This document shows, piece after piece, positions 1-64,000 of a DNA stretch of 64,000 nucleotides. Positions within the stretch are counted from its first letter, which is position 1, and each line of letters opens with the position of its first letter. Below the pieces are notes generated by a model that searched no databases, was not told the DNA's origin, and saw only the letters and a list, made by a program, of their open reading frames with translations. Origin of the DNA: an uncultured Eubacteriales bacterium (GTDB lineage Bacteria; Bacillota; Clostridia; Christensenellales; Aristaeellaceae); assembly GCA_900315315.1 (NCBI GenBank), contig OMYT01000016.1:1-64000 (forward strand). Reading direction: 5' to 3'. The position numbers were made by a program, and so were the translations under genes.

Positions 1-84
1 TTATTCTTCGGGCTCTTTGAACTTCATCTTGAACCAGACTGATTTTTAGAGCCCAAATTAAGCCGGTTCATATATACGTTAAAA

Positions 85-345
85 TTATCGGTTTAGTGTC
101 ATAATATGCTTCAGATCAATACCGCCGGTGTCGGCAATGCCGGACAGCAATGCCAACGTCAGGCTGCTGTCATCCGTCCAGGAACCGGCAGGCAGGTTAA
201 ACGTACCGTATCCCCGCATTCCGGTGACCGGGTGTGTCGCAACCTTATCCCGGCTCTCAAACTGCACCGGGCATCCCAGGGCATCCCCCGCGACTGCGCC
301 GAAGATCCCTGCTTTCCAGATATTTCTCATCTTCTTCATCTCCAT
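85..345 (-). pseudogene. ADP-ribosylglycohydrolase, N-terminal fragment
   Basis: Only 86 residues remain of a protein family that normally runs to about 250-330. The fragment carries the hallmark start of DraG-type ADP-ribosylglycohydrolases: GAVAGDALGCPVQFESR, followed by the metal-binding WTDDSS and TLALLSG. These enzymes remove ADP-ribose from proteins or nucleic acids. The frame stops just after HIMTLNR, and I see no continuation of the family in the 84 bases to the window edge. A short unrelated-looking tail (VWFKMKFKEPEE and a stop) reads on the same strand at 1-45. The likely original start is ATG at 330, nine bases after GGAG. The C-terminal half with the second Asp cluster is missing, so no activity is expected. 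Confidence 0.7.
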
Positions 346-418
346 TCGTATTCATTTGCAGTCTCTTTCCTCAGATCACGCAGGTGCCCGGCATTCGTTG
401 ACGGCGCCCCGGGCTTCC

Positions 419-1141
419 TTACCGCCTGATTCCCGTCACCTTTTTGATTTCTTTCTCACCGGCTTCCGGGTAAAACCGCCTGATCTGTCCTTCAATCCGC
501 TTCCGGGATTCATCCGGTGATTCATGAACGCTGTTTACAGCATCATATCCCCATTTGGCTTCCGGCGTCATGAAAGACGGCAGGTGCCAGCCGTATTCAA
601 TGCCGCGTTTGTTCCGCTTTTGCCGGAATCCGCTGATCAGCAGGAATGACTGCATCTGCAGGTCGATCATCACGTTATCGAAACCTTTTTCAACTGCCGC
701 TCTCTTCTTCAGTTCTCCGGACATCATTTCCAGCCCGACAGCATCTTCATCGAGTTCCAGTGTGTCCAGAATCTTTTTCGCCCGGCTGTTCATTTTCCCA
801 TCTTCGTACATTCCTTCATAGTCATAACCGTCCCTGCGATAATTGGCGAATACCGGAAACCAGGGCATGGAAATAAATCCAGCCTTGCGATCAAAGAATT
901 TGCCGTAGGCTATATCATTTCGGGCCGCAATTTCCATTCTCCACACCCATGGGTCACACTCAGGGGAATCTGACCACCAGTCGAACGCATAGGTATGTTC
1001 CTCTACCGAAAATCCGGGAATATCCGTAGCGAACAGTGGAAGAAAACCAACTTCACGGATTCTGTCGATAACATCCTCCGCCGAACGAAACCGGGATGGA
1101 TCATTTCTCCTGCATCCGCTCAAATTCCAATCGCTGTCCAT
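419..1141 (-). CDS. AlkZ-related protein
   Basis: A 240-residue soluble protein with no signal or membrane segment. The N-terminal segment (SAEDVIDRIREVGFLPLF, then WWSDSPECDPWVWRMEIA and GFISMPWFPVFAN) resembles the short AlkZ-related proteins that share the winged-helix fold of YcaQ/AlkZ DNA glycosylases. That is family recognition from memory; substrate and catalytic activity are unknown. The ATG at 1141 follows GGAGG by eleven bases. It lies upstream of the broken ADP-ribosylglycohydrolase on the same strand with a gap of about 75 bases, so the two may have been co-transcribed. A true base-excision glycosylase would be expected to be about 380 residues, so this is a short paralogue at best. 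Confidence 0.55.
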   Translation of the reverse strand: MDSDWNLSGCRRNDPSRFRSAEDVIDRIREVGFLPLFATDIPGFSVEEHTYAFDWWSDSPECDPWVWRMEIAARNDIAYGKFFDRKAGFISMPWFPVFANYRRDGYDYEGMYEDGKMNSRAKKILDTLELDEDAVGLEMMSGELKKRAAVEKGFDNVMIDLQMQSFLLISGFRQKRNKRGIEYGWHLPSFMTPEAKWGYDAVNSVHESPDESRKRIEGQIRRFYPEAGEKEIKKVTGIRR

Positions 1142-1333
1142 GCTTCAATCATCCTCCGCGGTCAGGCTGTTCTAAATCATTTCATCAGGGATGAGCGCGC
1201 CATCATATTCGCGTTTTTTCTACTGTTTTCCGTTACGGTCATTATATCATCCGGGTCATGTCGTGTAAATAATTTGATAAAGAGAATCCGTACAGTCTTT
1301 CGTCTTTCGATACGGGTATGCATTGCTTGAATA

Positions 1334-1367
1334 AAAAGAAAAAATACCGTCTCCGGAGAAGCGGTAT
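1334..1367 (-). terminator. Intrinsic terminator of the HD-domain gene
   Basis: On the minus strand a stem ATACCG...CGGTAT encloses the self-complementary TCTCCGGAGA and is followed by a run of T with one C. It begins a few bases after the stop of the HD-domain gene. Confidence 0.8.
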
Positions 1368-1369
1368 AA

Positions 1370-1966
1370 TCATAATCCGAAAACATCCTTTACTCTTTCC
1401 ACGTATTCCCTGCAAGCCTGTGTATCCTTCAGTTCCGGATCTGACGAGAGAATCCCGGCGATGGAACCGTAATACCAGCCATGCATTGCCGGATCTTTCT
1501 GATGGAACCGTTGCCAGAACGGTTTCCCTTTTTCAGTGCAGGCCTGCAAATCCCGCTGGACAGCGCGGATATTGGAAAGCTTATCCCCTAAAACCAGCAT
1601 CCTCGTTTCATGATCTGCTTCCTTCAAATGATCCAGTGTTGCCTGTTTCCGTTCTAACCAGGTCTCCTCTGCAGGCCTGTCTTTCTGCTTGTCTTCACTT
1701 TCTTCTTCCACAAGCTTTGCCACCCGTTCGCCAAAGGCTTCCTTCAGTTCATCGTATGTTGTATCCGTATCTTCCAATGTATCATGCAGAACAGCAGCGG
1801 CAATCAGTTCCTGGTCTTCCGTCATCCCGGCCACAATCGCCGCGGCCTCCATGGTGTGAATGATATAGGGAGTTTTCGTTCCTTTGCGCGAATCGCCCGA
1901 ATGTTTCAGGATCGCAAATTTTACTGCCCTGTCCACAAGATTTGTGTCGATTTTTGCCATACTCAT
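1370..1966 (-). CDS. HD-domain phosphohydrolase, small alarmone hydrolase-like
   Basis: A 198-residue stand-alone HD hydrolase. The N-terminal segment has the order of metal-binding motifs seen in the hydrolase half of RelA/SpoT proteins: a His in YIIHTMEAA, then VLHDTLEDTDTTYDEL with the HD and ED pairs. No synthetase or TGS domain is present. By homology it may hydrolyse (p)ppGpp or another nucleotide, but many proteins of this size are only known as HD-domain proteins. AAAGGAG precedes two closely spaced ATG codons (1966 and 1960); the second has the better spacing. It is monocistronic, with its own terminator directly downstream. Confidence 0.75.
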   Translation of the reverse strand: MSMAKIDTNLVDRAVKFAILKHSGDSRKGTKTPYIIHTMEAAAIVAGMTEDQELIAAAVLHDTLEDTDTTYDELKEAFGERVAKLVEEESEDKQKDRPAEETWLERKQATLDHLKEADHETRMLVLGDKLSNIRAVQRDLQACTEKGKPFWQRFHQKDPAMHGWYYGSIAGILSSDPELKDTQACREYVERVKDVFGL

Positions 1967-2000
1967 TTTGCTCCTTTAGCTGATCGGCCGCACACTCAAA

Positions 2001-2675
2001 TTACCCGATCGGTTCATTCTCTTCGGTATAGCCCCATCTGCCCTTGATGGGCGTGGTCAGGGCCTTCTCCAGATCCCAGCCGTCCTTTATTCTCTGGGTC
2101 AATGTGGTCGTACTGATCCCGTAGGCGTCGGCAAGATCCTGCTGCCGCCGGTAACGATTCCCTTTATGATCCACATAAAACGCCGGCTTCGTATGAAGGG
2201 GCGTGGTCAGGGCCCTTTCCAGATCCCAGCCGTCGCTCAGGCGCCGCTGGAGCGCGGAAAACGACAGACCGTAGGCTTTCCCCATGGCCGTGATGGACGG
2301 ATACGCATTCCCCAGATGGTCCACACACCGGGTCATAGTCCCGTTCGGTTCCATCTCCGCGGGTGTCGTCAGCGCGCGCTTCAGGTCCCAGCCGTAATGA
2401 TTCAGCCTTCGAAGCAGTATCGCGCTGGAAAGCCCGTATGCCTTGGCCATGGCGGGAAAGGAATGGTATTCCTTTCCCAGGTGATCCTTACACGGCTTGA
2501 TCCTGCCGCCGCCGACCGGCTGGGACAGCGCATCTGCCAGATTCATGCCGGCATAAAGCCTGTTCAGCAGCTGATGCCGTGTAAGCCCGTACGCCTCTGC
2601 CATTTCTTTGTAATTGGCATAGGTCTTTCCCAGATGATCCTGACAGGACTCGTTATAATTCATCCGTTCTTTCAA
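2001..2675 (-). CDS. Protein of four tandem HTH-like repeats
   Basis: A 224-residue protein made almost entirely of four copies of a roughly 50-residue unit (about 12-52, 63-108, 119-163 and 172-212). Each unit opens with DHLGK/N.Y, followed by MAKAYGLS...L..RL and closes with GWDLERALTTP. The AYGLS...L..RL core looks like a helix-turn-helix recognition unit, so nucleic-acid binding is a reasonable inference; I know of no assigned function. The start is probably TTG at 2675, seven bases after GGAGG; the first ATG is nineteen bases away. It sits alone, with an AT-rich upstream region (2700-2800). The repeats differ enough to suggest an old duplication. Confidence 0.7.
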   Translation of the reverse strand: MKERMNYNESCQDHLGKTYANYKEMAEAYGLTRHQLLNRLYAGMNLADALSQPVGGGRIKPCKDHLGKEYHSFPAMAKAYGLSSAILLRRLNHYGWDLKRALTTPAEMEPNGTMTRCVDHLGNAYPSITAMGKAYGLSFSALQRRLSDGWDLERALTTPLHTKPAFYVDHKGNRYRRQQDLADAYGISTTTLTQRIKDGWDLEKALTTPIKGRWGYTEENEPIG

Positions 2676-2803
2676 AAAACAACCTCCCTGCCCCGTTAAA
2701 ACACATGATGTAACCGCATGACATTATTTTATATTACATCGAGTAACCTTGGCAAGATTTTTCTTGTCCCTCAGGCAAAAATCGCCATGACACAAGAGAC
2801 GCT

Positions 2804-3313
2804 TTATCCGATTATCTTTTCCATGTATATCATATTGTACCAGCGGTTAAACTTTCTGCCGCAGCGGTGGAATGTCCCGATCTTCGTAAATCCCATATGC
2901 TGATGGAACTGTTCACTGTTGCGCGTCAGGTATTCATCCTCTGTGACCGGATCGCCGATACAGGCATACAGATTCAGGAATCCCAGATCACGAAGTTCGT
3001 TTTCCAGCACTTCATACAGTTTTCTTCCGTATCCGTGTCCTTTGGCGCTGCGATCCAGATAAATGCTCAATTCACAGCAATGGGAATAAGCGGCACGGCT
3101 TTGAAACGGACCGGCATAAGCATAGCCCTGAATCACACCGTCCTCTTCCAGAACAAGATACGGAAACCGTTTCAGCGTTCCGGTAATCCGGGCCGCGAAT
3201 TCAGCCGGAGAAGGAGTCACGTATTCAAAGGTAATGGCAGTATTCTCCACATACCAGGAATAGATCTCCAGCAAACGCGGCGCGTCTGCCGCTGCTGCGC
3301 TTCGAATCTTCAT
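2804..3313 (-). CDS. GNAT N-acetyltransferase, phosphinothricin acetyltransferase-like
   Basis: A 169-residue single-domain GNAT enzyme that would transfer acetyl from acetyl-CoA to an amine. The start MKIRSAAAADAPRLLEIY, the central GYAYAGPF, the strand SIYLDRSAKGHGYGRKLYE (with the acetyl-CoA-binding GHGYGRKL loop) and the end QHMGFTKIGTFHRCGRKF match the phosphinothricin/methionine-sulfoximine acetyltransferase subfamily. The natural substrate cannot be told from sequence. The ATG at 3313 follows GGGAGG closely. It lies downstream of the GGDEF sensor gene on the same strand with about 57 bases between, so read-through is possible. Confidence 0.85.
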   Translation of the reverse strand: MKIRSAAAADAPRLLEIYSWYVENTAITFEYVTPSPAEFAARITGTLKRFPYLVLEEDGVIQGYAYAGPFQSRAAYSHCCELSIYLDRSAKGHGYGRKLYEVLENELRDLGFLNLYACIGDPVTEDEYLTRNSEQFHQHMGFTKIGTFHRCGRKFNRWYNMIYMEKIIG

Positions 3314-3370
3314 GGTTCCTCCCGGCTCGTCAGCATGATACCCTGATTACAGGCAAAGAACATTCTTCAG

Positions 3371-5314
3371 TCATCCGTCGCGTTTCTTTTTCTTTTTCTC
3401 CTCATACATGAGGCTGTCCGCTTCAAGGACGTAATCGTCCAGCGGCTTCCTTTCCTCCGGATCAGTCAGCACGAAGCCGGAGCTGATGCTGACGACATCC
3501 GGCACACCGAGGGCTTTTGCTTCGGCAGGCAATGCGGAGGACACCGAATCAAGCAGTTTTCGGACGTCCTCTTCGTTTTCGGCCGGCATGAGCAGCAGGA
3601 ACTCGTCTCCCCCGTAGCGCACGGCGATCGCGCCTTCGGGAAGAACCCGGAGGATGACCTCGGCAACGCTTCTGATCGCCTGGTCCCCGACCGAATGGCC
3701 GAAGGTATCGTTGATATGCTTCAGGCGGTCCATGTCGATAAAGACAATCGCGAGTTTTCCGCCCCTGCCGGTCACATCCCGATACAAAGGATACGCCAGG
3801 TCATGATATCCCAGGCGGTTATACAGGCCGGTCAGATTGTCTTTCATCGAGATGCCGGCCAGTACCTGGTTGATGTAGGAAAGATTCCTCCTGGCAAAGA
3901 ATGCTCTCAGCGCCATGGTCAGGGTATTCACCAGGGAGGAGACACCCTGGATCCGGATCAGGTCCAGGCAGTCCCATATAGCCAGGTATCCGACGGTGTG
4001 TTCCATGAAGTGAATCGGCGCAAACAGGTGGTTCTCTCCCGGGCCTTCATACTCCGTGACATTCAGCGTACTCCTGACACGCATCCGCCCGAACCGGGGC
4101 GGTCTCCCCGCCTCCCAGGAAAACACCTGTTCCATTCTGTCCGAATATCCTTCGACGGGCATCCCGTCGCCCGGATCCCGCATGCGTCCCATCCGGTCCC
4201 TGAATTCGATATGCTTTCCGTTCTCAAACAGATCACGGTCCAGCACCAGGCTGGCGCCTTTGCAGTTCACGGCGGAAAGGCAGGCGATCAGCGCCTCGCA
4301 CATTTCCTCCATCGTCCTGCAACCCGGAAGCTGGTACTGAAGCACCGTAAGCTTGTAATCGAAATCCGTCACCCTGAAGGTCCGGCTGATATATTCCTTG
4401 ACCTGTTTCCGGATATCCCCGGTCGCTGGAGCGGCATGCCCCGTTGTTTCCCGCAGCACAAGCTCCGTCGGCGTATAGATATGTCCGGGAACCTCTTCGC
4501 CGGCCCAGATCCTCCGCATGACATCCATGCAGACGTCTCCCATGCTCCAGCACACCTGGTCCACCGTGGTGATCGAAGGTGACAGGGAGAATGATACGTC
4601 GGTATTGTCAAACCCGGTGACGTAAAAATCCCTCGGGACCTTCAGGCCCGCGCTTTCCGCGGCGTGGCAGATCCCCAGGGCAATATGGTCGTTGGCGCAG
4701 ATTACCGCCTGCGGAGTCCGGCCGTTATGGCGGGTAATCAGCTCATTGAATGCCCGGATCCCGCTTTCGATAATGAAACTTTCGGAATAGAGGCGGTCTT
4801 CCCTGCAGGGAAGATCATTGTCTTTGCAGTAATCCAGCAGCGCGCGGGTTCGGGCCTGGTTTTCATAATTATCGGACGGGCCCATGGCAAACCAGAAATC
4901 CGTCAGCCCCATCTCCTGATGCAGATGCCTGATCACTGATTTCATCGCGCTGTAGTTGTCAATGCCCACATAATAAAACCCGTCAATATCATTGGCCATA
5001 GCCACAACAGGCTTTCCTGACGCCGCCGCTTCCCGCACCGTATACAACACGCCCCTGGTATAGGAATCGGAATCGGCATCCATAATGCTGTTGACGTCCA
5101 GGATAATCCCGTCAAAATCACGGTAGTCCGGAAGACGGTAGATATTATATTCCCCGCGGTTATGCTCGGAAGCAAAGTCGAAATATCCGTCGCTGCGGAC
5201 AATATAAAGGTTGACCGGTTCATCCATGCCCTGAATCGCGCGCTGCAGTCCGGCTGTCCGTTCATACGTGAACTTCCTCATGCAGTCGTTCAGAATGTAC
5301 AGGACCCTTTTCAT
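3371..5314 (-). CDS. Sugar-binding-domain diguanylate cyclase
   Basis: A 647-residue cytoplasmic protein. Residues 1 to about 285 resemble the ligand-binding domain of LacI-type regulators (YTRGVLYTVREAA, ICANDHIALGICHAAESAG, DFYVTGFDNTDVS) but there is no helix-turn-helix before it and no signal peptide. A middle linker leads to a C-terminal GGDEF domain (about 470-645) with DNLTGLYNRLGY, FIDMDRLKHINDTFGH and an intact YGGDEF near residue 565, so it should make cyclic di-GMP. It is the last gene of a run with uxuA and uxuB, 50 bases after uxuB, so the inferred ligand is a sugar or uronate. The N-terminal architecture is shared with the EAL protein at 53 kb. ATG follows GGAGG well spaced. Confidence 0.85.
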   Translation of the reverse strand: MKRVLYILNDCMRKFTYERTAGLQRAIQGMDEPVNLYIVRSDGYFDFASEHNRGEYNIYRLPDYRDFDGIILDVNSIMDADSDSYTRGVLYTVREAAASGKPVVAMANDIDGFYYVGIDNYSAMKSVIRHLHQEMGLTDFWFAMGPSDNYENQARTRALLDYCKDNDLPCREDRLYSESFIIESGIRAFNELITRHNGRTPQAVICANDHIALGICHAAESAGLKVPRDFYVTGFDNTDVSFSLSPSITTVDQVCWSMGDVCMDVMRRIWAGEEVPGHIYTPTELVLRETTGHAAPATGDIRKQVKEYISRTFRVTDFDYKLTVLQYQLPGCRTMEEMCEALIACLSAVNCKGASLVLDRDLFENGKHIEFRDRMGRMRDPGDGMPVEGYSDRMEQVFSWEAGRPPRFGRMRVRSTLNVTEYEGPGENHLFAPIHFMEHTVGYLAIWDCLDLIRIQGVSSLVNTLTMALRAFFARRNLSYINQVLAGISMKDNLTGLYNRLGYHDLAYPLYRDVTGRGGKLAIVFIDMDRLKHINDTFGHSVGDQAIRSVAEVILRVLPEGAIAVRYGGDEFLLLMPAENEEDVRKLLDSVSSALPAEAKALGVPDVVSISSGFVLTDPEERKPLDDYVLEADSLMYEEKKKKKRDG

Positions 5315-5364
5315 CTTTGTGCCTCCGGTATATCCTCTTCAGAACAGGGCTTGAAAAGCAGGGA

Positions 5365-6981
5365 TTATTCTGCGGGCAGATATTTCTGCAGGGTCGCCCG
5401 GACCGCGCCGGGACCTGCGATCTCTTCCAGGAAATAGCCTTCGATACGATCCGCCAGCGGCGTCTGAGTCAGGTCGCTGCCGAAGATAAGGCTGTTGGCC
5501 AGGATCGGACGGAGTTTCTCCTCGACGGTTTCCGGTTTGCCCAGCTCAATCCCTTCCAGCTGTTTGCACAGTTCCGGTACCAGCGGATCGTCGGACAGGG
5601 GCATCGCGTTGCCCTGATCATCCACAGCCAGCAGATACCGCAGCCAGCCGGCAATCACCAGCGGCAGCGCGATCAGCTGATCCATCGGACGGTTCTCGGC
5701 GACATAGCTCTTGATCGTCTCGCCCAAACGGATCCCGACCTTTTGGGAAGTATCGGTGGCAATGCGCTGCGGCGCGTCCGGCATGAAGGGATTGGGCAGG
5801 CGCTGCTGCATCACTTCGTCAATGAAATCGCTGGGTTTCAGGATGCCCGGATCAGTCACCACTGGCAGGCCTTCCACGTATCCCAGCCGCCGGACCAGAC
5901 GGACCAGATCCGCGTCCTTCATTTCTTCGCAGATCAGCGTATAACCCAGCAGGCAGCCGTACACCGCCAACCCTGTATGCAGCGGGTTCAGGCAGGTGGT
6001 AACCTTCATCCGTTCGGTCCGGTTCACAGTATCCCGATCGGTGAAATACACCCCGGCCTTCTCCAGCGGCGGGCGCCCGTTCGGGAACCGGTCTTCAATC
6101 ACCAGGTATTGCGCTTTCTCGGCATTGACGAAGGGCGCGACAAATGTCCCGCGGGGCGTCTTCAGCGGCGCCATATCCTCGATCCCGGCTTCTTCCAGCA
6201 TAGCCTGTACCGCCGGCGCAGGCCGCGGCGTAATCTTGTCGATCATGCTCCAGGGGAAGGAAACCTGTTTTTCGTCCTTCAGCCATTCGGTAAAGGCGGC
6301 GGGAACAAAGCCGTTCTTCTCCCAAGCTTCAGCCGCTTCCAGAATACTTCCCTTCAGCTTCTCCCCGTTGTGGCTGCAGTTGTCCATGCTGACCACGGCC
6401 AGAGGCGCCCTGCCCTGCAGGAAGCGGTGATACAAAAGCGCTGCCACAATGGTCATTGCGTGCCGGGGATTCTCGGGACCCTTCGCGAAATCTTCCGCCA
6501 CCACCGGTAGCAGGCTTCCGTCGATCTGCCGGAGGGCATAGCCCTTTTCGGTGATCGTAAAGGAAACCATCTGCAGAGACGGCGCAGCAAAAATCTCCTG
6601 CAAACGGGCATAGTCCGCCGTTTCATCCGGTTTTGCCACCAGCGCTTCCGCCACACTTGCGATGATCTCCTTGTCGATCGTCGCGTCCGCATTCAGGGTC
6701 ACGCTCATGGTCAGGTTGTCATACCCGCCGTAGATCATGCGGATATTGTCTACATCAAAGGTATCCGCCGCGATGATGCCGCGGTCCGCCTCCCCCGCGT
6801 CCAGCAGCCGCTGCTGCAGGGCGGCAATGAAAGCCCGGAAAATATTCCCCGCGCCGAAATGCACCCAGATCGGCGCTTCCTTTGTCCTTGCCCGCATCGC
6901 CGCGATGTCATACTTCGGCAGGCTCACTCCCGCCTTCTCCCACGCCGCGGAATTCTTCAGCTCCTGCAAATTCACTTTCAT
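5365..6981 (-). CDS. uxuB: Fructuronate reductase (mannitol dehydrogenase family)
   Basis: A 538-residue polyol dehydrogenase that reduces D-fructuronate to D-mannonate with NADH, the step before UxuA. The N-terminal nucleotide-binding loop reads HFGAGNIFRAF, and the family signature K-x5-N-x2-H is present as KVTTCLNPLH. The rest of the length matches the long-chain mannitol dehydrogenase family. Tagaturonate reductase (UxaB) is a close relative, but the neighbours uxuA and uxaC and the size favour UxuB. It starts at ATG 6981 behind AGGAG and lies 21 bases after the uxuA stop, so the two are co-transcribed. Confidence 0.85.
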   Translation of the reverse strand: MKVNLQELKNSAAWEKAGVSLPKYDIAAMRARTKEAPIWVHFGAGNIFRAFIAALQQRLLDAGEADRGIIAADTFDVDNIRMIYGGYDNLTMSVTLNADATIDKEIIASVAEALVAKPDETADYARLQEIFAAPSLQMVSFTITEKGYALRQIDGSLLPVVAEDFAKGPENPRHAMTIVAALLYHRFLQGRAPLAVVSMDNCSHNGEKLKGSILEAAEAWEKNGFVPAAFTEWLKDEKQVSFPWSMIDKITPRPAPAVQAMLEEAGIEDMAPLKTPRGTFVAPFVNAEKAQYLVIEDRFPNGRPPLEKAGVYFTDRDTVNRTERMKVTTCLNPLHTGLAVYGCLLGYTLICEEMKDADLVRLVRRLGYVEGLPVVTDPGILKPSDFIDEVMQQRLPNPFMPDAPQRIATDTSQKVGIRLGETIKSYVAENRPMDQLIALPLVIAGWLRYLLAVDDQGNAMPLSDDPLVPELCKQLEGIELGKPETVEEKLRPILANSLIFGSDLTQTPLADRIEGYFLEEIAGPGAVRATLQKYLPAE

Positions 6982-7002
6982 GCTGTATTTCTCCTGTTCC
7001 CC

Positions 7003-8076
7003 TTACTTATTTCCTTTCTCTATCGCTTCCCACAATCCGTTAATATACGCCACTCCCAGCGCCCGGTCATACAGCCCGTATCCCGGCCGTCCCTGCTCGT
7101 CCCAGATCATACGCCCGTGGTCCGGCCGGATATAGGTATCGGGACAGGTGTCGTACACGGCCTTCACAATCTCATACAGATCCAGGTCCCCCGTGCTGCT
7201 CAGGTGGGCCGCTTCCCGGAAGTGGTGATATCCCAGGAATTTCACGTTGCGGATATGCATCGCACCGATCCGGTCCATCTCACCGAAATGCCGGATAATA
7301 GCGGGAATGTCATTGTCCGGGTTCGATCCCAGCGATCCTGTGCATAGGCACAGGGAGTTTGCAGGGCTGTCGTGCAGCTTCACCATCTTGTCGAAGTCCT
7401 CCTGGCTGTGGGTGATCCGCGGCAGGCCGAAAATCGGCCAGGCGGGATCGTCCGGATGGCAGGCCAGCCGCACGCCGACTTCCTCACACACCGGGCAGAC
7501 CGCGTCCAGGAAGTACTTGAAGTTCTTCCGCAGATCGTCCGGCCCGATATTCTCATACTGCTTCAGGGTCTTCTCCAGCAGGGCCAGCCTCTCCGGCTCC
7601 CACCCGGGCAGCGTGAATCCATGGCTGCTTTCCGCCGTCCTGCGGACAATTTCCAGCGGGCCCATCTCGCCCAGATCCTTCTCGTCGAAATACAGGCTGT
7701 TGCTCCCATCCTCCGGAATCACCCGGGCCAGGTCCGTCCGCAGCCAGTCGAACACCGGCATGAAGTTATAGATAATCACCTTCACGCCGTTGCGGGTCAG
7801 CATCCGGACTGTCGAAATATAGCTCGCGATATACTCCTCCCGGCTCGGAAGACCCAGCTTGATATCCTCGTGAACGTTAACGCTCTCAATGACCTCGATC
7901 TCGAGGCCCGCCTCGTTCACTTCCTTTTTCAGCGCCCTGAACTCCTCCTCCGGCCAGTCCACGCCGGCGGGCTTGTCCAGCAGGCCCATCAGCCCGGTCA
8001 TGCCGGGAATCTGTTTCACATACTTCAGCGGGATCGGGTCAGACTGGCTTCCGTACCAGCGAAATGTCATTTTCAT
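7003..8076 (-). CDS. uxuA: Mannonate dehydratase
   Basis: A 357-residue enzyme that dehydrates D-mannonate to 2-keto-3-deoxygluconate in the cytoplasm. The N-terminal [20 protein letters not shown], the segment [15 protein letters not shown], the metal-site-like [18 protein letters not shown] and the end [13 protein letters not shown]...[11 protein letters not shown] are typical of UxuA. AAAGGAG sits ten bases before the ATG at 8076; another ATG nine bases upstream touches the ribosome site and is unlikely. It heads a uxuA-uxuB-sensor unit, and its product feeds KdgK and KdgA encoded on the other strand 1.6-3.3 kb away. Directly upstream lies the decayed HIT gene, whose promoter may now drive this operon. 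Confidence 0.92.
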
Positions 8077-8104
8077 CGGATTCATTCTCCTTTACTGTCA
8101 TTAA

Positions 8105-8510
8105 TCATTCGCACGGATCATATCGATCAGTCAGTTCATTATACTCTTCGTGCGCCAGCATGACCTCATGGGGATCCATCGCAAAAACGTCGCCCCATTC
8201 AAACCCGTCCTTATACTTCGGCACCAGATGGAAATACAGGTAGTACATCGTGTCCCCGTATGCACCGAAGTTGATCCTATCCTGATGGAACAGTTCATGC
8301 AGGAACTCCGCCACGTGACTGACGTCCTCCATATACTGCTGCCGTTCCTCCGCGATCAGCATTGTAATGTCATTCACTGCTTTTTGCACGCGACGTTCAC
8401 CCAGCCCCGGCAGCCTTGCTCCTAAAACAGAATCACCTTCGGCATCGGCATCTCACCGATCTTAATCCCGAACGCATCCGGCAGTTCTCCCTCCTCAGTA
8501 AAAAATAGTT
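8105..8510 (-). pseudogene. Decayed HIT-family hydrolase
   Basis: The frame read from GTG at 8389 gives only the C-terminal 94 residues of a HIT protein (VNDITML, INFGAYGDTMYYLYFHLVPKYKDGFEWG). The missing N-terminal part is visible just upstream in another frame: PDAFGIKIGEMPMPKVILF, a TAG stop, then EQGCRGWVNVACKK. One base deleted at the CKK/VNDIT junction separates the halves, and the TAG replaces what should be a Lys or Gln codon. The histidine triad H-x-H-x-H has decayed to YLYFH, losing two His. HIT proteins hydrolyse or transfer nucleotides; this copy cannot. Restoring frame also needs one base in the A-run near 8515-8521. It ends 28 bases before uxuA. Confidence 0.75.
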
Positions 8511-8523
8511 TTTCCTTTTTTTC

Positions 8524-8552
8524 ATTATCTCATTTTGCCGCCTTTTTGACAA
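8524..8552 (-). promoter_or_regulatory. Promoter upstream of HIT remnant and uxuA operon
   Basis: On the minus strand TTGTCA and GATAAT are separated by 17 bases. It precedes the decayed HIT gene and has no later competitor before uxuA, so it may drive uxuA-uxuB. The closest possible HIT ATG overlaps the -10 box, which weakens the call. Confidence 0.4.
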
Positions 8553-8794
8553 GCTGTAAGAAAAGAACACATTCCCGTTCATTTTCTCGAAAATTCTCGA
8601 AAAAAACCTTTGGTAATTTCGGAAAAAAAGCAGTATTTTATGTTACGCATTTGCTATGCATTATGTGATACAATATTTTTAAAGCAATAAGTGTCAGGAA
8701 TATTCTGCGGCATGATCCGCGGGAACCGGCACGGCAGAATAACCGTATCGCCGCTTCCGGACGGGCATCTGCAGGAAAAAGGAGGACAAATTCC

Positions 8795-9110
8795 ATGGCC
8801 AAAAACGCGTAAAGTTCCATGAACGGGGAGTACACGACGACATTAAGTACAGCGGACCGCTGTCCTTCCAGACGTTCCAGATCCTTGGCTGGTCGTGTAT
8901 CGTGATTACCGTGTCATGGCGCTGATCAAGATCGGTATCAGGCTGAACCCGGAGGATATGAAGCGATTAGGGACATTTAATGAAGTAATCAGCAACATCG
9001 CCGAACTGTCCCTGCCGTTCCTGCTGATGGCGAACTTCGCACGGATCCTGAACAATACCGAAGGATTCAAAAAGCAACTGATCCGGATCAGACGAAGCAC
9101 TGTATGCAAT
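8795..9110 (+). pseudogene. Decayed multi-helix membrane protein
   Basis: An intact ribosome site (AAAGGAGG) precedes ATG at 8795, but the frame stops after MAKNA. Adding one A to the A-run at 8801-8805 restores MAKKRVKFHERGVHDD and continues SGPLSFQTFQILGW. A second shift near 8914 is needed to reach VMALIKIGIRLNPEDMKR and LSLPFLLMANFARILNN, after which homology fades near 9095. The pieces read as the first transmembrane segments of a polytopic membrane protein of a kind I recall from Clostridia without known function. Two frameshifts plus a truncated 3' part make this a pseudogene. It lies between the HIT remnant and kdgF. Confidence 0.6.
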
Positions 9111-9210
9111 GATGGCAGGACAATGATCCTGAGCATAATCGGATTAATCATGCAGCGGCACCCCGTCAAAAGCGAGGATGCCGCTGCTTTCATGTATGTT
9201 CATCCTGAAA

Positions 9211-9543
9211 TCAGCCGAGAAAATCCTTCCGGCAGGGGGTAAATATATCCAGCTGGACACCCTGCTCCAGGCAGACGGTCCCATGGACAAGCCCGGAAGG
9301 TACCACAATCGAACCGCCGGGGTTCAGTTCCGTACTCTCTCCCCCAACGGAATAGCGGAAGCGTCCGGAAAAAACATAACTGCACTGGGTATGGAGATGG
9401 GTATGATCCGTTCCGACCGCGCCGTTTTGGAAGGAAACCTCCACGGCCAGCAACTGATAATTCCAGGCCAGAAGCCGCCGGCCAGAAGAAGACGTTCCTG
9501 CTATTTCCCATACTGGACAGTTTTCGGAGTTTTTAAAAAACAT
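9211..9543 (-). CDS. kdgF: KdgF-type cupin, unsaturated uronate linearising enzyme
   Basis: A 110-residue single cupin. The metal site is visible as DHTHLHTQ (about residues 45-52) plus a later His in GLVHGT, with SYVFSGRFRYSVGGE and LDIFTPCRKDFL completing the beta barrel. KdgF converts 4,5-unsaturated uronates released by pectate or alginate lyases to the linear ketone form. The position, divergent from kdgA across 100 bases in a uronate locus, supports that role; a general cupin of unknown substrate is the alternative. ATG 9543 has a weak, distant GAGGTGG, but the start MFFKNSE matches the family start. Confidence 0.75.
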   Translation of the reverse strand: MFFKNSENCPVWEIAGTSSSGRRLLAWNYQLLAVEVSFQNGAVGTDHTHLHTQCSYVFSGRFRYSVGGESTELNPGGSIVVPSGLVHGTVCLEQGVQLDIFTPCRKDFLG

Positions 9544-9573
9544 TCAGTAGTAAAGTGCCACCTCAAATCCTCA

Positions 9574-9602
9574 TTGTAAAACATCGCAAACTCTGTTATG
9601 CT
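9574..9602 (+). promoter_or_regulatory. Candidate promoter of kdgA-kdgK-uxaC
   Basis: TTGTAA and TATGCT are spaced by 17 bases and end about 40 bases before the kdgA ATG. A CCAG...CTGG dyad follows at 9615-9632 and could be an operator. Both are weak matches. Confidence 0.4.
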
Positions 9603-9643
9603 GAAAACTGAAAACCAGATTTGACAGACTGGAGGATAGCAGT

Positions 9644-10282
9644 ATGACGGAAATGATGAAACAGCTTGAAAAAATCGGCATCATCCCTGTGGTGGTGCTT
9701 GACCGGGCGGAGGATGCCCTGCCCCTGGCGGAGTGCCTGATGGAGGGTGGCCTGTCCTGCGCGGAAGTCACCTTCCGCACAGCCGCAGCCGAGGAATCCA
9801 TTCGGCAGATGGCCAAAGCCTATCCGGAGATGATCGTCGGCGCGGGTACCGTGCTGACCACGGAGCAGGCGGACCGGGCCATCAGCGCCGGCGCGAAGTT
9901 CATCGTCAGCCCCGGCTTCAACCCGAAGGTCACGGAGTATGTGCTGACGAAAGGCGTCCCTATGACCCCCGGCGTCTGCACGCCCACGGAAATCGAGGCT
10001 GCCCTGCAGTTTGACCTGGACGTGTTGAAATTCTTCCCGGCAGAACCTGCCGGCGGCCTGAAAATGATCAAGGCGCTGGCGGCTCCCTATGTGGGGGTCA
10101 GCTTCATGCCCACCGGCGGCATCAGCGCGGCCAACGTCCGAGAGTATCTGGCCTATGACCGGATCGTCGCCTGCGGCGGCAGCTGGATGGTCAGCGGCAA
10201 ACTCGTAAAGGAAGGCAATTTTGCGGAAATCAAGCGCCTCGTGCGTGAAGCCGCGGACATTGTGAAAGAGATCAGGGGGTAA
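9644..10282 (+). CDS. kdgA: 2-dehydro-3-deoxyphosphogluconate aldolase
   Basis: A 212-residue class I aldolase that splits 2-keto-3-deoxy-6-phosphogluconate into pyruvate and glyceraldehyde-3-phosphate. The catalytic elements are visible: Glu and Arg in AEVTFRT near residue 40, GAGTVLT, GAKFIVSPGFNP, and the Schiff-base Lys in LKFFPAE near residue 130, followed by PTGGIS. Length is normal for Eda/KdgA. GGAGG lies eight bases before the ATG. It is followed after five bases by kdgK, its immediate upstream enzyme in the pathway, so the two are translationally close. Confidence 0.93.
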   Translation: MTEMMKQLEKIGIIPVVVLDRAEDALPLAECLMEGGLSCAEVTFRTAAAEESIRQMAKAYPEMIVGAGTVLTTEQADRAISAGAKFIVSPGFNPKVTEYVLTKGVPMTPGVCTPTEIEAALQFDLDVLKFFPAEPAGGLKMIKALAAPYVGVSFMPTGGISAANVREYLAYDRIVACGGSWMVSGKLVKEGNFAEIKRLVREAADIVKEIRG

Positions 10283-10287
10283 GAAAA

Positions 10288-11385
10288 ATGAATCTTCATC
10301 TGAAATCCGCTGAAGAATGCCGCTATGACGCGGTATCCCTGGGAGAAGTCATGCTGCGCCTGGATCCCGGCGAGGGCCGGATCCGTACGGCCCGGGAGTT
10401 TAAAGTCTGGGAAGGTGGTGGTGAATACAACGTGGTCCGCGGCCTGCACAAGTGCTTCGGCCTGCGGACCGGCGTTCTGACCGCCTTCGCGGACAACGAA
10501 GTCGGCAAACTGCTCAGAGACCTGATCGAGCAGGGCGGCGTGGACACAAGCCTGATCTGCTGGAAAAAGACGGACGGCATCGGCCGCGTCTGCCGCAACG
10601 GTCTGAACTTCACCGAGCGCGGCTTCGGAATCCGGGGCGCCGTGGGCTGTTCCGACCGGGCCAATACCGCCATATCGAAGGCAACCCCCGATGACTTTGA
10701 TTTTGATTATATCTTCGGCAAACTCGGCGTCCGCTGGCTGCACACCGGCGGGATCTACGCGGCCCTGTCCGAGCAGAGCTGCGAAACGGTTATCGCCGCC
10801 TGCAAAACCGCGAAGAAATACGGCACACTGATTTCCTACGACCTGAATTACCGTCCTTCCATGTGGTCCGCCATCGGCGGCCTGGACAAGGCCCGTGAAG
10901 TCAACAAAGAAGTCGCAAAGTATGTGGACGTGATGATCGGCAACGAGGAAGACTTCACTGCCTGCCTGGGCCTGCAGATCGAAGGAAACGATGAAAACCT
11001 GAAGGAACTGAACCTGGACGGATATTACAAAATGATCGCAGAAGCCGCAAAGCAGTATCCCAACTTCAAGGCGATCGCCACCACGCTGCGCACCGTCAGA
11101 ACCGCGACCGTCAACGACTGGAAGGCGATCTGCTGGGCGGACGGAAAAGTGTATATGTCAAAGGCCTATGACGGCCTGGAAATCCTGGACCGCGTCGGCG
11201 GCGGCGATTCCTTTGCCTCCGGGCTGGTTTACGGCCTGATGACCACCGGCGATCCGGAACTGGCCGTAAATTACGGTGCCGCCCACGGCGCCCTGGCCAT
11301 GACAACCCCCGGCGACACCAGCATGGCCAGCAGGGAAGAAGTAGAATCTATCATGAAGAACGGCAGCGCCCGGGTCAAACGGTAA
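10288..11385 (+). CDS. kdgK: 2-dehydro-3-deoxygluconokinase (PfkB family)
   Basis: A 365-residue PfkB-type kinase. It starts with a typical GEVMLRLDPGEGR strand, has the GGGEYNVVRGL substrate-site glycines and the C-terminal anion hole DRVGGGDSFASGL with the catalytic Asp. In this context it phosphorylates 2-keto-3-deoxygluconate to the 6-phosphate that KdgA cleaves. The protein is slightly longer than the usual 310-340 residues. It starts five bases after kdgA and precedes uxaC by 41 bases. Other ribokinase-family sugars are formally possible, but the locus makes KdgK by far the best reading. Confidence 0.88.
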   Translation: MNLHLKSAEECRYDAVSLGEVMLRLDPGEGRIRTAREFKVWEGGGEYNVVRGLHKCFGLRTGVLTAFADNEVGKLLRDLIEQGGVDTSLICWKKTDGIGRVCRNGLNFTERGFGIRGAVGCSDRANTAISKATPDDFDFDYIFGKLGVRWLHTGGIYAALSEQSCETVIAACKTAKKYGTLISYDLNYRPSMWSAIGGLDKAREVNKEVAKYVDVMIGNEEDFTACLGLQIEGNDENLKELNLDGYYKMIAEAAKQYPNFKAIATTLRTVRTATVNDWKAICWADGKVYMSKAYDGLEILDRVGGGDSFASGLVYGLMTTGDPELAVNYGAAHGALAMTTPGDTSMASREEVESIMKNGSARVKR

Positions 11386-11426
11386 CAGATTACCAATAAT
11401 TCTGAATGACTGAAAGGAGCAGGACC

Positions 11427-12842
11427 ATGAAACAGTTCCTGGACAAAGACTTCCTGCTGAACACGGAAGCGGCGAAAATCCTGTATCACGAAGCGGCGGA
11501 AAAGCAGCCGATCATCGATTATCACTGCCACCTGAACCCCCGGGAAATTTTCGAGGACATCCGCTATGATAACATCACCCGGGTCTGGCTGGGCGGCGAT
11601 CACTACAAGTGGCGTCTGATGCGCAGCGCGGGCGTGCCGGAAAAATACATCACCGGCGACTCCTCCGACTGGGAGAAGTTCGAGAAATACGCCGAAGTCC
11701 TGGGCAAGGCCATCGGCAACCCCCTGCACCACTGGAGCCATTTGGAGTTGCGCCGTTTCTTCGGCTATGAGGGTATCCTGAACAAGCAGACGGCAAAGGA
11801 AGTCTGGGAACTGGCCAATGCGAAACTGCAGAGCGAAGGATACACCTCCCGCAGCCTCATCATGATGAGCAACGTCAAAACGATCTGCACCACAGACGAT
11901 CCGGTGGACACGCTGGAATGGCATGAGAAGCTGGCTACCGACAAGTCCTTCCCCGTCACGGTTCTCCCCGCCTGGCGCCCGGACAAGGCCATGAACCTGG
12001 AGAAGCCGACTTTCACGGATTACCTTGCGCAGCTGGAGACAACGGCCGGCATGAAGATCGCCTCCTTCGCGGATCTGAAAAAGGCGCTGTCAAATCGTCT
12101 CGACTTCTTCGCTGCCCACGGATGCAAACTGAGCGACCACGCGCTGAACTACGTGATGTACGCCCCGGCAGATGACGCGGAAATCGAAAAGATCTTCAAA
12201 GCCCGCCTCGAAGGAATCATGCCGGATGCAGATGCAGAAGCGAAGTTCAAGTATGCCTTCATGACAGCCATGGCGGAAGAATATGCCCGCCGCGGCTGGG
12301 TCATGCAGCTGCACTACGGCTGCCGCCGGGACAATAACCTGAACATGTTCCGGGTCATGGGGCCGGATACCGGCTTCGACTGCGTGGACAATTACGCTCC
12401 CAGTGCCCAGACCGCCGCCTTCCTCGGCGCGCTGGAGGACGCGGGCAGGCTGCCGAAAACCGTCCTTTACAGCCTGAATACCAATGACAACGCAGCCATC
12501 GATACTATCCTCGGCTGCTTCCAGAATGACACGGCCGTGGGGCGGATTCAGCACGGTTCCGCCTGGTGGTTCAACGATCACTTTGACGGCATGAGCGAGC
12601 AGCTGAAGAGTCTGGCCTCCCTGGGCTACCTGGCCGGCTTTGTGGGCATGCTCACCGACAGCCGCAGCTTCCTGAGCTATCCGCGGCATGAATATTTCCG
12701 CCGCATTCTCTGCCGGATCTTTGGCGAGTGGGTGGAGGAAGGCTTCTATCCGGAAGATTTCGATACCCTGAAGGAAATCGTCGCGGACATCAGCTACAAC
12801 AACGCGGACAGATACTTTGCCTTTGAAAAGAAAGAATGCTGA
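11427..12842 (+). CDS. uxaC: Glucuronate (uronate) isomerase
   Basis: A 471-residue amidohydrolase-fold isomerase that converts D-glucuronate to fructuronate and D-galacturonate to tagaturonate. The metal-binding DYHCHLNP is near residue 30, with WLGGDHYKWRLMRSAGV, LHYGCRRDNN and the late LTDSRSFLSYPRHEYFRR typical of UxaC. The start at ATG 11427 has AAGGAG seven bases upstream; an ATG 21 bases earlier lacks a site. It closes the kdgA-kdgK-uxaC unit and supplies fructuronate to UxuB encoded on the opposite strand. Confidence 0.95.
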   Translation: MKQFLDKDFLLNTEAAKILYHEAAEKQPIIDYHCHLNPREIFEDIRYDNITRVWLGGDHYKWRLMRSAGVPEKYITGDSSDWEKFEKYAEVLGKAIGNPLHHWSHLELRRFFGYEGILNKQTAKEVWELANAKLQSEGYTSRSLIMMSNVKTICTTDDPVDTLEWHEKLATDKSFPVTVLPAWRPDKAMNLEKPTFTDYLAQLETTAGMKIASFADLKKALSNRLDFFAAHGCKLSDHALNYVMYAPADDAEIEKIFKARLEGIMPDADAEAKFKYAFMTAMAEEYARRGWVMQLHYGCRRDNNLNMFRVMGPDTGFDCVDNYAPSAQTAAFLGALEDAGRLPKTVLYSLNTNDNAAIDTILGCFQNDTAVGRIQHGSAWWFNDHFDGMSEQLKSLASLGYLAGFVGMLTDSRSFLSYPRHEYFRRILCRIFGEWVEEGFYPEDFDTLKEIVADISYNNADRYFAFEKKEC

Positions 12843-12911
12843 CAGCGAAAGGCAGCGGAATTCTGCCGCCCTTCATTCTGAATCACACACGAAGCGGGAG
12901 GAACTGGACAC

Positions 12912-12983
12912 ATGGACATTCGCTATGATATATTGCAAGCTGTCCAGGTGAAATCACAGGAGGCATGTTTGAGAGAATTTTGA
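12912..12983 (+). pseudogene. Possible 5' remnant of kduI
   Basis: A 23-codon frame behind GGGAGG reads MDIRYDILQAVQVKSQ and ends LREF before TGA. Start and end resemble the first residues of 5-keto-4-deoxyuronate isomerase (KduI), whose N-terminus has the pattern MD[IV]R...LR.EFL. Nothing after the stop continues the family. KduI would fit the pathway downstream of KdgF. The match is short and could be chance. Confidence 0.3.
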
Positions 12984-13055
12984 AGAAATTTAGAACCCGA
13001 CTTCCTGTTATATCACTATAATTCACTTGAATGTTTCTTTTCATATGAGATAATT

Positions 13056-13078
13056 AGTTGGAAGGACAGGAAAGCCTC
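13056..13078 (+). repeat. Partial copy of nested-hairpin repeat
   Basis: GTTGGAAGGACAGGAAAGCC matches the 3' half of the longer repeats at 26301, 34671 and 52591. It abuts the stop codon of the cvpA-like gene (minus strand) with no gap. Confidence 0.65.
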
Positions 13079-13783
13079 TTAAAACAGTTTCCTATTCATA
13101 ATCGCCAATATCAGATTCCCGCTGTTGAACAGCGGTGCCAATGCGCTTTTTTCAACCAATTCATTGATCCCGGCAAGCGGTACCATGGTCTGGACCAGAG
13201 GAAGCAGTGCAAACGCCACAAAACACAGAAGGACGCCGCGCAGCAGGCCGAACGCGCCGCCCGCAACGGAGTTCAGCTGCTTGAGCACCGGAAATTTAAA
13301 CACAACCTTCAGAAAATTCAGTATAAAATGAATCACAATTAACAGTACAACAAAGCACACGATAAAACAGATCACATTCAGGATCGCGCCGACAATGGTC
13401 TGGGACACATAGCTTCCGACGTCAGCCGCGGTGCCGAAAACCTTGTTTTCCAGGTTGTTTTGCAAAAGGCTGCTCAGGGGGGCCGGCAGCGAAACCTTGT
13501 TCAATATCTCCGTAATCGAATTCTGCGTCAGGGAGGTAACGCTGGCGCCCGCCAGTGTCTGGTCTCCGATTCTGGTAGCCGCGTCCGTATAGGAAGAGAG
13601 GGTCCTGAGGATTTCCGGATTACTCTGGACCCACGCTGCCAGTTTCGGACTCAGCCAGAAGCTGAGTCCCAGGGAAAGCAGACACCCGCCCATGGAAGCC
13701 ACCGAAGAGATGAATCCCCGGTACAGGCCGACCAGCACGCTCAGTCCCAGGATCGCGATAATCACGATATCCACAATGTTCAC
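13079..13783 (-). CDS. CvpA-family membrane protein
   Basis: A 234-residue integral membrane protein. The first helix MNIVDIVIIAILGLSVLVGLYRGF is the CvpA signature, followed by a second helix after ASMGGCLLSLGLSFWL, a soluble loop, and two more helices (VGAILNVICFIVCFVVLLIV and GLLRGVLLCFVAFALLPLV). CvpA proteins are linked to envelope integrity and, in E. coli, colicin V secretion; the molecular function is unknown. It is the last gene after the PBP and L,D-transpeptidase genes, 21 bases behind the latter, which supports an envelope role. Confidence 0.85.
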   Translation of the reverse strand: MNIVDIVIIAILGLSVLVGLYRGFISSVASMGGCLLSLGLSFWLSPKLAAWVQSNPEILRTLSSYTDAATRIGDQTLAGASVTSLTQNSITEILNKVSLPAPLSSLLQNNLENKVFGTAADVGSYVSQTIVGAILNVICFIVCFVVLLIVIHFILNFLKVVFKFPVLKQLNSVAGGAFGLLRGVLLCFVAFALLPLVQTMVPLAGINELVEKSALAPLFNSGNLILAIMNRKLF

Positions 13784-13804
13784 AACATCACCTCTGAATC
13801 GGGT

Positions 13805-15619
13805 TTACTTTGTTTTCAATTTCCGCGGGCATTTCTGTCTCGCCTCGGTCAGCACCGGATCATGGTCTCCGCCTTCGGCATAGCGTTCGTTGATCTCCCC
13901 GATCACTTCTTCGCGCTGCGGAGCGGCGCAAAGCGGACAGGGCTTCAGGTTCCGGTTCTCCTCTTCACCGAGTTCCCCGTATGTCAGGGTGATCACATTT
14001 TTCTTTCCTCTGATCTGGCTGCAACGGTCTGTGGTATGATAGTTGCCGTTTTTCTTCTTCACACAATACAAAAGGGTATCTGCCTTCGAGACCGAAATCT
14101 GTCTTCCCTGCCAGTCCTCCCAGATGATTATTTTGGTATTCTTCCGGTAGTTATTCCAGATCCATTTCTGGTTCACGCCCTCCGGCGATGCCTGCCGCTG
14201 GACCCGGATACATCCGTGACTCGCCTTGGTCCCGAGTTTCGGCTCGTTGATGCTGTAGTCCCGGAACCGGCCTCCCTGGCTGGAGATGTAAGGCACCTCG
14301 TGCAGCAGGTCCCCGTCATTGAAACGGATTGCCATCGGGCACCTCATATTGTCCGAAGAAAACTCGCCGACCTTGCTGATCAGAAGATATTCGCCGGCCC
14401 GGGTTTCATTGTAAGGCTGTTTTGCATTGGCCACACCGGTGGAAATCAACAGGGTGGAAAACAGCTTCCCCTCCCGGAAGAGATACAGCCGCTGGGTCAG
14501 TTTGTCCACAACCATCCCCATTTCCTGGTTCGGCATGATCGTTTTCAGGTACGCCGTGGGTACATACCCCTGTACAAACGTGTTCCAGTTCAGGATCGGA
14601 CTGTCATGGAAGGAGGATGAATGGCATTCGATCAGCGACCATTCCTCCCCTTGTTCCAACACATGCACTCCCTGGCTGATGCAGGTTACCATACCGATCC
14701 CGTCACTTGCTTCCGACGGCTGCGAGCGGATAATCACCTGCGTCTTTTCCGCGTTTTTCTTCCCGTTGTCCAGCACCGTAATCGGAGCCGTCAGCGCCTT
14801 CCAGACCGCTTCCTCATCTGTAATATCCATCGGCACCGTCCAGGCGTTCAGCGTCTGATCCTCCCCACGCCGCGCACTGAGATGCAGCGGAGTGAACCCG
14901 TTTTCGCTTTTCTCCCGCAGGTAATCCGGTAGCGGTTCTGGCGTCGGTATCGCGTTTGGGTCCTTCTTTTCGAGCACTTCAAGCGTCAGGCTCACCGGCT
15001 CGGATACCGTGCCATCCTCCCCGGCCAGAGTCAGTGTCAAGGTATGAGTCCCGGGATTCATTTCCGCCTGGAAGCTGACTTCTCCCTGCCCCGCGGGCAG
15101 ATTCTCCCAATAGATCGGCTCCGCCATTTCCGCTTCCTGCAGCATCAACGTTCCGGCTTCCGTCGCGAAGAAACCCAACAGAACCGTATCCCCTTCTTCA
15201 ACCGCCTTTGATCCCGTTTCCGTTTCTGTTTCCGTCTCAATATTCGGAGAAATCAGGCTGGGAATCAGCGTTCCGATGATCACCTTCGTTTCGGCATGTT
15301 CCCCGTTCATTTCGGCTGCAAGCATCCATTCGCCTGCCGGCGCGGGCAATCCGGCATCTGTTCCGTTCCAGTACAGAGCGTTATACCCCGCCGCCACCGT
15401 CCGGTTCTCCACCACGGTAAAAACCTTTTCCCCGCTTTCATCCACCAGGAACAGAGAACATGTCCCGTCTGCAGGTGCGCTGATTGTTATGATGGACGGT
15501 CTGCCCGGCCGGATCTCCTCCGCCGGTGCCCCCACTGCAAGCGTCATGCCCTCAGCAAAAGCATTCAAAGCCGCAAAGGAAAGAAGAGCAACACAAACGA
15601 TTATGATAATCTTTTTCAT
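13805..15619 (-). CDS. Secreted L,D-transpeptidase (YkuD domain)
   Basis: A 604-residue exported protein. The N-terminus is a Sec signal (MKKIIIIVCVALLSFAALNAFA). Residues 25-240 look like two bacterial Ig-like folds, then an SH3-like segment, then the YkuD domain starting at MGMVVDKLTQRLYLFREG with catalytic SHGCIRV near residue 470. It would form 3-3 peptidoglycan cross-links or attach proteins to the wall. After the domain there is a Cys-rich tail (YCVKKK...HTTDRC...CPLC) of the zinc-hairpin type often found on clostridial secreted proteins. It lies between pbp1A and cvpA on the same strand, with a small repeat in the 48-base gap to the PBP gene. Confidence 0.88.
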   Translation of the reverse strand: MKKIIIIVCVALLSFAALNAFAEGMTLAVGAPAEEIRPGRPSIITISAPADGTCSLFLVDESGEKVFTVVENRTVAAGYNALYWNGTDAGLPAPAGEWMLAAEMNGEHAETKVIIGTLIPSLISPNIETETETETGSKAVEEGDTVLLGFFATEAGTLMLQEAEMAEPIYWENLPAGQGEVSFQAEMNPGTHTLTLTLAGEDGTVSEPVSLTLEVLEKKDPNAIPTPEPLPDYLREKSENGFTPLHLSARRGEDQTLNAWTVPMDITDEEAVWKALTAPITVLDNGKKNAEKTQVIIRSQPSEASDGIGMVTCISQGVHVLEQGEEWSLIECHSSSFHDSPILNWNTFVQGYVPTAYLKTIMPNQEMGMVVDKLTQRLYLFREGKLFSTLLISTGVANAKQPYNETRAGEYLLISKVGEFSSDNMRCPMAIRFNDGDLLHEVPYISSQGGRFRDYSINEPKLGTKASHGCIRVQRQASPEGVNQKWIWNNYRKNTKIIIWEDWQGRQISVSKADTLLYCVKKKNGNYHTTDRCSQIRGKKNVITLTYGELGEEENRNLKPCPLCAAPQREEVIGEINERYAEGGDHDPVLTEARQKCPRKLKTK

Positions 15620-15637
15620 CTGTCTTCCATCCTTTCT

Positions 15638-15667
15638 CCGAAGGTTCAGGGCAACCGGAAAGCCCCC
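15638..15667 (+). repeat. Short copy of nested-hairpin repeat
   Basis: CCGAAGGTTCAGGGC, a short loop, then GGAAAGCCCCC. It lacks the inner GGCGCC hairpin. Its right end touches the stop codon of the PBP gene. Confidence 0.7.
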
Positions 15668-18520
15668 TTAATATATTCCTCCCATCGCCTGCATCAGCGT
15701 TGTCATAGCGCTCATCACAGCTCCCTGGTCCGGACTGTCTCCGCCGATCAGCATCCGCAGATAATCCGCCGCATTCCGGATTGCCTGATACTGCGGGAGT
15801 CCCGGATCCATACCTGCCAGCTGTGTTTCCGCGCTGTCCAGCAGCTGATTCGCATCCCCGAACTGCTGCGTAGCACCCGGGCCGGCAGCCTGTCCCCGGT
15901 TCTCCTCGTTGTGCCAGGTACACACCGTGTTGGCGGATACCGCAGTGCCAAGGTATTCCTCAATCACATCCTGATATTTCGTTCCCAGCAGATTGTACAG
16001 CGGATGCCCCGGCGGAATTGTCACCACGCCTTTCTGCACGGGATTGGGACAATACTGCGAAGCCAGCATACCCGTATCCGCACAGACCGTCTGTGTGGTG
16101 TGCATCTGACAGCTGACCGTCGGCTGCGTTCCGTTGGCCCACCAGTCCGTCACAACACCGTAACCCATCTGGTCGTTCCGGCACGCTTCCGTTGCCAGCT
16201 GGCCGCTGACCGCGCACGTCGTTACCTTCACCAGACCGTAGTTGGATGGATCCCCGTCCAGGATATCCTTGTTCTCCAGGCCCTGATGGATCTTAGACAT
16301 ATAAGCCTGCCACAGCGGTGCCGCTGCGCCGGAACCTGTTGACTTGGAGCTCAGGGCCTTGTAGTTGTCGTGGCCGACCCAAAGGGCGGAAGCGTAATAT
16401 CCCGTGATCCCGGAGAAGAACACACCCTTCTGATCGGAGTTGGTGCCGGTCTTCCCGCCCACGGTCTGTCCCTTGATTTTGGCGGAAGTCCCGGTGCCAT
16501 GCGCCACCGCGTATTTCAGCATGTCCACAATCATCCAGCTCGTGCTGTCCGAAAAAACCCTCCGCCTGTCCTGGTGCTGATGCCCGTCCCACACAATATT
16601 GCCGTCAGAGTCGGAAATACCGAGCACGGAAATCGGCTCCTGATAGACTCCGCCGTTGGCCAGCACGCCGAAGGCAACCGTCATCTGCAGCGGAGTAATG
16701 CCGGAAGATCCGAGGGCAAGTCCGAACGGCGTTGCATCGATATGTTCGTCATCGATGCCCATCCGGTGCAGGAAGTCCACACTCCGGTCCACGCCCACCA
16801 TGGTCATCAGCGTCTGGGCTGCGGAGGTGTTATGTGACTTTGCCATCGCGGTCCGCAGTGTTTCAGGGCCCGTGTAACCGCCGCCGCCGTAGTTCTTCGG
16901 CCAGGAATCGTTTCCCTTGGCATCTTTCCAGCCGGAAATCGGTATGGGCATGTTGTAGACCACCGATGCCGGACTCCGGCCCAGCTCCAGCGCAGGTCCG
17001 TATACCGAGATCGGTTTGATGGAAGAACCGACAGGCATCTTCATATCTGTCGCACGGTTCAGCGTCTTCTGTGCGGTTACCTCAGTCCGGGAGCCGACAA
17101 TCGCCTTCAGTTCACCCGTCCGGTAGTCCAGTACCGCACAGGCTGCCTGGGGTTCGATCGTCTCCGTATACGTGCCGTCGGAATTCTTTGTGCGGAAGAT
17201 CTTGTCCTGCGGATCCCGCAGTGACGGGTATTTGCTCCAGTTCTGCAGCGTGCTTTCAACCGTTTCCTGGATTGCCGGATCGATCGCCAGCTGCACATGA
17301 TAACCGCCCGTCCGGAACTTATTCTCCATGGCGGCACGGTTCGTCGCGTTGTTCTCCAGGCCGTTCAGTTCCAGCAGGATCTGCACGACTTCCTTCACCG
17401 CATATTCAACATAGTGGGGATATTGGTAAAGGCTCTTGCCGGTCGTCGGTCCTTCCGGCAGTACATTAGCCGTCGCAGGATTCAGTGCCTCCTCATACTG
17501 TTCCCGAGTGATGAACTGGTTTTCATACATACACCGCAGCACATAGTTCGTCCGGTTGTTGGTCACCGCTTCGAAATCCCTGTCCTCGCTCTTGCGGGTG
17601 TAGAGATTCCGCCGCGGATTGTAATAGTACGGGTTGTTTGTCGTTCCGGCCAGCATGGCGCATTCCCGGATCGTCAGATCCCCCAGGTCCTTGCCGAAAT
17701 AGCCCTGCGCCGCCACCTGCACGCCATAATAGTTCTCTCCCAGATAGATCGTGTTCAGATAGCTTTCAAGGATCTGATCCTTCGTGTAGCGTTTTTCCAG
17801 TTGCAGAGATAGATAGGCCTCCTGGATTTTACGTTTGTAGCTCTGTTCCGAGCTTAGGAGTGTGTTTTTGATCAGCTGCTGCGTGATCGTCGACCCGCCC
17901 TGCGTCCCCGAGGAGGTCATGTTGGCGACGAACGCACCAACAATACGCTTCAGGTCAACGCCGTCATGCGAATAAAACCGTGAATCTTCCACCGCAATAA
18001 AAGCGTTCCGCAGGTTCCGTGGAATCGCGTCCAGCGAGACCAGCACACGGTTCTCTGTTCCCTTGTATTCCGTGATCAGGTTCTTGTTCCGGTCATATAT
18101 GAAGGATGTCTGGGCCTGGCTGTCCAGCGCCACTAGGTTCAGTTCCGGCGCGGTATCCACATAGCCCTTCGCGATACCGAGCACCGCTCCGGCAGCCGCC
18201 ACGCCGGCCAGCAGACCGATTACCAGCAGAACCCGTACCGTGTTGAGCAACACGCTGACGACAAAATTCGGTTTCCGGGTCTCGGGCCGGAAAATACTGC
18301 GGGGTTCCGGTTTTTCCTCCGGTTCCTCCCATTCATCTTCGTCTTCCGCTCCCCAGGTTCCCGCTTCATAGTCGCCGTAAGCTTCCGGGGAGAATTCTTC
18401 ATAAAAAGCGTCGTCAGGGACTTCCCCATCCCCGGCGTCACGGCCTTCCGGCCGTTCTTCCTCCGGGTAGCGGAGTTCCTCCCCGTCATATCCGACTGTC
18501 TTCTTTTTCTTTCCGAACAT
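15668..18520 (-). CDS. Class A penicillin-binding protein (glycosyltransferase/transpeptidase)
   Basis: A 950-residue bifunctional peptidoglycan synthase. An acidic cytoplasmic tail (MFGKKKKTVGYDGEE...) precedes one membrane helix (NTVRVLLVIGLLAGVAAAGA). The GT51 domain shows EDSRFYSHDGVD and GGSTITQQLIKN. The transpeptidase domain shows SSIK (SxxK), SHN (SxN) and GGKTGTNSDQKG (KTG). A long C-terminal extension has several Cys and a Gln-rich stretch and ends in a helical tail. The start at 18520 has GGAGGAG seven bases away; the frame is open for 66 codons further upstream, but that part crosses the promoter and terminator. It leads a PBP, L,D-transpeptidase, CvpA operon. Confidence 0.95.
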   Translation of the reverse strand: MFGKKKKTVGYDGEELRYPEEERPEGRDAGDGEVPDDAFYEEFSPEAYGDYEAGTWGAEDEDEWEEPEEKPEPRSIFRPETRKPNFVVSVLLNTVRVLLVIGLLAGVAAAGAVLGIAKGYVDTAPELNLVALDSQAQTSFIYDRNKNLITEYKGTENRVLVSLDAIPRNLRNAFIAVEDSRFYSHDGVDLKRIVGAFVANMTSSGTQGGSTITQQLIKNTLLSSEQSYKRKIQEAYLSLQLEKRYTKDQILESYLNTIYLGENYYGVQVAAQGYFGKDLGDLTIRECAMLAGTTNNPYYYNPRRNLYTRKSEDRDFEAVTNNRTNYVLRCMYENQFITREQYEEALNPATANVLPEGPTTGKSLYQYPHYVEYAVKEVVQILLELNGLENNATNRAAMENKFRTGGYHVQLAIDPAIQETVESTLQNWSKYPSLRDPQDKIFRTKNSDGTYTETIEPQAACAVLDYRTGELKAIVGSRTEVTAQKTLNRATDMKMPVGSSIKPISVYGPALELGRSPASVVYNMPIPISGWKDAKGNDSWPKNYGGGGYTGPETLRTAMAKSHNTSAAQTLMTMVGVDRSVDFLHRMGIDDEHIDATPFGLALGSSGITPLQMTVAFGVLANGGVYQEPISVLGISDSDGNIVWDGHQHQDRRRVFSDSTSWMIVDMLKYAVAHGTGTSAKIKGQTVGGKTGTNSDQKGVFFSGITGYYASALWVGHDNYKALSSKSTGSGAAAPLWQAYMSKIHQGLENKDILDGDPSNYGLVKVTTCAVSGQLATEACRNDQMGYGVVTDWWANGTQPTVSCQMHTTQTVCADTGMLASQYCPNPVQKGVVTIPPGHPLYNLLGTKYQDVIEEYLGTAVSANTVCTWHNEENRGQAAGPGATQQFGDANQLLDSAETQLAGMDPGLPQYQAIRNAADYLRMLIGGDSPDQGAVMSAMTTLMQAMGGIY

Positions 18521-18578
18521 GCTTCTCCTCCGGTTGTCATGCCTCGCCAGTCTCAAAACGTTTATAGCAAGACATTTT

Positions 18579-18607
18579 ATTTTACCATATTTTGTGTCCC
18601 TTGTCCA
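18579..18607 (-). promoter_or_regulatory. Promoter of the PBP operon
   Basis: On the minus strand TGGACA and TAAAAT lie 17 bases apart, about 60 bases before the PBP start codon and just after the terminator of the ABC operon. Confidence 0.55.
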
Positions 18608-18613
18608 AAGTCG

Positions 18614-18645
18614 AAAAAGTGCCCCGCCTTTATAAGACGGGACAC
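18614..18645 (-). terminator. Intrinsic terminator of the ABC transporter operon
   Basis: Minus strand: a 12-base-pair stem GTGTCCCGTCTT/AAGGCGGGGCAC (two G-T pairs) with a TATA-like loop, then five T. It lies about 80 bases after the substrate-binding protein gene. Confidence 0.85.
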
Positions 18646-18679
18646 TGACAAACTTCATTTCTTTTCTCAGACATGATAA

Positions 18680-18714
18680 CCGAAAGGGGCTTGGAAGAGC
18701 GATCGGAAAGCCCC
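18680..18714 (+). repeat. Short copy of nested-hairpin repeat
   Basis: CGAAAGGGGCTTGGAAGAGC then GATCGGAAAGCCCC. The arms GGGGCTT/AAGCCCC pair. It sits seven bases from the stop codon of the substrate-binding protein gene. Confidence 0.7.
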
Positions 18715-18721
18715 GCAATCT

Positions 18722-20227
18722 TTACTTCAGATACGCTTCCAGCTGCGTATTGGCCGCCTCCAGATACTTCTCCATTCCGGCAGTCTCCAGCGCCTCAAGG
18801 AACTTCGGCAGCTCGGTTTCCGGATCTGTCGCGCCGCAGTCCAGCGCCAGGGCATACTGAGCAGCCACGTTGCCCAGCTGAGCCATCTCGTTGGCAACTT
18901 CCGTATTGTCGAACACAAACCCCAGGCATGGAACCGCTTTCGCGCCGGCATAGTAAGCCTTGAAAGCCTCTCGGAAGCCTGCGCCTTCGGCGGCAGTGTC
19001 AGGAAGGATCGTCACGTTGCCCATGCCGTTGGTCCAGGGGCTGTAGGTTGCCCGGGCGTCAGCGTTGAACTCGATCAGACCGTCCGCATTCTTCGTGTAG
19101 TGGATCCCTTCCACGCCGTAGTTCAGCAGGGTCATCAGATAGGGGTCACTGTTCAGCAGCGCCAGGAACTTGAAGCTTTCTTCCGGATGTTCGGAAGCGG
19201 TAGTGATCGCCATCATAGCACCCTGGGAGGCTGTGGTGTCCACATAGGGCTCGGTGCAGGGCACGAAGGCCACTTCGATGCCGCGGGCCAGCACGTCGGC
19301 AGAATACTCATAGCCGTATGCGTAGCTCTGCGTGCCGATCAGATAATCGCCAGTCTTCTGGGCATTGCTCCGGGCATCATTGGAGGTTTCAGCCACCGCC
19401 AGCGCGGGATCGATATACCCGGCCTCGTAGTATTCATGTACCTTGTCGACGAAAGCCTTATACTCGGGGGTGGCAAACTTGTTCAGAATCTTGTTGCCGT
19501 AGGCGCCTTCGGCGGAAACATCCTCGGGATTCAGGTAGTAGCTCAGCAGGTTGGTGGAGCCTGCGTCACCAGCGATGATGATGGAGTTGGTTACCATGCG
19601 TTCGAGCACCATCGGCTCAATCAGGAAGGGATAAAAACTGTCGCCCTTGACTTCCTTCGCCTTGGCAAAGATCTCACCGAAACCGAAGAATCCCTTTTCC
19701 TTGATGTCATCCAGCGTATAGCCCAGTTCATTCAGCAGGGTCACATTCACGTCCCAGGTATTCTGGGTGGCGGTATCCTTGAAGCCGTTCACGGCATAGA
19801 CTCCTTTGCCTTCCGCGCCTTCAATGGTAGCAGCCTGCATCAGGGATTCAGGAATCGCAGCCTTCAGGTCCGCACCGTACTGCTCCATCAGGTCATCCAG
19901 CTTGAGGAAATAGCCCTGCTTGGCAAAGCTGTTGTATTCATCTGCGCTCCAGGAGCAGGTGAAGACCATATCCAGGCCGGTATCGCCGGAAACCAGCGCG
20001 TTCACGGCTTTCTCATCGAAGTCACCCCAGGTCCCCCAGATGACTTCCAGCTTCGCGCCAACCTTGTCGGCAATGTACTCGTTGACCGCTTCCAGCACAG
20101 CCGTGTCATCGGACACATTGCTGCCGTGGAACATGATCGTGATAGTGGGCAGATCATCCGCCTGCGCGAAAGAACACAGGGAGAGGATCAGAGCCAGGGA
20201 AAGAATCAGACTGACCAGTTTACGCAT
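18722..20227 (-). CDS. Sugar ABC transporter substrate-binding protein (LplA-like)
   Basis: A 501-residue exported binding protein. The signal peptide ends LCSFAQA and is followed by the mature start DDLPTITIMFHGSNVSDD. The body has the two-lobe pattern of family 1 solute-binding proteins, and the C-terminal third (FDNTEVANEMAQLGNVAAQY...) resembles the DUF3502 module found on oligosaccharide-binding proteins of Clostridia. There is no clear lipobox, since the Cys follows Leu. It is the last gene behind the two permease genes, 45 bases after them. The ATPase is not encoded here, as is common when a shared MsmX-type ATPase serves many CUT1 systems. The ligand is unknown; the divergent phosphorylase suggests a beta-linked disaccharide. 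Confidence 0.88.
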   Translation of the reverse strand: MRKLVSLILSLALILSLCSFAQADDLPTITIMFHGSNVSDDTAVLEAVNEYIADKVGAKLEVIWGTWGDFDEKAVNALVSGDTGLDMVFTCSWSADEYNSFAKQGYFLKLDDLMEQYGADLKAAIPESLMQAATIEGAEGKGVYAVNGFKDTATQNTWDVNVTLLNELGYTLDDIKEKGFFGFGEIFAKAKEVKGDSFYPFLIEPMVLERMVTNSIIIAGDAGSTNLLSYYLNPEDVSAEGAYGNKILNKFATPEYKAFVDKVHEYYEAGYIDPALAVAETSNDARSNAQKTGDYLIGTQSYAYGYEYSADVLARGIEVAFVPCTEPYVDTTASQGAMMAITTASEHPEESFKFLALLNSDPYLMTLLNYGVEGIHYTKNADGLIEFNADARATYSPWTNGMGNVTILPDTAAEGAGFREAFKAYYAGAKAVPCLGFVFDNTEVANEMAQLGNVAAQYALALDCGATDPETELPKFLEALETAGMEKYLEAANTQLEAYLK

Positions 20228-20272
20228 ATTAGGTTCCTCCTTTTATTTTTCAGAGCTTTGCAGCTCCAAATT

Positions 20273-21208
20273 TCATCCTTTCACACTTCCCACCGTCAGC
20301 CCCGCAACCACGAATCTCTGGAAGAACGGATAAGCGCAGGCGATCGGCAGCACGATGAACACCACCAGTGCCATCTTCAGCGACTGGGACGGCAGCGCCA
20401 TCGCCGCCTTTGACGCGTCCGCCCCCAGCATGGCTGAGTTTTTAGCCAGGAAATCAGCATTTCGCTGCATCCGCATCAACAGGTACTGCAGGGGAATGAT
20501 TTGCATGTTCTTATTGATGTACAGCAGACTCAGGAACCATTCATTCCAGTATCCGATGGCATACAGCAGGGTGATCGTCGCGATGCCGGGCGTTACGATC
20601 GGGAGAACAATCCGAACCAGCGTGGAATACTCGCCGCTGCCGTCAATGGTCGCTGCTTCGATCAGCTCCCCCGGGACCGTCGTCTGGAAAAATGTCCGCA
20701 TGATAATCACGCTGAACGGGCTGAACATTGCCGGAACGATCAGAGCCGCATAGTTGTCCGATAATCCGAGCACGCTCTTGCAGATTACAAAGGTCGGCAC
20801 CAGGCCTCCGCCGAAAATCATCGTAAAGAAGCTGAGGAAATTAAAGAATCCGCGGTAGCTGTAATCCTTCCGGTACAGCGGATAGGCATACAGCACAGTG
20901 ATCGTTACGGCCAGCGCCGTACCTACGATCGTGATCAGGAAGGAGTTGAAATAACTCCGCCACAGCTGGTCGCCCAGTTGGAAAGTATATTCGTACGCTT
21001 GGGTTGACCATTCCACCGGCGCAAACGAATATCCGACCTGGCGAATGGAATCCTCCGATGAGAAGGAGATGATGATAACAAAGATAAACGGAATAATGCA
21101 GAGCAAAGCGAACAGGCCGAGAACCACATGGAAACCCGCCTGAGCTCCCGGGCTGAAACGGTTCAGTGTCCCGGAACTCTTTTTCCTTTCTTTCGCAATG
21201 GTTGTCAT
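20273..21208 (-). CDS. Carbohydrate ABC transporter permease (MalG/LplC type)
   Basis: A 311-residue permease with six predicted helices. The first (FHVVLGLFALLCIIPFIFVI) and the EAA-type loop ELIEAATIDGSGEYSTLVRIVLP facing the ATPase are plain. The C-terminus ends with PFFQRFVVAGLTVGSVKG, typical of this subfamily. The start at ATG 21208 lies nine bases after GGGAG; a second ATG fifteen bases earlier has no ribosome site. It lies between the LplB-type permease and the binding protein genes. Confidence 0.9.
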   Translation of the reverse strand: MTTIAKERKKSSGTLNRFSPGAQAGFHVVLGLFALLCIIPFIFVIIISFSSEDSIRQVGYSFAPVEWSTQAYEYTFQLGDQLWRSYFNSFLITIVGTALAVTITVLYAYPLYRKDYSYRGFFNFLSFFTMIFGGGLVPTFVICKSVLGLSDNYAALIVPAMFSPFSVIIMRTFFQTTVPGELIEAATIDGSGEYSTLVRIVLPIVTPGIATITLLYAIGYWNEWFLSLLYINKNMQIIPLQYLLMRMQRNADFLAKNSAMLGADASKAAMALPSQSLKMALVVFIVLPIACAYPFFQRFVVAGLTVGSVKG

Positions 21209-21229
21209 CTTTTTCTCTCCCATTCATTT

Positions 21230-21247
21230 GCCGAAGGTCCAGCCGCG
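21230..21247 (+). repeat. Truncated copy of nested-hairpin repeat
   Basis: GCCGAAGGTCCAGCCGCG matches only the left arm of the family. It lies between the two permease genes. Confidence 0.45.
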
Positions 21248-21280
21248 AAACATCTTCATTTTACTCTGTTGGACACTTCA

Positions 21281-22228
21281 TCAGAATAACGAACTGTCCG
21301 GATCAATTTTCCTCACAATCGCATTCGTTCCCACAATACACACCAGTCCGACCGCGCTTTGCAGGAAACCTGCCGCGGAACTCATCCCCAGGTTATGGGT
21401 GTTGGCATAAGCCCGATACACAAATGTATCAACCACCTGCGTCACGGGATACAGCGACCCGGAATTCTGCGGCACGTTATAGAACAGTCCGAAATCCGCG
21501 TTGAAGATCTTGCCTACATTCATGATCAGCAGGATGATGATCATCGTGCGGATGTTGGGCAAAGTCACATACCGGACCTGCTGCCACTTTGTGGCGCCGT
21601 CGATCGCAGCTGCCTCATACTGAGTGGTATCAATGCCGGTGATCGCCGCCAGATACAGCACCGTCGAGTATCCGACATTCTTCCACAGGTTGCACAATGT
21701 CAGGATCAGCGGCCACCACGTCGTGTCGTGATAAAAGTTGGTCACCGATCCGCCTCCGGCTTTCTGTATCGCGTTGATCATCCCGCTTGTCGGATCAAGG
21801 AACGCCAGAACAAAGTAGCTCGCCACAACCCAGCTCAGGAAGTAAGGGAAAAACATCATCGTCTGATATGTCTTTGCAATGAAGCGGGTACTCAGTTCGC
21901 TCATCATCACCGCGAAGGCCACCGAAATAATCAGTCCCAGCACAATCCACAGAATGTTGTACCCCAGGGTGTTGCGGATCATAACCGCGGTGTCCGGTCC
22001 CTTCAGAAACTCAAAGTTCTTCAACCCGACCCATTCGGACTTAAGGATATTGTTCCAGAAAGTATTGGGCTTGAACGCCCTGTAATTCTTGAAGGCAATC
22101 GTAATTCCCAGCATTGGCAGATAGCGGAGAAGCAGCAGCCACACGGCGCCCGGCAGCAGCATTGTGGTCAGCCAGAAGTTCTTCTTCCGCTTTGCGGATA
22201 TGATCCCGCCGTGTCCGTTGCTGCTCAT
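21281..22228 (-). CDS. Sugar ABC transporter permease (LplB type)
   Basis: A 315-residue permease. After a short basic tail (SAKRKKNFW) comes a first helix TTMLLPGAVWLLLLRYLPMLG, then ITIAFKNYRAF, a motif very common in LplB proteins. The cytoplasmic EAA loop reads YEAAAIDGATKWQQVRYVTLPNI. The C-terminal helix is SAVGLVCIVGTNAIVRKI. The start at ATG 22228 follows AAAGGGGGAG. It is the first gene of the minus-strand transporter operon and diverges from the GH94 gene across 224 bases. Confidence 0.9.
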   Translation of the reverse strand: MSSNGHGGIISAKRKKNFWLTTMLLPGAVWLLLLRYLPMLGITIAFKNYRAFKPNTFWNNILKSEWVGLKNFEFLKGPDTAVMIRNTLGYNILWIVLGLIISVAFAVMMSELSTRFIAKTYQTMMFFPYFLSWVVASYFVLAFLDPTSGMINAIQKAGGGSVTNFYHDTTWWPLILTLCNLWKNVGYSTVLYLAAITGIDTTQYEAAAIDGATKWQQVRYVTLPNIRTMIIILLIMNVGKIFNADFGLFYNVPQNSGSLYPVTQVVDTFVYRAYANTHNLGMSSAAGFLQSAVGLVCIVGTNAIVRKIDPDSSLF

Positions 22229-22452
22229 GTTTCTCCCCCTTTCGCCGTTATTCATGTCGCATCTGGTGTTCTGATGATAACAAAAAGACATTTTCTGTGT
22301 CATTATCCCCAATTGCGATTTCTTGACTTTTCTTGTGCATCGGTTTTTGATGACAACCGGAATCAAAAATAAACAACCCTGTCCCTTCCCCGTTCTCTTC
22401 CTCTTTTGATACAATAAAACCACAAACCTGCCATAAAGGAGCGTAACACCAT
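22229..22452. promoter_or_regulatory. Divergent control region between ABC operon and GH94 gene
   Basis: Toward the GH94 gene there is a TACAAT -10 box at 22410-22415 but no good -35, which would fit an activator-dependent promoter. Toward the transporter I see only weak boxes. The response regulator encoded at 29.3 kb is a candidate activator. No riboswitch fold was recognised. Confidence 0.35.
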
Positions 22453-24855
22453 ATGCAGTACGGTTATTTTGATGATACCGCCCGGGAATATGTCATCGAT
22501 CATGTTGATGTCCCCGTTTCCCTGACCAATTACCTGGGCACCCAGCGCATGGGGGCCGTCATCTCCCACAATGCCGGCGGCTACTGCTGGCTGGACAGTC
22601 CCCAGCACCGCCGTATCACCCGTTTCCGGCCAAACGGCATACCGATGGACTGGCCCGGCCATTACGTCTATCTCCGGGATGACGGGAACGGGGATTACTG
22701 GTCCCTCAGCTGGCAGCCTGTCGGCCTTTCCCTGGATCAGGCAAAGTACGAAGCGCGCCACGGCCTGAGTTATTCCGTCTTCACCTGTGATTATGCCGGC
22801 ATCCGTGCTTCGGAAACCCTCTTTATTCCCCGGGAGCAGGGGACGGATGATCCGGTGGAGATCTTTGATGTCCGTGTTCGCAATCTTTCTGACAGGGAGC
22901 GGACGCTCAGTGTCTTCGGCTATGTGGAATTCTCCTTCCATGAGATCGATATGGATAACCAGAACTTCCAGATGAGTCTTTATGCCGCTGGTTCCCATTT
23001 CCGGAACGGTGCCTGCCTCAATGAACTGCATTATGAACCCGGCTGCTTCCAGTTCTTCGCCGGAAACTTTGAACCTGATGGGCATGACGGTGTCCGTGAC
23101 GCCTTTATCGGTTCTTACCGGACTGAACGCAATCCCGTCGCGGTCGAACAGGGTGCCCTCTCCGGCAGCACGGAACTGGGCGGCAACGTCTGCGGCGCCC
23201 TTCAAAAGAAGCTGGTCTTGCAGCCGGGAGAAGAGAAGCGTATTCTCTTTTATCTGGGCACCGGGAACGATGACGCTGCGCAGCGTGCCCGCCGTAAATA
23301 TAATGAGGCTGGCACAGACCGGGCCTTTGCCAACCTGCGGGCTTTCTGGGATGAAAAACTTTCCGCCCTGCAGATCTCCACGCCCCATGAGAATATGAAT
23401 CGTTCCCTGAATATCTGGAACTATTACCAAAGCGAGATCAACGTCCTCTTCTCCCGCTTTGCCTCCTTTATCGAGGTCGGCGGACGCACGGGCCTGGGTT
23501 ACCGGGATACGGCGCAGGACGCCATGTGCATCCCGCACGGGGAGCCGGACGGCTGCATGATGCGCATTCGTCAGCTTCTCCGCGGGCAAATGCAGGAAGG
23601 CTACGGGCTTCACCTCTTCGATCCCTCCGTCCTCGAGGCCCGGGATGACGGGTCCGTCAAAACGCCCACTGTCATCCCCGAGGCAGATAAGAAAAGTATG
23701 CTCCACGGTATCGAAGACGCCTGCGCGGATGACGCTCTCTGGCTGATCCCCGCCATCGTGGAAAACATCCGGGAGAGCGGCAATCTGAGCTTTTTTGACG
23801 AGGTGATCCCCTATGCGGATGATGGGAAAGCCACCGTCTGGGAGCACATGAAAGCCATCCTGGATTTCTCGTACGGCCAGATCGGCGTCCACGGCATAAC
23901 CAAAGGTCTGCGGGCGGACTGGAATGACTGCCTGAACCTCGGCGGCGGCGAAAGCGCCATGGTCGCCTTCCTGCTCATCTGGGCTTCCAATCACTTCATT
24001 GATGCCGCCATAGCGCTGGGCCGCAACGAGGATGCCGAACATTATACGGAACTCCGGGCCCGCATGACCGAAACCTGCCGGAAAGCCCTCTGGGACGGGA
24101 ATTGGTTCCTCCGCGGTTTCACCGCGGAGGGCGATCCGATCGGCAGCAGCACTGCGAGGGAGGGCAAGATACATCTGGAAAGCAACACCTGGGCTGTCAT
24201 TTCCGGCGCCGCCACTGAAGCGCAGGGATGCTCCTGCATGGACAGTGTGGATGAATGGCTTTACACTCCCTACGGTCTGATGCTGAACGCGCCCTCCTTC
24301 CGGACCATTGACGACAGCATCGGGTTTGTCACCCGGGTTTATCCAGGGGTGAAAGAAAACGGCGCGATCTTCAGCCATCCGAACCCCTGGGCCTGGGTAG
24401 CGGAATGCCTGCTCGGCCGCGGCGGACGAGCCATGAAGTTCTATGACGCGCTCCTTCCGGAAAACCAGAACGACCAGATGGAAATCCGTCAGGCAGAACC
24501 CTATTCCTACTGCCAGTTCATCATGGGCCGGGACCATACCGCTTTCGGCCGGGCACGGCATCCTTTTATGACCGGGTCATCCGGTTGGAGCTATTATGCC
24601 GCGACCCGCTATATCCTCGGCATCCGTCCGGGTTTTGACTCCCTGACCGTTGACCCCTGCATTCCGGCAGAGTGGAACGGTTTCACCGCTGTCCGCAAAT
24701 GGCGCGGAGCCGCCTATCATATCACCGTTTCCAATCCTGACCACGTGGAAAAAGGCGTCGTCTCCCTCGAGGTTGACGGTCAGAAAACGGACCGCATCCC
24801 CGTTTTCACTTCAGGTACTCATGAAATCAAGATTACGATGGGGGTATCACAATGA
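22453..24855 (+). CDS. chbP: GH94 phosphorylase, N,N'-diacetylchitobiose phosphorylase-like
   Basis: An 800-residue cytoplasmic inverting phosphorylase, full length for the family. It begins MQYGYFDDTAREYVI with TNYLGT and VISHNAGGYCW, and the catalytic loop is GLRADWNDCLNLGGGES, whose second Asp falls at residue 492. ASFIEVGGRTGLGYRDTAQDA and VYPGVKENGAIFSHPNPWAWVAE agree closely with what I remember of the Vibrio chitobiose phosphorylase, rather than with cellobiose phosphorylases. It would split an imported disaccharide with phosphate into a sugar-1-phosphate and a free sugar. Cellobionate or cellobiose specificity is the alternative. Its stop overlaps the phosphohexomutase start by four bases, so the sugar-1-phosphate is likely handed on. 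Confidence 0.8.
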   Translation: MQYGYFDDTAREYVIDHVDVPVSLTNYLGTQRMGAVISHNAGGYCWLDSPQHRRITRFRPNGIPMDWPGHYVYLRDDGNGDYWSLSWQPVGLSLDQAKYEARHGLSYSVFTCDYAGIRASETLFIPREQGTDDPVEIFDVRVRNLSDRERTLSVFGYVEFSFHEIDMDNQNFQMSLYAAGSHFRNGACLNELHYEPGCFQFFAGNFEPDGHDGVRDAFIGSYRTERNPVAVEQGALSGSTELGGNVCGALQKKLVLQPGEEKRILFYLGTGNDDAAQRARRKYNEAGTDRAFANLRAFWDEKLSALQISTPHENMNRSLNIWNYYQSEINVLFSRFASFIEVGGRTGLGYRDTAQDAMCIPHGEPDGCMMRIRQLLRGQMQEGYGLHLFDPSVLEARDDGSVKTPTVIPEADKKSMLHGIEDACADDALWLIPAIVENIRESGNLSFFDEVIPYADDGKATVWEHMKAILDFSYGQIGVHGITKGLRADWNDCLNLGGGESAMVAFLLIWASNHFIDAAIALGRNEDAEHYTELRARMTETCRKALWDGNWFLRGFTAEGDPIGSSTAREGKIHLESNTWAVISGAATEAQGCSCMDSVDEWLYTPYGLMLNAPSFRTIDDSIGFVTRVYPGVKENGAIFSHPNPWAWVAECLLGRGGRAMKFYDALLPENQNDQMEIRQAEPYSYCQFIMGRDHTAFGRARHPFMTGSSGWSYYAATRYILGIRPGFDSLTVDPCIPAEWNGFTAVRKWRGAAYHITVSNPDHVEKGVVSLEVDGQKTDRIPVFTSGTHEIKITMGVSQ

Positions 24856-26282
24856 TTCAATTCGGAACCGGCGGCTGGCGCGCCGTCATCGGCGAAGACT
24901 TCACCCGCGCCAACATTGAACGCGTCGCGGCTGCCCTGGCCCGCCGCATGATCCGCGAAGGCTCCGCGGACAAAGGCATCTGCGTTGGTTATGACCGGCG
25001 TTTCCTCAGCCGGGAAGCCTGCATCTGGTTTTCCCAGGTCATGGCCGGCGAAGGCGTCAAAGTCTGGTTTGTGAACCTGAACTGCCCGACTCCGCAGATC
25101 ATGTATACCGTCAAACGTATGGATCTTCCCTACGGCGCCATGGTCACCGCCAGCCACAACCCCGCAATCTGGAACGGTATCAAGCTCTTTACCGCCGGCG
25201 GCCGGGACGCCACTGAGGACTATACCCTCCCGGTCCAGGACGAAGCCAACGCCCTAGATCCGGAGAAAATACGGCAGATCGACTTTGAAAAGGCGCTCAC
25301 AGATGGTATAATAGAATATACTGATCCGAGAGATGCCTATCTCGATTCGATCCTTTCCCAGATCCGCACCGATGAGATCCGCAAGCGTCATCCCCGTGTG
25401 GTGCTTGACCCGATGTTCGGCGTCAGCCTCACCGGTCTGCAGACCATCCTGTATACCTGCCGCTGCGATGTGGACGTGATCAACGACCGGCATGACGCCT
25501 TCTTCGGCAGGCATCTGCCCGCCCCGACGCCCGCCACCCTGGTCGATCTTCAGCAGGCCGTCCTGGAACACCACGCGGATGTCGGTATCGCCACTGACGG
25601 GGACGCGGACCGTCTGGGCATTGTGGATGAGAAAGGCCGCTATGTTTCGGCGAATGAGATCCTTGTGCTCCTGTATTACTACCTGCTGGCTTTCCGGGGC
25701 TGGAAAGGTGCTGCTGTCCGGAACATTGCCACCACGCACCTGCTTGACCGGGTTGCCGAAGCCTACGGACAGCCGTGTATTGAGGTTCCGGTCGGCTTTA
25801 AGCATATCTCCGCCGGCATGGAGGCCAATGACGCCCTGATTGGCGGCGAATCCTCCGGCGGTCTCACCGTCCGAGGGCATATTCACGGCAAGGATGGTCT
25901 CTATGCTGCTTCTCTCCTGCTGGAAATGCTCTGCGTCACCGGCAAGCCCATGAGCAAGCTGATCCTGGAGATTTATGAGCGCTTCGGCGAAGCGCATATG
26001 GCTGAGTTCGACTGGGCCCTGACCACAGAAAGCCGTGGACGGATTCATCAGCAGATCATGATCCACCGCGATCTCCCCGTGCTGCCCCTGCCCGTGGAAA
26101 AAGTCAGCTTTCTCGACGGCTGCAAGCTGTATCTGGAGGGCGGCTGGATCATCATCCGTTTCTCCGGCACGGAACCAAGGGTCAGAATTTTTGCCGAAGC
26201 CGAAACCGCGGTCCTGGCCGAGTCCCTTGTCCGCCTCGCCGCGGAACATATCGGTTTGCCGTTTCCTCCCGAAGGAGTTTAA
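24852..26282 (+). CDS. Alpha-D-phosphohexomutase
   Basis: A 476-residue enzyme of the phosphoglucomutase/phosphomannomutase superfamily. All four landmarks are there: the active-site phosphoserine loop TASHNP near residue 98, the Mg loop DGDADRLGI near 250, the sugar-binding GGESSGGL near 330 and the phosphate-binding RFSGTEPRVRIFAE near 440. It interconverts sugar-1- and sugar-6-phosphate. Since it is translationally coupled to the GH94 phosphorylase (ATGA overlap), its substrate is probably that enzyme's product, GlcNAc-1-P or Glc-1-P. The two cannot be told apart from sequence alone. Confidence 0.9.
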   Translation: MIQFGTGGWRAVIGEDFTRANIERVAAALARRMIREGSADKGICVGYDRRFLSREACIWFSQVMAGEGVKVWFVNLNCPTPQIMYTVKRMDLPYGAMVTASHNPAIWNGIKLFTAGGRDATEDYTLPVQDEANALDPEKIRQIDFEKALTDGIIEYTDPRDAYLDSILSQIRTDEIRKRHPRVVLDPMFGVSLTGLQTILYTCRCDVDVINDRHDAFFGRHLPAPTPATLVDLQQAVLEHHADVGIATDGDADRLGIVDEKGRYVSANEILVLLYYYLLAFRGWKGAAVRNIATTHLLDRVAEAYGQPCIEVPVGFKHISAGMEANDALIGGESSGGLTVRGHIHGKDGLYAASLLLEMLCVTGKPMSKLILEIYERFGEAHMAEFDWALTTESRGRIHQQIMIHRDLPVLPLPVEKVSFLDGCKLYLEGGWIIIRFSGTEPRVRIFAEAETAVLAESLVRLAAEHIGLPFPPEGV

Positions 26283-26300
26283 ACCCACATTTTCATGAAA

Positions 26301-26365
26301 GCCGAAGGGGGTCTGGGGGGCAAAGGCGCCAGTGGCGCCTTTGTTGGAAGGGCAGGAAAGCCCCC
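26301..26365 (+). repeat. Long copy of nested-hairpin repeat
   Basis: GCCGAAGGGGG and a GGGGGC arm, an inner perfect hairpin AAAGGCGCC-AGT-GGCGCCTTT, then GTTGGAAGGGCAGGAAA and the closing GCCCCC. It lies 18 bases after the phosphohexomutase stop and just before the kinase start codon. Confidence 0.8.
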
Positions 26366-26378
26366 GGGAAAGAACATT

Positions 26379-28136
26379 ATGACGAAACGCAGATCTGTCG
26401 CAGGAAAACCCCTTTATCATCATCGGGGCCTGTTCAGCTTGCGCTTCCAGATCGTCTTCATCCTTCTCCTTTGCTACATAATCCCGACAATCGTGCTGGG
26501 CATTTTTGCCCGGCACATTTTGCTCGGCAGCGTTCAGAAAAACGTCGAATCCGCCCTGGTCAGCAATGCAAAATACGCCTGGAATACCACCGTTCAGAAT
26601 CTGGACCGCATCGTGGCCCTCGGGCAGGAAGCAGTCTATGATGAGGAACTGGCCAATGCCTGGAACCAATGGCGTTCCTCCGCCATCAGCAATGCCGAGT
26701 TCCTGAGGCTTTCCCGAAACTATCTGGATCAGCAGTTCGGCCGGGACCGGTTCTTCACCTTTGCCGCCTTCATCCCTGCGGGCTCCGATGGCCTGCTGAT
26801 CAGCAACCCATCCGGTCAGAGCGCCGCCTCCGATTTCTTCCGTGAAAACGAAGCACTTGTTTCTCATGCTGCGGAATCCCTGGATACCCAATCTCTCTTC
26901 ACCGGCAGCGGAGAACAGATGTGCTTCATCCGGAACGTGCTGAATCTGCGTATGGAAAACACCGGCACCCTGGTTTTCGGTCTGAACCGGAATCAGGTTC
27001 TGGAGCCGCTGATCACCCTGCAGTCCGGCTGGAAGGCAAATATGAGCCTGCTGGTTGACGAATACGGGGACCGCGAAACAGACTGGGCATCCCTCCCCGA
27101 AGGGTTTACGGATCTCCCTCAGGAAAACACGCTCCGCTATGTCCAGTCCGAAACCGGGGATCATTACGACCTGCACCTGCTCCTGGCCCTGAACCGTGCC
27201 GAACAGTATCACGAGCTCTATACTTTCCAGAACCTTACCCTGCTGTTATATTTGCTGCTGATTCCCATCCTGCTGCTGATCGTCCTTTTCGTTCGCCGGC
27301 GGATCACCCGGCCGATCGGCATGCTCGCCGATGCCTCCCGGCGCATCGAGGCCGGAGAACTCGGCGTCACCGTGCCCATGCGGGGCGGAGATGAACTGGG
27401 AGATCTGGGTGTTGCCTTCTCCAACATGTCCGTCCGCCTGCGGGAGCTGATCGAGAAGACGTACCGGAGCGAGATCGAGCTGAAAAACGCCCAGATCCAG
27501 GCCCTTCAAAGCCGGATCAATCCTCATTTCCTGAACAATGCCCTCGAGACGATCAACTGGCAGGCCCGCATGGAGGGCAGCGAGACCATCGAAAACATGG
27601 TTTCCGCCCTCTCCGTCCTGCTCAATGCAACCCTCGGACGGAAAAACCGCCGCGTCGTCCCCCTGCGGGAGGAACTGGAAGTGGCGGAAGGATACATCTT
27701 TTTCATCCAGCAGCGCTTCGGCGATTCCCTGATCATCACCCGTGATATTGATCCGGAGGCGGAAACCTGCATCGTTCCCCTGCTGACCGTTCAGCCGGTG
27801 CTGGAAAACGCAGTGGATCACGGGATCGCCCCGGCGGGCGAAGGAACGATCCGGATCTCGGTCCGTCGGACAGATAACTGCCTGAGAATGCAGATTGCCA
27901 ACACCGGCCGCGGTCTTGACGCGGAAGACCGTGCGCGAATCGACGCCGCCCTTTCCGGAGAGTCCTGCGAAAGCAATCACCTCGGCCTGGCGAACATTGC
28001 CAGCCGTCTCCGTCTGCTTTTCGGATCACAGGCTGTCCTGACTGTCACCGGCGCCCCGGATGAGGAAACCGTCGTTGAAATTATGATCCCTCAACCTGAA
28101 GAAACCCCTCATTCAAAGGAGGACTCAGCCTCATGA
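26379..28136 (+). CDS. Sensor histidine kinase, YesM family
   Basis: A 585-residue membrane kinase. One helix (SLRFQIVFILLLCYIIPTIV) leads into an extracellular sensor of about 230 residues, then a second helix (LLLYLLLIPILLLIVLFV), a HAMP segment (RRRITRPIGMLADASRRIE), the phospho-acceptor region QSRINPHFLNNALETI and an HATPase domain ending with GLGLANIASRLRLLFG-like residues. This is the His_kinase/HATPase layout of YesM proteins, which respond to extracellular sugars or oligosaccharides. The start at 26379 has only a weak site (GGGAAAG); upstream codons are inside the repeat. It overlaps the next gene by four bases. Confidence 0.9.
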   Translation: MTKRRSVAGKPLYHHRGLFSLRFQIVFILLLCYIIPTIVLGIFARHILLGSVQKNVESALVSNAKYAWNTTVQNLDRIVALGQEAVYDEELANAWNQWRSSAISNAEFLRLSRNYLDQQFGRDRFFTFAAFIPAGSDGLLISNPSGQSAASDFFRENEALVSHAAESLDTQSLFTGSGEQMCFIRNVLNLRMENTGTLVFGLNRNQVLEPLITLQSGWKANMSLLVDEYGDRETDWASLPEGFTDLPQENTLRYVQSETGDHYDLHLLLALNRAEQYHELYTFQNLTLLLYLLLIPILLLIVLFVRRRITRPIGMLADASRRIEAGELGVTVPMRGGDELGDLGVAFSNMSVRLRELIEKTYRSEIELKNAQIQALQSRINPHFLNNALETINWQARMEGSETIENMVSALSVLLNATLGRKNRRVVPLREELEVAEGYIFFIQQRFGDSLIITRDIDPEAETCIVPLLTVQPVLENAVDHGIAPAGEGTIRISVRRTDNCLRMQIANTGRGLDAEDRARIDAALSGESCESNHLGLANIASRLRLLFGSQAVLTVTGAPDEETVVEIMIPQPEETPHSKEDSAS

Positions 28137-29326
28137 TCAGAAGAATAAGCAGCATCCTGCTTGCCTTCGCCCTGCTTGTCTCCTGCGCAGGCGCCGAAGA
28201 CATCATCCTCCATACGATCAGCTGCTTCGGCGGCGGCAACAGCGCCGGCGACGCCTACGTCTCTATTCTTCGCGATTTTGAGAACGCTACCGGCTATACC
28301 GTTATGGATGAATCTTCCACCAGCAATGAGGCCTGGAAGGCCGGCGTACTCAAGCGTTTTGCCGCGGGCGACGAGCCGGACGTTCTCTTCTTCTTCGCTG
28401 CCGGCGCAGACAGTAAGCTTCTCCTGAACCGGCTGGTCCCCCTGGCAGAAATCAACGCCTCCTATCCGGACCTTTCTTTCCCTCAGGATGATGTCCTGAA
28501 GGAAGCCGACGGACAGGTCTATGCCGTCCCGCTCTATTCCTTTTGGGAAGGGCTTTATGTAAACTCGGATCTGTTTGACCGTTTCGGCCTGGACCTTCCG
28601 ACAGACTGGGAAAAACTTGTCCGCGCGATTCAGGTTTTCCGGGCCAACGGCATTGTTCCGATCTCAGTTTCTCTTTCGGATATCCCGCATTATCTGGCGG
28701 AATTCGCGATGCTTGCCTGCGTTCCGCCTGAGGAGCTGGCGCTGCGGCCGAAAACCTTTGAAGAAGTCCCTGCCTCCTGGTTTGAAGCCATGAACCTCAT
28801 CCGGGAGCTGTATCAACTCGGCGCTTTCCCGGATGACACCGCCTTCACCACGGAGAGCGTCACTACCGGGCTCTTTCTGGACAGGAAGGCTGCCATGCAG
28901 TTCGACGGCAGCTGGCAGGTTGCCTCTTTCTCTGATCAGCAGATGGACAGCATCGTTGTCCTCCCAATGCCCCTTCGCAACGGCGGTCAGGCGGAGTACT
29001 ATCCAGGCGGGGTCTCAATGGGTTTCTTTCTCACCCGAAAAGCCTGGAACAGCAATCGGAAGGATGCCGCCGTCTCCCTGCTGGCTTCACTTACCTCAAA
29101 GGAAAGCCTGGAGAAGCTGGACAATCAGCAAATGACCGGCGGTCTCCGTTCTTCCTGGGAAAAGATGACCGAAACCCGCCATATGACTCAACCGCTGCAG
29201 GATGCCATGAATCAGCAGGCCCGGGAAACCTGGCTCCTGGAGTGCGTGCCGGCTGTCGCCGATGGCAGCATGTCCGCTGATGACTGCTGGCAGAAAGTCA
29301 TGAAACTCAAACCTTTTGGAGAGTGA
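28133..29326 (+). CDS. Orphan extracellular solute-binding lipoprotein
   Basis: A 397-residue family 1 binding protein. The signal ends in a lipobox LVSC, so it should be anchored to the outer face of the membrane. Mature residues HTISCFGGGNSAGDAY...DFENATGYTV and KRFAAGDEPDVLFFFAAG are typical of sugar-binding proteins, and AMQFDGSWQVAS is the usual hinge signature. There is no permease beside it; its start overlaps the histidine kinase stop (ATGA), and the response regulator begins six bases after its stop. I infer that it presents ligand to the kinase rather than to a transporter, as XylFII does for LytS in some clostridia. Confidence 0.85.
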   Translation: MIRRISSILLAFALLVSCAGAEDIILHTISCFGGGNSAGDAYVSILRDFENATGYTVMDESSTSNEAWKAGVLKRFAAGDEPDVLFFFAAGADSKLLLNRLVPLAEINASYPDLSFPQDDVLKEADGQVYAVPLYSFWEGLYVNSDLFDRFGLDLPTDWEKLVRAIQVFRANGIVPISVSLSDIPHYLAEFAMLACVPPEELALRPKTFEEVPASWFEAMNLIRELYQLGAFPDDTAFTTESVTTGLFLDRKAAMQFDGSWQVASFSDQQMDSIVVLPMPLRNGGQAEYYPGGVSMGFFLTRKAWNSNRKDAAVSLLASLTSKESLEKLDNQQMTGGLRSSWEKMTETRHMTQPLQDAMNQQARETWLLECVPAVADGSMSADDCWQKVMKLKPFGE

Positions 29327-29332
29327 TTTAAA

Positions 29333-30091
29333 ATGTATTCCGTTATTCTTGTTGATGATGAAGCCCTGATCCTGAAAGGCCTCTCCACCGTTATTCCGTG
29401 GAGAGAAATGGGTTGTGAAGTTGTGGGTACAGCCACAAACGGCCGGACAGGCCTGGATCTGATCCGGAAACTGAAGCCGGATATTCTCTTTACCGATATC
29501 CGCATGCCCAACATGGACGGTCTCACCATGCTTGCCGCCCTCGGCAGCGAGTTCCCGCGGATGCAAACAGTTGTCCTCACCGCCTATCGGGATTTTGATT
29601 ACGCCCGCCAGGCGATCACCCTGGGCGTCTGCCGCTATCTGCTGAAGCCGAGTAACCTGAACGAACTCAAGGAGGCCCTCCGCGTCATGGTTGAAAAGCT
29701 GAACCGGCTCCCCGCCGAAGATGCGGAGCAGCCGGAAAATGCCGAGGGACCGGATGGAGCTTCAGAAGCCGGTAATTTTATCGTAAACGCAGCCCTGAAC
29801 TATATGCGGGAAAACTGCATGCAGCAGCATCTTTCCCTCAGTGATATTGCCGATCATGTGTATGTCAGCCAGTGGCATCTGTCGAAGCTTCTGAACCGGG
29901 AAACCGGCAAAAGCTTCTTCGACCTCCTCGGCAGCATGCGGATTGAGAAAGCAAAATCACTCCTCCGGACCCCCGGCATGAACATCCAGGAGGTTGCGGA
30001 AGGAACCGGCTACACCGATGTAGCGCATTTCTCGCGTACTTTTAAAAAACTCACCGGCCAGACTCCCGGTGAATACCGTAAAGGTCACTGA
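29333..30091 (+). CDS. Response regulator, YesN/AraC type
   Basis: A 252-residue regulator. The receiver domain starts MYSVILVDDEALILKGL, with the acidic pair DD, the phospho-acceptor Asp in LFTDIRMPNMDG near residue 54 and the Lys in LLKPSNLNEL. After an acidic linker a C-terminal AraC-type pair of helix-turn-helices follows (LSLSDIADHVYVSQWHLSKL and IQEVAEGTGYTDVAHFSRTF). It is the partner of the YesM kinase, and a likely activator of the glycan genes in this region. Length is short for YesN proteins (often 500), lacking the middle domain. Confidence 0.92.
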   Translation: MYSVILVDDEALILKGLSTVIPWREMGCEVVGTATNGRTGLDLIRKLKPDILFTDIRMPNMDGLTMLAALGSEFPRMQTVVLTAYRDFDYARQAITLGVCRYLLKPSNLNELKEALRVMVEKLNRLPAEDAEQPENAEGPDGASEAGNFIVNAALNYMRENCMQQHLSLSDIADHVYVSQWHLSKLLNRETGKSFFDLLGSMRIEKAKSLLRTPGMNIQEVAEGTGYTDVAHFSRTFKKLTGQTPGEYRKGH

Positions 30092-30109
30092 TACCCACTC
30101 TTTCTTCCC

Positions 30110-30138
30110 TTGAAAACCCATTCGCCCTATAGTATAAT
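30110..30138 (+). promoter_or_regulatory. Promoter of the Rrf2 regulator gene
   Basis: TTGAAA, 17 bases, TATAAT: a near-consensus sigma-A promoter ending 28 bases before the start codon. Confidence 0.8.
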
Positions 30139-30166
30139 AGGTCATATTTCTGCAGGAGGGATCCGT

Positions 30167-30568
30167 ATGATTTCAACCAAGGGACGGTATGCCATCCGCG
30201 TAATGATCGATCTGGCTGAGCATGATCAGGGAAAGTATATCCCCCTCAAAGATATTGCCGCGAGACAGGAAATATCCAAAAAATATCTGGAGATCATCGT
30301 GAAGGACATGGTCGCCGGGGGCCTGCTGACCGGTGCCAGCGGAAAAGGCGGCGGTTACAGACTGACCCGGAAGCCGGAGGACTATTCGGTGGGTGAAATC
30401 CTGGAACTGATGGAGGGAACGCTCTCGCCGGTTGCCTGCCTCGCGGAGGAGGTCAATGACTGTCCGCGGAAAGGCGCATGCAAAACGCTCCCTCTGTGGA
30501 CCGAATTCGATCAGCTGGTTCATGACTTCTTTTTCAGCAAGAAACTCAGTGACCTGATTACGAAGTAA
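30167..30568 (+). CDS. Rrf2-family transcriptional regulator
   Basis: A 133-residue winged-helix repressor. The start MISTKGRYAIRVMIDLAEH and the recognition region AARQEISKKYLEIIVKDM, then SGKGGGYRL, are classic for IscR/CymR-type proteins. Three Cys follow in the pattern C-x7-C-x5-C (CLAEEVNDCPRKGACK), the position where IscR and NsrR bind an iron-sulfur cluster, so redox or Fe-S sensing is plausible; CymR-type members lack it. The start at 30167 follows GGAGGG. No cysteine-desulfurase genes are next to it, so its targets are elsewhere. It has its own promoter and terminator. Confidence 0.9.
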   Translation: MISTKGRYAIRVMIDLAEHDQGKYIPLKDIAARQEISKKYLEIIVKDMVAGGLLTGASGKGGGYRLTRKPEDYSVGEILELMEGTLSPVACLAEEVNDCPRKGACKTLPLWTEFDQLVHDFFFSKKLSDLITK

Positions 30569-30599
30569 GGGAAGAGCCATAAAAGCTCTTCCCCTTTTC

Positions 30600-30600
<1 letters not shown>
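30569..30600 (+). terminator. Intrinsic terminator of the Rrf2 gene
   Basis: Stem GGGAAGAGC/GCTCTTCCC with a CATAAAA-type loop, followed by a T-rich run. It separates the convergent Rrf2 and clpB genes. Confidence 0.85.
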
Positions 30601-33197
<2,597 letters not shown>

Positions 33198-33224
33198 AAC
33201 ATGTTCCTCCTTGAAGGTCAATTT

Positions 33225-33241
33225 TTTGACTATCTTTGACC
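33225..33241 (-). promoter_or_regulatory. CtsR operator of clpB
   Basis: On the minus strand GGTCAAAGATAGTCAAA: two heptanucleotides spaced by three, the CtsR consensus with one change in the second half. It lies just downstream of the -10 box. Confidence 0.88.
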
Positions 33242-33251
33242 TTCAAGAAGA

Positions 33252-33279
33252 ATTATACTCTCTTTTTGATCGTTGTCAA
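33252..33279 (-). promoter_or_regulatory. Promoter of clpB
   Basis: On the minus strand TTGACA and TATAAT with a 16-base spacer. The CtsR box overlaps the expected transcription start. Confidence 0.85.
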
Positions 33280-34007
33280 TCTTTTTTATTCAGAGAATGA
33301 AACACCTCTGCCACATCCCCGCGGATCAGCAGTTCTGCCCCTTCATCCGCCTTCGTAGGCGTCCGGTTGATCACCACCAGGTTTCTCCCTCTGAAATCCT
33401 CAATGAATGACGCTGCCGGTTCCACCGTCAGGGAGGTTCCCGCAACGATCAGCGTATCAGCGTTAGCGATCTCCCGCCTTGCCCCGATACATACATATTT
33501 CTCCAGCGGTTCTCCGTATAGAACGACATTCGGTTTGATCACTCCGCCGCATTCGCACCGTGGAATACCCACCGAATGCAGGATTGTCTCCATCGGATAA
33601 GAAGCGTTGCATTCCATGCAGAAGTTCTCGTTCACATTCCCGTGCAGCTCGTATACGCGGATATTCCCGGCCTTCCGGTGCAGCCCGTCAATATTCTGTG
33701 TCACAATTCCCCGCAGCCTGTCCTGTTTCTCCAGTTCGTACAGATACCGATGCGCCGCGTTCGGCATGGCTTCCGGATGCAGCATATGCTTCCGGTAAAA
33801 ATCAAAGAATCTCTCCGGCTGCAGATAGAAAAAGCTCCTGCTCAGAATCATCTCCGGGCTCAGTCCGTCAGCCTCTTCCGCATACATTCCCGTCCCGGAC
33901 CTGAAATCCGGAATCCCGCTGGCCGTGGATACCCCCGCCCCGCCGAAGAACACAATCCGTTTCGACCGGCTGATGATCTCCCTTAGCATTTCAACCTTTT
34001 CATTCAT
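33276..34007 (-). CDS. cobB: NAD-dependent protein deacylase (sirtuin)
   Basis: A 243-residue Sir2 enzyme that removes acetyl or acyl groups from lysines using NAD. The NAD-binding GGAGVSTASGIPDFRS is at the N-terminus, the catalytic TQNIDGLHRKAG follows, and a zinc site is formed by CMEC and CECGG. VAGTSLTVEPAASF and VINRTPT complete the fold. It belongs to the bacterial class U/M-like group. The start at 34007 has GAGG about nine bases upstream. Its stop lies in the clpB promoter region, so its transcripts run toward clpB. Confidence 0.92.
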   Translation of the reverse strand: MNEKVEMLREIISRSKRIVFFGGAGVSTASGIPDFRSGTGMYAEEADGLSPEMILSRSFFYLQPERFFDFYRKHMLHPEAMPNAAHRYLYELEKQDRLRGIVTQNIDGLHRKAGNIRVYELHGNVNENFCMECNASYPMETILHSVGIPRCECGGVIKPNVVLYGEPLEKYVCIGARREIANADTLIVAGTSLTVEPAASFIEDFRGRNLVVINRTPTKADEGAELLIRGDVAEVFHSLNKKD

Positions 34008-34149
34008 CTGTGTCTGACCTCTTCCCCGGAAAAAATACAGAACCCGTGCTTGTTTCCCTTTCCCCGGTGCGATATCCTAAGAAGGGACAGAATTCCGTTT
34101 CTGATCAAAAAGTGGGAGAATCGCTCTGTTTTTTGGGCGAAATCCACTT

Positions 34150-34172
34150 AATTCATCCTATAGTGATGAATT
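34150..34172. promoter_or_regulatory. Palindrome upstream of the VOC gene
   Basis: AATTCATC-CTATAGT-GATGAATT, arms of eight perfect bases, 44 bases before the VOC start. It may be an operator; no matching regulator is obvious. Confidence 0.35.
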
Positions 34173-34215
34173 CCAAGCAAAAAACATATTCGAATGTGGG
34201 GGAGGTTCACATTCT

Positions 34216-34596
34216 ATGGTCACGGGAATGCATCATATTTCCATGAAATGCGGAACGAAAGAAGAATTTGACAAGGCAAAGGATTTCTATCTGAACATGC
34301 TCGGCTTCTCCGTCAAAAGGGAGTGGCCGGAAGGCATCATGATCGATTGCGGCAGCGTCTTGCTGGAGATCTTCTGCAACGGCGAAGGCATCAAAACCAA
34401 AGGCGCAATCCGCCATGCCGCATACGCCACAGATGATGTGGACGGAATCATCGCCAGAGTCCGTTCTGCCGGATACAAAGTATTCATCGAGCCGAACGAT
34501 ATCGTCATCCCCTCCGTTCCCGAGTGCCGTGCCCGCATGGCCTTCTGTATTGGCCCTCTGGGCGAGGAAATCGAGTTTTTTCAGGAAAAAGACTAA
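34216..34596 (+). CDS. VOC-family protein (glyoxalase-like)
   Basis: A 126-residue single VOC domain of paired beta-alpha-beta units. His in HHISMKCG and Glu in LLEIFCNGEG, then His in IRHAAYATDDVDG and Glu in EEIEFFQEKD sit where metal ligands are expected in glyoxalase I, so it may bind a divalent metal. The substrate is not recognisable. The start follows GGGGGAGG by ten bases. It stands alone between the divergent sirtuin gene and preA. Confidence 0.8.
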   Translation: MVTGMHHISMKCGTKEEFDKAKDFYLNMLGFSVKREWPEGIMIDCGSVLLEIFCNGEGIKTKGAIRHAAYATDDVDGIIARVRSAGYKVFIEPNDIVIPSVPECRARMAFCIGPLGEEIEFFQEKD

Positions 34597-34670
34597 ATGA
34601 ACAGTTCCCCGAAGTTCATTTCTTTATCTTCCGGCCGAAAGTGTTTTACCATATTCTCATTTATCTACCT

Positions 34671-34735
34671 GCCGAAGGGGCTTGGGGGCAAAGGCTCCGG
34701 TGGAGCCTTTGTTGGATGGGCAGGAAAGCCCCCAA
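34671..34735 (+). repeat. Long copy of nested-hairpin repeat with compensatory changes
   Basis: Same layout as the copy at 26301, but the inner stem is AAAGGCTCC-GGT-GGAGCCTTT: both arms changed together. The outer arms are TTGGGGGC and GCCCCCAA. It abuts the preA stop. Confidence 0.82.
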
Positions 34736-36238
34736 TCATATTTTCCTGATTCTCTTTCTTCCCGGAACAATCGCAAGCTGATGACACACCAGCATGCACA
34801 GATGGCACCCGACGCACTTCTTTCCGTCCAGCTTCGGATGCCTTGTTTCGTCCAGATGGATCGCCTGATGCCCGCCGTCCGCGCAGGAAATCTCGCACCG
34901 GCCGCAGCCGATGCAGCGTTCCCTCTCAAAATGCGGGAAAATCACCGTATCCCGTTCCAGCACGTCCGTCGTCTCGCTCAGGGCTTCCAGTCCCAGACCG
35001 ACAACTTCCTTCACGCTGCTGAAGTTCTTTTCCGCCAGGTACAGATTCAACCCGGTCTTCAGGTCGTCAATGATCCGGTATCCGTACTGCATCACCGCCG
35101 TAGTCACCTGAAGCGTGGATGCGCCCATCAGGAGGAACTCCACCGCGTCCTGCCAGCTTTCGATGCCGCCCATGCCGCTCAGATGCATGCCCCGCAGTTT
35201 CGGGTTCTTCCCCATCTCCGCGATAAACCTCAGCGCGATCGGTTTCACCGCGTTTCCGCTGTATCCGCCCACGGCGCTCTGTCCGCGGACAGCGGGGGAA
35301 GACACGTACGTATGCAGGTTGACGCCGACGATCGACTTGATCGTGTTGATCGCGGCAATTCCGTCCGCGCCGCCGCGTTTCGCGGCTTCCGCCGCCTCGC
35401 TCATGTTCGCCACGTTAGGCGTCAGTTTGGCCAGCACGGGAATATGGCATGCCTGCTTTGCGGCCCGGGTAAACTGCTCCACCAGTTCCGGCACCTGCCC
35501 GATATCGCTGCCCAGTCCGCCCTCCGCCATGTTCGGGCAGGAAAAGTTCAGTTCCACCGCATCCGCGCCGTTCTCTTCGCACAGAAGCGCCAGTTCACCC
35601 CATTCCTCCTCATTCTGTCCCATGATGGAGGCCAGGATGAATTTCGAGGGGTAGTTTTCCTTCAGTCTGCGGAAAATCTCCATGTTTTCCTTCACGCTGT
35701 GGTCGGAAAGCTGTTCGATGTTCTTGAAGCCCATAATGCCGCCGTTGCTGCCGACGACTGCGGAAAAGCGGGGGGAAGCCTCATGGATGTCCAGCGTACA
35801 GATCGTCTTGAAACACGCGCCGCCCCAGCCAGTCTCAAAGGCCCTGGCGCACATGTCGTACGTGCTGGCCACCACAGAGGAGGAAAGCAGGAACGGATTC
35901 TCCAGCGGGACCCCGCACAGGTCGCACTTCAGCCGGTCCTCATTCTCCGGCAGCGGCGTTTCGCATTCCGGCAGCACCTGATAATACAGCCGGCCCACCA
36001 GGTCCCGGATCGGTACCTGGCCGGCGCGGACGCAGGCCCTTTCGCAGGGGGCGGAACAGCGCAGACAGGGATTCTTCTCCGGCAGTTTCTGGGCGGCTGT
36101 CTGCTCATTCCGGAACCAGATGCTCCGGAGCAGATCCGCGGGTTTTACCTTCTCGCAAACCGTATCACAGGGCGGATCTTTGCACAGTGCGCATCGGATC
36201 ATATCCTGCCGTACGATGATCGGGAAATTCTGGATCAT
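34736..36238 (-). CDS. preA: PreA-like dihydropyrimidine dehydrogenase/dihydroorotate oxidase with Fe-S domains
   Basis: A 500-residue oxidoreductase. Residues 1-110 hold an N-terminal Cys-rich domain of the glutamate-synthase small-subunit type (CALCKDPPCDTVC, CLRCSAPCERAC). The middle is an FMN barrel of the dihydroorotate dehydrogenase family (LNFSCPN, LAKLTPNVANMSE, LSGMGGIESW). The end has two 4Fe-4S motifs (CIGCGRCEISC, CVGCHLCMLVC). By homology it reduces uracil or thymine; here it is the last gene of a methionine/folate cluster, so a redox-partner role is possible. The start at 36238 follows GGAGG; the ten codons upstream are weaker. Confidence 0.82.
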   Translation of the reverse strand: MIQNFPIIVRQDMIRCALCKDPPCDTVCEKVKPADLLRSIWFRNEQTAAQKLPEKNPCLRCSAPCERACVRAGQVPIRDLVGRLYYQVLPECETPLPENEDRLKCDLCGVPLENPFLLSSSVVASTYDMCARAFETGWGGACFKTICTLDIHEASPRFSAVVGSNGGIMGFKNIEQLSDHSVKENMEIFRRLKENYPSKFILASIMGQNEEEWGELALLCEENGADAVELNFSCPNMAEGGLGSDIGQVPELVEQFTRAAKQACHIPVLAKLTPNVANMSEAAEAAKRGGADGIAAINTIKSIVGVNLHTYVSSPAVRGQSAVGGYSGNAVKPIALRFIAEMGKNPKLRGMHLSGMGGIESWQDAVEFLLMGASTLQVTTAVMQYGYRIIDDLKTGLNLYLAEKNFSSVKEVVGLGLEALSETTDVLERDTVIFPHFERERCIGCGRCEISCADGGHQAIHLDETRHPKLDGKKCVGCHLCMLVCHQLAIVPGRKRIRKI

Positions 36239-36260
36239 GTCATTCTCCTCCTTGCGATTA

Positions 36261-37144
36261 TTATTCAATAAATGCCATGCAATCCGCGTCCTTCGCCCCG
36301 CCGCCCATCAGCGTCCGGGCTTTCTTCTTCCCCTGCTCCCGGCACAGCAGCGCCGAGGACGGGCCGCCGTCCAGGTTATAGACCCACTCAGCCTTCGGGA
36401 AATTGTTCCGGAAGAATATCAGTACCCGCCGGAGGCTGATGCCGCCCATCGTATCTTCCCGGGCGTTGAAAATCAGGTAATTGTGCTTGTCCAGCCTGGC
36501 TATGCATGTCCGTGCCGCCCGTCGGTCTGCGAAAACCCATTCCTCCGGCAGCAGGTCTTCGTTGTTCCGCAGCATCGGACATGTGGTATAGAAGCTCCAT
36601 GTCTGGATCGGCTTCATCGCCAGCACGTCCTCGTTATTGTCTCCGGTGATCATCTGCAGGCCGTCGTCGTTGAGGATCAGCCCGTAATAGGGGACGCCTT
36701 CCAGATTGCGGAAAACCTCCCCGTCCGTCACGGTCAGGGAGCCCAGCGGCGTATAGAAATAATCCTTGCTCTCGCCCGGATAGTTGTCCGGGATTTCCGG
36801 AAACTGCGGGCTCACATAGCCGCTTCCGTTAATCAGCAGCTTTGACTCCGGCAGTTTCGTTGCGAAGGTCTTCGGAAATTCCAGACTCTTTTTCCACTTC
36901 CCCGTGACTTTCCGGATCTGCCTTGCCGGGTCCTTCATCCATACCCGGGTCAGATAGCACCGTACTCCCCCGCTCATCAGGAAGGTTTCAATGGTGTATT
37001 TCAGGGTCGGCGTGTCATACGTCACGACCATCCTGCCGAAGCAGTCCGCCTCCGCGTTCTGCACAAAATGAACCGGTTCCTCCTCTGCCGATGCCGCCGC
37101 GGAAATCAGCAGCAGGCAGATCAGCAGGCAGGAAATAAACCTTC

Positions 37145-37148
<4 letters not shown>
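36261..37148 (-). CDS. Exported phosphodiester glycosidase (NAGPA) family protein
   Basis: A 295-residue protein with a signal peptide (MRRFISCLLICLLLISAAASA). The later motifs INGSGYVSPQFP, GLILNDDGLQMITGDN and YNLDGGPSSALL are characteristic of the NAGPA domain, which cleaves phosphodiester-linked GlcNAc in the human enzyme and is found on bacterial wall proteins. The GTG start at 37148 overlaps the metH stop by four bases (GTGA), which is odd for a secreted protein amid cytoplasmic C1 enzymes. It may act on wall polymers. Confidence 0.75.
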
Positions 37149-39609
<2,461 letters not shown>

Positions 39610-39613
<4 letters not shown>

Positions 39614-40209
39614 ACCGTTTTCCTCTCTTTCATTCCGATCACCGCCGTCACGCTCTTGCTCGGCTGCATCAGCAGGCTGTCCGTCAGCGTAATCCCTATG
39701 GTGCGCCCGCAGTCGAGCGCCCTGATAATATCCCTCTGCAGTTCCAGCGGCAGATCGCCGTATCCCGGGGAATAGCGGGAAATCAGCTGACGCTCCGGAT
39801 ACTCCTTCTCCAGCTCTTCGCACAGCCTGTCACATGCGCCTTCCACCTGCTGCGATCCGATCGCGCTCATCAGCAGGCCCCGCACCGGGGAGAGCACTTT
39901 CTCCCGGTTGATTCGCCGGTCTATTTCCCCGCCGGCCGTACAGGCGAACAGCAGGATTTCCGTACACCCTTCCAGATGTTTCCGCAGGTTCTGCGACGCT
40001 GTCTTTGCGAACCCGAGATCCAACTCCTTTTCATGCCATCCCAGCGGATACCGCTGCCATACTGCCCGGCATCGCACCGCGCTCCGGGCCGCCGCGAGGC
40101 ATTCCCCCAGAGGCAGTTCCTCCGGAGCTGTCGCCGTGGAAGGCATCATCGCATAACGAAGAATCTCCTTCTCGTCAAAAGGAATCTCACCTAATTCCAC
40201 TAAATGCAA
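39610..40209 (-). CDS. Stand-alone methionine synthase activation domain
   Basis: A 199-residue protein matching the C-terminal reactivation domain of MetH, which binds SAM and remethylates oxidised cobalamin. The key region SRYSPGYGDLPLELQRDI corresponds to the SAM-site R-x-S-P-G-Y motif, and ITLTDSLLMQPSKSVTAVIG to the end of the domain. The best start is TTG at 40209, seven bases after AAAGGAG; the frame is open to 40245. Its stop overlaps the metH ATG, so domain and enzyme are made together from a split gene. Confidence 0.88.
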
Positions 40210-40270
40210 TCGCTGTCTCCTTTGTTCTCGTAACTTAAAATCCAATCTGATCTGTTAAACATTTGTTTGA

Positions 40271-41152
40271 TTATTCAGAGTATTCCAACATAGGTTCCAG
40301 CGCGTTCTGGATTGCCCGTGCAATCTCCGGCTTGTTCATCGTATATACATGCACGTGCCTGATCCCGTTCGCAAATAAATCGATAATCTGATCACAGGCA
40401 TAAATAATTCCCGCCCGCATCATCGCCTCCGGCGCGCTGCCGAAATGATCCACCAGGCTGGTAAACCGCCGCGGCATGAAACTGCCGCTCAGCTTCAGTG
40501 CGCGTTTGACCTGGTTCGCGTTCGTGATCGGCATGATCCCCGGCACCACCGGCACCGTCACGCCTTTCTCCCTCAGTTTGTACAGGAAGTTATACAGCAG
40601 GTTGTTGTCGAAAAACATCTGCGTCGTCAGGAAGTCCGCCCCGGCCTCCACCTTTTCCTTCAGGTATCGCAGGTCCTCTTCCTGGGTTGCGCTTTCCGGA
40701 TGCACCTCCGGGTAGCACGCCGCCCCGATGCAGAAATCCCCGGCCTTCCGGATCGTCCGGATCAGGTCCGCCGCGTGCGGAAACGGGCTGTCCTTCATCT
40801 TCTCCGGATCCATGCCTTCCGGCAGGTCCCCCCGCAGCGCCATGATGTTGTGTATCCCGTCTTCCTTCAGCTGCCGCAGGTAGTTTTCCACGTCCTCCCG
40901 CCCCGCGCCGACACAGGTCATGTGGGCCATCGTTTCCACGCCGTCCGCGTTCTGCAGCCGGCTGGCAATCTCCCGGGTATATTTTCCCCCCGCGCCGCCC
41001 GCGCCGTAGGTCACGGAAATAAAGGAGGGCTTCAGTTCGGCGATCTCCTCCGTCGCCTGCAGCACCCCGTCAAAAGCCGCGTCCGTCTTCGGCGGAAACA
41101 CCTCAAACGAGAGGCTCCGTTTTTCGTTCGAAATGAAATCAATCATTTTCAT
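40271..41152 (-). CDS. metF: Methylenetetrahydrofolate reductase
   Basis: A 293-residue FAD enzyme that reduces 5,10-methylene- to 5-methyl-tetrahydrofolate, the methyl donor for MetH. It shows FEVFPPK, SVTYGAGGAGG, the folate-site LRGDLP and the FMN/FAD barrel end MPRRFTSLVDHFGSA. Length is normal. The start lies ten bases after GGAG. It is 61 bases before the activation domain gene and 38 bases behind the lipoprotein hydrolase, so the whole run is probably one operon. Confidence 0.95.
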   Translation of the reverse strand: MKMIDFISNEKRSLSFEVFPPKTDAAFDGVLQATEEIAELKPSFISVTYGAGGAGGKYTREIASRLQNADGVETMAHMTCVGAGREDVENYLRQLKEDGIHNIMALRGDLPEGMDPEKMKDSPFPHAADLIRTIRKAGDFCIGAACYPEVHPESATQEEDLRYLKEKVEAGADFLTTQMFFDNNLLYNFLYKLREKGVTVPVVPGIMPITNANQVKRALKLSGSFMPRRFTSLVDHFGSAPEAMMRAGIIYACDQIIDLFANGIRHVHVYTMNKPEIARAIQNALEPMLEYSE

Positions 41153-41190
41153 CTTGCTGTTTCTCCATTTCTTCCCTGTCGTTCACTATG

Positions 41191-41871
41191 TCATTCCAGC
41201 ACGATCTCCTCCCCTGCCGGCACAATCAGCCGTCCGGGTACGTCAAACTTCTCCGCCCGTTTCTGGTCAAACAGCTTCCCCGGCGCCATGTGATACGGAA
41301 TACTGTGCTTTGCGTTCACCAGCTTCGCGCAGGCAATCGCTTCCTCCATATCCATATTGTATATGCCGTCGCACACGAAGAATGCATAGTCGATCCCCCG
41401 CTTCGCCAGGTCCGCCATCTGCTCCGTGGTTGATGTGTCCCCCGTCGCGTAAATCACGATCCCATCGGAAAGCGTGATGAGCCATCCGACGCAGTTTTTG
41501 ATGTTGTGGTTCTTGTTGTTCCCCGCCTGCACCGCTTCGACCGTGGCGTATCCGAGGTCAAACGTCTTGTATTCGCCCTTCACCAGCGCTTCCTTGTATG
41601 TGATGACCTCACAGTCCTCATTCCGGTTTTTGATCAGTTTCACGGCTGTATGGTCCTGATGCCCGTGGGTCACAAGAATCAGATCCGCGGGAAGGTCGTA
41701 TCCCTCGCCGGCATAAGGATCGACATAGATGACTTTTCCTTCTCCCGTAACGATCCGCAGGCTGCCGTGCCCCTGATACAGGATTGTATCGTTTCCTTCA
41801 GCCATGGCACCCCCGCAGCCCAGCAGAAGCAGCGAGAGAGACAAAATGCCGCACAGCGTCCTTTTCATCAT
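41191..41871 (-). CDS. Metallo-beta-lactamase-fold lipoprotein
   Basis: A 226-residue exported protein. A signal with lipobox LLGC precedes GGAMAEGND. The MBL fold is shown by HGHQDHTAV, the later ATGDTS and a final His in IPYHMAPGK. It resembles UPF0173-type hydrolases, here attached outside the membrane. The substrate is unknown. AGGGGG lies five bases before the double ATG at 41871; the frame is open upstream into the tRNA, which is not coding. It is the first gene of the metF-metH run, although its role there is unclear. Confidence 0.8.
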   Translation of the reverse strand: MMKRTLCGILSLSLLLLGCGGAMAEGNDTILYQGHGSLRIVTGEGKVIYVDPYAGEGYDLPADLILVTHGHQDHTAVKLIKNRNEDCEVITYKEALVKGEYKTFDLGYATVEAVQAGNNKNHNIKNCVGWLITLSDGIVIYATGDTSTTEQMADLAKRGIDYAFFVCDGIYNMDMEEAIACAKLVNAKHSIPYHMAPGKLFDQKRAEKFDVPGRLIVPAGEEIVLE

Positions 41872-41897
41872 GTGATCCCCCTTTTTGTCTTTTTTAT

Positions 41898-41926
41898 ATT
41901 TTACAGCACAGCAAAAACGATGGCAA
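41898..41926 (-). promoter_or_regulatory. Promoter of the lipoprotein-metF-metH operon
   Basis: On the minus strand TTGCCA, 17 bases, TAAAAT, about 27 bases before the lipoprotein start. I saw no SAM, T-box or cobalamin riboswitch fold before this operon. Confidence 0.6.
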
Positions 41927-41947
41927 GGAAATTCAGCGCAAAACATG

Positions 41948-41982
41948 AAAAAAGCTTTGGGAATACATATTTCCAAAGCTTT
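41948..41982 (-). terminator. Terminator after tRNA-Leu
   Basis: Perfect ten-base arms AAAGCTTTGG and CCAAAGCTTT with a T-run on the minus strand, eight bases after the tRNA 3' end. Confidence 0.85.
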
Positions 41983-41989
41983 CTTCTCG

Positions 41990-42072
<83 letters not shown>

Positions 42073-42131
42073 ATCAGCGGAATTATAGCATAATCCCTTC
42101 CCCGATGCAACGAAAACTGTTAATCATGCGG

Positions 42132-42797
42132 TCAGCAATCTGTCTTCTCCCCGTGGCAGTATCCGTAATACCAGCATTCATACGGCTTGCTGCACTGCTC
42201 TCCGGGTTCCGTCATGATCTCTTCGGAGCCTTTCTGCATCCGGTTCAGGTCCCAGATATGGTCGTTGATCCAGGAGTAAAAACTTTTCGCTTCCTTTGTA
42301 ACCTCCACCGGCACAAAGGGATGCTCCTCCTCCGGCCCGTGTATCACGATGAAGATCCTGCCGATCCTCAGTCCGCTTCGCGAGATGATGTAGTACTGGA
42401 AGCCCGCGTCCCGGATAAACTGGTCGTGCACCTCGGCAGTGTTTTTTACTTCGTACAGATCATACCCGTCTTCCGTTTTCCGGATGATATCCGCCGCGCA
42501 GTAGTTGTTGTAGTTGCTGAACGCCGCCTCACAGATAACCGGCACGCCGCGCCTCAGCGCGTCCTCTGTGTTCGCCAGCATGGCTTTCTTGTCCGGGATC
42601 GTCGTTCCCGGCCGGTAGACCGTCATTTCCTCGTAAGGCCCGAACATCCCCATTGCCCGGTCCCCGAAGTCATTCCCGGCGTCCAGTCTTGCCTGGATTT
42701 CCGGCGGAATCACCCGCATCTGCGGCTTATGCTTGTCCAGCCACAGCATCTTCGGGCACTGCATCCCGCGCATGAAGTCCGTTTTCGTGATTGCCAT
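42132..42797 (-). CDS. Cas4-like PD-(D/E)XK nuclease domain, stand-alone
   Basis: A 221-residue protein. Catalytic residues of the PD-(D/E)XK fold are visible as EAAF, then AADII and DLYEVKNT, with a later QYYI helix. One Cys near the start (GMQCPKMLWL) and three at the end (CSKPYECWYYGYC) match the 4Fe-4S clasp of Cas4/AddB-type nucleases. In the relatives I recall, this module is followed by a DUF2779 domain; here the protein ends just after the last Cys. There is no CRISPR array or cas gene nearby. The start has a weak site eleven bases upstream. Confidence 0.7.
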   Translation of the reverse strand: MAITKTDFMRGMQCPKMLWLDKHKPQMRVIPPEIQARLDAGNDFGDRAMGMFGPYEEMTVYRPGTTIPDKKAMLANTEDALRRGVPVICEAAFSNYNNYCAADIIRKTEDGYDLYEVKNTAEVHDQFIRDAGFQYYIISRSGLRIGRIFIVIHGPEEEHPFVPVEVTKEAKSFYSWINDHIWDLNRMQKGSEEIMTEPGEQCSKPYECWYYGYCHGEKTDC

Positions 42798-42868
42798 GTG
42801 ACGATGTTCCGCCTTTCATCCGCTTCGTGTTCCCTGTTGCACCTACCCGGCATCCTGTTCTCAGGCCG

Positions 42869-44635
42869 TTACCGCGGATTATACTCGATGGTCTCCTGGT
42901 AGGCTTTGTACGTAGTCTTGAACAGCAGTTCGCGCTTGATCTCCCGGTTGCCCTGGTACCATACTTTCCAGGTGTTCACTTCATAGCCCTGCCGTCCGGT
43001 TACGGTTTTTTTGCTCTCGCCGGGCGCCAGGGAGGTATTGATCACATAATTGGTCCCCTCCGGCTTGGGAATCGTACGAACCAGTTCACTTTCCAGGTCG
43101 ATGTGCACGTCCGATCCCAGGCTCATACCGTATATGTTGACGGTAATCTTCTTTTTGTTGTACCCGGCCACGATGAAAATCGGCCAGTCGGTATTGTTCC
43201 GGAACTTGAAATCAAGCCCCGGCCAGTTGACTGTCGCGTCGAAGCCTTTCTCGATATAGTGTGACGGCCAGGCATGGGGATTGCGTTCGATGATCTCCAG
43301 GTCCGCCCTTGCCACCGCGTTGAACAGTGTGGAACTGGTCTGGCAGACGCCGCCGCCCACCTCATCCTTGCTTTGTCCGCCGGATATGGCCGGGGCTTCC
43401 TGATACCCTTTCGCCGCCGTGCGTTCCCCCGTCGCGCCGTTGAAGGAAAAAATTTCTCCCGGCAGCACCGTCTTCCCGCTGATCGCCTGGGCGCTGAGCT
43501 GAATGTTGGTATTCCGCTTGTTGTCGTTCGTGGTGGTGGTCGTATAGGCCGAGATGAGGCCGAATCGGTTCATCAGCTCGGTCTTGGTCACCTCCGCCAG
43601 GATCTTTTCCGGAACAATCCGCAGTTCCTTCTTGGTCACCCCGTCATCCAGCAGCCCGGCAACCTGGTTGTACAGCTCGTCCGGATCGATCCTTGCGCCG
43701 GGACGGTCGTCGGTAAAGGTAAACGTCGTTGTGTTGAAATCAAAAGACTTGACCGTGCTGTTAACCGGGTCCCGGTTCACATAGTTGACGATGCCGTCCG
43801 TCAGTGTCCGCAGCGCTTCATGGTCGTAGTCCTGCTTCGTGGCAAAGGTTTTAGGTTCCGTCGTCCTCATCTTCGACGCCTGGCTCACGCGTTCCTCGAA
43901 GGGTGTCGCGGCGCTTCCGGTCAGGCTGGCGGTGTTGACCCGGCCGCATGCAAACGCCTTTTCCACCACTTCCTCAATGTTCCGGGAAACCGGCACGCGT
44001 TCGCTGTTTACGTGCCAGCTTTCATTCCCCACCGAGACGACGATGTCAAAGGAGGCGTTCACTGCCTCATGGGCCTGCCGGACGGCGGTAATGGCTTCCT
44101 CCTTTGTCATCCCGCCCACCTGGATGTCGTCGATATAGACGCCCGGATAAATCCGGTCGTTGTATATTTCTTTCCTGTTCAGGTCAAAAGTGTCCTTCTG
44201 TTCGCTGTCCAGGCGGATCAGGTTTCCGTTGGCAAAGGCCAGGTTCGGCAAAAAGCGGTACCGGATCCCCGTCAGCTGCGGCAGCACGGCGATGCCGATC
44301 GCCGCCAGAATCAGCAGGCAGATCACCACCGTGGCTGCCCAGGCTCCGCGGTGCTTCTCCCGCCGGCGGTATTTCGGCCGCTCGTCCCGGCTCGGAATCG
44401 GATGCTCAAACCGGTCGAAATCGTCAAAAACCGAAGAAGGCGCACCGAGGCCGTCGTCCTTCTCGTTGGCAGCAAAATAGCGGCGCCGTTTCTGCTCTTC
44501 CTCTTCCTTCCGGCGGTCATACGCATCCCGTTCCTTCAGGCCCTCGTCCCGTCCCAGCGGTTTTTTCCCGGGCAGTGAAGAGGAGATAAACTCGTCATCC
44601 CCTTCATACAGATCGTATCGCTTCAGTTTAGCCAT
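42869..44635 (-). CDS. VanW-family cell-wall protein
   Basis: A 588-residue membrane-anchored protein. The first 120 residues are cytoplasmic and highly charged, then one helix (WAATVVICLLILAAIGIAVL). Outside are two putative peptidoglycan-binding PG_binding_4-type modules and the VanW domain (about 400-530: NGATGERTAAKGYQEAPAISG, GGGVCQTSSTLFNAV, ERNPHAWPSHYI). A G5-like end follows (INTSLAPGESKKTVTGRQGYEVNTW). VanW was first seen in vancomycin-resistance clusters but its role is unknown. It lies 23 bases after the U32 gene in a run of wall genes. Confidence 0.88.
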   Translation of the reverse strand: MAKLKRYDLYEGDDEFISSSLPGKKPLGRDEGLKERDAYDRRKEEEEQKRRRYFAANEKDDGLGAPSSVFDDFDRFEHPIPSRDERPKYRRREKHRGAWAATVVICLLILAAIGIAVLPQLTGIRYRFLPNLAFANGNLIRLDSEQKDTFDLNRKEIYNDRIYPGVYIDDIQVGGMTKEEAITAVRQAHEAVNASFDIVVSVGNESWHVNSERVPVSRNIEEVVEKAFACGRVNTASLTGSAATPFEERVSQASKMRTTEPKTFATKQDYDHEALRTLTDGIVNYVNRDPVNSTVKSFDFNTTTFTFTDDRPGARIDPDELYNQVAGLLDDGVTKKELRIVPEKILAEVTKTELMNRFGLISAYTTTTTNDNKRNTNIQLSAQAISGKTVLPGEIFSFNGATGERTAAKGYQEAPAISGGQSKDEVGGGVCQTSSTLFNAVARADLEIIERNPHAWPSHYIEKGFDATVNWPGLDFKFRNNTDWPIFIVAGYNKKKITVNIYGMSLGSDVHIDLESELVRTIPKPEGTNYVINTSLAPGESKKTVTGRQGYEVNTWKVWYQGNREIKRELLFKTTYKAYQETIEYNPR

Positions 44636-44658
44636 TCTTGTTCTCCGTTGTTTTCCTG

Positions 44659-45909
44659 TCAGTTCCCGGTCCTGTCGCTGTCCTTCCGGTGATTGCGCAC
44701 AGGCCCCCGCAGCATATCCCCCTCCGAGCATCCGGGCAGCGGCATCCGGATGATCTCGCCGGCGATGCCGAGCGTTTCCATCTCTTCCCCGGTTTTTTCC
44801 CGCAGGAACCGGGCCGCCCGGATTGTACGGATCCCCGCAGGGGTCATCAGTTCCAGTTCATCCCCCGCATAAAACCGGTTCTTCAGCAGCAGCCTTGCCC
44901 GGCCGTCCGGTCCTTCCGGTCCAACCACCTTCGCCGTATATTCCCTGCTCTGCCAGAATCCTTCCGCCTCGCCGGGTTTTTCCGGCTGTCCTTCCAGAAA
45001 GCCGGTGTCGCTCAGCCGGTGGCTGGCGCACTGCAGTTCGGCTGTCATCTCCGGCAGCGCTTCGCGGAAAGCTTCCCTGTCCTTCCCCAGCAGGTCCAGT
45101 GCGCGCCGGTACGCGCCGGTAACCACCGCCACATAGTACTCCGTCTTCATCCGCCCTTCAATCTTCAGGCTGGCCACTCCCGCGTCGCACAGCTCCGGAA
45201 GCAGGGGCATCAGGCACAAATCCCTTGCAGAGAATAAGTAGGTTCCCCGTTCGTCCTCTGCCACCGGCAGGTATTCCCCGGGCCGCTTTTCTTCCATTAC
45301 GGCGTACTGCCATCGGCAGGGCTGGGCGCATTCCCCCCGGTTGCCGCTCCGCCCCGTCAGGTAGGCCGACAGCATGCACCGCCCGGAATATGCCATGCAG
45401 CTCGCGCCGTGCACAAATGTCTCCAGCTGGATCCCGTCCCCGACTTTCTGTTTCAGCGCCCGGATCCTCTCCAGGCTCATCTCCCTCGCCAGGATCACCC
45501 GTTCGCACCCCAGTTCCCGGTACAGTTCCGCCGCCGGCGCGTTCAGGGTATTGGCCTGTGTGCTGACGTGAATCGGCAGTCCGGGCACTTTCGCCCGCAG
45601 AAAGCGGATCGCGCCGGGATCCGCGACAATCGCCGCGTCCACGCCGCAGTCCGCTGCTTCCTTCGCCGCTTCCCCGAAGGCTTCCAGTTCATCGTCGAAG
45701 GGATAGATATTCATTGTGACATAGAATTTCCTGCCGGCGGCATGGGTCTCTCTGACCGCCTCCCGCAGTTCATCCGGGCCGAAATTACCCGCAAATGCCC
45801 GCAGGCCGAAATGTTTCATTCCGCCGTAGACTGCGTCCGCTCCGAAATGCAGTGCCGCCCGGAGCGCATCCATGTTTCCCGCCGGTGCCAGCAGTTCGGG
45901 AATCCTCAT
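44659..45909 (-). CDS. Peptidase U32 family protein
   Basis: A 416-residue protein of the U32 group, in which well-studied members act on tRNA or rRNA hydroxylation (TrhP, RlhA) rather than as proteases. It begins with the barrel MRIPELLAPAGNMDALRAAL and GADAVYGG, and the signature ETFVHGASCMAYSGRCMLSAYLTGRSGNRGECAQPCRW, which has the Cys set for an Fe-S cluster, is plain (shown here in order, about residues 157-195). KIEGRMKTEYYVA follows. The ATG at 45909 shares its A with the MltG stop (TGATG). The C-terminal part looks like the usual U32 beta domain. Confidence 0.88.
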   Translation of the reverse strand: MRIPELLAPAGNMDALRAALHFGADAVYGGMKHFGLRAFAGNFGPDELREAVRETHAAGRKFYVTMNIYPFDDELEAFGEAAKEAADCGVDAAIVADPGAIRFLRAKVPGLPIHVSTQANTLNAPAAELYRELGCERVILAREMSLERIRALKQKVGDGIQLETFVHGASCMAYSGRCMLSAYLTGRSGNRGECAQPCRWQYAVMEEKRPGEYLPVAEDERGTYLFSARDLCLMPLLPELCDAGVASLKIEGRMKTEYYVAVVTGAYRRALDLLGKDREAFREALPEMTAELQCASHRLSDTGFLEGQPEKPGEAEGFWQSREYTAKVVGPEGPDGRARLLLKNRFYAGDELELMTPAGIRTIRAARFLREKTGEEMETLGIAGEIIRMPLPGCSEGDMLRGPVRNHRKDSDRTGN

Positions 45910-47090
45910 CACCGGATCCCCCTGTCCTGGTCATACTTTTTCCACTTCGGGGCGTAGGTCTCGACCGCGCGGTTATGCTGCTCCAGCGTCTTGGAGAAGT
46001 ACAGCTCGCCGCTCTCCGGCTCCTTGGCGCAGAAGTACAGATATTTCTCTGCAATCATCGTTTCGTCCGGATACAGCGCCGCCCGGATCGCGGCGGGCGA
46101 TGGATTGCAGACCGGCCCGACCGGGAGCCCCGTCACCTGGTACGTGTTGTATGGGCTGCTGACGGTCAGGTCGCCGTTCTCCAGCGCCATCTTCCGGATC
46201 CCGGTGATGTAATGGATCGTGACGTCGCTGTCCAGTCTCATATTTTCTTTCAGCCGGTTGTGGAACACCGCGCTGACCCGTGCAAAGTCCGCTTCTTTCG
46301 CTTCTTTTTCGATCAGGCTCGCCAGCGTCAGCACCTGGTCCATCGTCATCCCCAGTTCCTCCGCCCGCTCCTGCAGTTCGGCCGGGAAAGCCGCCTCCGT
46401 CTGACTCAGCAGTTTCCGGATCATTTCCTCCTCGGTCGCGGTTCTGTATACCTCGTAGGTGTTCGGCGCCAGATATCCTTCCAGCACATATTTCCGCTGT
46501 TCCGGATGGCCGGAGGTCAGCACGTCGTCTATGTAATAATATTCGCGGAAGGCCTTCCCGTCCCGGCAAAGGTCCAGAAAAGTGTCCGCCTTCTCCAGCA
46601 CGCCGTCCCGCACCAGTTTCGCGGCAAATTCCTCCACCGTCTCGCCCGGGATCAGCGTAATGTTGCGCACCAGCGGGTTGCCGTCGCCGGTCGTCAGCCG
46701 GTCGGCGATCTCCGCCATCGTCATGTCTTTTTTCAGGGAATACGTGCCTGTCTGGATTTTCTGGCCCATTCCCGCAAAGTCGCAGTAATATTTGAACACC
46801 GTTTTGCTGCGGATCAGCCCGGCCGCCTCCAGGTTGGAGGCCACCCGGTTCAGGCTCTGGCCGCTGCTGATCTCGAAGGAATACTCCGCCGTGTCCGTCT
46901 GGTCCACCGGTGCCAGGAAGCTGTCGTACAGTTTGTTCCATACCGTCATCCCGATGCCGATCACCAGCACGGCCACCGTTACCCCGACCAGGATCGGGCG
47001 CAGGATATGCCACAGTCCGCTGTACCAGTAGGGCCCGTATTCCCGCTCGTCCCGCATGCTGCGGTAGGTATAATTCTCGTCGTTCTTCAC
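45909..47090 (-). CDS. mltG: Endolytic murein transglycosylase MltG
   Basis: A 393-residue membrane-bound lytic enzyme that trims nascent glycan strands. A short cytoplasmic tail precedes one helix (ILRPILVGVTVAVLVIGIGM). A LysM-like subdomain (ISSGQSLNRVASNLEAAGL) is followed by the YceG domain with the catalytic Glu in LASLIEKEA and the motif YNTYQVTGLPVGPVCNPS. GTG starts it at 47090, two bases after the ylbF stop. It is translationally coupled to U32. Confidence 0.93.
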   Translation of the reverse strand: MKNDENYTYRSMRDEREYGPYWYSGLWHILRPILVGVTVAVLVIGIGMTVWNKLYDSFLAPVDQTDTAEYSFEISSGQSLNRVASNLEAAGLIRSKTVFKYYCDFAGMGQKIQTGTYSLKKDMTMAEIADRLTTGDGNPLVRNITLIPGETVEEFAAKLVRDGVLEKADTFLDLCRDGKAFREYYYIDDVLTSGHPEQRKYVLEGYLAPNTYEVYRTATEEEMIRKLLSQTEAAFPAELQERAEELGMTMDQVLTLASLIEKEAKEADFARVSAVFHNRLKENMRLDSDVTIHYITGIRKMALENGDLTVSSPYNTYQVTGLPVGPVCNPSPAAIRAALYPDETMIAEKYLYFCAKEPESGELYFSKTLEQHNRAVETYAPKWKKYDQDRGIR

Positions 47091-47092
47091 TT

Positions 47093-47443
47093 TCAGCCCT
47101 CTGCGCCCGGAACGGCCATCTCCACGTCGGCCGCTTCGGTCAGAATCTTGAAGATATCCGCCAGCGCCTGCTGCAGCCGCATCTCGGCCAGCAGAAACTG
47201 GCTGACCTCCGGTTTGGAAAACAGCAGGGTCGAGATCCCGGAAAACCGCTGCATATCTTCATTGTTCGCAGTGTTTCCGCTTAAGGCGGACATCTGGATT
47301 GTCATCTGCAGTTTCCTGTATTCCCGGATCAGCGCGGCCGTCGTCTCCTCTGCCATGACCGTTTCCTTCAGGTCATGATAGGTTTTGTACTCCTCGCTGT
47401 CGCGTATTTCCTGTGCCAGCCGGTATGTCGTTGAATAATCCAT
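47093..47443 (-). CDS. YlbF/YmcA-family regulator
   Basis: A 116-residue helical protein. LAQEIRDSEEYKTYHDLKETV, LIREYRKLQMTIQ and the later SKPEVSQFLLAEMRLQQALADIF match the YlbF family. In Bacillus, YlbF, YmcA and YaaT form an Fe-S complex that guides RNase Y. Here the gene lies near RNase J, which would fit a link to RNA decay. The usual C-terminal Cys pair is absent. Confidence 0.8.
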   Translation of the reverse strand: MDYSTTYRLAQEIRDSEEYKTYHDLKETVMAEETTAALIREYRKLQMTIQMSALSGNTANNEDMQRFSGISTLLFSKPEVSQFLLAEMRLQQALADIFKILTEAADVEMAVPGAEG

Positions 47444-47463
47444 CTTGCCGCCCCCTGTAAATC

Positions 47464-47506
47464 AATAACGGTCAGAAGGGATCTTTTCTTCCTTCTGACC
47501 GTTATT
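47464..47506. repeat. Perfect 16-base inverted repeat between rnjA and ylbF
   Basis: AATAACGGTCAGAAGG and its exact complement CCTTCTGACCGTTATT, separated by eleven bases. It is placed like a terminator of the RNase J gene, but there is no T-run on either side. It could also be an RNase processing or attenuation site. Confidence 0.6.
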
Positions 47507-47549
47507 ATATCCGTTTTGAGCTTTCCTTGCAAATACGGCGTTCTGCCTT

Positions 47550-49226
47550 TTATACGTCCAGGATAATCGGCAGGATCATCGGGTTCCGCTTGATCTTTTC
47601 AAAGATGAACTGATGTACCTGGTCTTTGATGGTGTTCTTCAGGTCGGGCCAGTTGTCCCCGTTCAGGCTGCTTGAGGCAAGGATCTGGCGGACCAGTTCC
47701 TGCGTATTGTCGATGATGTCCTCGTTCTCTTTCACATAGATGAATCCGCGGGAAATGATATCCGGGCCGGAAATCAGTTTCTCTTCATCCCGGTCAATCG
47801 CCATCACGACGATCAGCAGGCCGTCCTGGCTCAGGTGCTTCCGGTCTCGCAGCACGACGTTCCCCACGTCGCCCACGCCCAGGCCGTCGACCAGCACGCC
47901 GCCGACCGGCACCTGCTCGCCCAGGGCCAGCATATTCTCGTTCATCTCGATCACCTGGCCGAGTTCGGGAATAACGATGTTCTGGCTCGGCACGCCCATC
48001 GATTCAGCCAGGATCGCGTGCTGCCACATCATGCGGTATTCGCCGTGCACGGGAATGAAGTACTTCGGCCGGACCAGCGCGTGCAGCAGCTTCAGCTCCT
48101 CCTGGCATGCGTGGCCGGAAACATGGACCTCCGCCATCGCGCTGTAAACCACCTGCGCCCCCAGCCGGTACAGCTGGTTGATCACCCGGGAAATGAACTT
48201 CTCGTTGCCGGGAATCGGCGTAGCGGAAATAATCACCATGTCGCTCTGGCGGATCTGCAGTTTCCGGTGCTCCGCGTAGGCCATCCGGGTCAGGCCCGCC
48301 ATGGGCTCGCCCTGGCTCCCGGTCGTCATCACCAGGACCTCGTTGTCCGGATAATCGTCCAGCACGTCCATGTCGATCAGGTAGCCTTCGGGGATCTTCA
48401 ACTCGCCGATTCCCATCGCCACGCGGCTGACGTTCACCATGCTCCGCCCGACAAAGCACACACGCCGCCCGTATCGGATCGCGTTGTCGATGATCATCTG
48501 CATCCGGTGGATGTTGCTCGCGAACATCGCGACGATCACGCGGCCTGCCGCCTGGGCAAACATCTGCTCAAACGTCTCGCCAACCTTCAGCTCGCTCATC
48601 GTGTATCCGGGCCTCTCCACGTTTGTGGATTCGCACAGGAAGGCCATCACGCCCTTCCGGCCGTATTCGGCGAAGGTCTGCAGGTCGGTAATCTCCCCGT
48701 CGATGGGCGTGTAGTCCACCTTGAAGTCGCCGCTGCAGATCACCGTTCCCGCGGGGCAGGTGATCGCGATCGCGCAGGCGCCCGCAATGGAATGGCTCAC
48801 ATGGATAAACTGGCAGGTAAACTGCCCCAGCTGGATCACGTCCCGCGGTCTGACCACGTGCATCGGGATCCCGTCCACCCGGTATTCCTTCAGTTTCAGG
48901 TCCACCAGGGCCATCGTCAGCTTCGTGCCGTAGATATGGGCCGGCGCCTGTTTCAGGATATAGGGGGTCGCGCCGATATGATCTTCATGGCCGTGGGTAA
49001 ACAGGTAGCCGCGGATATGGTCCCGCTTTCCCATCAGGTAAGTGATATCGGGAATCACAAGGTCCACGCCCAGCATATCTTCTTTTGGAAAAACGCTGCC
49101 GCAGTCCACCACGATAATATCGTCTTCGTATTCGAAAACATACATGTTTTTGCCGATCTCGTCCACTCCGCCGAGGGATACGATCCGCAGCCTGCCGACT
49201 TCTTTTTCCTTTGTCTTCGGGCTCAT
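47550..49226 (-). CDS. rnjA: Ribonuclease J
   Basis: A 558-residue metallo-beta-lactamase/beta-CASP nuclease with 5'-3' exo- and endonuclease activity in mRNA decay and rRNA maturation. The zinc motif is LFTHGHEDHIGA near residue 70, followed by SHSIAGACAIAI and the beta-CASP loop STNVERPGYTMSE; VHVSGHACQEELKLLH and FIPVHGEYRMMW are further catalytic segments. The C-terminal domain is present. AAAGGAGG precedes ATG 49226. It is the first of the wall-gene run but separated from ylbF by a 106-base gap holding a strong palindrome. Confidence 0.95.
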   Translation of the reverse strand: MSPKTKEKEVGRLRIVSLGGVDEIGKNMYVFEYEDDIIVVDCGSVFPKEDMLGVDLVIPDITYLMGKRDHIRGYLFTHGHEDHIGATPYILKQAPAHIYGTKLTMALVDLKLKEYRVDGIPMHVVRPRDVIQLGQFTCQFIHVSHSIAGACAIAITCPAGTVICSGDFKVDYTPIDGEITDLQTFAEYGRKGVMAFLCESTNVERPGYTMSELKVGETFEQMFAQAAGRVIVAMFASNIHRMQMIIDNAIRYGRRVCFVGRSMVNVSRVAMGIGELKIPEGYLIDMDVLDDYPDNEVLVMTTGSQGEPMAGLTRMAYAEHRKLQIRQSDMVIISATPIPGNEKFISRVINQLYRLGAQVVYSAMAEVHVSGHACQEELKLLHALVRPKYFIPVHGEYRMMWQHAILAESMGVPSQNIVIPELGQVIEMNENMLALGEQVPVGGVLVDGLGVGDVGNVVLRDRKHLSQDGLLIVVMAIDRDEEKLISGPDIISRGFIYVKENEDIIDNTQELVRQILASSSLNGDNWPDLKNTIKDQVHQFIFEKIKRNPMILPIILDV

Positions 49227-49335
49227 CGTGAACCTCCTTTCGTACATACGTATACACAATGATATGGGCAAAGGCATCGGGCTTTTGCGTCCGTGCATCT
49301 CTTCAGTAAACTCTATGAAGTTCACACTTGGTTGA

Positions 49336-49344
49336 ATTATATCA
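49336..49344 (-). promoter_or_regulatory. Extended -10 promoter of rnjA
   Basis: On the minus strand TGATATAAT, with no clear -35. It lies about 110 bases before the rnjA start. Confidence 0.5.
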
Positions 49345-49478
49345 CACTTTTTTCAAAAGCGCTACCCCTTATTTTTCAAAATGTTCAGGGTTTTTTTCAT
49401 TTCTCCCGTAAAACGCATAAAAACAAGGGCCGCAGCATTCGCTGCGCCCACGATTGTTCCGTTTATCTTATTTAATAC

Positions 49479-49525
49479 CCGAAGGGGGTCTGGGGGACGA
49501 TCGGAAAGCCCCCCAGAAAGCCCCC
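49479..49525 (+). repeat. Short, doubled-end copy of nested-hairpin repeat
   Basis: CCGAAGGGGGTCTGGGGG, ACGATCGGAAAGCCCCC and a second AGAAAGCCCCC. It ends three bases from the glyA stop codon. Confidence 0.7.
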
Positions 49526-49528
49526 ACA

Positions 49529-50761
49529 TCAATACAGCGGATACCCCGCCATCATATCCTCCACCTGCTTCTTGATCTCCGGCACGGCGGCTTCGCCCTC
49601 GCGCAATACCCTCGCAATCCATCCGGCCACCTTCGCCATCTCCGCTTCCTTCAGGCCGCGGGATGTGGCCGCCGGTGTGCCGACGCGGATGCCGCTTGTC
49701 ACGAAGGGGCTCCGTGTCTCGTTGGGCACGGTGTTCTTGTTCACCGTGATGTTCGCGTCCTCAAGCAGGCTTTCCATCTGCTTGCCGGTCATCTCGGTTC
49801 CCGTAAAGTCCAGCAGCAGCAGGTGGTTGTCCGTTCCGCCGGAAACCATGCGCACGCCTTCCTCCCGGAATGCGCGTTCCATCGCCTTCGCGTTCAGGAT
49901 AATCTGATGCTGATACGTGCGGAAGTCTTCCTTCAGCGCTTCGCCGAAGCACACCGCTTTGCCGGCGATAATATGCTCGAGCGGCCCGCCCTGGGTGCCG
50001 GGGAAGATCGCCTTGTCAATCGCCTGGGCATACGCCCCGCGGCACAGGATCATTCCGCCCCGCGGGCCGCGCAGGGTCTTGTGGGTGGTCGTCGTCACAA
50101 AGTCGGCGTACGGCACGGGGCTGGGATGCTCGCCCGCGGCCACCAGTCCGGCGATATGGGCCATGTCGACCATCAGCATCGCGCCGACCTCGTCTGCGAT
50201 CTCCCTCAGGGTTTTGAAGTCGATCACCCGGGGATAGGCGGAAGCTCCGGCAACAATCATCTTGGGGAGAACTTCCTTTGCCGTCTTGCGCACCTGGTCA
50301 TAGTCGATCATTTCCGTCTCGGAGGAAACACCGTAAGGGATAAAATTGAAATAAGAGCCGGACATGTTCACGGGGCTTCCGTGGGTCAGATGGCCGCCGT
50401 TGGACAGGCTCATCCCCATCACGGTGTCGCCGGGCTTCAGCATCGCAAAGTAAACGGCGATGTTGGCCTGCGCACCGCTGTGGGGCTGCACGTTGGCATG
50501 CTCCGCGCCGAACAGCTTGCACGCCCGGTCCCGTGCCAGGTCCTCCACGATGTCCACATACTCGCATCCGCCGTAATAGCGTTTTCCCGGATATCCCTCG
50601 GCATATTTATTGGTCAGGCAGGTGCCCATGGCCGCCATGACCGCCGGGGAAACAAAATTCTCGCTGGCAATCAGCTCCACGTGGGTGCGCTGGCGGTTCA
50701 GTTCCAGGTTGATGGCCTCCGCCACTTCAGGGTCCGCCTGCCGGATCAGTTCAAGCTCCAT
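49529..50761 (-). CDS. glyA: Serine hydroxymethyltransferase
   Basis: A 410-residue PLP enzyme that interconverts serine and glycine and supplies methylene-tetrahydrofolate, the substrate of Met[11 protein letters not shown] and [16 protein letters not shown] are at the N-terminus; the PLP lysine is in [14 protein letters not shown] near residue 226; the folate-binding [13 protein letters not shown] follows. Length is normal. GGGAGG lies eight bases before ATG 50761. It is transcribed alone from a promoter just behind the SRP RNA. Confidence 0.97.
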
Positions 50762-50795
50762 TTCAACATCCCTCCCGAAATCATCGTATCAATTC

Positions 50796-50823
50796 AGTAT
50801 AGCATAGATCCTCCGCCGTACAA
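50796..50823 (-). promoter_or_regulatory. Promoter of glyA
   Basis: On the minus strand TTGTAC, 16 bases, TATACT, ending 35 bases before the start codon. Confidence 0.65.
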
Positions 50824-50856
50824 AGATGCAGACAGAAAAAAAACCGCCTGCACTCA

Positions 50857-50953
50857 GACCGGGCAGCCCCGCAGCACATCCCGTCTGATGCTTACTGCTG
50901 CTTCCGTCAGGACCTGACAGGGTTCACACCGAAGGATCGCACAGGACCCAATC
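50857..50953 (-). ncRNA. ffs: Signal recognition particle RNA (small, 4.5S type)
   Basis: The minus strand contains the conserved SRP apical loop: CCTGTCAGGTCCTGACGG, then AAGCAGCAGTAAGC. This is the Ffh-binding site, with the GGAAGCAG-type internal loop. The ends GATTGGGT and GCCCGGTC pair over eight bases (with G-T pairs). A run of T follows at 50843-50836. It lacks the Alu domain of the longer Bacillus type. A consensus-like promoter lies 25 bases upstream. The ends are estimated from pairing. Confidence 0.9.
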
Positions 50954-50977
50954 TTCATCGCGCAAACGGCAAAAAAG

Positions 50978-51006
50978 AGTATACCGTTTTCTGTTCGGAA
51001 AAGCAA
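50978..51006 (-). promoter_or_regulatory. Promoter of the SRP RNA gene
   Basis: On the minus strand TTGCTT, 17 bases, TATACT, about 25 bases before the predicted RNA 5' end. Confidence 0.7.
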
Positions 51007-51050
51007 CCCTGTATTCCGTGTCTTTTTTTGTTTTTCCGTCTGAGGAAATC

Positions 51051-51079
51051 TTGACCGTCCCCTTACCCAAGGGTAAAAT
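51051..51079 (+). promoter_or_regulatory. Promoter of the DUF1846 gene
   Basis: TTGACC, 17 bases, TAAAAT, ending 29 bases before the start codon. Confidence 0.7.
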
Positions 51080-51108
51080 GTTTTCTGTTGTTTTTATAGG
51101 AGGTATTT

Positions 51109-52590
51109 ATGAAAATAGGCTTTGATCACGACAAATACACCAAAATGCAGTCCGAGCGCATCATGCAGCGGATCGACGAGTTCGGCGGCAAGCTCTACCT
51201 GGAGCTTGGCGGCAAACTCTTCGATGACTATCATGCCAGCCGCGTCCTGCCGGGATTCCAGCCGGACAGCAAAGTCCAGATGCTCCTTCAGATGAAGGAT
51301 AAGGAAGAAATCCTCATCGCGATCAATGCCAATGATATCGAGACCAGCAAGGTCCGCGGCGATCTGGGGATCACCTATGATCAGGATACCCTGCGTCTGA
51401 TCGATGCCTTCCGCGGCATCGGGCTGTATGTCGGTTCCGTTGTCCTCACGCGCTGGGCCGGTCAGCCGGCCGCCATCGCCTTTGAGCAGCGGCTGAACGC
51501 CCAGGGCATGCGCACCTATCATCATTTCCCGATCGAGGGTTACCCCACGGATATTGAACACATTGTCAGTGATGAAGGCTTCGGCCGCAATGATTATGTG
51601 GAAACGACCCGCCCCCTCGTCCTGGTCACCGCGCCTGGTCCCGGCAGCGGCAAAATGGCCACCTGCCTCAGTCAGCTGTATCAGGAAAACCGCCGGGGCA
51701 TCAAAGCCGGCTACGCCAAGTTTGAAACCTTCCCGATCTGGAACCTTCCCCTCAAGCACCCCGTCAATGTCGCCTACGAGGCAGCCACCGCCGACCTCAG
51801 CGATGTGAATATGATCGATCCCTTTCATCTGGAGGCTTACGGCCGCACCACCGTCAACTATAACCGGGATATCGAAATCTTCCCGGTCCTGAACGCCCTC
51901 TTCGAGCATGTCTGGGGCAAATCCCCCTACAAAAGCCCGACCGATATGGGCGTGAACATGGTCGGCATGTGCATCACGGATGACAGAGCCTGCGTGGAAG
52001 CTGCCGAAAAGGAAATCGTCCGGCGTTACTATGCCGCCCGCTGCCAGTATCTCCAGGGGCATGCCGCCAAGGAAGAGGCCGAAAAGATCCGCCTCCTGCT
52101 CAAACAGCTGGATCTGGATGACAGCATCCGGCCCGTGATCGCCGCTGCCCGCAGCCGCGCGGAATCCACCGGTGATTCCGCCCTGGCGATCGAACTGCCG
52201 ACCGGCGAAATCGTCACCGGCAAAACCACGGACCTCCTCGGCCCGTCCGCCGCCGTCATCCTGAATGCCCTGAAAAAGCTGGCCAATATCGAAAAGAAAA
52301 CGCATCTCATCTCCCCCGAGGTCATTGAACCCGTGCAGGAGCTGAAATGCAAATATCTCGGCAACCACAATCCCCGCCTGCATTCAGACGAGGTACTGGT
52401 GGCCCTGTCCGTTTCCGCGGCTTCCAATCCCAACGCCGCCAAAGCGCTGTCCATGCTCCCCATGCTGAAGAACTGCGAGGCGCATTCCACGGTCATCCTC
52501 CCCGCGGTGGACGACAATACCTTCCGCCGCCTGGGCGTAACCCTCACCTGTGATCCCTGCTACCAAAGCCACAAACTCTACCACAAGTAA
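51109..52590 (+). CDS. DUF1846 domain protein
   Basis: A 493-residue cytoplasmic protein, full length for DUF1846, a conserved family in Firmicutes with solved structures but no proven activity. It begins MKIGFDHDKYTKMQSERI and LYLELGGKLFDDYHASRVLPG. A loop TAPGPGSGKMATCLSQLY looks like a nucleotide-binding P-loop, so an ATP-dependent enzyme is likely. The late segment SAASNPNAAKALSMLP is typical. It follows AGGAGG and has its own promoter. Its stop abuts a repeat shared with the convergent queT gene. Confidence 0.92.
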   Translation: MKIGFDHDKYTKMQSERIMQRIDEFGGKLYLELGGKLFDDYHASRVLPGFQPDSKVQMLLQMKDKEEILIAINANDIETSKVRGDLGITYDQDTLRLIDAFRGIGLYVGSVVLTRWAGQPAAIAFEQRLNAQGMRTYHHFPIEGYPTDIEHIVSDEGFGRNDYVETTRPLVLVTAPGPGSGKMATCLSQLYQENRRGIKAGYAKFETFPIWNLPLKHPVNVAYEAATADLSDVNMIDPFHLEAYGRTTVNYNRDIEIFPVLNALFEHVWGKSPYKSPTDMGVNMVGMCITDDRACVEAAEKEIVRRYYAARCQYLQGHAAKEEAEKIRLLLKQLDLDDSIRPVIAAARSRAESTGDSALAIELPTGEIVTGKTTDLLGPSAAVILNALKKLANIEKKTHLISPEVIEPVQELKCKYLGNHNPRLHSDEVLVALSVSAASNPNAAKALSMLPMLKNCEAHSTVILPAVDDNTFRRLGVTLTCDPCYQSHKLYHK

Positions 52591-52650
52591 ACCGAAGGTC
52601 CAGGGCAAAGGCGCCAGTGGCGCCTCTGTTGGAAGGGCAGGAAAGCCCCC
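52591..52650 (+). repeat. Long copy of nested-hairpin repeat between convergent genes
   Basis: CCGAAGGTCCAGGGC, inner hairpin AAAGGCGCC-AGT-GGCGCCTCT, GTTGGAAGGGCAGGAAA and GCCCCC. It fills the whole gap between the stop codons of the DUF1846 gene and queT. Confidence 0.82.
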
Positions 52651-53181
52651 TTATTCATTTATCAGCTTCATCATTCTCGCATCCCCCGAGATCGCCTTGT
52701 ACAGCAGCAGCCCCAGCATCCCGCAGGCAATAATCTCCCCGATTCCCACCGTCACAACCAGCATAATCCAGATGCTGTTCCCGCCAAACACGCTACCGAA
52801 AACTTCCACTTCTGTCACGCCGTATACTTTCATCAGCACTACCGGGATAATCGCCATGTTGCTGATCACCGGCGGAATCCATGCCAGCAGGGGTTTCTTC
52901 CTCAGCAGCCGGGTGCCGATCGCACCCAGCAGCGTGGCCAGGCTTCCGAATGCCACGTCCCACGCTGCGCACCCGGTAATCAGGTTGGCCAGCACGCAGC
53001 CGACCGCCAGTCCCGGCACTGCCGCCGCCGTAAACACCGGCAGAATCGTCAGCGCCTCGGAAAGGCGGACCTGGATCGCGCCGCTTGCCAGGCCCAGCGC
53101 CGCCGCCAGCATCGTCAGCACCACATACAGGGCAGCGATCACGCCGCCGAAAGCAACCATCTTCGTCGTGTTCTTTTTCAT
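52651..53181 (-). CDS. queT: Queuosine precursor transporter QueT
   Basis: A 176-residue membrane protein with about five or six helices. The start KMVAFGGVIAALYVVLTML and IQVRLSEALTILPVFTAAAVPGLAVGCVLANLITG are characteristic of QueT, an S-component-like ECF transporter for preQ0/preQ1. The transcript leader folds as a preQ1-I riboswitch, which confirms the ligand. It stands alone; no queuosine biosynthesis genes are next to it. Confidence 0.93.
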   Translation of the reverse strand: MKKNTTKMVAFGGVIAALYVVLTMLAAALGLASGAIQVRLSEALTILPVFTAAAVPGLAVGCVLANLITGCAAWDVAFGSLATLLGAIGTRLLRKKPLLAWIPPVISNMAIIPVVLMKVYGVTEVEVFGSVFGGNSIWIMLVVTVGIGEIIACGMLGLLLYKAISGDARMMKLINE

Positions 53182-53192
53182 CTTTTTCCCAT

Positions 53193-53233
53193 CCTTTAGT
53201 TTTGTTTAAGGTGAGGAAGGTCTCGAACTCACC
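53193..53233 (-). promoter_or_regulatory. PreQ1-I riboswitch controlling queT
   Basis: On the minus strand a hairpin GGTGAG/CTCACC encloses the loop TTCGAGACCTTC, followed by the A-rich tail TTAAACAAAACTAAAGG. CCTT in the loop pairs with AAGG of the tail to give the H-type pseudoknot. The AAGGA is also the ribosome site, so ligand binding should block translation. The tail closely resembles that of the Thermoanaerobacter preQ1 switch. Confidence 0.88.
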
Positions 53234-53252
53234 GCACAAGACGTGCCGGACG

Positions 53253-53281
53253 AGTATACCTTATTTCCCTTTCTCTTTCAA
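53253..53281 (-). promoter_or_regulatory. Promoter of queT
   Basis: On the minus strand TTGAAA, 17 bases, TATACT, ending about 20 bases before the riboswitch. Confidence 0.75.
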
Positions 53282-53415
53282 GAACAAAAAGAAAACCCGT
53301 TTCTTTTGCTTTTTCCGCCGTCGTGTGTTATACTTTGCCTGCTTCAGAGAAAAAGATATTGCGCCGCAGCTGGATATCACAGCACTGTAAACGAGAGAGC
53401 AGGGGGATTTCCTTC

Positions 53416-56400
53416 ATGACCGAAAAGCCGAAGCTGATCGGTGTCTGCCTGTCCCAGGCCCACAGTTTTCCGAACACCCGGTTTGTCAGCGCCCTCACCG
53501 GAGCCGCCTCCGCCGAGGGTTTTGGTGTCGCACTTTTCAACTCCTCTCTGGATTTCTACTGGCATGAAAAAGACAATCAGGCCGCCCGCGCCGTCTACAG
53601 AGCCATCCGCTATGAGCTCTTCTCCGCGATCCTGATTATTTATCATACCTTCCATGATGACCGCCTCGTCTCCGAGATCGTGAAGCGCGCGCACGAGCAT
53701 CACGTCCCCGTGATCTGTGCCGGCGCGGAGCTTCCGGGCTGCTGGTCCGTTGTCAACGATTATGAGCAAAGTTACAAATCCCTCCTCCGCCATGTCATCC
53801 GGGACCATGGAGCGAAGGATACTTTCTTCATGGCCGGTATAAAAAACGAGCCCAACTCCGAGGACCGTTTCCGCTGTTACCGGGAGGTGCTGGAGGAGTT
53901 CTCCCTTCCCTTCCGGGAGTCGCAGATGGCCTATGGAAACTACTGGTCCCAGCCCGCGCGCAAAATCGTCCGGAAACTGATCCACAGTCGGAAAAAACTC
54001 CCGCAGGCGATCTTCTGCGCCAATGACACCATGGCTGTCGCCGTCTGCGACACACTCCGGGAAAACGGTTTCCGCGTTCCTGAGGACGTGATTGTCACCG
54101 GTTTTGACGGTTCGCCCGTTTCCTGGATGGTCAAGCCGAATCTGACCACCTGCGGCGAGGATCCGGATGCGCTCGCCGCCCGGATCATGGACCTCCTTGC
54201 CCGCCTCCGTGCGGGTGAGGAGCCGCCCATGCGAATCACTCATTCCTTCCGCCCGGTTCTGTCGGAATCCTGCGGCTGCCCCGCCGTCCCGGACAGCCGT
54301 TTTGATCCCGCCTCCGTTTTCCGTCAGGCGGAGATGCTGAACACGCATGAAAACGATCTGTATTATAAGGTAGAGCTGATGCTCAAGCAGCGGGACCGGG
54401 ATTCCTTCCTGAAAATGGTTTCCCAGTCCATTCTTCCGGATTCGGTCATTTATCTCAACCGCCGTTTCCCGGAAATCTATGACGGAGCCGATTTCTTTGC
54501 CGATTCGATTGAGGAAGATCTCCTGGCCGTGCCCTTCCGCGAGCCGGATCAGCCGCTCGTGGTCGAGCCCTGCACCCTTTCCTCCCTCCGCCCGCCCCCC
54601 GGCCGGAAGCCGGCCACCACCGTCTTTGACGTCATCCGGGCCGGTGCCAATGCCTGCGGTTTTTTCGCCGCCCGCACCGAGGATCTGTCCCGCGATGTTC
54701 AGCTGATCAAGCGCCTTTCGGACGTTCTGAGCCTGATCTTCAACATTCAGCTCGGAAACGCCCGCCAGCAGGCCCTCATCACCCATCTGGACAACTCCCT
54801 CTATCTCGATGGCGTCACCGGCCTGAGCAATCTGAAAGGCCTGACCCGCTGGTTTGAAAACTATTGCGCGGACCCGGCCAGCCATCAACATCCCCTGGCG
54901 CTCTCGGTTTACTGCATCAACCGCTATTCCTATATTTATGAGAATTACGGTATCGGCGACACGGAGGAGATCGCGAAGCTGACCGGCAGCAGGCTTTCCT
55001 CTGTCAACGGCGATGCCCTCATCGTCGCGCGGATCTCCGATGATCAGTTTGTCGTGGTCAATTCCGCCGAAAACCGTGCGAAGCTCAGCCGCATCATTGA
55101 CCGCTTCACCAAAGTTTTTTTCACCCATATCGAAACCTGGAATGCCGCCAGCTCCAAGCAGTATTATCTGGAGGTTAACTGCGGCTGCACCGTCATGGAT
55201 GCGGGCTGGGAAAACGCGACCCTTGAAAACCTGATCCGCCTTGCCCTGGGCGAGCTGTACCTCAACCGGATGCGTTCCGGCTCCCGGGATGTTGTCAAGC
55301 AGAAAGCCAATTCCCCCGCCATGTACAGCGCCTTCAGCCTCCTCATGGAAAAGAATCTCCTGCGTTTTCACTTTCAGCCGATCGTGGACGCCAGAACGGC
55401 GCAGATCGTTGCCTATGAAGCCCTCATGCGGACGGATAATCTGATCAAGCTGACTCCCCTGGAGGTCCTCGATATCGCCCGGGAATACAACCGGCTCTAC
55501 GATGTGGAAAAAGCCACGCTCTTCGGCATTATCGAACGGTATGTTCGCAACATCAGCGATTTTAACGGCTGTAAAGTTTTCATCAATACGATCCCCGGCC
55601 ATTTTCTCTCCCGGGAGGACTGTGCCATCCTCCGCTCCCGCTATGAAAGCTATCTGGACTGTTTCGTTTTTGAGCTGACCGAGCAGAATTCCACCTCCGA
55701 TGAAGAACTCGCCAGGCTGAAAAGCCTCAGCAAGGACGGCAGCCGCACTCTCATCGCCATCGATGATTACGGCACCGGCCACAGCAATATCGTCAATGTC
55801 CTTCGCTACGCCCCGCATTTGATCAAGATCGACCGGGAGCTGATCTCCGGCATCCGGAATGACGCCAACAAGCAGCTTTTTGTCCGCAACACCATTGACC
55901 TTGCGCATCAGAACGGGATCCGCGCCCTTGCCGAAGGTGTTGAAACCGCCGACGAGCTCCGCACCGTGATCGGCCTCGGGGTGGATCTGATCCAGGGCTT
56001 TTATACCGGCCGCCCCGCGGAGCGCCCGCTGCCCGCCGTCAGCGATCAGGTCCGCAGCCTCATTCTCGGGGAGAATCAGGCGCTCACCCGCTATGACCGC
56101 AACGAGCAGATCTGCGCCGCCGCATCCGGCGAAACCCTTGACCTGCTGGACCCCGCTCTTGAAACCTATACCTGTGTCCGGGTCCCCGCCGGCCGTCTCA
56201 CCCTGATTGGGCATCCGAAACAGGCCGTGGATATGGTTATCCGCGTCCCGGACGACACCAGGGCGGAACTCACACTCCGCGATGTAAGCATCCGGGGCGT
56301 CAGCGAGCCTGTCCTCCAGCTCGGGGACCGCTGCGATCTGACCCTTCGCCTGGAGGGCAGCAATTTCCTGCATAAGGACGGGATCCGCGTCCCCGCCTCT

Positions 56401-57279
56401 GCCCGCCTGACCGTTGTCGGTGATGGTGATCTCACGGTTACGAACACCCGGAATGATTCCATCGGCATCGGTGCCAATTGCAACGATCCTTACGGCACCA
56501 TCATTCTTGACCTTGCCGGCAGGCTTTCCGTCCGCTCCTCCGGTGACAGGGTGGTCTGCCTTGGCGGCGGCCGCAGTGCCGGTGAAGGCATCCGCCTTCT
56601 CCGCGGTGCCTGCAGCTTCCAGGCCTCCGGCAGCACCGTTCTCGGCGTCGGCAGCGTCGCCGGCGATGCCCTGATCAGCATCCCGGGCGCTTCCGTTTCC
56701 GTCACTCTTGAGGGGGATGACGCGGTCGGTCTGGGAACCTTCTCCGGCGCCGCCTCCATTCATTCTGCCGGCGCTCTCACCCTGGACCTGACCTGTCGGC
56801 GTGCCGCCGGCATCGGCTCCATGAACGGTTCCGGGGAAACCGTGCTGGAGGGCGGTTCAGTCTCTGTCACGGTCCATTGTGATGTCGGCGCCTGCATCGG
56901 CACCTTCTGCGGCGAATATGCTTCCCGCATCTGCGGCGCTGCGGTCCGCTTCAGCGGGGACGGTACCCGCGTCGCCGGTCTCGGCAGCCCGGACGGCGCC
57001 TGCAGCACGCACATCGAAAGCGGTGATGTGCAGGGCGAAGTCGCCGCCGGCGTTCGTCTGCTCCTCGGCAATAATCATTCCCGCCTTGTCGTCACCGGCG
57101 GCAACGTCCGCCTCTTCCCTGACGAATCGCAGGTCCCGGTCAGTCCCGGCGGTCTTCCCCTCCGCCGCCAAACCCCGAAGGAGGACCATTTTGAGCAGAC
57201 CTTCTCCGACCGTCGCGGCTCCTGGACCTACAAAGCCGATAGAAACCCCGAAGGCGCCCTCACCGTCTGGATACCTTGA
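53416..57279 (+). CDS. Sugar-binding-domain EAL phosphodiesterase with beta-helix-like tail
   Basis: A 1287-residue protein with no signal or membrane segment. Residues 1-270 are a LacI-type ligand-binding domain without DNA-binding head (KLIGVCLSQAHSFPNTRF, IFCANDTMAVAVCDTL, VIVTGFDGSPVS). A linker leads to a GGDEF fold (about 460-630) whose motif is ISDDQF, so it should not make cyclic di-GMP. The EAL domain (about 645-880) is intact: YEALMR, FELTEQ, AIDDYGTGHSN, KIDREL, ALAEGVET, so cyclic di-GMP hydrolysis is expected. From about 918 to 1231 a Gly/Ser/Val-rich region repeats the GIGS/GLGT/IGTF pattern, like a stacked beta-helix. The start follows AGGGGG. Confidence 0.85.
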   Translation: MTEKPKLIGVCLSQAHSFPNTRFVSALTGAASAEGFGVALFNSSLDFYWHEKDNQAARAVYRAIRYELFSAILIIYHTFHDDRLVSEIVKRAHEHHVPVICAGAELPGCWSVVNDYEQSYKSLLRHVIRDHGAKDTFFMAGIKNEPNSEDRFRCYREVLEEFSLPFRESQMAYGNYWSQPARKIVRKLIHSRKKLPQAIFCANDTMAVAVCDTLRENGFRVPEDVIVTGFDGSPVSWMVKPNLTTCGEDPDALAARIMDLLARLRAGEEPPMRITHSFRPVLSESCGCPAVPDSRFDPASVFRQAEMLNTHENDLYYKVELMLKQRDRDSFLKMVSQSILPDSVIYLNRRFPEIYDGADFFADSIEEDLLAVPFREPDQPLVVEPCTLSSLRPPPGRKPATTVFDVIRAGANACGFFAARTEDLSRDVQLIKRLSDVLSLIFNIQLGNARQQALITHLDNSLYLDGVTGLSNLKGLTRWFENYCADPASHQHPLALSVYCINRYSYIYENYGIGDTEEIAKLTGSRLSSVNGDALIVARISDDQFVVVNSAENRAKLSRIIDRFTKVFFTHIETWNAASSKQYYLEVNCGCTVMDAGWENATLENLIRLALGELYLNRMRSGSRDVVKQKANSPAMYSAFSLLMEKNLLRFHFQPIVDARTAQIVAYEALMRTDNLIKLTPLEVLDIAREYNRLYDVEKATLFGIIERYVRNISDFNGCKVFINTIPGHFLSREDCAILRSRYESYLDCFVFELTEQNSTSDEELARLKSLSKDGSRTLIAIDDYGTGHSNIVNVLRYAPHLIKIDRELISGIRNDANKQLFVRNTIDLAHQNGIRALAEGVETADELRTVIGLGVDLIQGFYTGRPAERPLPAVSDQVRSLILGENQALTRYDRNEQICAAASGETLDLLDPALETYTCVRVPAGRLTLIGHPKQAVDMVIRVPDDTRAELTLRDVSIRGVSEPVLQLGDRCDLTLRLEGSNFLHKDGIRVPASARLTVVGDGDLTVTNTRNDSIGIGANCNDPYGTIILDLAGRLSVRSSGDRVVCLGGGRSAGEGIRLLRGACSFQASGSTVLGVGSVAGDALISIPGASVSVTLEGDDAVGLGTFSGAASIHSAGALTLDLTCRRAAGIGSMNGSGETVLEGGSVSVTVHCDVGACIGTFCGEYASRICGAAVRFSGDGTRVAGLGSPDGACSTHIESGDVQGEVAAGVRLLLGNNHSRLVVTGGNVRLFPDESQVPVSPGGLPLRRQTPKEDHFEQTFSDRRGSWTYKADRNPEGALTVWIP

Positions 57280-57295
57280 TATCTCTATGCCGAAA

Positions 57296-57394
57296 ACCGA
57301 AGGTCCAGGGCGATCGGAAAGCCCTGGTCGCGTCCGCAGACGCGAAACCCTTCCCCGAAGGGAATCCATAAGGGGGCGATCGGAAAGCCCCCCT
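57296..57394 (+). repeat. Composite of two short nested-hairpin repeats
   Basis: First unit: CCGAAGGTCCAGGGC, GATCGGAAAGCCCTGG. Then GTCCGCAGAC, CCTTCCCCGAAGGG, and a second unit AGGGGGC, GATCGGAAAGCCCCCC. Each unit has its own pairing arms. It fills the gap before the P-loop/CYTH gene. Confidence 0.72.
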
Positions 57395-57406
57395 GGGAAA
57401 GGAAAC

Positions 57407-58507
57407 ATGATGAACCAGAAAATCACCCGCATCGTCATCACAGGCGGCCCCTGCGCCGGAAAGACCACCGCCATGAGCTGGATCCAGAACGCCTTCACGG
57501 AAAAGGGCTACCGCGTCCTCTTCGTGGATGAAACCGCCACCCAGCTCTCCAACGGCGGCGCGCCCTGGAAGTATACCCGCAACAACCGGGAGTATCAGTA
57601 CCGCGTCACCCAGCTGATGCTGGCCAAGGAGGAGGTCTTCACCGAGATCGCCAAAACCTTCGACGCGGAGAAGGTCCTCGTCGTCTGCGATCGCGGTGCC
57701 CTGGACAACCGTGCCTATATGAATGACGAGGAATTCCGCTACGTCCTCGAAAAGCTGAATACCAACGAAGTCGAACTCCGGGACCATTACGACGCGGTCT
57801 TCCATCTGGTAACCGCCGCCAAAGGCGCGGAGCAGTTCTATACCTACGCGAACAACGCCGCCCGGTATGAAACGCCCGAGGAGGCCAGGCGCGTGGATGA
57901 GGAGCTGATCCGTGCGTGGACGGGCCACCCCCATCTGCGGATCATCGACAACCGGTTCGATTTTGACAAAAAGATGCTCATGCTCATCACGGAGATTTCC
58001 TCTTTTCTCGGCGAGCCGCGCCCGCTGGAAACCAAGCGGAAATACCTCATCGCCTATCCCGATGTGCAGGCCCTCGAGCGCAGGCCCAACTGCCGGCGGG
58101 TCGAGATTCTCCAGGCCTATCTGCGCAGCGAGGTCCCCGGCGAGATGATCCGCATCCGCCAGCGCGGGGTGGACGGCAACTATGTCTATTTCATGACGCG
58201 CAAACGCCTGATCGACGGCATGCAGCGCATCGAGATGGAAGAACGCCTCAGCAAAAACGAATATCTGGAGCTGCTCATGCAGGCCGATCCGGATTACCGG
58301 CCGATCCGCAAGCAGCGCTACTGCCTCAGCGAAAACGGACTCTATTATAATATTGATATCTATCCCCAGTGGAACGATCAGGCCCTCATGGAAATCGAGC
58401 TCTACGACCGGGATGAGCAGGTCTCTTTCCCCGAGGGGATTCAGGTCATCCGCGAGGTCACCGGCGAAAAAGCCTTCACCAATCCCGCTATTGCCAGAAT
58501 CAGGTGA
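57407..58507 (+). CDS. P-loop NTPase/CYTH-like protein (TTD14-type)
   Basis: A 366-residue protein. Residues 1-195 are an AAA/NadR-like P-loop kinase domain with Walker A TGGPCAGKTTAMSW near residue 13 and CDRGALDNRAYM. From about 205 a CYTH (triphosphate-tunnel) domain follows: KRKYLIAYPD, then strands of alternating charges (EMIRIRQRGVDGNYVYFMTRKR, YCLSENGLYYNIDIYP). This pairing is known from animal TTD14 and in bacterial AAA proteins of unknown role. It may handle a phosphorylated metabolite or polyphosphate. The start has GGAAAGGAAAC before it, directly after the repeat. Confidence 0.72.
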   Translation: MMNQKITRIVITGGPCAGKTTAMSWIQNAFTEKGYRVLFVDETATQLSNGGAPWKYTRNNREYQYRVTQLMLAKEEVFTEIAKTFDAEKVLVVCDRGALDNRAYMNDEEFRYVLEKLNTNEVELRDHYDAVFHLVTAAKGAEQFYTYANNAARYETPEEARRVDEELIRAWTGHPHLRIIDNRFDFDKKMLMLITEISSFLGEPRPLETKRKYLIAYPDVQALERRPNCRRVEILQAYLRSEVPGEMIRIRQRGVDGNYVYFMTRKRLIDGMQRIEMEERLSKNEYLELLMQADPDYRPIRKQRYCLSENGLYYNIDIYPQWNDQALMEIELYDRDEQVSFPEGIQVIREVTGEKAFTNPAIARIR

Positions 58508-58532
58508 AACGCAGGGGCGTTCTTTCGTTTCA
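58504..58532 (+). repeat. Hairpin element, first copy
   Basis: GTGAAACG-CAGGGGCGTTCTTT-CGTTTCAT: eight paired bases with one G-T. It overlaps the stop codon of the CYTH gene. The loop matches the second copy at 60325. Confidence 0.65.
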
Positions 58533-58569
58533 TCGCCAAATCAAAAACCCACCAAACCCCTCAGGTCCG

Positions 58570-60279
58570 TCAACTCTTCATTGACGTAAGTCCTTCGTAC
58601 GTAACCCCATACTTCTCGGCGATATCTCTCGCAAAACTCTGCCCCTCCGGCGGCGCAATCATCACGCGGAAGGAATGCTTTCCCTCCTTTGTTTCGGCGA
58701 CGAGGGAAACGGCCTTCCCTTCTTCCTCCGGCCGGTTGATCACGGTATCGATGTCCTGCGCCAGCTTGTGCATGTGCGTGTTGTAGATCGTGCGCGCGCC
58801 CATCCGCAGGATCGCCCGCACCGCGTCCGCGGCAATGAAATATCCTTCCTCGAAAGATGTCGTGGAGAACGTCTCGTTCAGCAGCAGCAGGCTCTCCGGC
58901 GTGCAGCGGGAATAGAGTTCCCGGAACCGCCTGCATTCTTCGCCCAGCCGCCCGAGGTCGAGGGTCTTGTCCTCGTCTGCCGGAAAATGGGTCAGCACCT
59001 GGTCCGCCGGATCAAAGCGGAACCGGGCGCCCGGGATGAAAATCCCGCTCTGGGCCAGCAGAAACAGCTGCCCCACCGCCTGGGTCACGGTCGTCTTCCC
59101 GCCCCGGTTGGCGCCGGTCAGAATATACACCCGCTTCCCCCCGTCAAAGGTCAGGTCGTTCGGCACGACGTTCTCCGGTTTTTCCGTTGTCATCAGCTTC
59201 AGGTTATAAAATCCTTCCGCTTCCATCCCGGCCGTTTCGCCCGAGCGTTCCGCACTCTCCGGTTTGCAGAAGCTCCAGCCTTCGGCCCGCCGCTTTTCGA
59301 TGTATTCCGCCCACCGGGTGTAGAACACCAGCTCCGGAATCAGGTCCGCCATCTCCTTCACGCTGATGTTCAGGTACTGCCCCAGCACATCCTTCAGCCT
59401 CCGGGCAATGCGTGATGTCAGCATCGACGCGGCGCTGTCCATCTGCCGGGGTACGTTGGCGCCCCCGTCTGCGGCGGGGATCCGCGCCAGCGACATCGTC
59501 ACCAGCGGGTTGCGCAGGATCATAGACGTTTCCGTAATCTGTTGCACGGATTCCAGCAGCCCGGTTTCCGTGTTCGCCGGATAATAGCTGTAGTTCCCGT
59601 TCCACTCCGCTTCCTTCCGGATCTCGTCCCGGGGCGTGACCGCGGTCAGGAAATTCTTCAGCAGGCCGGATCGAGTGAACGCTTTTCCGTTGACCGATAC
59701 CAGGCCCATGCTGGTCGCTTCAAACCGGTCGTTCACGTTGATGCCGACCGTCAGGCTGCGGATTTCCGAGGCGGTGATGCGCATCTCCTCGACGTCTTTT
59801 TTCAGGGCCGCAAACCCCTTTTCTTCATAGATCCGGTTCACCGTGTCCCGCAGGGCGGTCAGGCCTTCCGATTTCAGGTCCCTCTCTGCCAGGCATTCCC
59901 GGATAGCCTCGACCGTGATGATATAGTCGTGGTATTCCTCCAGCCGGTGCATCAGGTCCCATATGCTTGCCTCGTCCCCCGTGTGCCGGTTCACCACGCC
60001 GTAGTCGTAGAACATCTGCACCTTGTCCAGCAGTTTCAGCATCTTCTCCCGGATCTCCGGGTGCCGCAGGATATCGTCAAACACGTCGATGCGGAACGCC
60101 GCCACCCGCGGGTCCGCCGTCAGGTTCATCATCACCCGGCGGATCAGCGGAACCTCCTGCGGTTTTGCGGCCACCTTCTCCGTGATCGCGTCCAGCCCCA
60201 GGTCGTGCCAGCTTTCCTCCGGAATCTCCCGGTAGGTCACTTCCTCCTGCCGCGGAAACAGAATGCTCAGCTTTTCCAT
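58570..60279 (-). CDS. MutS-family ATPase
   Basis: A 569-residue protein with the MutS core and ATPase but without the N-terminal mismatch-recognition domains. A helical lever (about 60-330) leads to the ATPase with Walker A TGANRGGKTTV near residue 375, the DLGRLGEE-like segment, Walker B LLLLNETFSTTS and NTHMHKLA. In the Walker B motif, Asn replaces the usual Asp before Glu. It resembles the MutS-like proteins found in Clostridia with unknown targets. The start at 60279 follows AAAGGA. It is convergent with the CYTH gene and flanked by two copies of one hairpin. Confidence 0.85.
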   Translation of the reverse strand: MEKLSILFPRQEEVTYREIPEESWHDLGLDAITEKVAAKPQEVPLIRRVMMNLTADPRVAAFRIDVFDDILRHPEIREKMLKLLDKVQMFYDYGVVNRHTGDEASIWDLMHRLEEYHDYIITVEAIRECLAERDLKSEGLTALRDTVNRIYEEKGFAALKKDVEEMRITASEIRSLTVGINVNDRFEATSMGLVSVNGKAFTRSGLLKNFLTAVTPRDEIRKEAEWNGNYSYYPANTETGLLESVQQITETSMILRNPLVTMSLARIPAADGGANVPRQMDSAASMLTSRIARRLKDVLGQYLNISVKEMADLIPELVFYTRWAEYIEKRRAEGWSFCKPESAERSGETAGMEAEGFYNLKLMTTEKPENVVPNDLTFDGGKRVYILTGANRGGKTTVTQAVGQLFLLAQSGIFIPGARFRFDPADQVLTHFPADEDKTLDLGRLGEECRRFRELYSRCTPESLLLLNETFSTTSFEEGYFIAADAVRAILRMGARTIYNTHMHKLAQDIDTVINRPEEEGKAVSLVAETKEGKHSFRVMIAPPEGQSFARDIAEKYGVTYEGLTSMKS

Positions 60280-60324
60280 TTTCGGTTTCCTTTCCCGTTT
60301 TCTCCCCTCCATTCTACCATAAAA

Positions 60325-60356
60325 GTGAACCGCAGGGACGCTCTTTTTCGTTTCAC
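60325..60356 (+). repeat. Hairpin element, second copy
   Basis: GTGAACCG-CAGGGACGCTCTTTTT-CGTTTCAC: arms pair apart from one mismatch, and the loop is nearly that of the first copy at 58504. Confidence 0.65.
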
Positions 60357-60432
60357 TTCACATTGACAGAAATCCGCTTCCGTTTCATAATAACCATATC
60401 GTTTGCATTTTTTGTCTGTGGAGATCAGAACA

Positions 60433-60999
60433 ATGAAGATCAGAAAATCTGTAATGCAGGATCTCGGCCGGATCATGGAGATCTACGCCTCTGCCAGAGC
60501 TTTTATGGCAGAGCATGGCAACCCGAATCAATGGGGAGCGACCAACTGGCCGCCGGAGGCACTCATCCGGCAGGATATCACGGACGGCAACAGTTATGTC
60601 TGTGTAAATGACGCAGGAAAAATTCTCGGCACGTTTTTCTATACATACGGGCCGGATATCGAACCGACCTACAGGGAAATCACAGACGGCGCATGGCTGG
60701 ATACCGGTCCGTACGGCGTTGTGCATCGTCTCGCGTCTGACGGTTCTGAAAAAGGAATCGGCATGTTCTGTCTGGATTGGGCTTATGCTCAATGTCCTCA
60801 TCTGCGCATCGACACCCACGGTGACAATGTTGTTATGCAGAACCTGATCAGAAAAGCAGGATTTACCCGTTGCGGAACCATTTATGTGGTGGAGGACCAT
60901 GATCCCCGTCTGGCGTATGAAAAATCAGATAAAGCGTCATCTGCATTCCGGGGAAAGGAGGCTGCCGGGTGGATCGGACCTATATCGCCATCGACCTGA
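60433..60999 (+). CDS. GNAT N-acetyltransferase
   Basis: A 188-residue GNAT protein. MKIRKSVMQDLGRIMEIYASAR is the standard first strand and helix; NQWGATNWPPEALIRQDI and VVHRLASDGSEKGIGMFCLDWA with the acetyl-CoA loop and HGDNVVMQNLIRKAGF follow. These agree with the family of small acetyltransferases seen in Clostridia and Bacteroides. The substrate is unknown. The last twenty residues (ASSAFRGKEAA...) overlap the start of the polymerase gene by 31 bases and look like read-through past the natural domain end. Confidence 0.82.
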   Translation: MKIRKSVMQDLGRIMEIYASARAFMAEHGNPNQWGATNWPPEALIRQDITDGNSYVCVNDAGKILGTFFYTYGPDIEPTYREITDGAWLDTGPYGVVHRLASDGSEKGIGMFCLDWAYAQCPHLRIDTHGDNVVMQNLIRKAGFTRCGTIYVVEDHDPRLAYEKSDKASSAFRGKEAAGWIGPISPST

Positions 61000-62603
61000 A
61001 AAGCTTTTATGCCTCGGTCGAATGCAGGGAACGCGGGCTGGACCCGCTGACCACGAACCTGGTTGTGGCAGACGAAAGCCGCACGGAAAAAACAATCTGT
61101 CTGGCTGTTTCTCCGAGTCTCAAAGCATATGGGATTCCCGGCCGAGCAAGGCTTTTTGAGGTCGTTCAGCGGGTAAAAGACGCCAATGCGCAGCGGCTGC
61201 GCGAAGGCATCCGGTCCGGCCGGATCCGTAAAAATGAAAACGGCGAATACGTTTTTACCTCCGATTCTTTCAGCGCATTGGAACTGGCGGAGAACCCGGA
61301 TGCCGGGATCTCCTGGATCACAGCGCCTCCGCGGATGAAACTGTATGAGGAATACAGCACGCGGATCTTTGGGATTTATATGAAATACATCAGTTCGGAA
61401 GATATCCATGTCTATTCCATCGATGAAGTTTTCATGGACGTGACCGGCTATCTGAAAACCTACGGAAAATCAGCGCGGGAACTGGCCGGGCAGATCATCC
61501 AAAACGTGCTGCAGGAAACCGGCATCACCGCCACGGCGGGGATCGGCACAAACCTTTACCTGGCCAAGGTGGCCATGGATATTGTCTCCAAACATGTGCC
61601 GGCGGACAGGGACGGCGTCCGCATCGCCGGGCTGGACGAGACGGCATACCGGAAACAGCTCTGGTGCCACCGGCCGCTGACGGATTTCTGGCGGGTCGGC
61701 CGCGGGATCGCCGCCCGTCTGGAAAAACTGCAGTGTTTCACCATGGGCGATATTGCCCGCCTGAGCATACGGAACGAAGAATTGCTCTATCAGTCGCTGG
61801 GGATCAACGCGGAGCTTCTGATCGACCACGCATGGGGCTGGGAGCCGGCGCGGATCAGCGATATCAAGGCATACCGGCCGGAGACAAACAGCATCAGCAG
61901 CGGGCAGGTGTTGCCGGAGCCGTATAACGCTGTCGACGGAAAGCTGATTGTCCGCGAAATGACGGAGCTGCTGGTGCTTGATCTTGTCCGGAAAAACCTG
62001 GTCACAAAGCAGGTCACCCTGACCCTGAATTACGATCGGGAAAGCCTGATCGTCCTGAACGCCGGCAGCGGCGCAAAGAAGCCCGTTTACGGCGTCGCGA
62101 AAACCGGAAAGCCGTACACCGGCACCGTCGGAACCGACTATTATGGCCGCGTCTGCCCGAAGCATGCCCACGGGACCGGCAATCTGGACCGCTATACCTC
62201 ATCCGGCAGGGCCATTGTGAACGCTATGATGGAACTGTACGACCGCATCACCGATCCGGATCTGCTGATCCGGCGCGTCACAATTGCCGCCTGCGGCCTG
62301 ATCCCTGAAAAGGATATCCCGGAGGAAGCGCCCGTTCAGCTGGACCTGTTCACGGATTATGCGGAGCTGGAGCGGAAAAAGGAAGAAGCGAAAGCGGCCG
62401 AGGCAAAAGAAAAGCGTCTGCAGAAGGCGACGCTGCTCATGCAGGAGCGCTTCGGCAAAAACGCTGTTCTGAAGGGCATGAATCTTCAGGAGAAAGCCAC
62501 GACCATCGAGCGCAACGGCATGGTCGGCGGGCACCGGGCCGGTGACAGCGCCGATACCGGACGCCGGGTGAAAAAACCGGATCAGGAGGCGGAAAAAAGA
62601 TGA
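60969..62603 (+). CDS. Y-family DNA polymerase (UvrX/UmuC type)
   Basis: A 544-residue translesion polymerase. The palm has MDRTYIAIDLKSFYASVECRERGLDP with the first catalytic Asp and SIDEVFMDVTG with the second Asp-Glu pair; the thumb shows AGIGTNLYLAKVAMDIVSK and FWRVGRGIAARLEKL. The C-terminal little-finger and a charged tail follow. It is of the UvrX/ImpB branch common on plasmids and integrative elements, not the chromosomal DinB. GTG starts it, with AAAGGAGG seven bases before. It overlaps the YolD-like gene by four bases. Confidence 0.92.
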   Translation: MDRTYIAIDLKSFYASVECRERGLDPLTTNLVVADESRTEKTICLAVSPSLKAYGIPGRARLFEVVQRVKDANAQRLREGIRSGRIRKNENGEYVFTSDSFSALELAENPDAGISWITAPPRMKLYEEYSTRIFGIYMKYISSEDIHVYSIDEVFMDVTGYLKTYGKSARELAGQIIQNVLQETGITATAGIGTNLYLAKVAMDIVSKHVPADRDGVRIAGLDETAYRKQLWCHRPLTDFWRVGRGIAARLEKLQCFTMGDIARLSIRNEELLYQSLGINAELLIDHAWGWEPARISDIKAYRPETNSISSGQVLPEPYNAVDGKLIVREMTELLVLDLVRKNLVTKQVTLTLNYDRESLIVLNAGSGAKKPVYGVAKTGKPYTGTVGTDYYGRVCPKHAHGTGNLDRYTSSGRAIVNAMMELYDRITDPDLLIRRVTIAACGLIPEKDIPEEAPVQLDLFTDYAELERKKEEAKAAEAKEKRLQKATLLMQERFGKNAVLKGMNLQEKATTIERNGMVGGHRAGDSADTGRRVKKPDQEAEKR

Positions 62604-63058
62604 AGAAAGACATTGCCGGCAGGGAACCGGATCCGGAGATCGTCTATGCCGATATTTTTCATCTGCCGCATCATGTATCGGACCGTCATCCGCAGATGTC
62701 CCTGTATGACCGGGCCGCGCAGTTCGCCCCGTACGCCGCCCTGGTCGGCTACGGCGATATGGTCAGCGAAGAAGCCCGGCTCGTGGATCGCAGAATCGAG
62801 CCCGGGGAAGAAGACCTGCAGCTGCTGAACCGGGAGCTGAACCGGATCAGCAGCTGCCTTGCGGGCGGAAAGAAGCCCGAAGTCTCCGTCACTTACTTTA
62901 TCAGCGATCCCTTCAAGCCCGGCGGACGATATGAAACCGTCAGCGGGCACGTCCGGAAAGTCGACCCTGCGGAGCAGAAGATCATTCTTGACCGGAAGGT
63001 CACCGCCGGCGGCGCATATATGGAAATCCGGATTGCCGATATCCTCTGCATTCACTAA
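62600..63058 (+). CDS. YolD-like protein
   Basis: A 152-residue protein of the YolD family, partner of UvrX/UmuC-type polymerases in Firmicutes. The landmarks are HHVSDRHPQMSLYDRAAQFAPYAALVGY and a C-terminal small barrel (FKPGGRYETVSGHVRKVDPAEQKIILD). Start overlaps the polymerase stop (ATGA). Its role may be to support the polymerase at the clamp, by analogy with UmuD; this has not been shown for this protein. Confidence 0.88.
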   Translation: MKKDIAGREPDPEIVYADIFHLPHHVSDRHPQMSLYDRAAQFAPYAALVGYGDMVSEEARLVDRRIEPGEEDLQLLNRELNRISSCLAGGKKPEVSVTYFISDPFKPGGRYETVSGHVRKVDPAEQKIILDRKVTAGGAYMEIRIADILCIH

Positions 63059-63183
63059 GACAGGCAGCCGCTATCGCGGCAGCACCTTGTACCATTTCAT
63101 CATCAGCAAAACATCGCTGTAAGTCAGCCCTTCCTCAATCAAACGCAGATATTTGTTAATACCATCATCCGGAGATATTCCGT

Positions 63184-63229
63184 CCGAAGGGGGGCAGGGT
63201 AGCTCATTCTGTTCTCCCAAGCCCCCCTT
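63184..63229 (+). repeat. Divergent nested-hairpin repeat in the transposase remnant
   Basis: CCGAAGGGGGGCAGGG...CCCAAGCCCCCCTTA: arms GGGGGGC/GCCCCCC with a different loop. Probably a related copy that landed in the broken transposase gene. Confidence 0.5.
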
Positions 63230-63231
63230 AT

Positions 63232-63290
63232 GTCATCTCGAGCGGAGCGCAGCGCAGTCGAGAGATCTCCCCCGCCGCAGCGGAATAGCT
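63232..63290 (+). repeat. Second dispersed repeat type
   Basis: TGTCATCTCGAGCGGAGCGC, AGTCGAGAGATCTCC and a G/C tail. The TCTCGA...TCGAGAGA arms pair. The pattern is one I recall as a dispersed repeat in many gut Firmicutes genomes. Confidence 0.55.
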
Positions 63291-63595
63291 CTGAATTCAT
63301 CACCCCCAGCCCTCTGACAACATGATCAACAACCTCCTCAGGCGAACGCCTGATTATTTTCATCTGCCTCTTAATCTCGCATTCCCGCAAAAACTCTTCC
63401 CGTATCTCCTCCGGCACCTCGTTATCCGGAAACAGTTCAAAATAGAATTCATTCGGAAACATTCTCCCCGGCTGCACCGGGTCCACTTTCCCGATCACCT
63501 TCCGTTTCACCCGGGTATTCTGCTCTTCCGGTAAATAAATCCGGTCGATTTCGTATTCGACCCGTTCCCCCTTCCGGATCACAACCAGTTTGTCT

Positions 63596-63651
63596 TCAGG
63601 AATCGGTACCGTAATCGTTTTTTTCAGGAATCGGTACCGTAATCGTTTTTA
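63596..63651 (-). repeat. 28-base tandem duplication
   Basis: Two adjacent copies of a unit containing TCAGGAATCGGTACCGTAAT and a T-run; they differ by one base in the T-run. The added length breaks the transposase frame. Confidence 0.85.
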
Positions 63652-63729
63652 AATAATAATTTTCCATCCCACATCCTCCCATTTTTTGTGTTTTTAGTGT
63701 TTCGAGTGTGTTAGTGTTCGACCCCAAAC

Positions 63730-63987
63730 TCAATCTACCCAGGGCTCCTCATATCCCATGGCCCTGTCGCTGTCTGCCGGCCCCGCCGTCGTAGGATCCA
63801 CAATCACCCCGATCAGCCCCAGGAACGTCAGCACCTGGTTCAGCATCTGCACGACCAGGTTCTGCGTCACCGCCGGAAACACATCAAACAAAGCCAGCAT
63901 CGAATACGCAAACCCCACAATCAAACTCAGAAAACTCCCCAGCCAAACCTTATTCTTAAATCTAACCTTCCAATTAATTTTGTTCAT
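63730..63987 (-). CDS. Phage holin, phi-LC3 family
   Basis: An 85-residue membrane protein. MNKINWKVRFKNKVWLGSF and the end GVIVDPTTAGPADSDRAMGYEEP are the family signature; two helices lie between (LSLIVGFAYSMLALFDV and LNQVLTFLGLIGVI). Holins open the membrane for a phage lysin. The start follows AGGAG. No lysin follows on this strand within the window, and the next sequence is the transposase remnant, so it is probably left over from a prophage. Confidence 0.9.
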   Translation of the reverse strand: MNKINWKVRFKNKVWLGSFLSLIVGFAYSMLALFDVFPAVTQNLVVQMLNQVLTFLGLIGVIVDPTTAGPADSDRAMGYEEPWVD

Positions 63988-64000
63988 CTCAAATTCTCCT

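Follow-up and report, generated by a model that had tools for sequence, protein, structure and literature searches.

What would a beta-helix resembling those of extracellular carbohydrate-binding proteins do at the end of a cytoplasmic enzyme of cyclic di-GMP (c-di-GMP) turnover? The question is raised by a gene in the first 64,000 nucleotides of contig OMYT01000016.1, from an uncultured Eubacteriales bacterium; this whole stretch is called the window below. The beta-helices to which its C-terminal tail is related are known as glycan binders and adhesins outside the cell (PMC6712302, PMC9210967), and here such a helix is fused to an intracellular c-di-GMP enzyme of a deep EAL subfamily. If the tail binds a glycan, the protein would offer a testable link from intracellular carbohydrate to c-di-GMP control in gut bacteria.

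Gene and domain architecture

The gene encodes 1287 amino acids (Table 1). In the upstream direction its frame stays open as far as a GTG at 53323; the start was nevertheless placed at the ATG at 53416, which aligns with the start codons of L016 and L017, the closest relatives (75% and 62% identical to the window protein). An opposite-strand frame of 1128 amino acids (53377-56763) was regarded as a by-product of high G+C, and a frame artefact was put aside for the gene itself in view of 37 homologues and of dN/dS below 0.4 in every computable region and pair. A promoter scan returned five sites, none of them on the forward strand within the gap 5' of the gene, and Rfam at gathering cut-offs identified only SRP RNA and tRNA in the window. 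The source genome (4.26 Mb, 197 contigs, 89% complete) contains the tail once, together with 20 EAL and 45 GGDEF matches.

Table 1. Features of the gene and its product, in window coordinates (residue numbers in brackets)
Feature	Position	Strand	Basis or remark
Whole gene	53416..57279	+	1287 aa plus stop; start by L016/L017 alignment
LacI/GalR-type ligand core (about 7-290)	53434..54285	+	Pfam, PDB; outer limits by eye
Degenerate GGDEF domain (463-615)	54802..55260	+	Pfam GGDEF, E 2.2e-10
ISDDQF replacing GGDEF signature (540-545)	55033..55050	+	Read from sequence
EAL domain (644-867)	55345..56016	+	Pfam EAL, E 7.2e-44
Linker (868-899)	56017..56112	+	Predicted helix, tail-model residues 10-26; low confidence at start
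Beta-helix tail (900-1287), about 388 residues	56113..57276	+	
Seven GxG-motif rungs (1017-1191), 27-31 residues apart	56464..56988	+	Motif count
C-terminal tail part (1211-1287)	57046..57276	+	Alignment; limits are the author's own division

The order of LacI-type ligand domain, GGDEF, EAL and tail, proposed by an earlier sequence-only reading, was borne out by Pfam and by the beta-helix model. Three Pfam families match the ligand core (Peripla_BP_3 at 131-273, E 2.3e-20; Peripla_BP_4 at 80-268; Peripla_BP_1 at 59-231), and among PDB entries it comes closest to CcpA (2fep, E 2.5e-21). As no helix-turn-helix profile of Pfam matches the window protein, whose ligand core already begins near residue 7, a DNA-binding regulator was put aside. 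In a review of c-di-GMP sensing (PMC8846402), the LacI-like domain is treated as a putative sensor of c-di-GMP proteins with a role that is not known. The GGDEF domain is degenerate, as had been read before, with ISDDQF in place of the GGDEF/GGEEF signature of diguanylate cyclases; among 42 homologues only L142 has the signature intact.

The EAL domain is intact, also in agreement with the earlier reading, and scores 150.3 bits against a Pfam cut-off of 31.3. Ten positions, which we take to be the catalytic, metal- and substrate-binding ones (E668, N724, E753, E756, D783, D784, K804, E840, E843, Q860), are all present and identical in 42/42 homologues (37 tailed and five tail-less). Its PDB relatives include Lmo0131 and a Vibrio EAL enzyme, and of 36 NCBIfam families the 25 listed represent EAL or LacI-type domains, each with a score well short of its cut-off. 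The likeliest reading is that the domain hydrolyses c-di-GMP, that is, that the protein is an active phosphodiesterase.

The glycine-rich repeat tail had been put at more than 300 residues and is longer than that. The spaced motif [GC]-x-G-[STGA] occurs seven times between residues 1017 and 1188, a number reached by none of 10000 tail shuffles, and structure prediction, the check proposed beforehand, gave a confident model of a right-handed parallel beta-helix; given these two results, chance glycine-rich sequence was put aside. Structural matches of the tail model include L. reuteri SRRP, AlgE and AlgG; Foldseek gave it nothing that reached E 0.001, the best match having E 0.014. A model of EAL plus tail (pTM 0.61) leaves the mutual orientation of the two parts not fixed, and its best 50 Foldseek matches are all EAL structures. 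The earlier claim of no signal or membrane segment held: Kyte-Doolittle means over 19 residues peak at 1.39, and no membrane-like segment is present.

No Pfam or NCBIfam model covers the tail, a meaningless Pfam hit (E 0.15) being the only one after residue 867. The tail alone gave no credible match in the PDB and none among plasmids, and profile searches with it yielded no profile that would link it to any regulatory domain known to accompany EAL. Neither of the two outcomes that the earlier reading had named as refuting it, such a link or a model lacking the beta-helix, was therefore obtained. It is more variable than the EAL domain (mean entropy 1.92 versus 1.27), with few conserved polar positions (K987, E/D988, R1012 and N1013 occur in most of 24 tails), and its part 1211-1287 is mostly missing from the shorter tails of L024-L027. 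The fold and family of the window protein are well supported.

Distribution and evolution of the tailed EAL proteins

In the family sample, 12/200 genomes matched the tail, or 10/200 after two unrelated frames that encode no EAL protein were dropped (G025 and G101, E 4.3e-4 and 8.3e-4). Matches in the order sample (6/396) include a repeat protein (G242) with a signal-like start and no EAL in the stretch examined. In the class sample (19/391), besides the window genome, 12 genomes gave 14 strong matches between them and six gave weak ones only; the latter six were dropped as weak matches to beta-helix proteins without EAL, four of which have a signal-like N-terminus by eye while the N-terminus of the other two lies outside the locus. 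In the phylum sample three of 398 genomes matched, none outside the class. The tail profile is present in 21/45 genomes of the window's genus and in 61/78 sampled genomes of genus g230, counts that take tail matches regardless of architecture and include some fragments. Scanning named genomes yielded 20 loci, of which 19 are labelled as metagenome-assembled genomes and one as 'uncultured'; the labels of 11 of the 20 mention an animal gut site or faeces.

Full-length proteins numbered 37: the window protein, 12 from the family sample, 14 strong class matches and 10 from the named genomes, where six repeat genomes and four incomplete loci (L042, L043, L049, L055) were left out. They carry four family labels within one class, and the EAL domain precedes the tail in 37/37, with Peripla_BP_3 (the LacI-type core) in 27/37 and GGDEF in 28/37. 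Three proteins (L024, L025, L133) have other N-termini. In five more (L051, L052, L054, L131, L132) N-terminal hydrophobic segments with means of 2.28-2.72, a hairpin by eye, precede the EAL domain, and another five (L019, L020, L021, L046, L048) have hydrophobic means of 1.62-1.85 in the ligand core or tail. EAL plus tail is a conserved module with exchangeable N-termini, found in many genomes of the class. Shared neighbour genes were absent apart from same-genus synteny and pairs of relatives, and across the relatives' loci compared no carbohydrate gene recurred next to the gene.

The domain order had been thought to be without described precedent. Full-text searches of open-licence papers turned up no account of such a protein (weak evidence, the searches being strict), and a word search of the review did not find 'beta-helix' (PMC8846402). 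The protein is not unique, since EAL plus tail is shared by many genomes of the class. The architecture is real, conserved and, within these searches, undescribed, and its widespread family seems as yet to lack a name.

A search of 200 genomes that used only the core as query (E up to 1e-60) identified five tail-less homologues (L153, L154, L155, L160, L161), with 902-919 residues from stop to stop, a complete core and an end 24-30 residues past the EAL domain. Since these five lack the tail only, it is dispensable to the core. In a tree of 42 EAL domains they make up one side of a branch with support 90/84, which recurs in 91% of 200 bootstrap trees, and they lie within the tailed EALs. These 42 separate from 18 other EALs of the window's own genome (SH-aLRT 100) on a stem of 2.4 changes per column, in a quick search without bootstrap and with an outgroup from that one genome (its 20 matches minus the window protein and a 67-residue piece, L076). 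Read most simply, the pattern points to a single fusion, swapped N-termini and a single loss of the tail, under a sampling that favoured tailed proteins and a one-genome outgroup. The tail is retained in families f1, f58, f74 and f91, and its dN/dS was 0.095-0.34 in 8/8 pairs, with dS near saturation in some, compared with 0.03-0.12 for EAL in the seven computable pairs; the tail is under purifying selection. The tail-less homologues are ready-made natural controls, and two of their genomes (G013, G084) also contain a tailed one.

Remote relatives of the tail

That the tail is akin to extracellular carbohydrate-binding beta-helices, as suggested earlier, found support in profile comparisons. 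A profile of 13 tails matched the Cthe_2159 structure 4peu at E 1.3e-4, and one of 26 tails matched it more weakly (E 0.0067). The Pfam family Cthe_2159 (PF14262) gave weak matches in 3/13 tails (best E 0.0021), with none in the window tail or elsewhere in the window's own genome; its absence from the best 50 VIA-align matches of the tail model tells nothing either way. The six genomes that the class search matched only weakly divide into two that encode clear Cthe_2159 proteins (E 3.3e-39 and 5.3e-37), two that encode a Beta_helix_3 protein, one above and one below the cut-off, and two without a relevant Pfam match. No match of the window tail to Beta_helix_3 (PF18889) was found up to E 10, and none to a bactofilin profile in the window up to E 10 or in 13 tails up to E 1.

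Against four non-EAL proteins, picked because the tail profiles had found them, the tail profile gave a colinear alignment of 226 columns, at probability 98.5, E 2e-15 and a score of 121, compared with 36.9 (E 8e-4) for the reversed control and at most 16.0 (E 0.46 or worse) for ten column shuffles. As the reversed control is not null, repeats inflate the score; they account for part of it, not most. Five of seven non-EAL relatives inspected have a signal-like N-terminus by eye. By these comparisons, the tail is remotely related to secreted beta-helices, including the carbohydrate-binding Cthe_2159 proteins. The latter are described as beta-helices that bind cellulose and polygalacturonate (PMC6712302) and as a family related to pectic-acid-binding adhesins (PMC9210967).

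Function and comparison with known systems

The best explanation, to which we assign a probability of about 0.48, is that the protein is a c-di-GMP phosphodiesterase, soluble in the cytoplasm and flanked on both sides by recognition domains. The LacI-type core would bind a small sugar-like metabolite, and its ligand state would be relayed via the inactive GGDEF domain to an EAL dimer; the tail may bind a glycan within the cell, or some other elongated ligand, and may position or tune the enzyme, but would not be needed for catalysis. Several points weigh against this explanation: the weaker Cthe_2159 match of the 26-tail profile, the best Foldseek E of only 0.014, the lack of a Pfam match for the window tail, the reversed control at E 8e-4, the variability of the tail with its few conserved polar positions, the absence of recurring carbohydrate genes nearby, and an EAL-tail orientation that is not fixed at pTM 0.61. 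A broader proposal, rather unlikely in our judgement, is that the proteins with EAL and a beta-helix are cytoplasmic phosphodiesterases of gut Clostridia that respond to glycans, a class so far without a name. A domain of the kind found in surface glycan adhesins would then have been taken into use inside the cell, where it would serve as receptor for polysaccharide that is imported, stored or nascent. The carbohydrate state of the cell would in this way act directly on the breakdown of c-di-GMP and, through it, on attachment.

The main alternative, possible if short of probable, is that the tail serves a local or trigger phosphodiesterase as a scaffold for protein interaction or oligomerisation: the beta-helix would keep the enzyme attached to a partner or within a polymer, a contact that turnover of c-di-GMP would switch. 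Bactofilins are cytoplasmic beta-helix folds that can polymerise, and the flexible link between EAL and tail in the model would suit such a role, as would the few conserved polar tail positions; however, no Pfam bactofilin match was obtained, no conserved neighbour gene presents itself as a partner, and the nearest sequence kin are secreted, some in a carbohydrate-binding family. Trigger phosphodiesterases have been described, namely E. coli PdeR and PdeL, whose active EAL also acts via a macromolecular target (PMC5052742). The comparison concerns only how they work; they lack the beta-helix of the window protein.

The other alternatives are weaker. A relic or passive spacer, left behind by a fusion with a surface-protein gene, is a very improbable account of the tail: one subclade does without it, core intact, and it evolves faster than EAL, but its dN/dS (with dS saturated in some pairs) and its retention in four families speak against decay. 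A tail outside the cell, as the signal-like N-termini of most inspected non-EAL relatives might suggest, is scarcely credible for a protein without signal or membrane segment in which EAL and tail form one chain, and the strongly hydrophobic N-termini of five relatives precede EAL as an apparent hairpin. The EAL domain might also have ceased to hydrolyse c-di-GMP and the protein have become a c-di-GMP receptor with the tail as output; the long stem that sets the family apart from the 18 own-genome EALs, such that its biochemistry may have shifted, and the GGDEF signature lost in all except L142 agree with this. It nonetheless seems improbable: some of the catalytic positions are missing in degenerate receptors, FimX and LapD among them, but all ten are identical throughout the present family.

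With LacI/GalR regulators, CcpA being the nearest, the window protein shares the ligand-binding core, but it lacks their DNA-binding part and has the core fused to GGDEF-EAL. It has the fold and all ten catalytic positions of EAL-type phosphodiesterases (PF00563), and differs from the others in its C-terminal beta-helix and its separate deep clade. The YkuI_C domain of c-di-GMP enzymes is placed after EAL, and is CACHE-like rather than a beta-helix as in the window tail. Like that tail it is an accessory domain regarded as intracellular (PMC8846402). Cthe_2159 proteins (PF14262) are remote sequence kin of the tail with the same beta-helix fold, but they are secreted, the two members examined have no EAL, and the window tail lies below the reach of the Pfam model. 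Secreted Beta_helix_3 proteins (PF18889) align colinearly with the tail over the 226 profile columns, whereas the window tail fails their Pfam model. The pectic-acid-binding region of L. reuteri SRRP (9% identity) belongs to a surface adhesin.

Genes adjacent to the tailed genes and other features of the window

The gene located divergently upstream of the gene for the window protein encodes a product that, as judged by eye, resembles a QueT-type transporter, and the same QueT-like gene is also found upstream in L016 and L017, the closest relatives of the window protein. At two other loci, L048 and L056, the frames preceding the tailed genes (those encoding EAL followed by a C-terminal beta-helix tail) appear on visual inspection to encode a radical SAM protein. 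The genome to which the window belongs contains 45 GGDEF and 20 EAL matches.

Features of the window and of two related loci
Feature	Locus	Positions	Strand	Remark
Divergent upstream gene	window	52651-53181	(-)	QueT-type transporter-like by eye
Frame with CxxxCxxC-type motif	L048	2774-4192		directly upstream of tailed gene
Frame with CxxxCxxC-type motif	L056	2793-4190		directly upstream of tailed gene
GGDEF match	window	3383-3844	(-)	inside 655-aa frame
Bacterial large SRP RNA	window	50844-50972	(-)	Rfam
tRNA	window	41990-42072	(-)	Rfam

Variation among tailed and tail-less homologues

The tail-less homologues (L153, L154, L155, L160 and L161) possess the LacI-type core, GGDEF and EAL and end 24-30 residues past EAL with no tail; tailed and tail-less forms coexist in two genomes. 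In L162, seemingly a decayed paralogue, a single frame contains a partial LacI-type core and GGDEF as well as an unrelated segment that may be secreted. Among tailed relatives, an intact GGDEF signature (RFGGDEF) alongside EAL and the tail was seen solely in L142. Hydrophobic N-terminal segments, resembling a hairpin by eye, precede EAL and the tail in L051, L052, L054, L131 and L132, and L052 additionally has a long, Pro/Ala-rich C-terminal extension.

Evolution of the LacI-type core

The LacI-type core is the fastest-evolving part in the L019/L053 pair of relatives, where its dN/dS is 0.39; the tail has a value of 0.25 and EAL one of 0.09. Its faster change in this pair looks as if ligand choice had been shifting.
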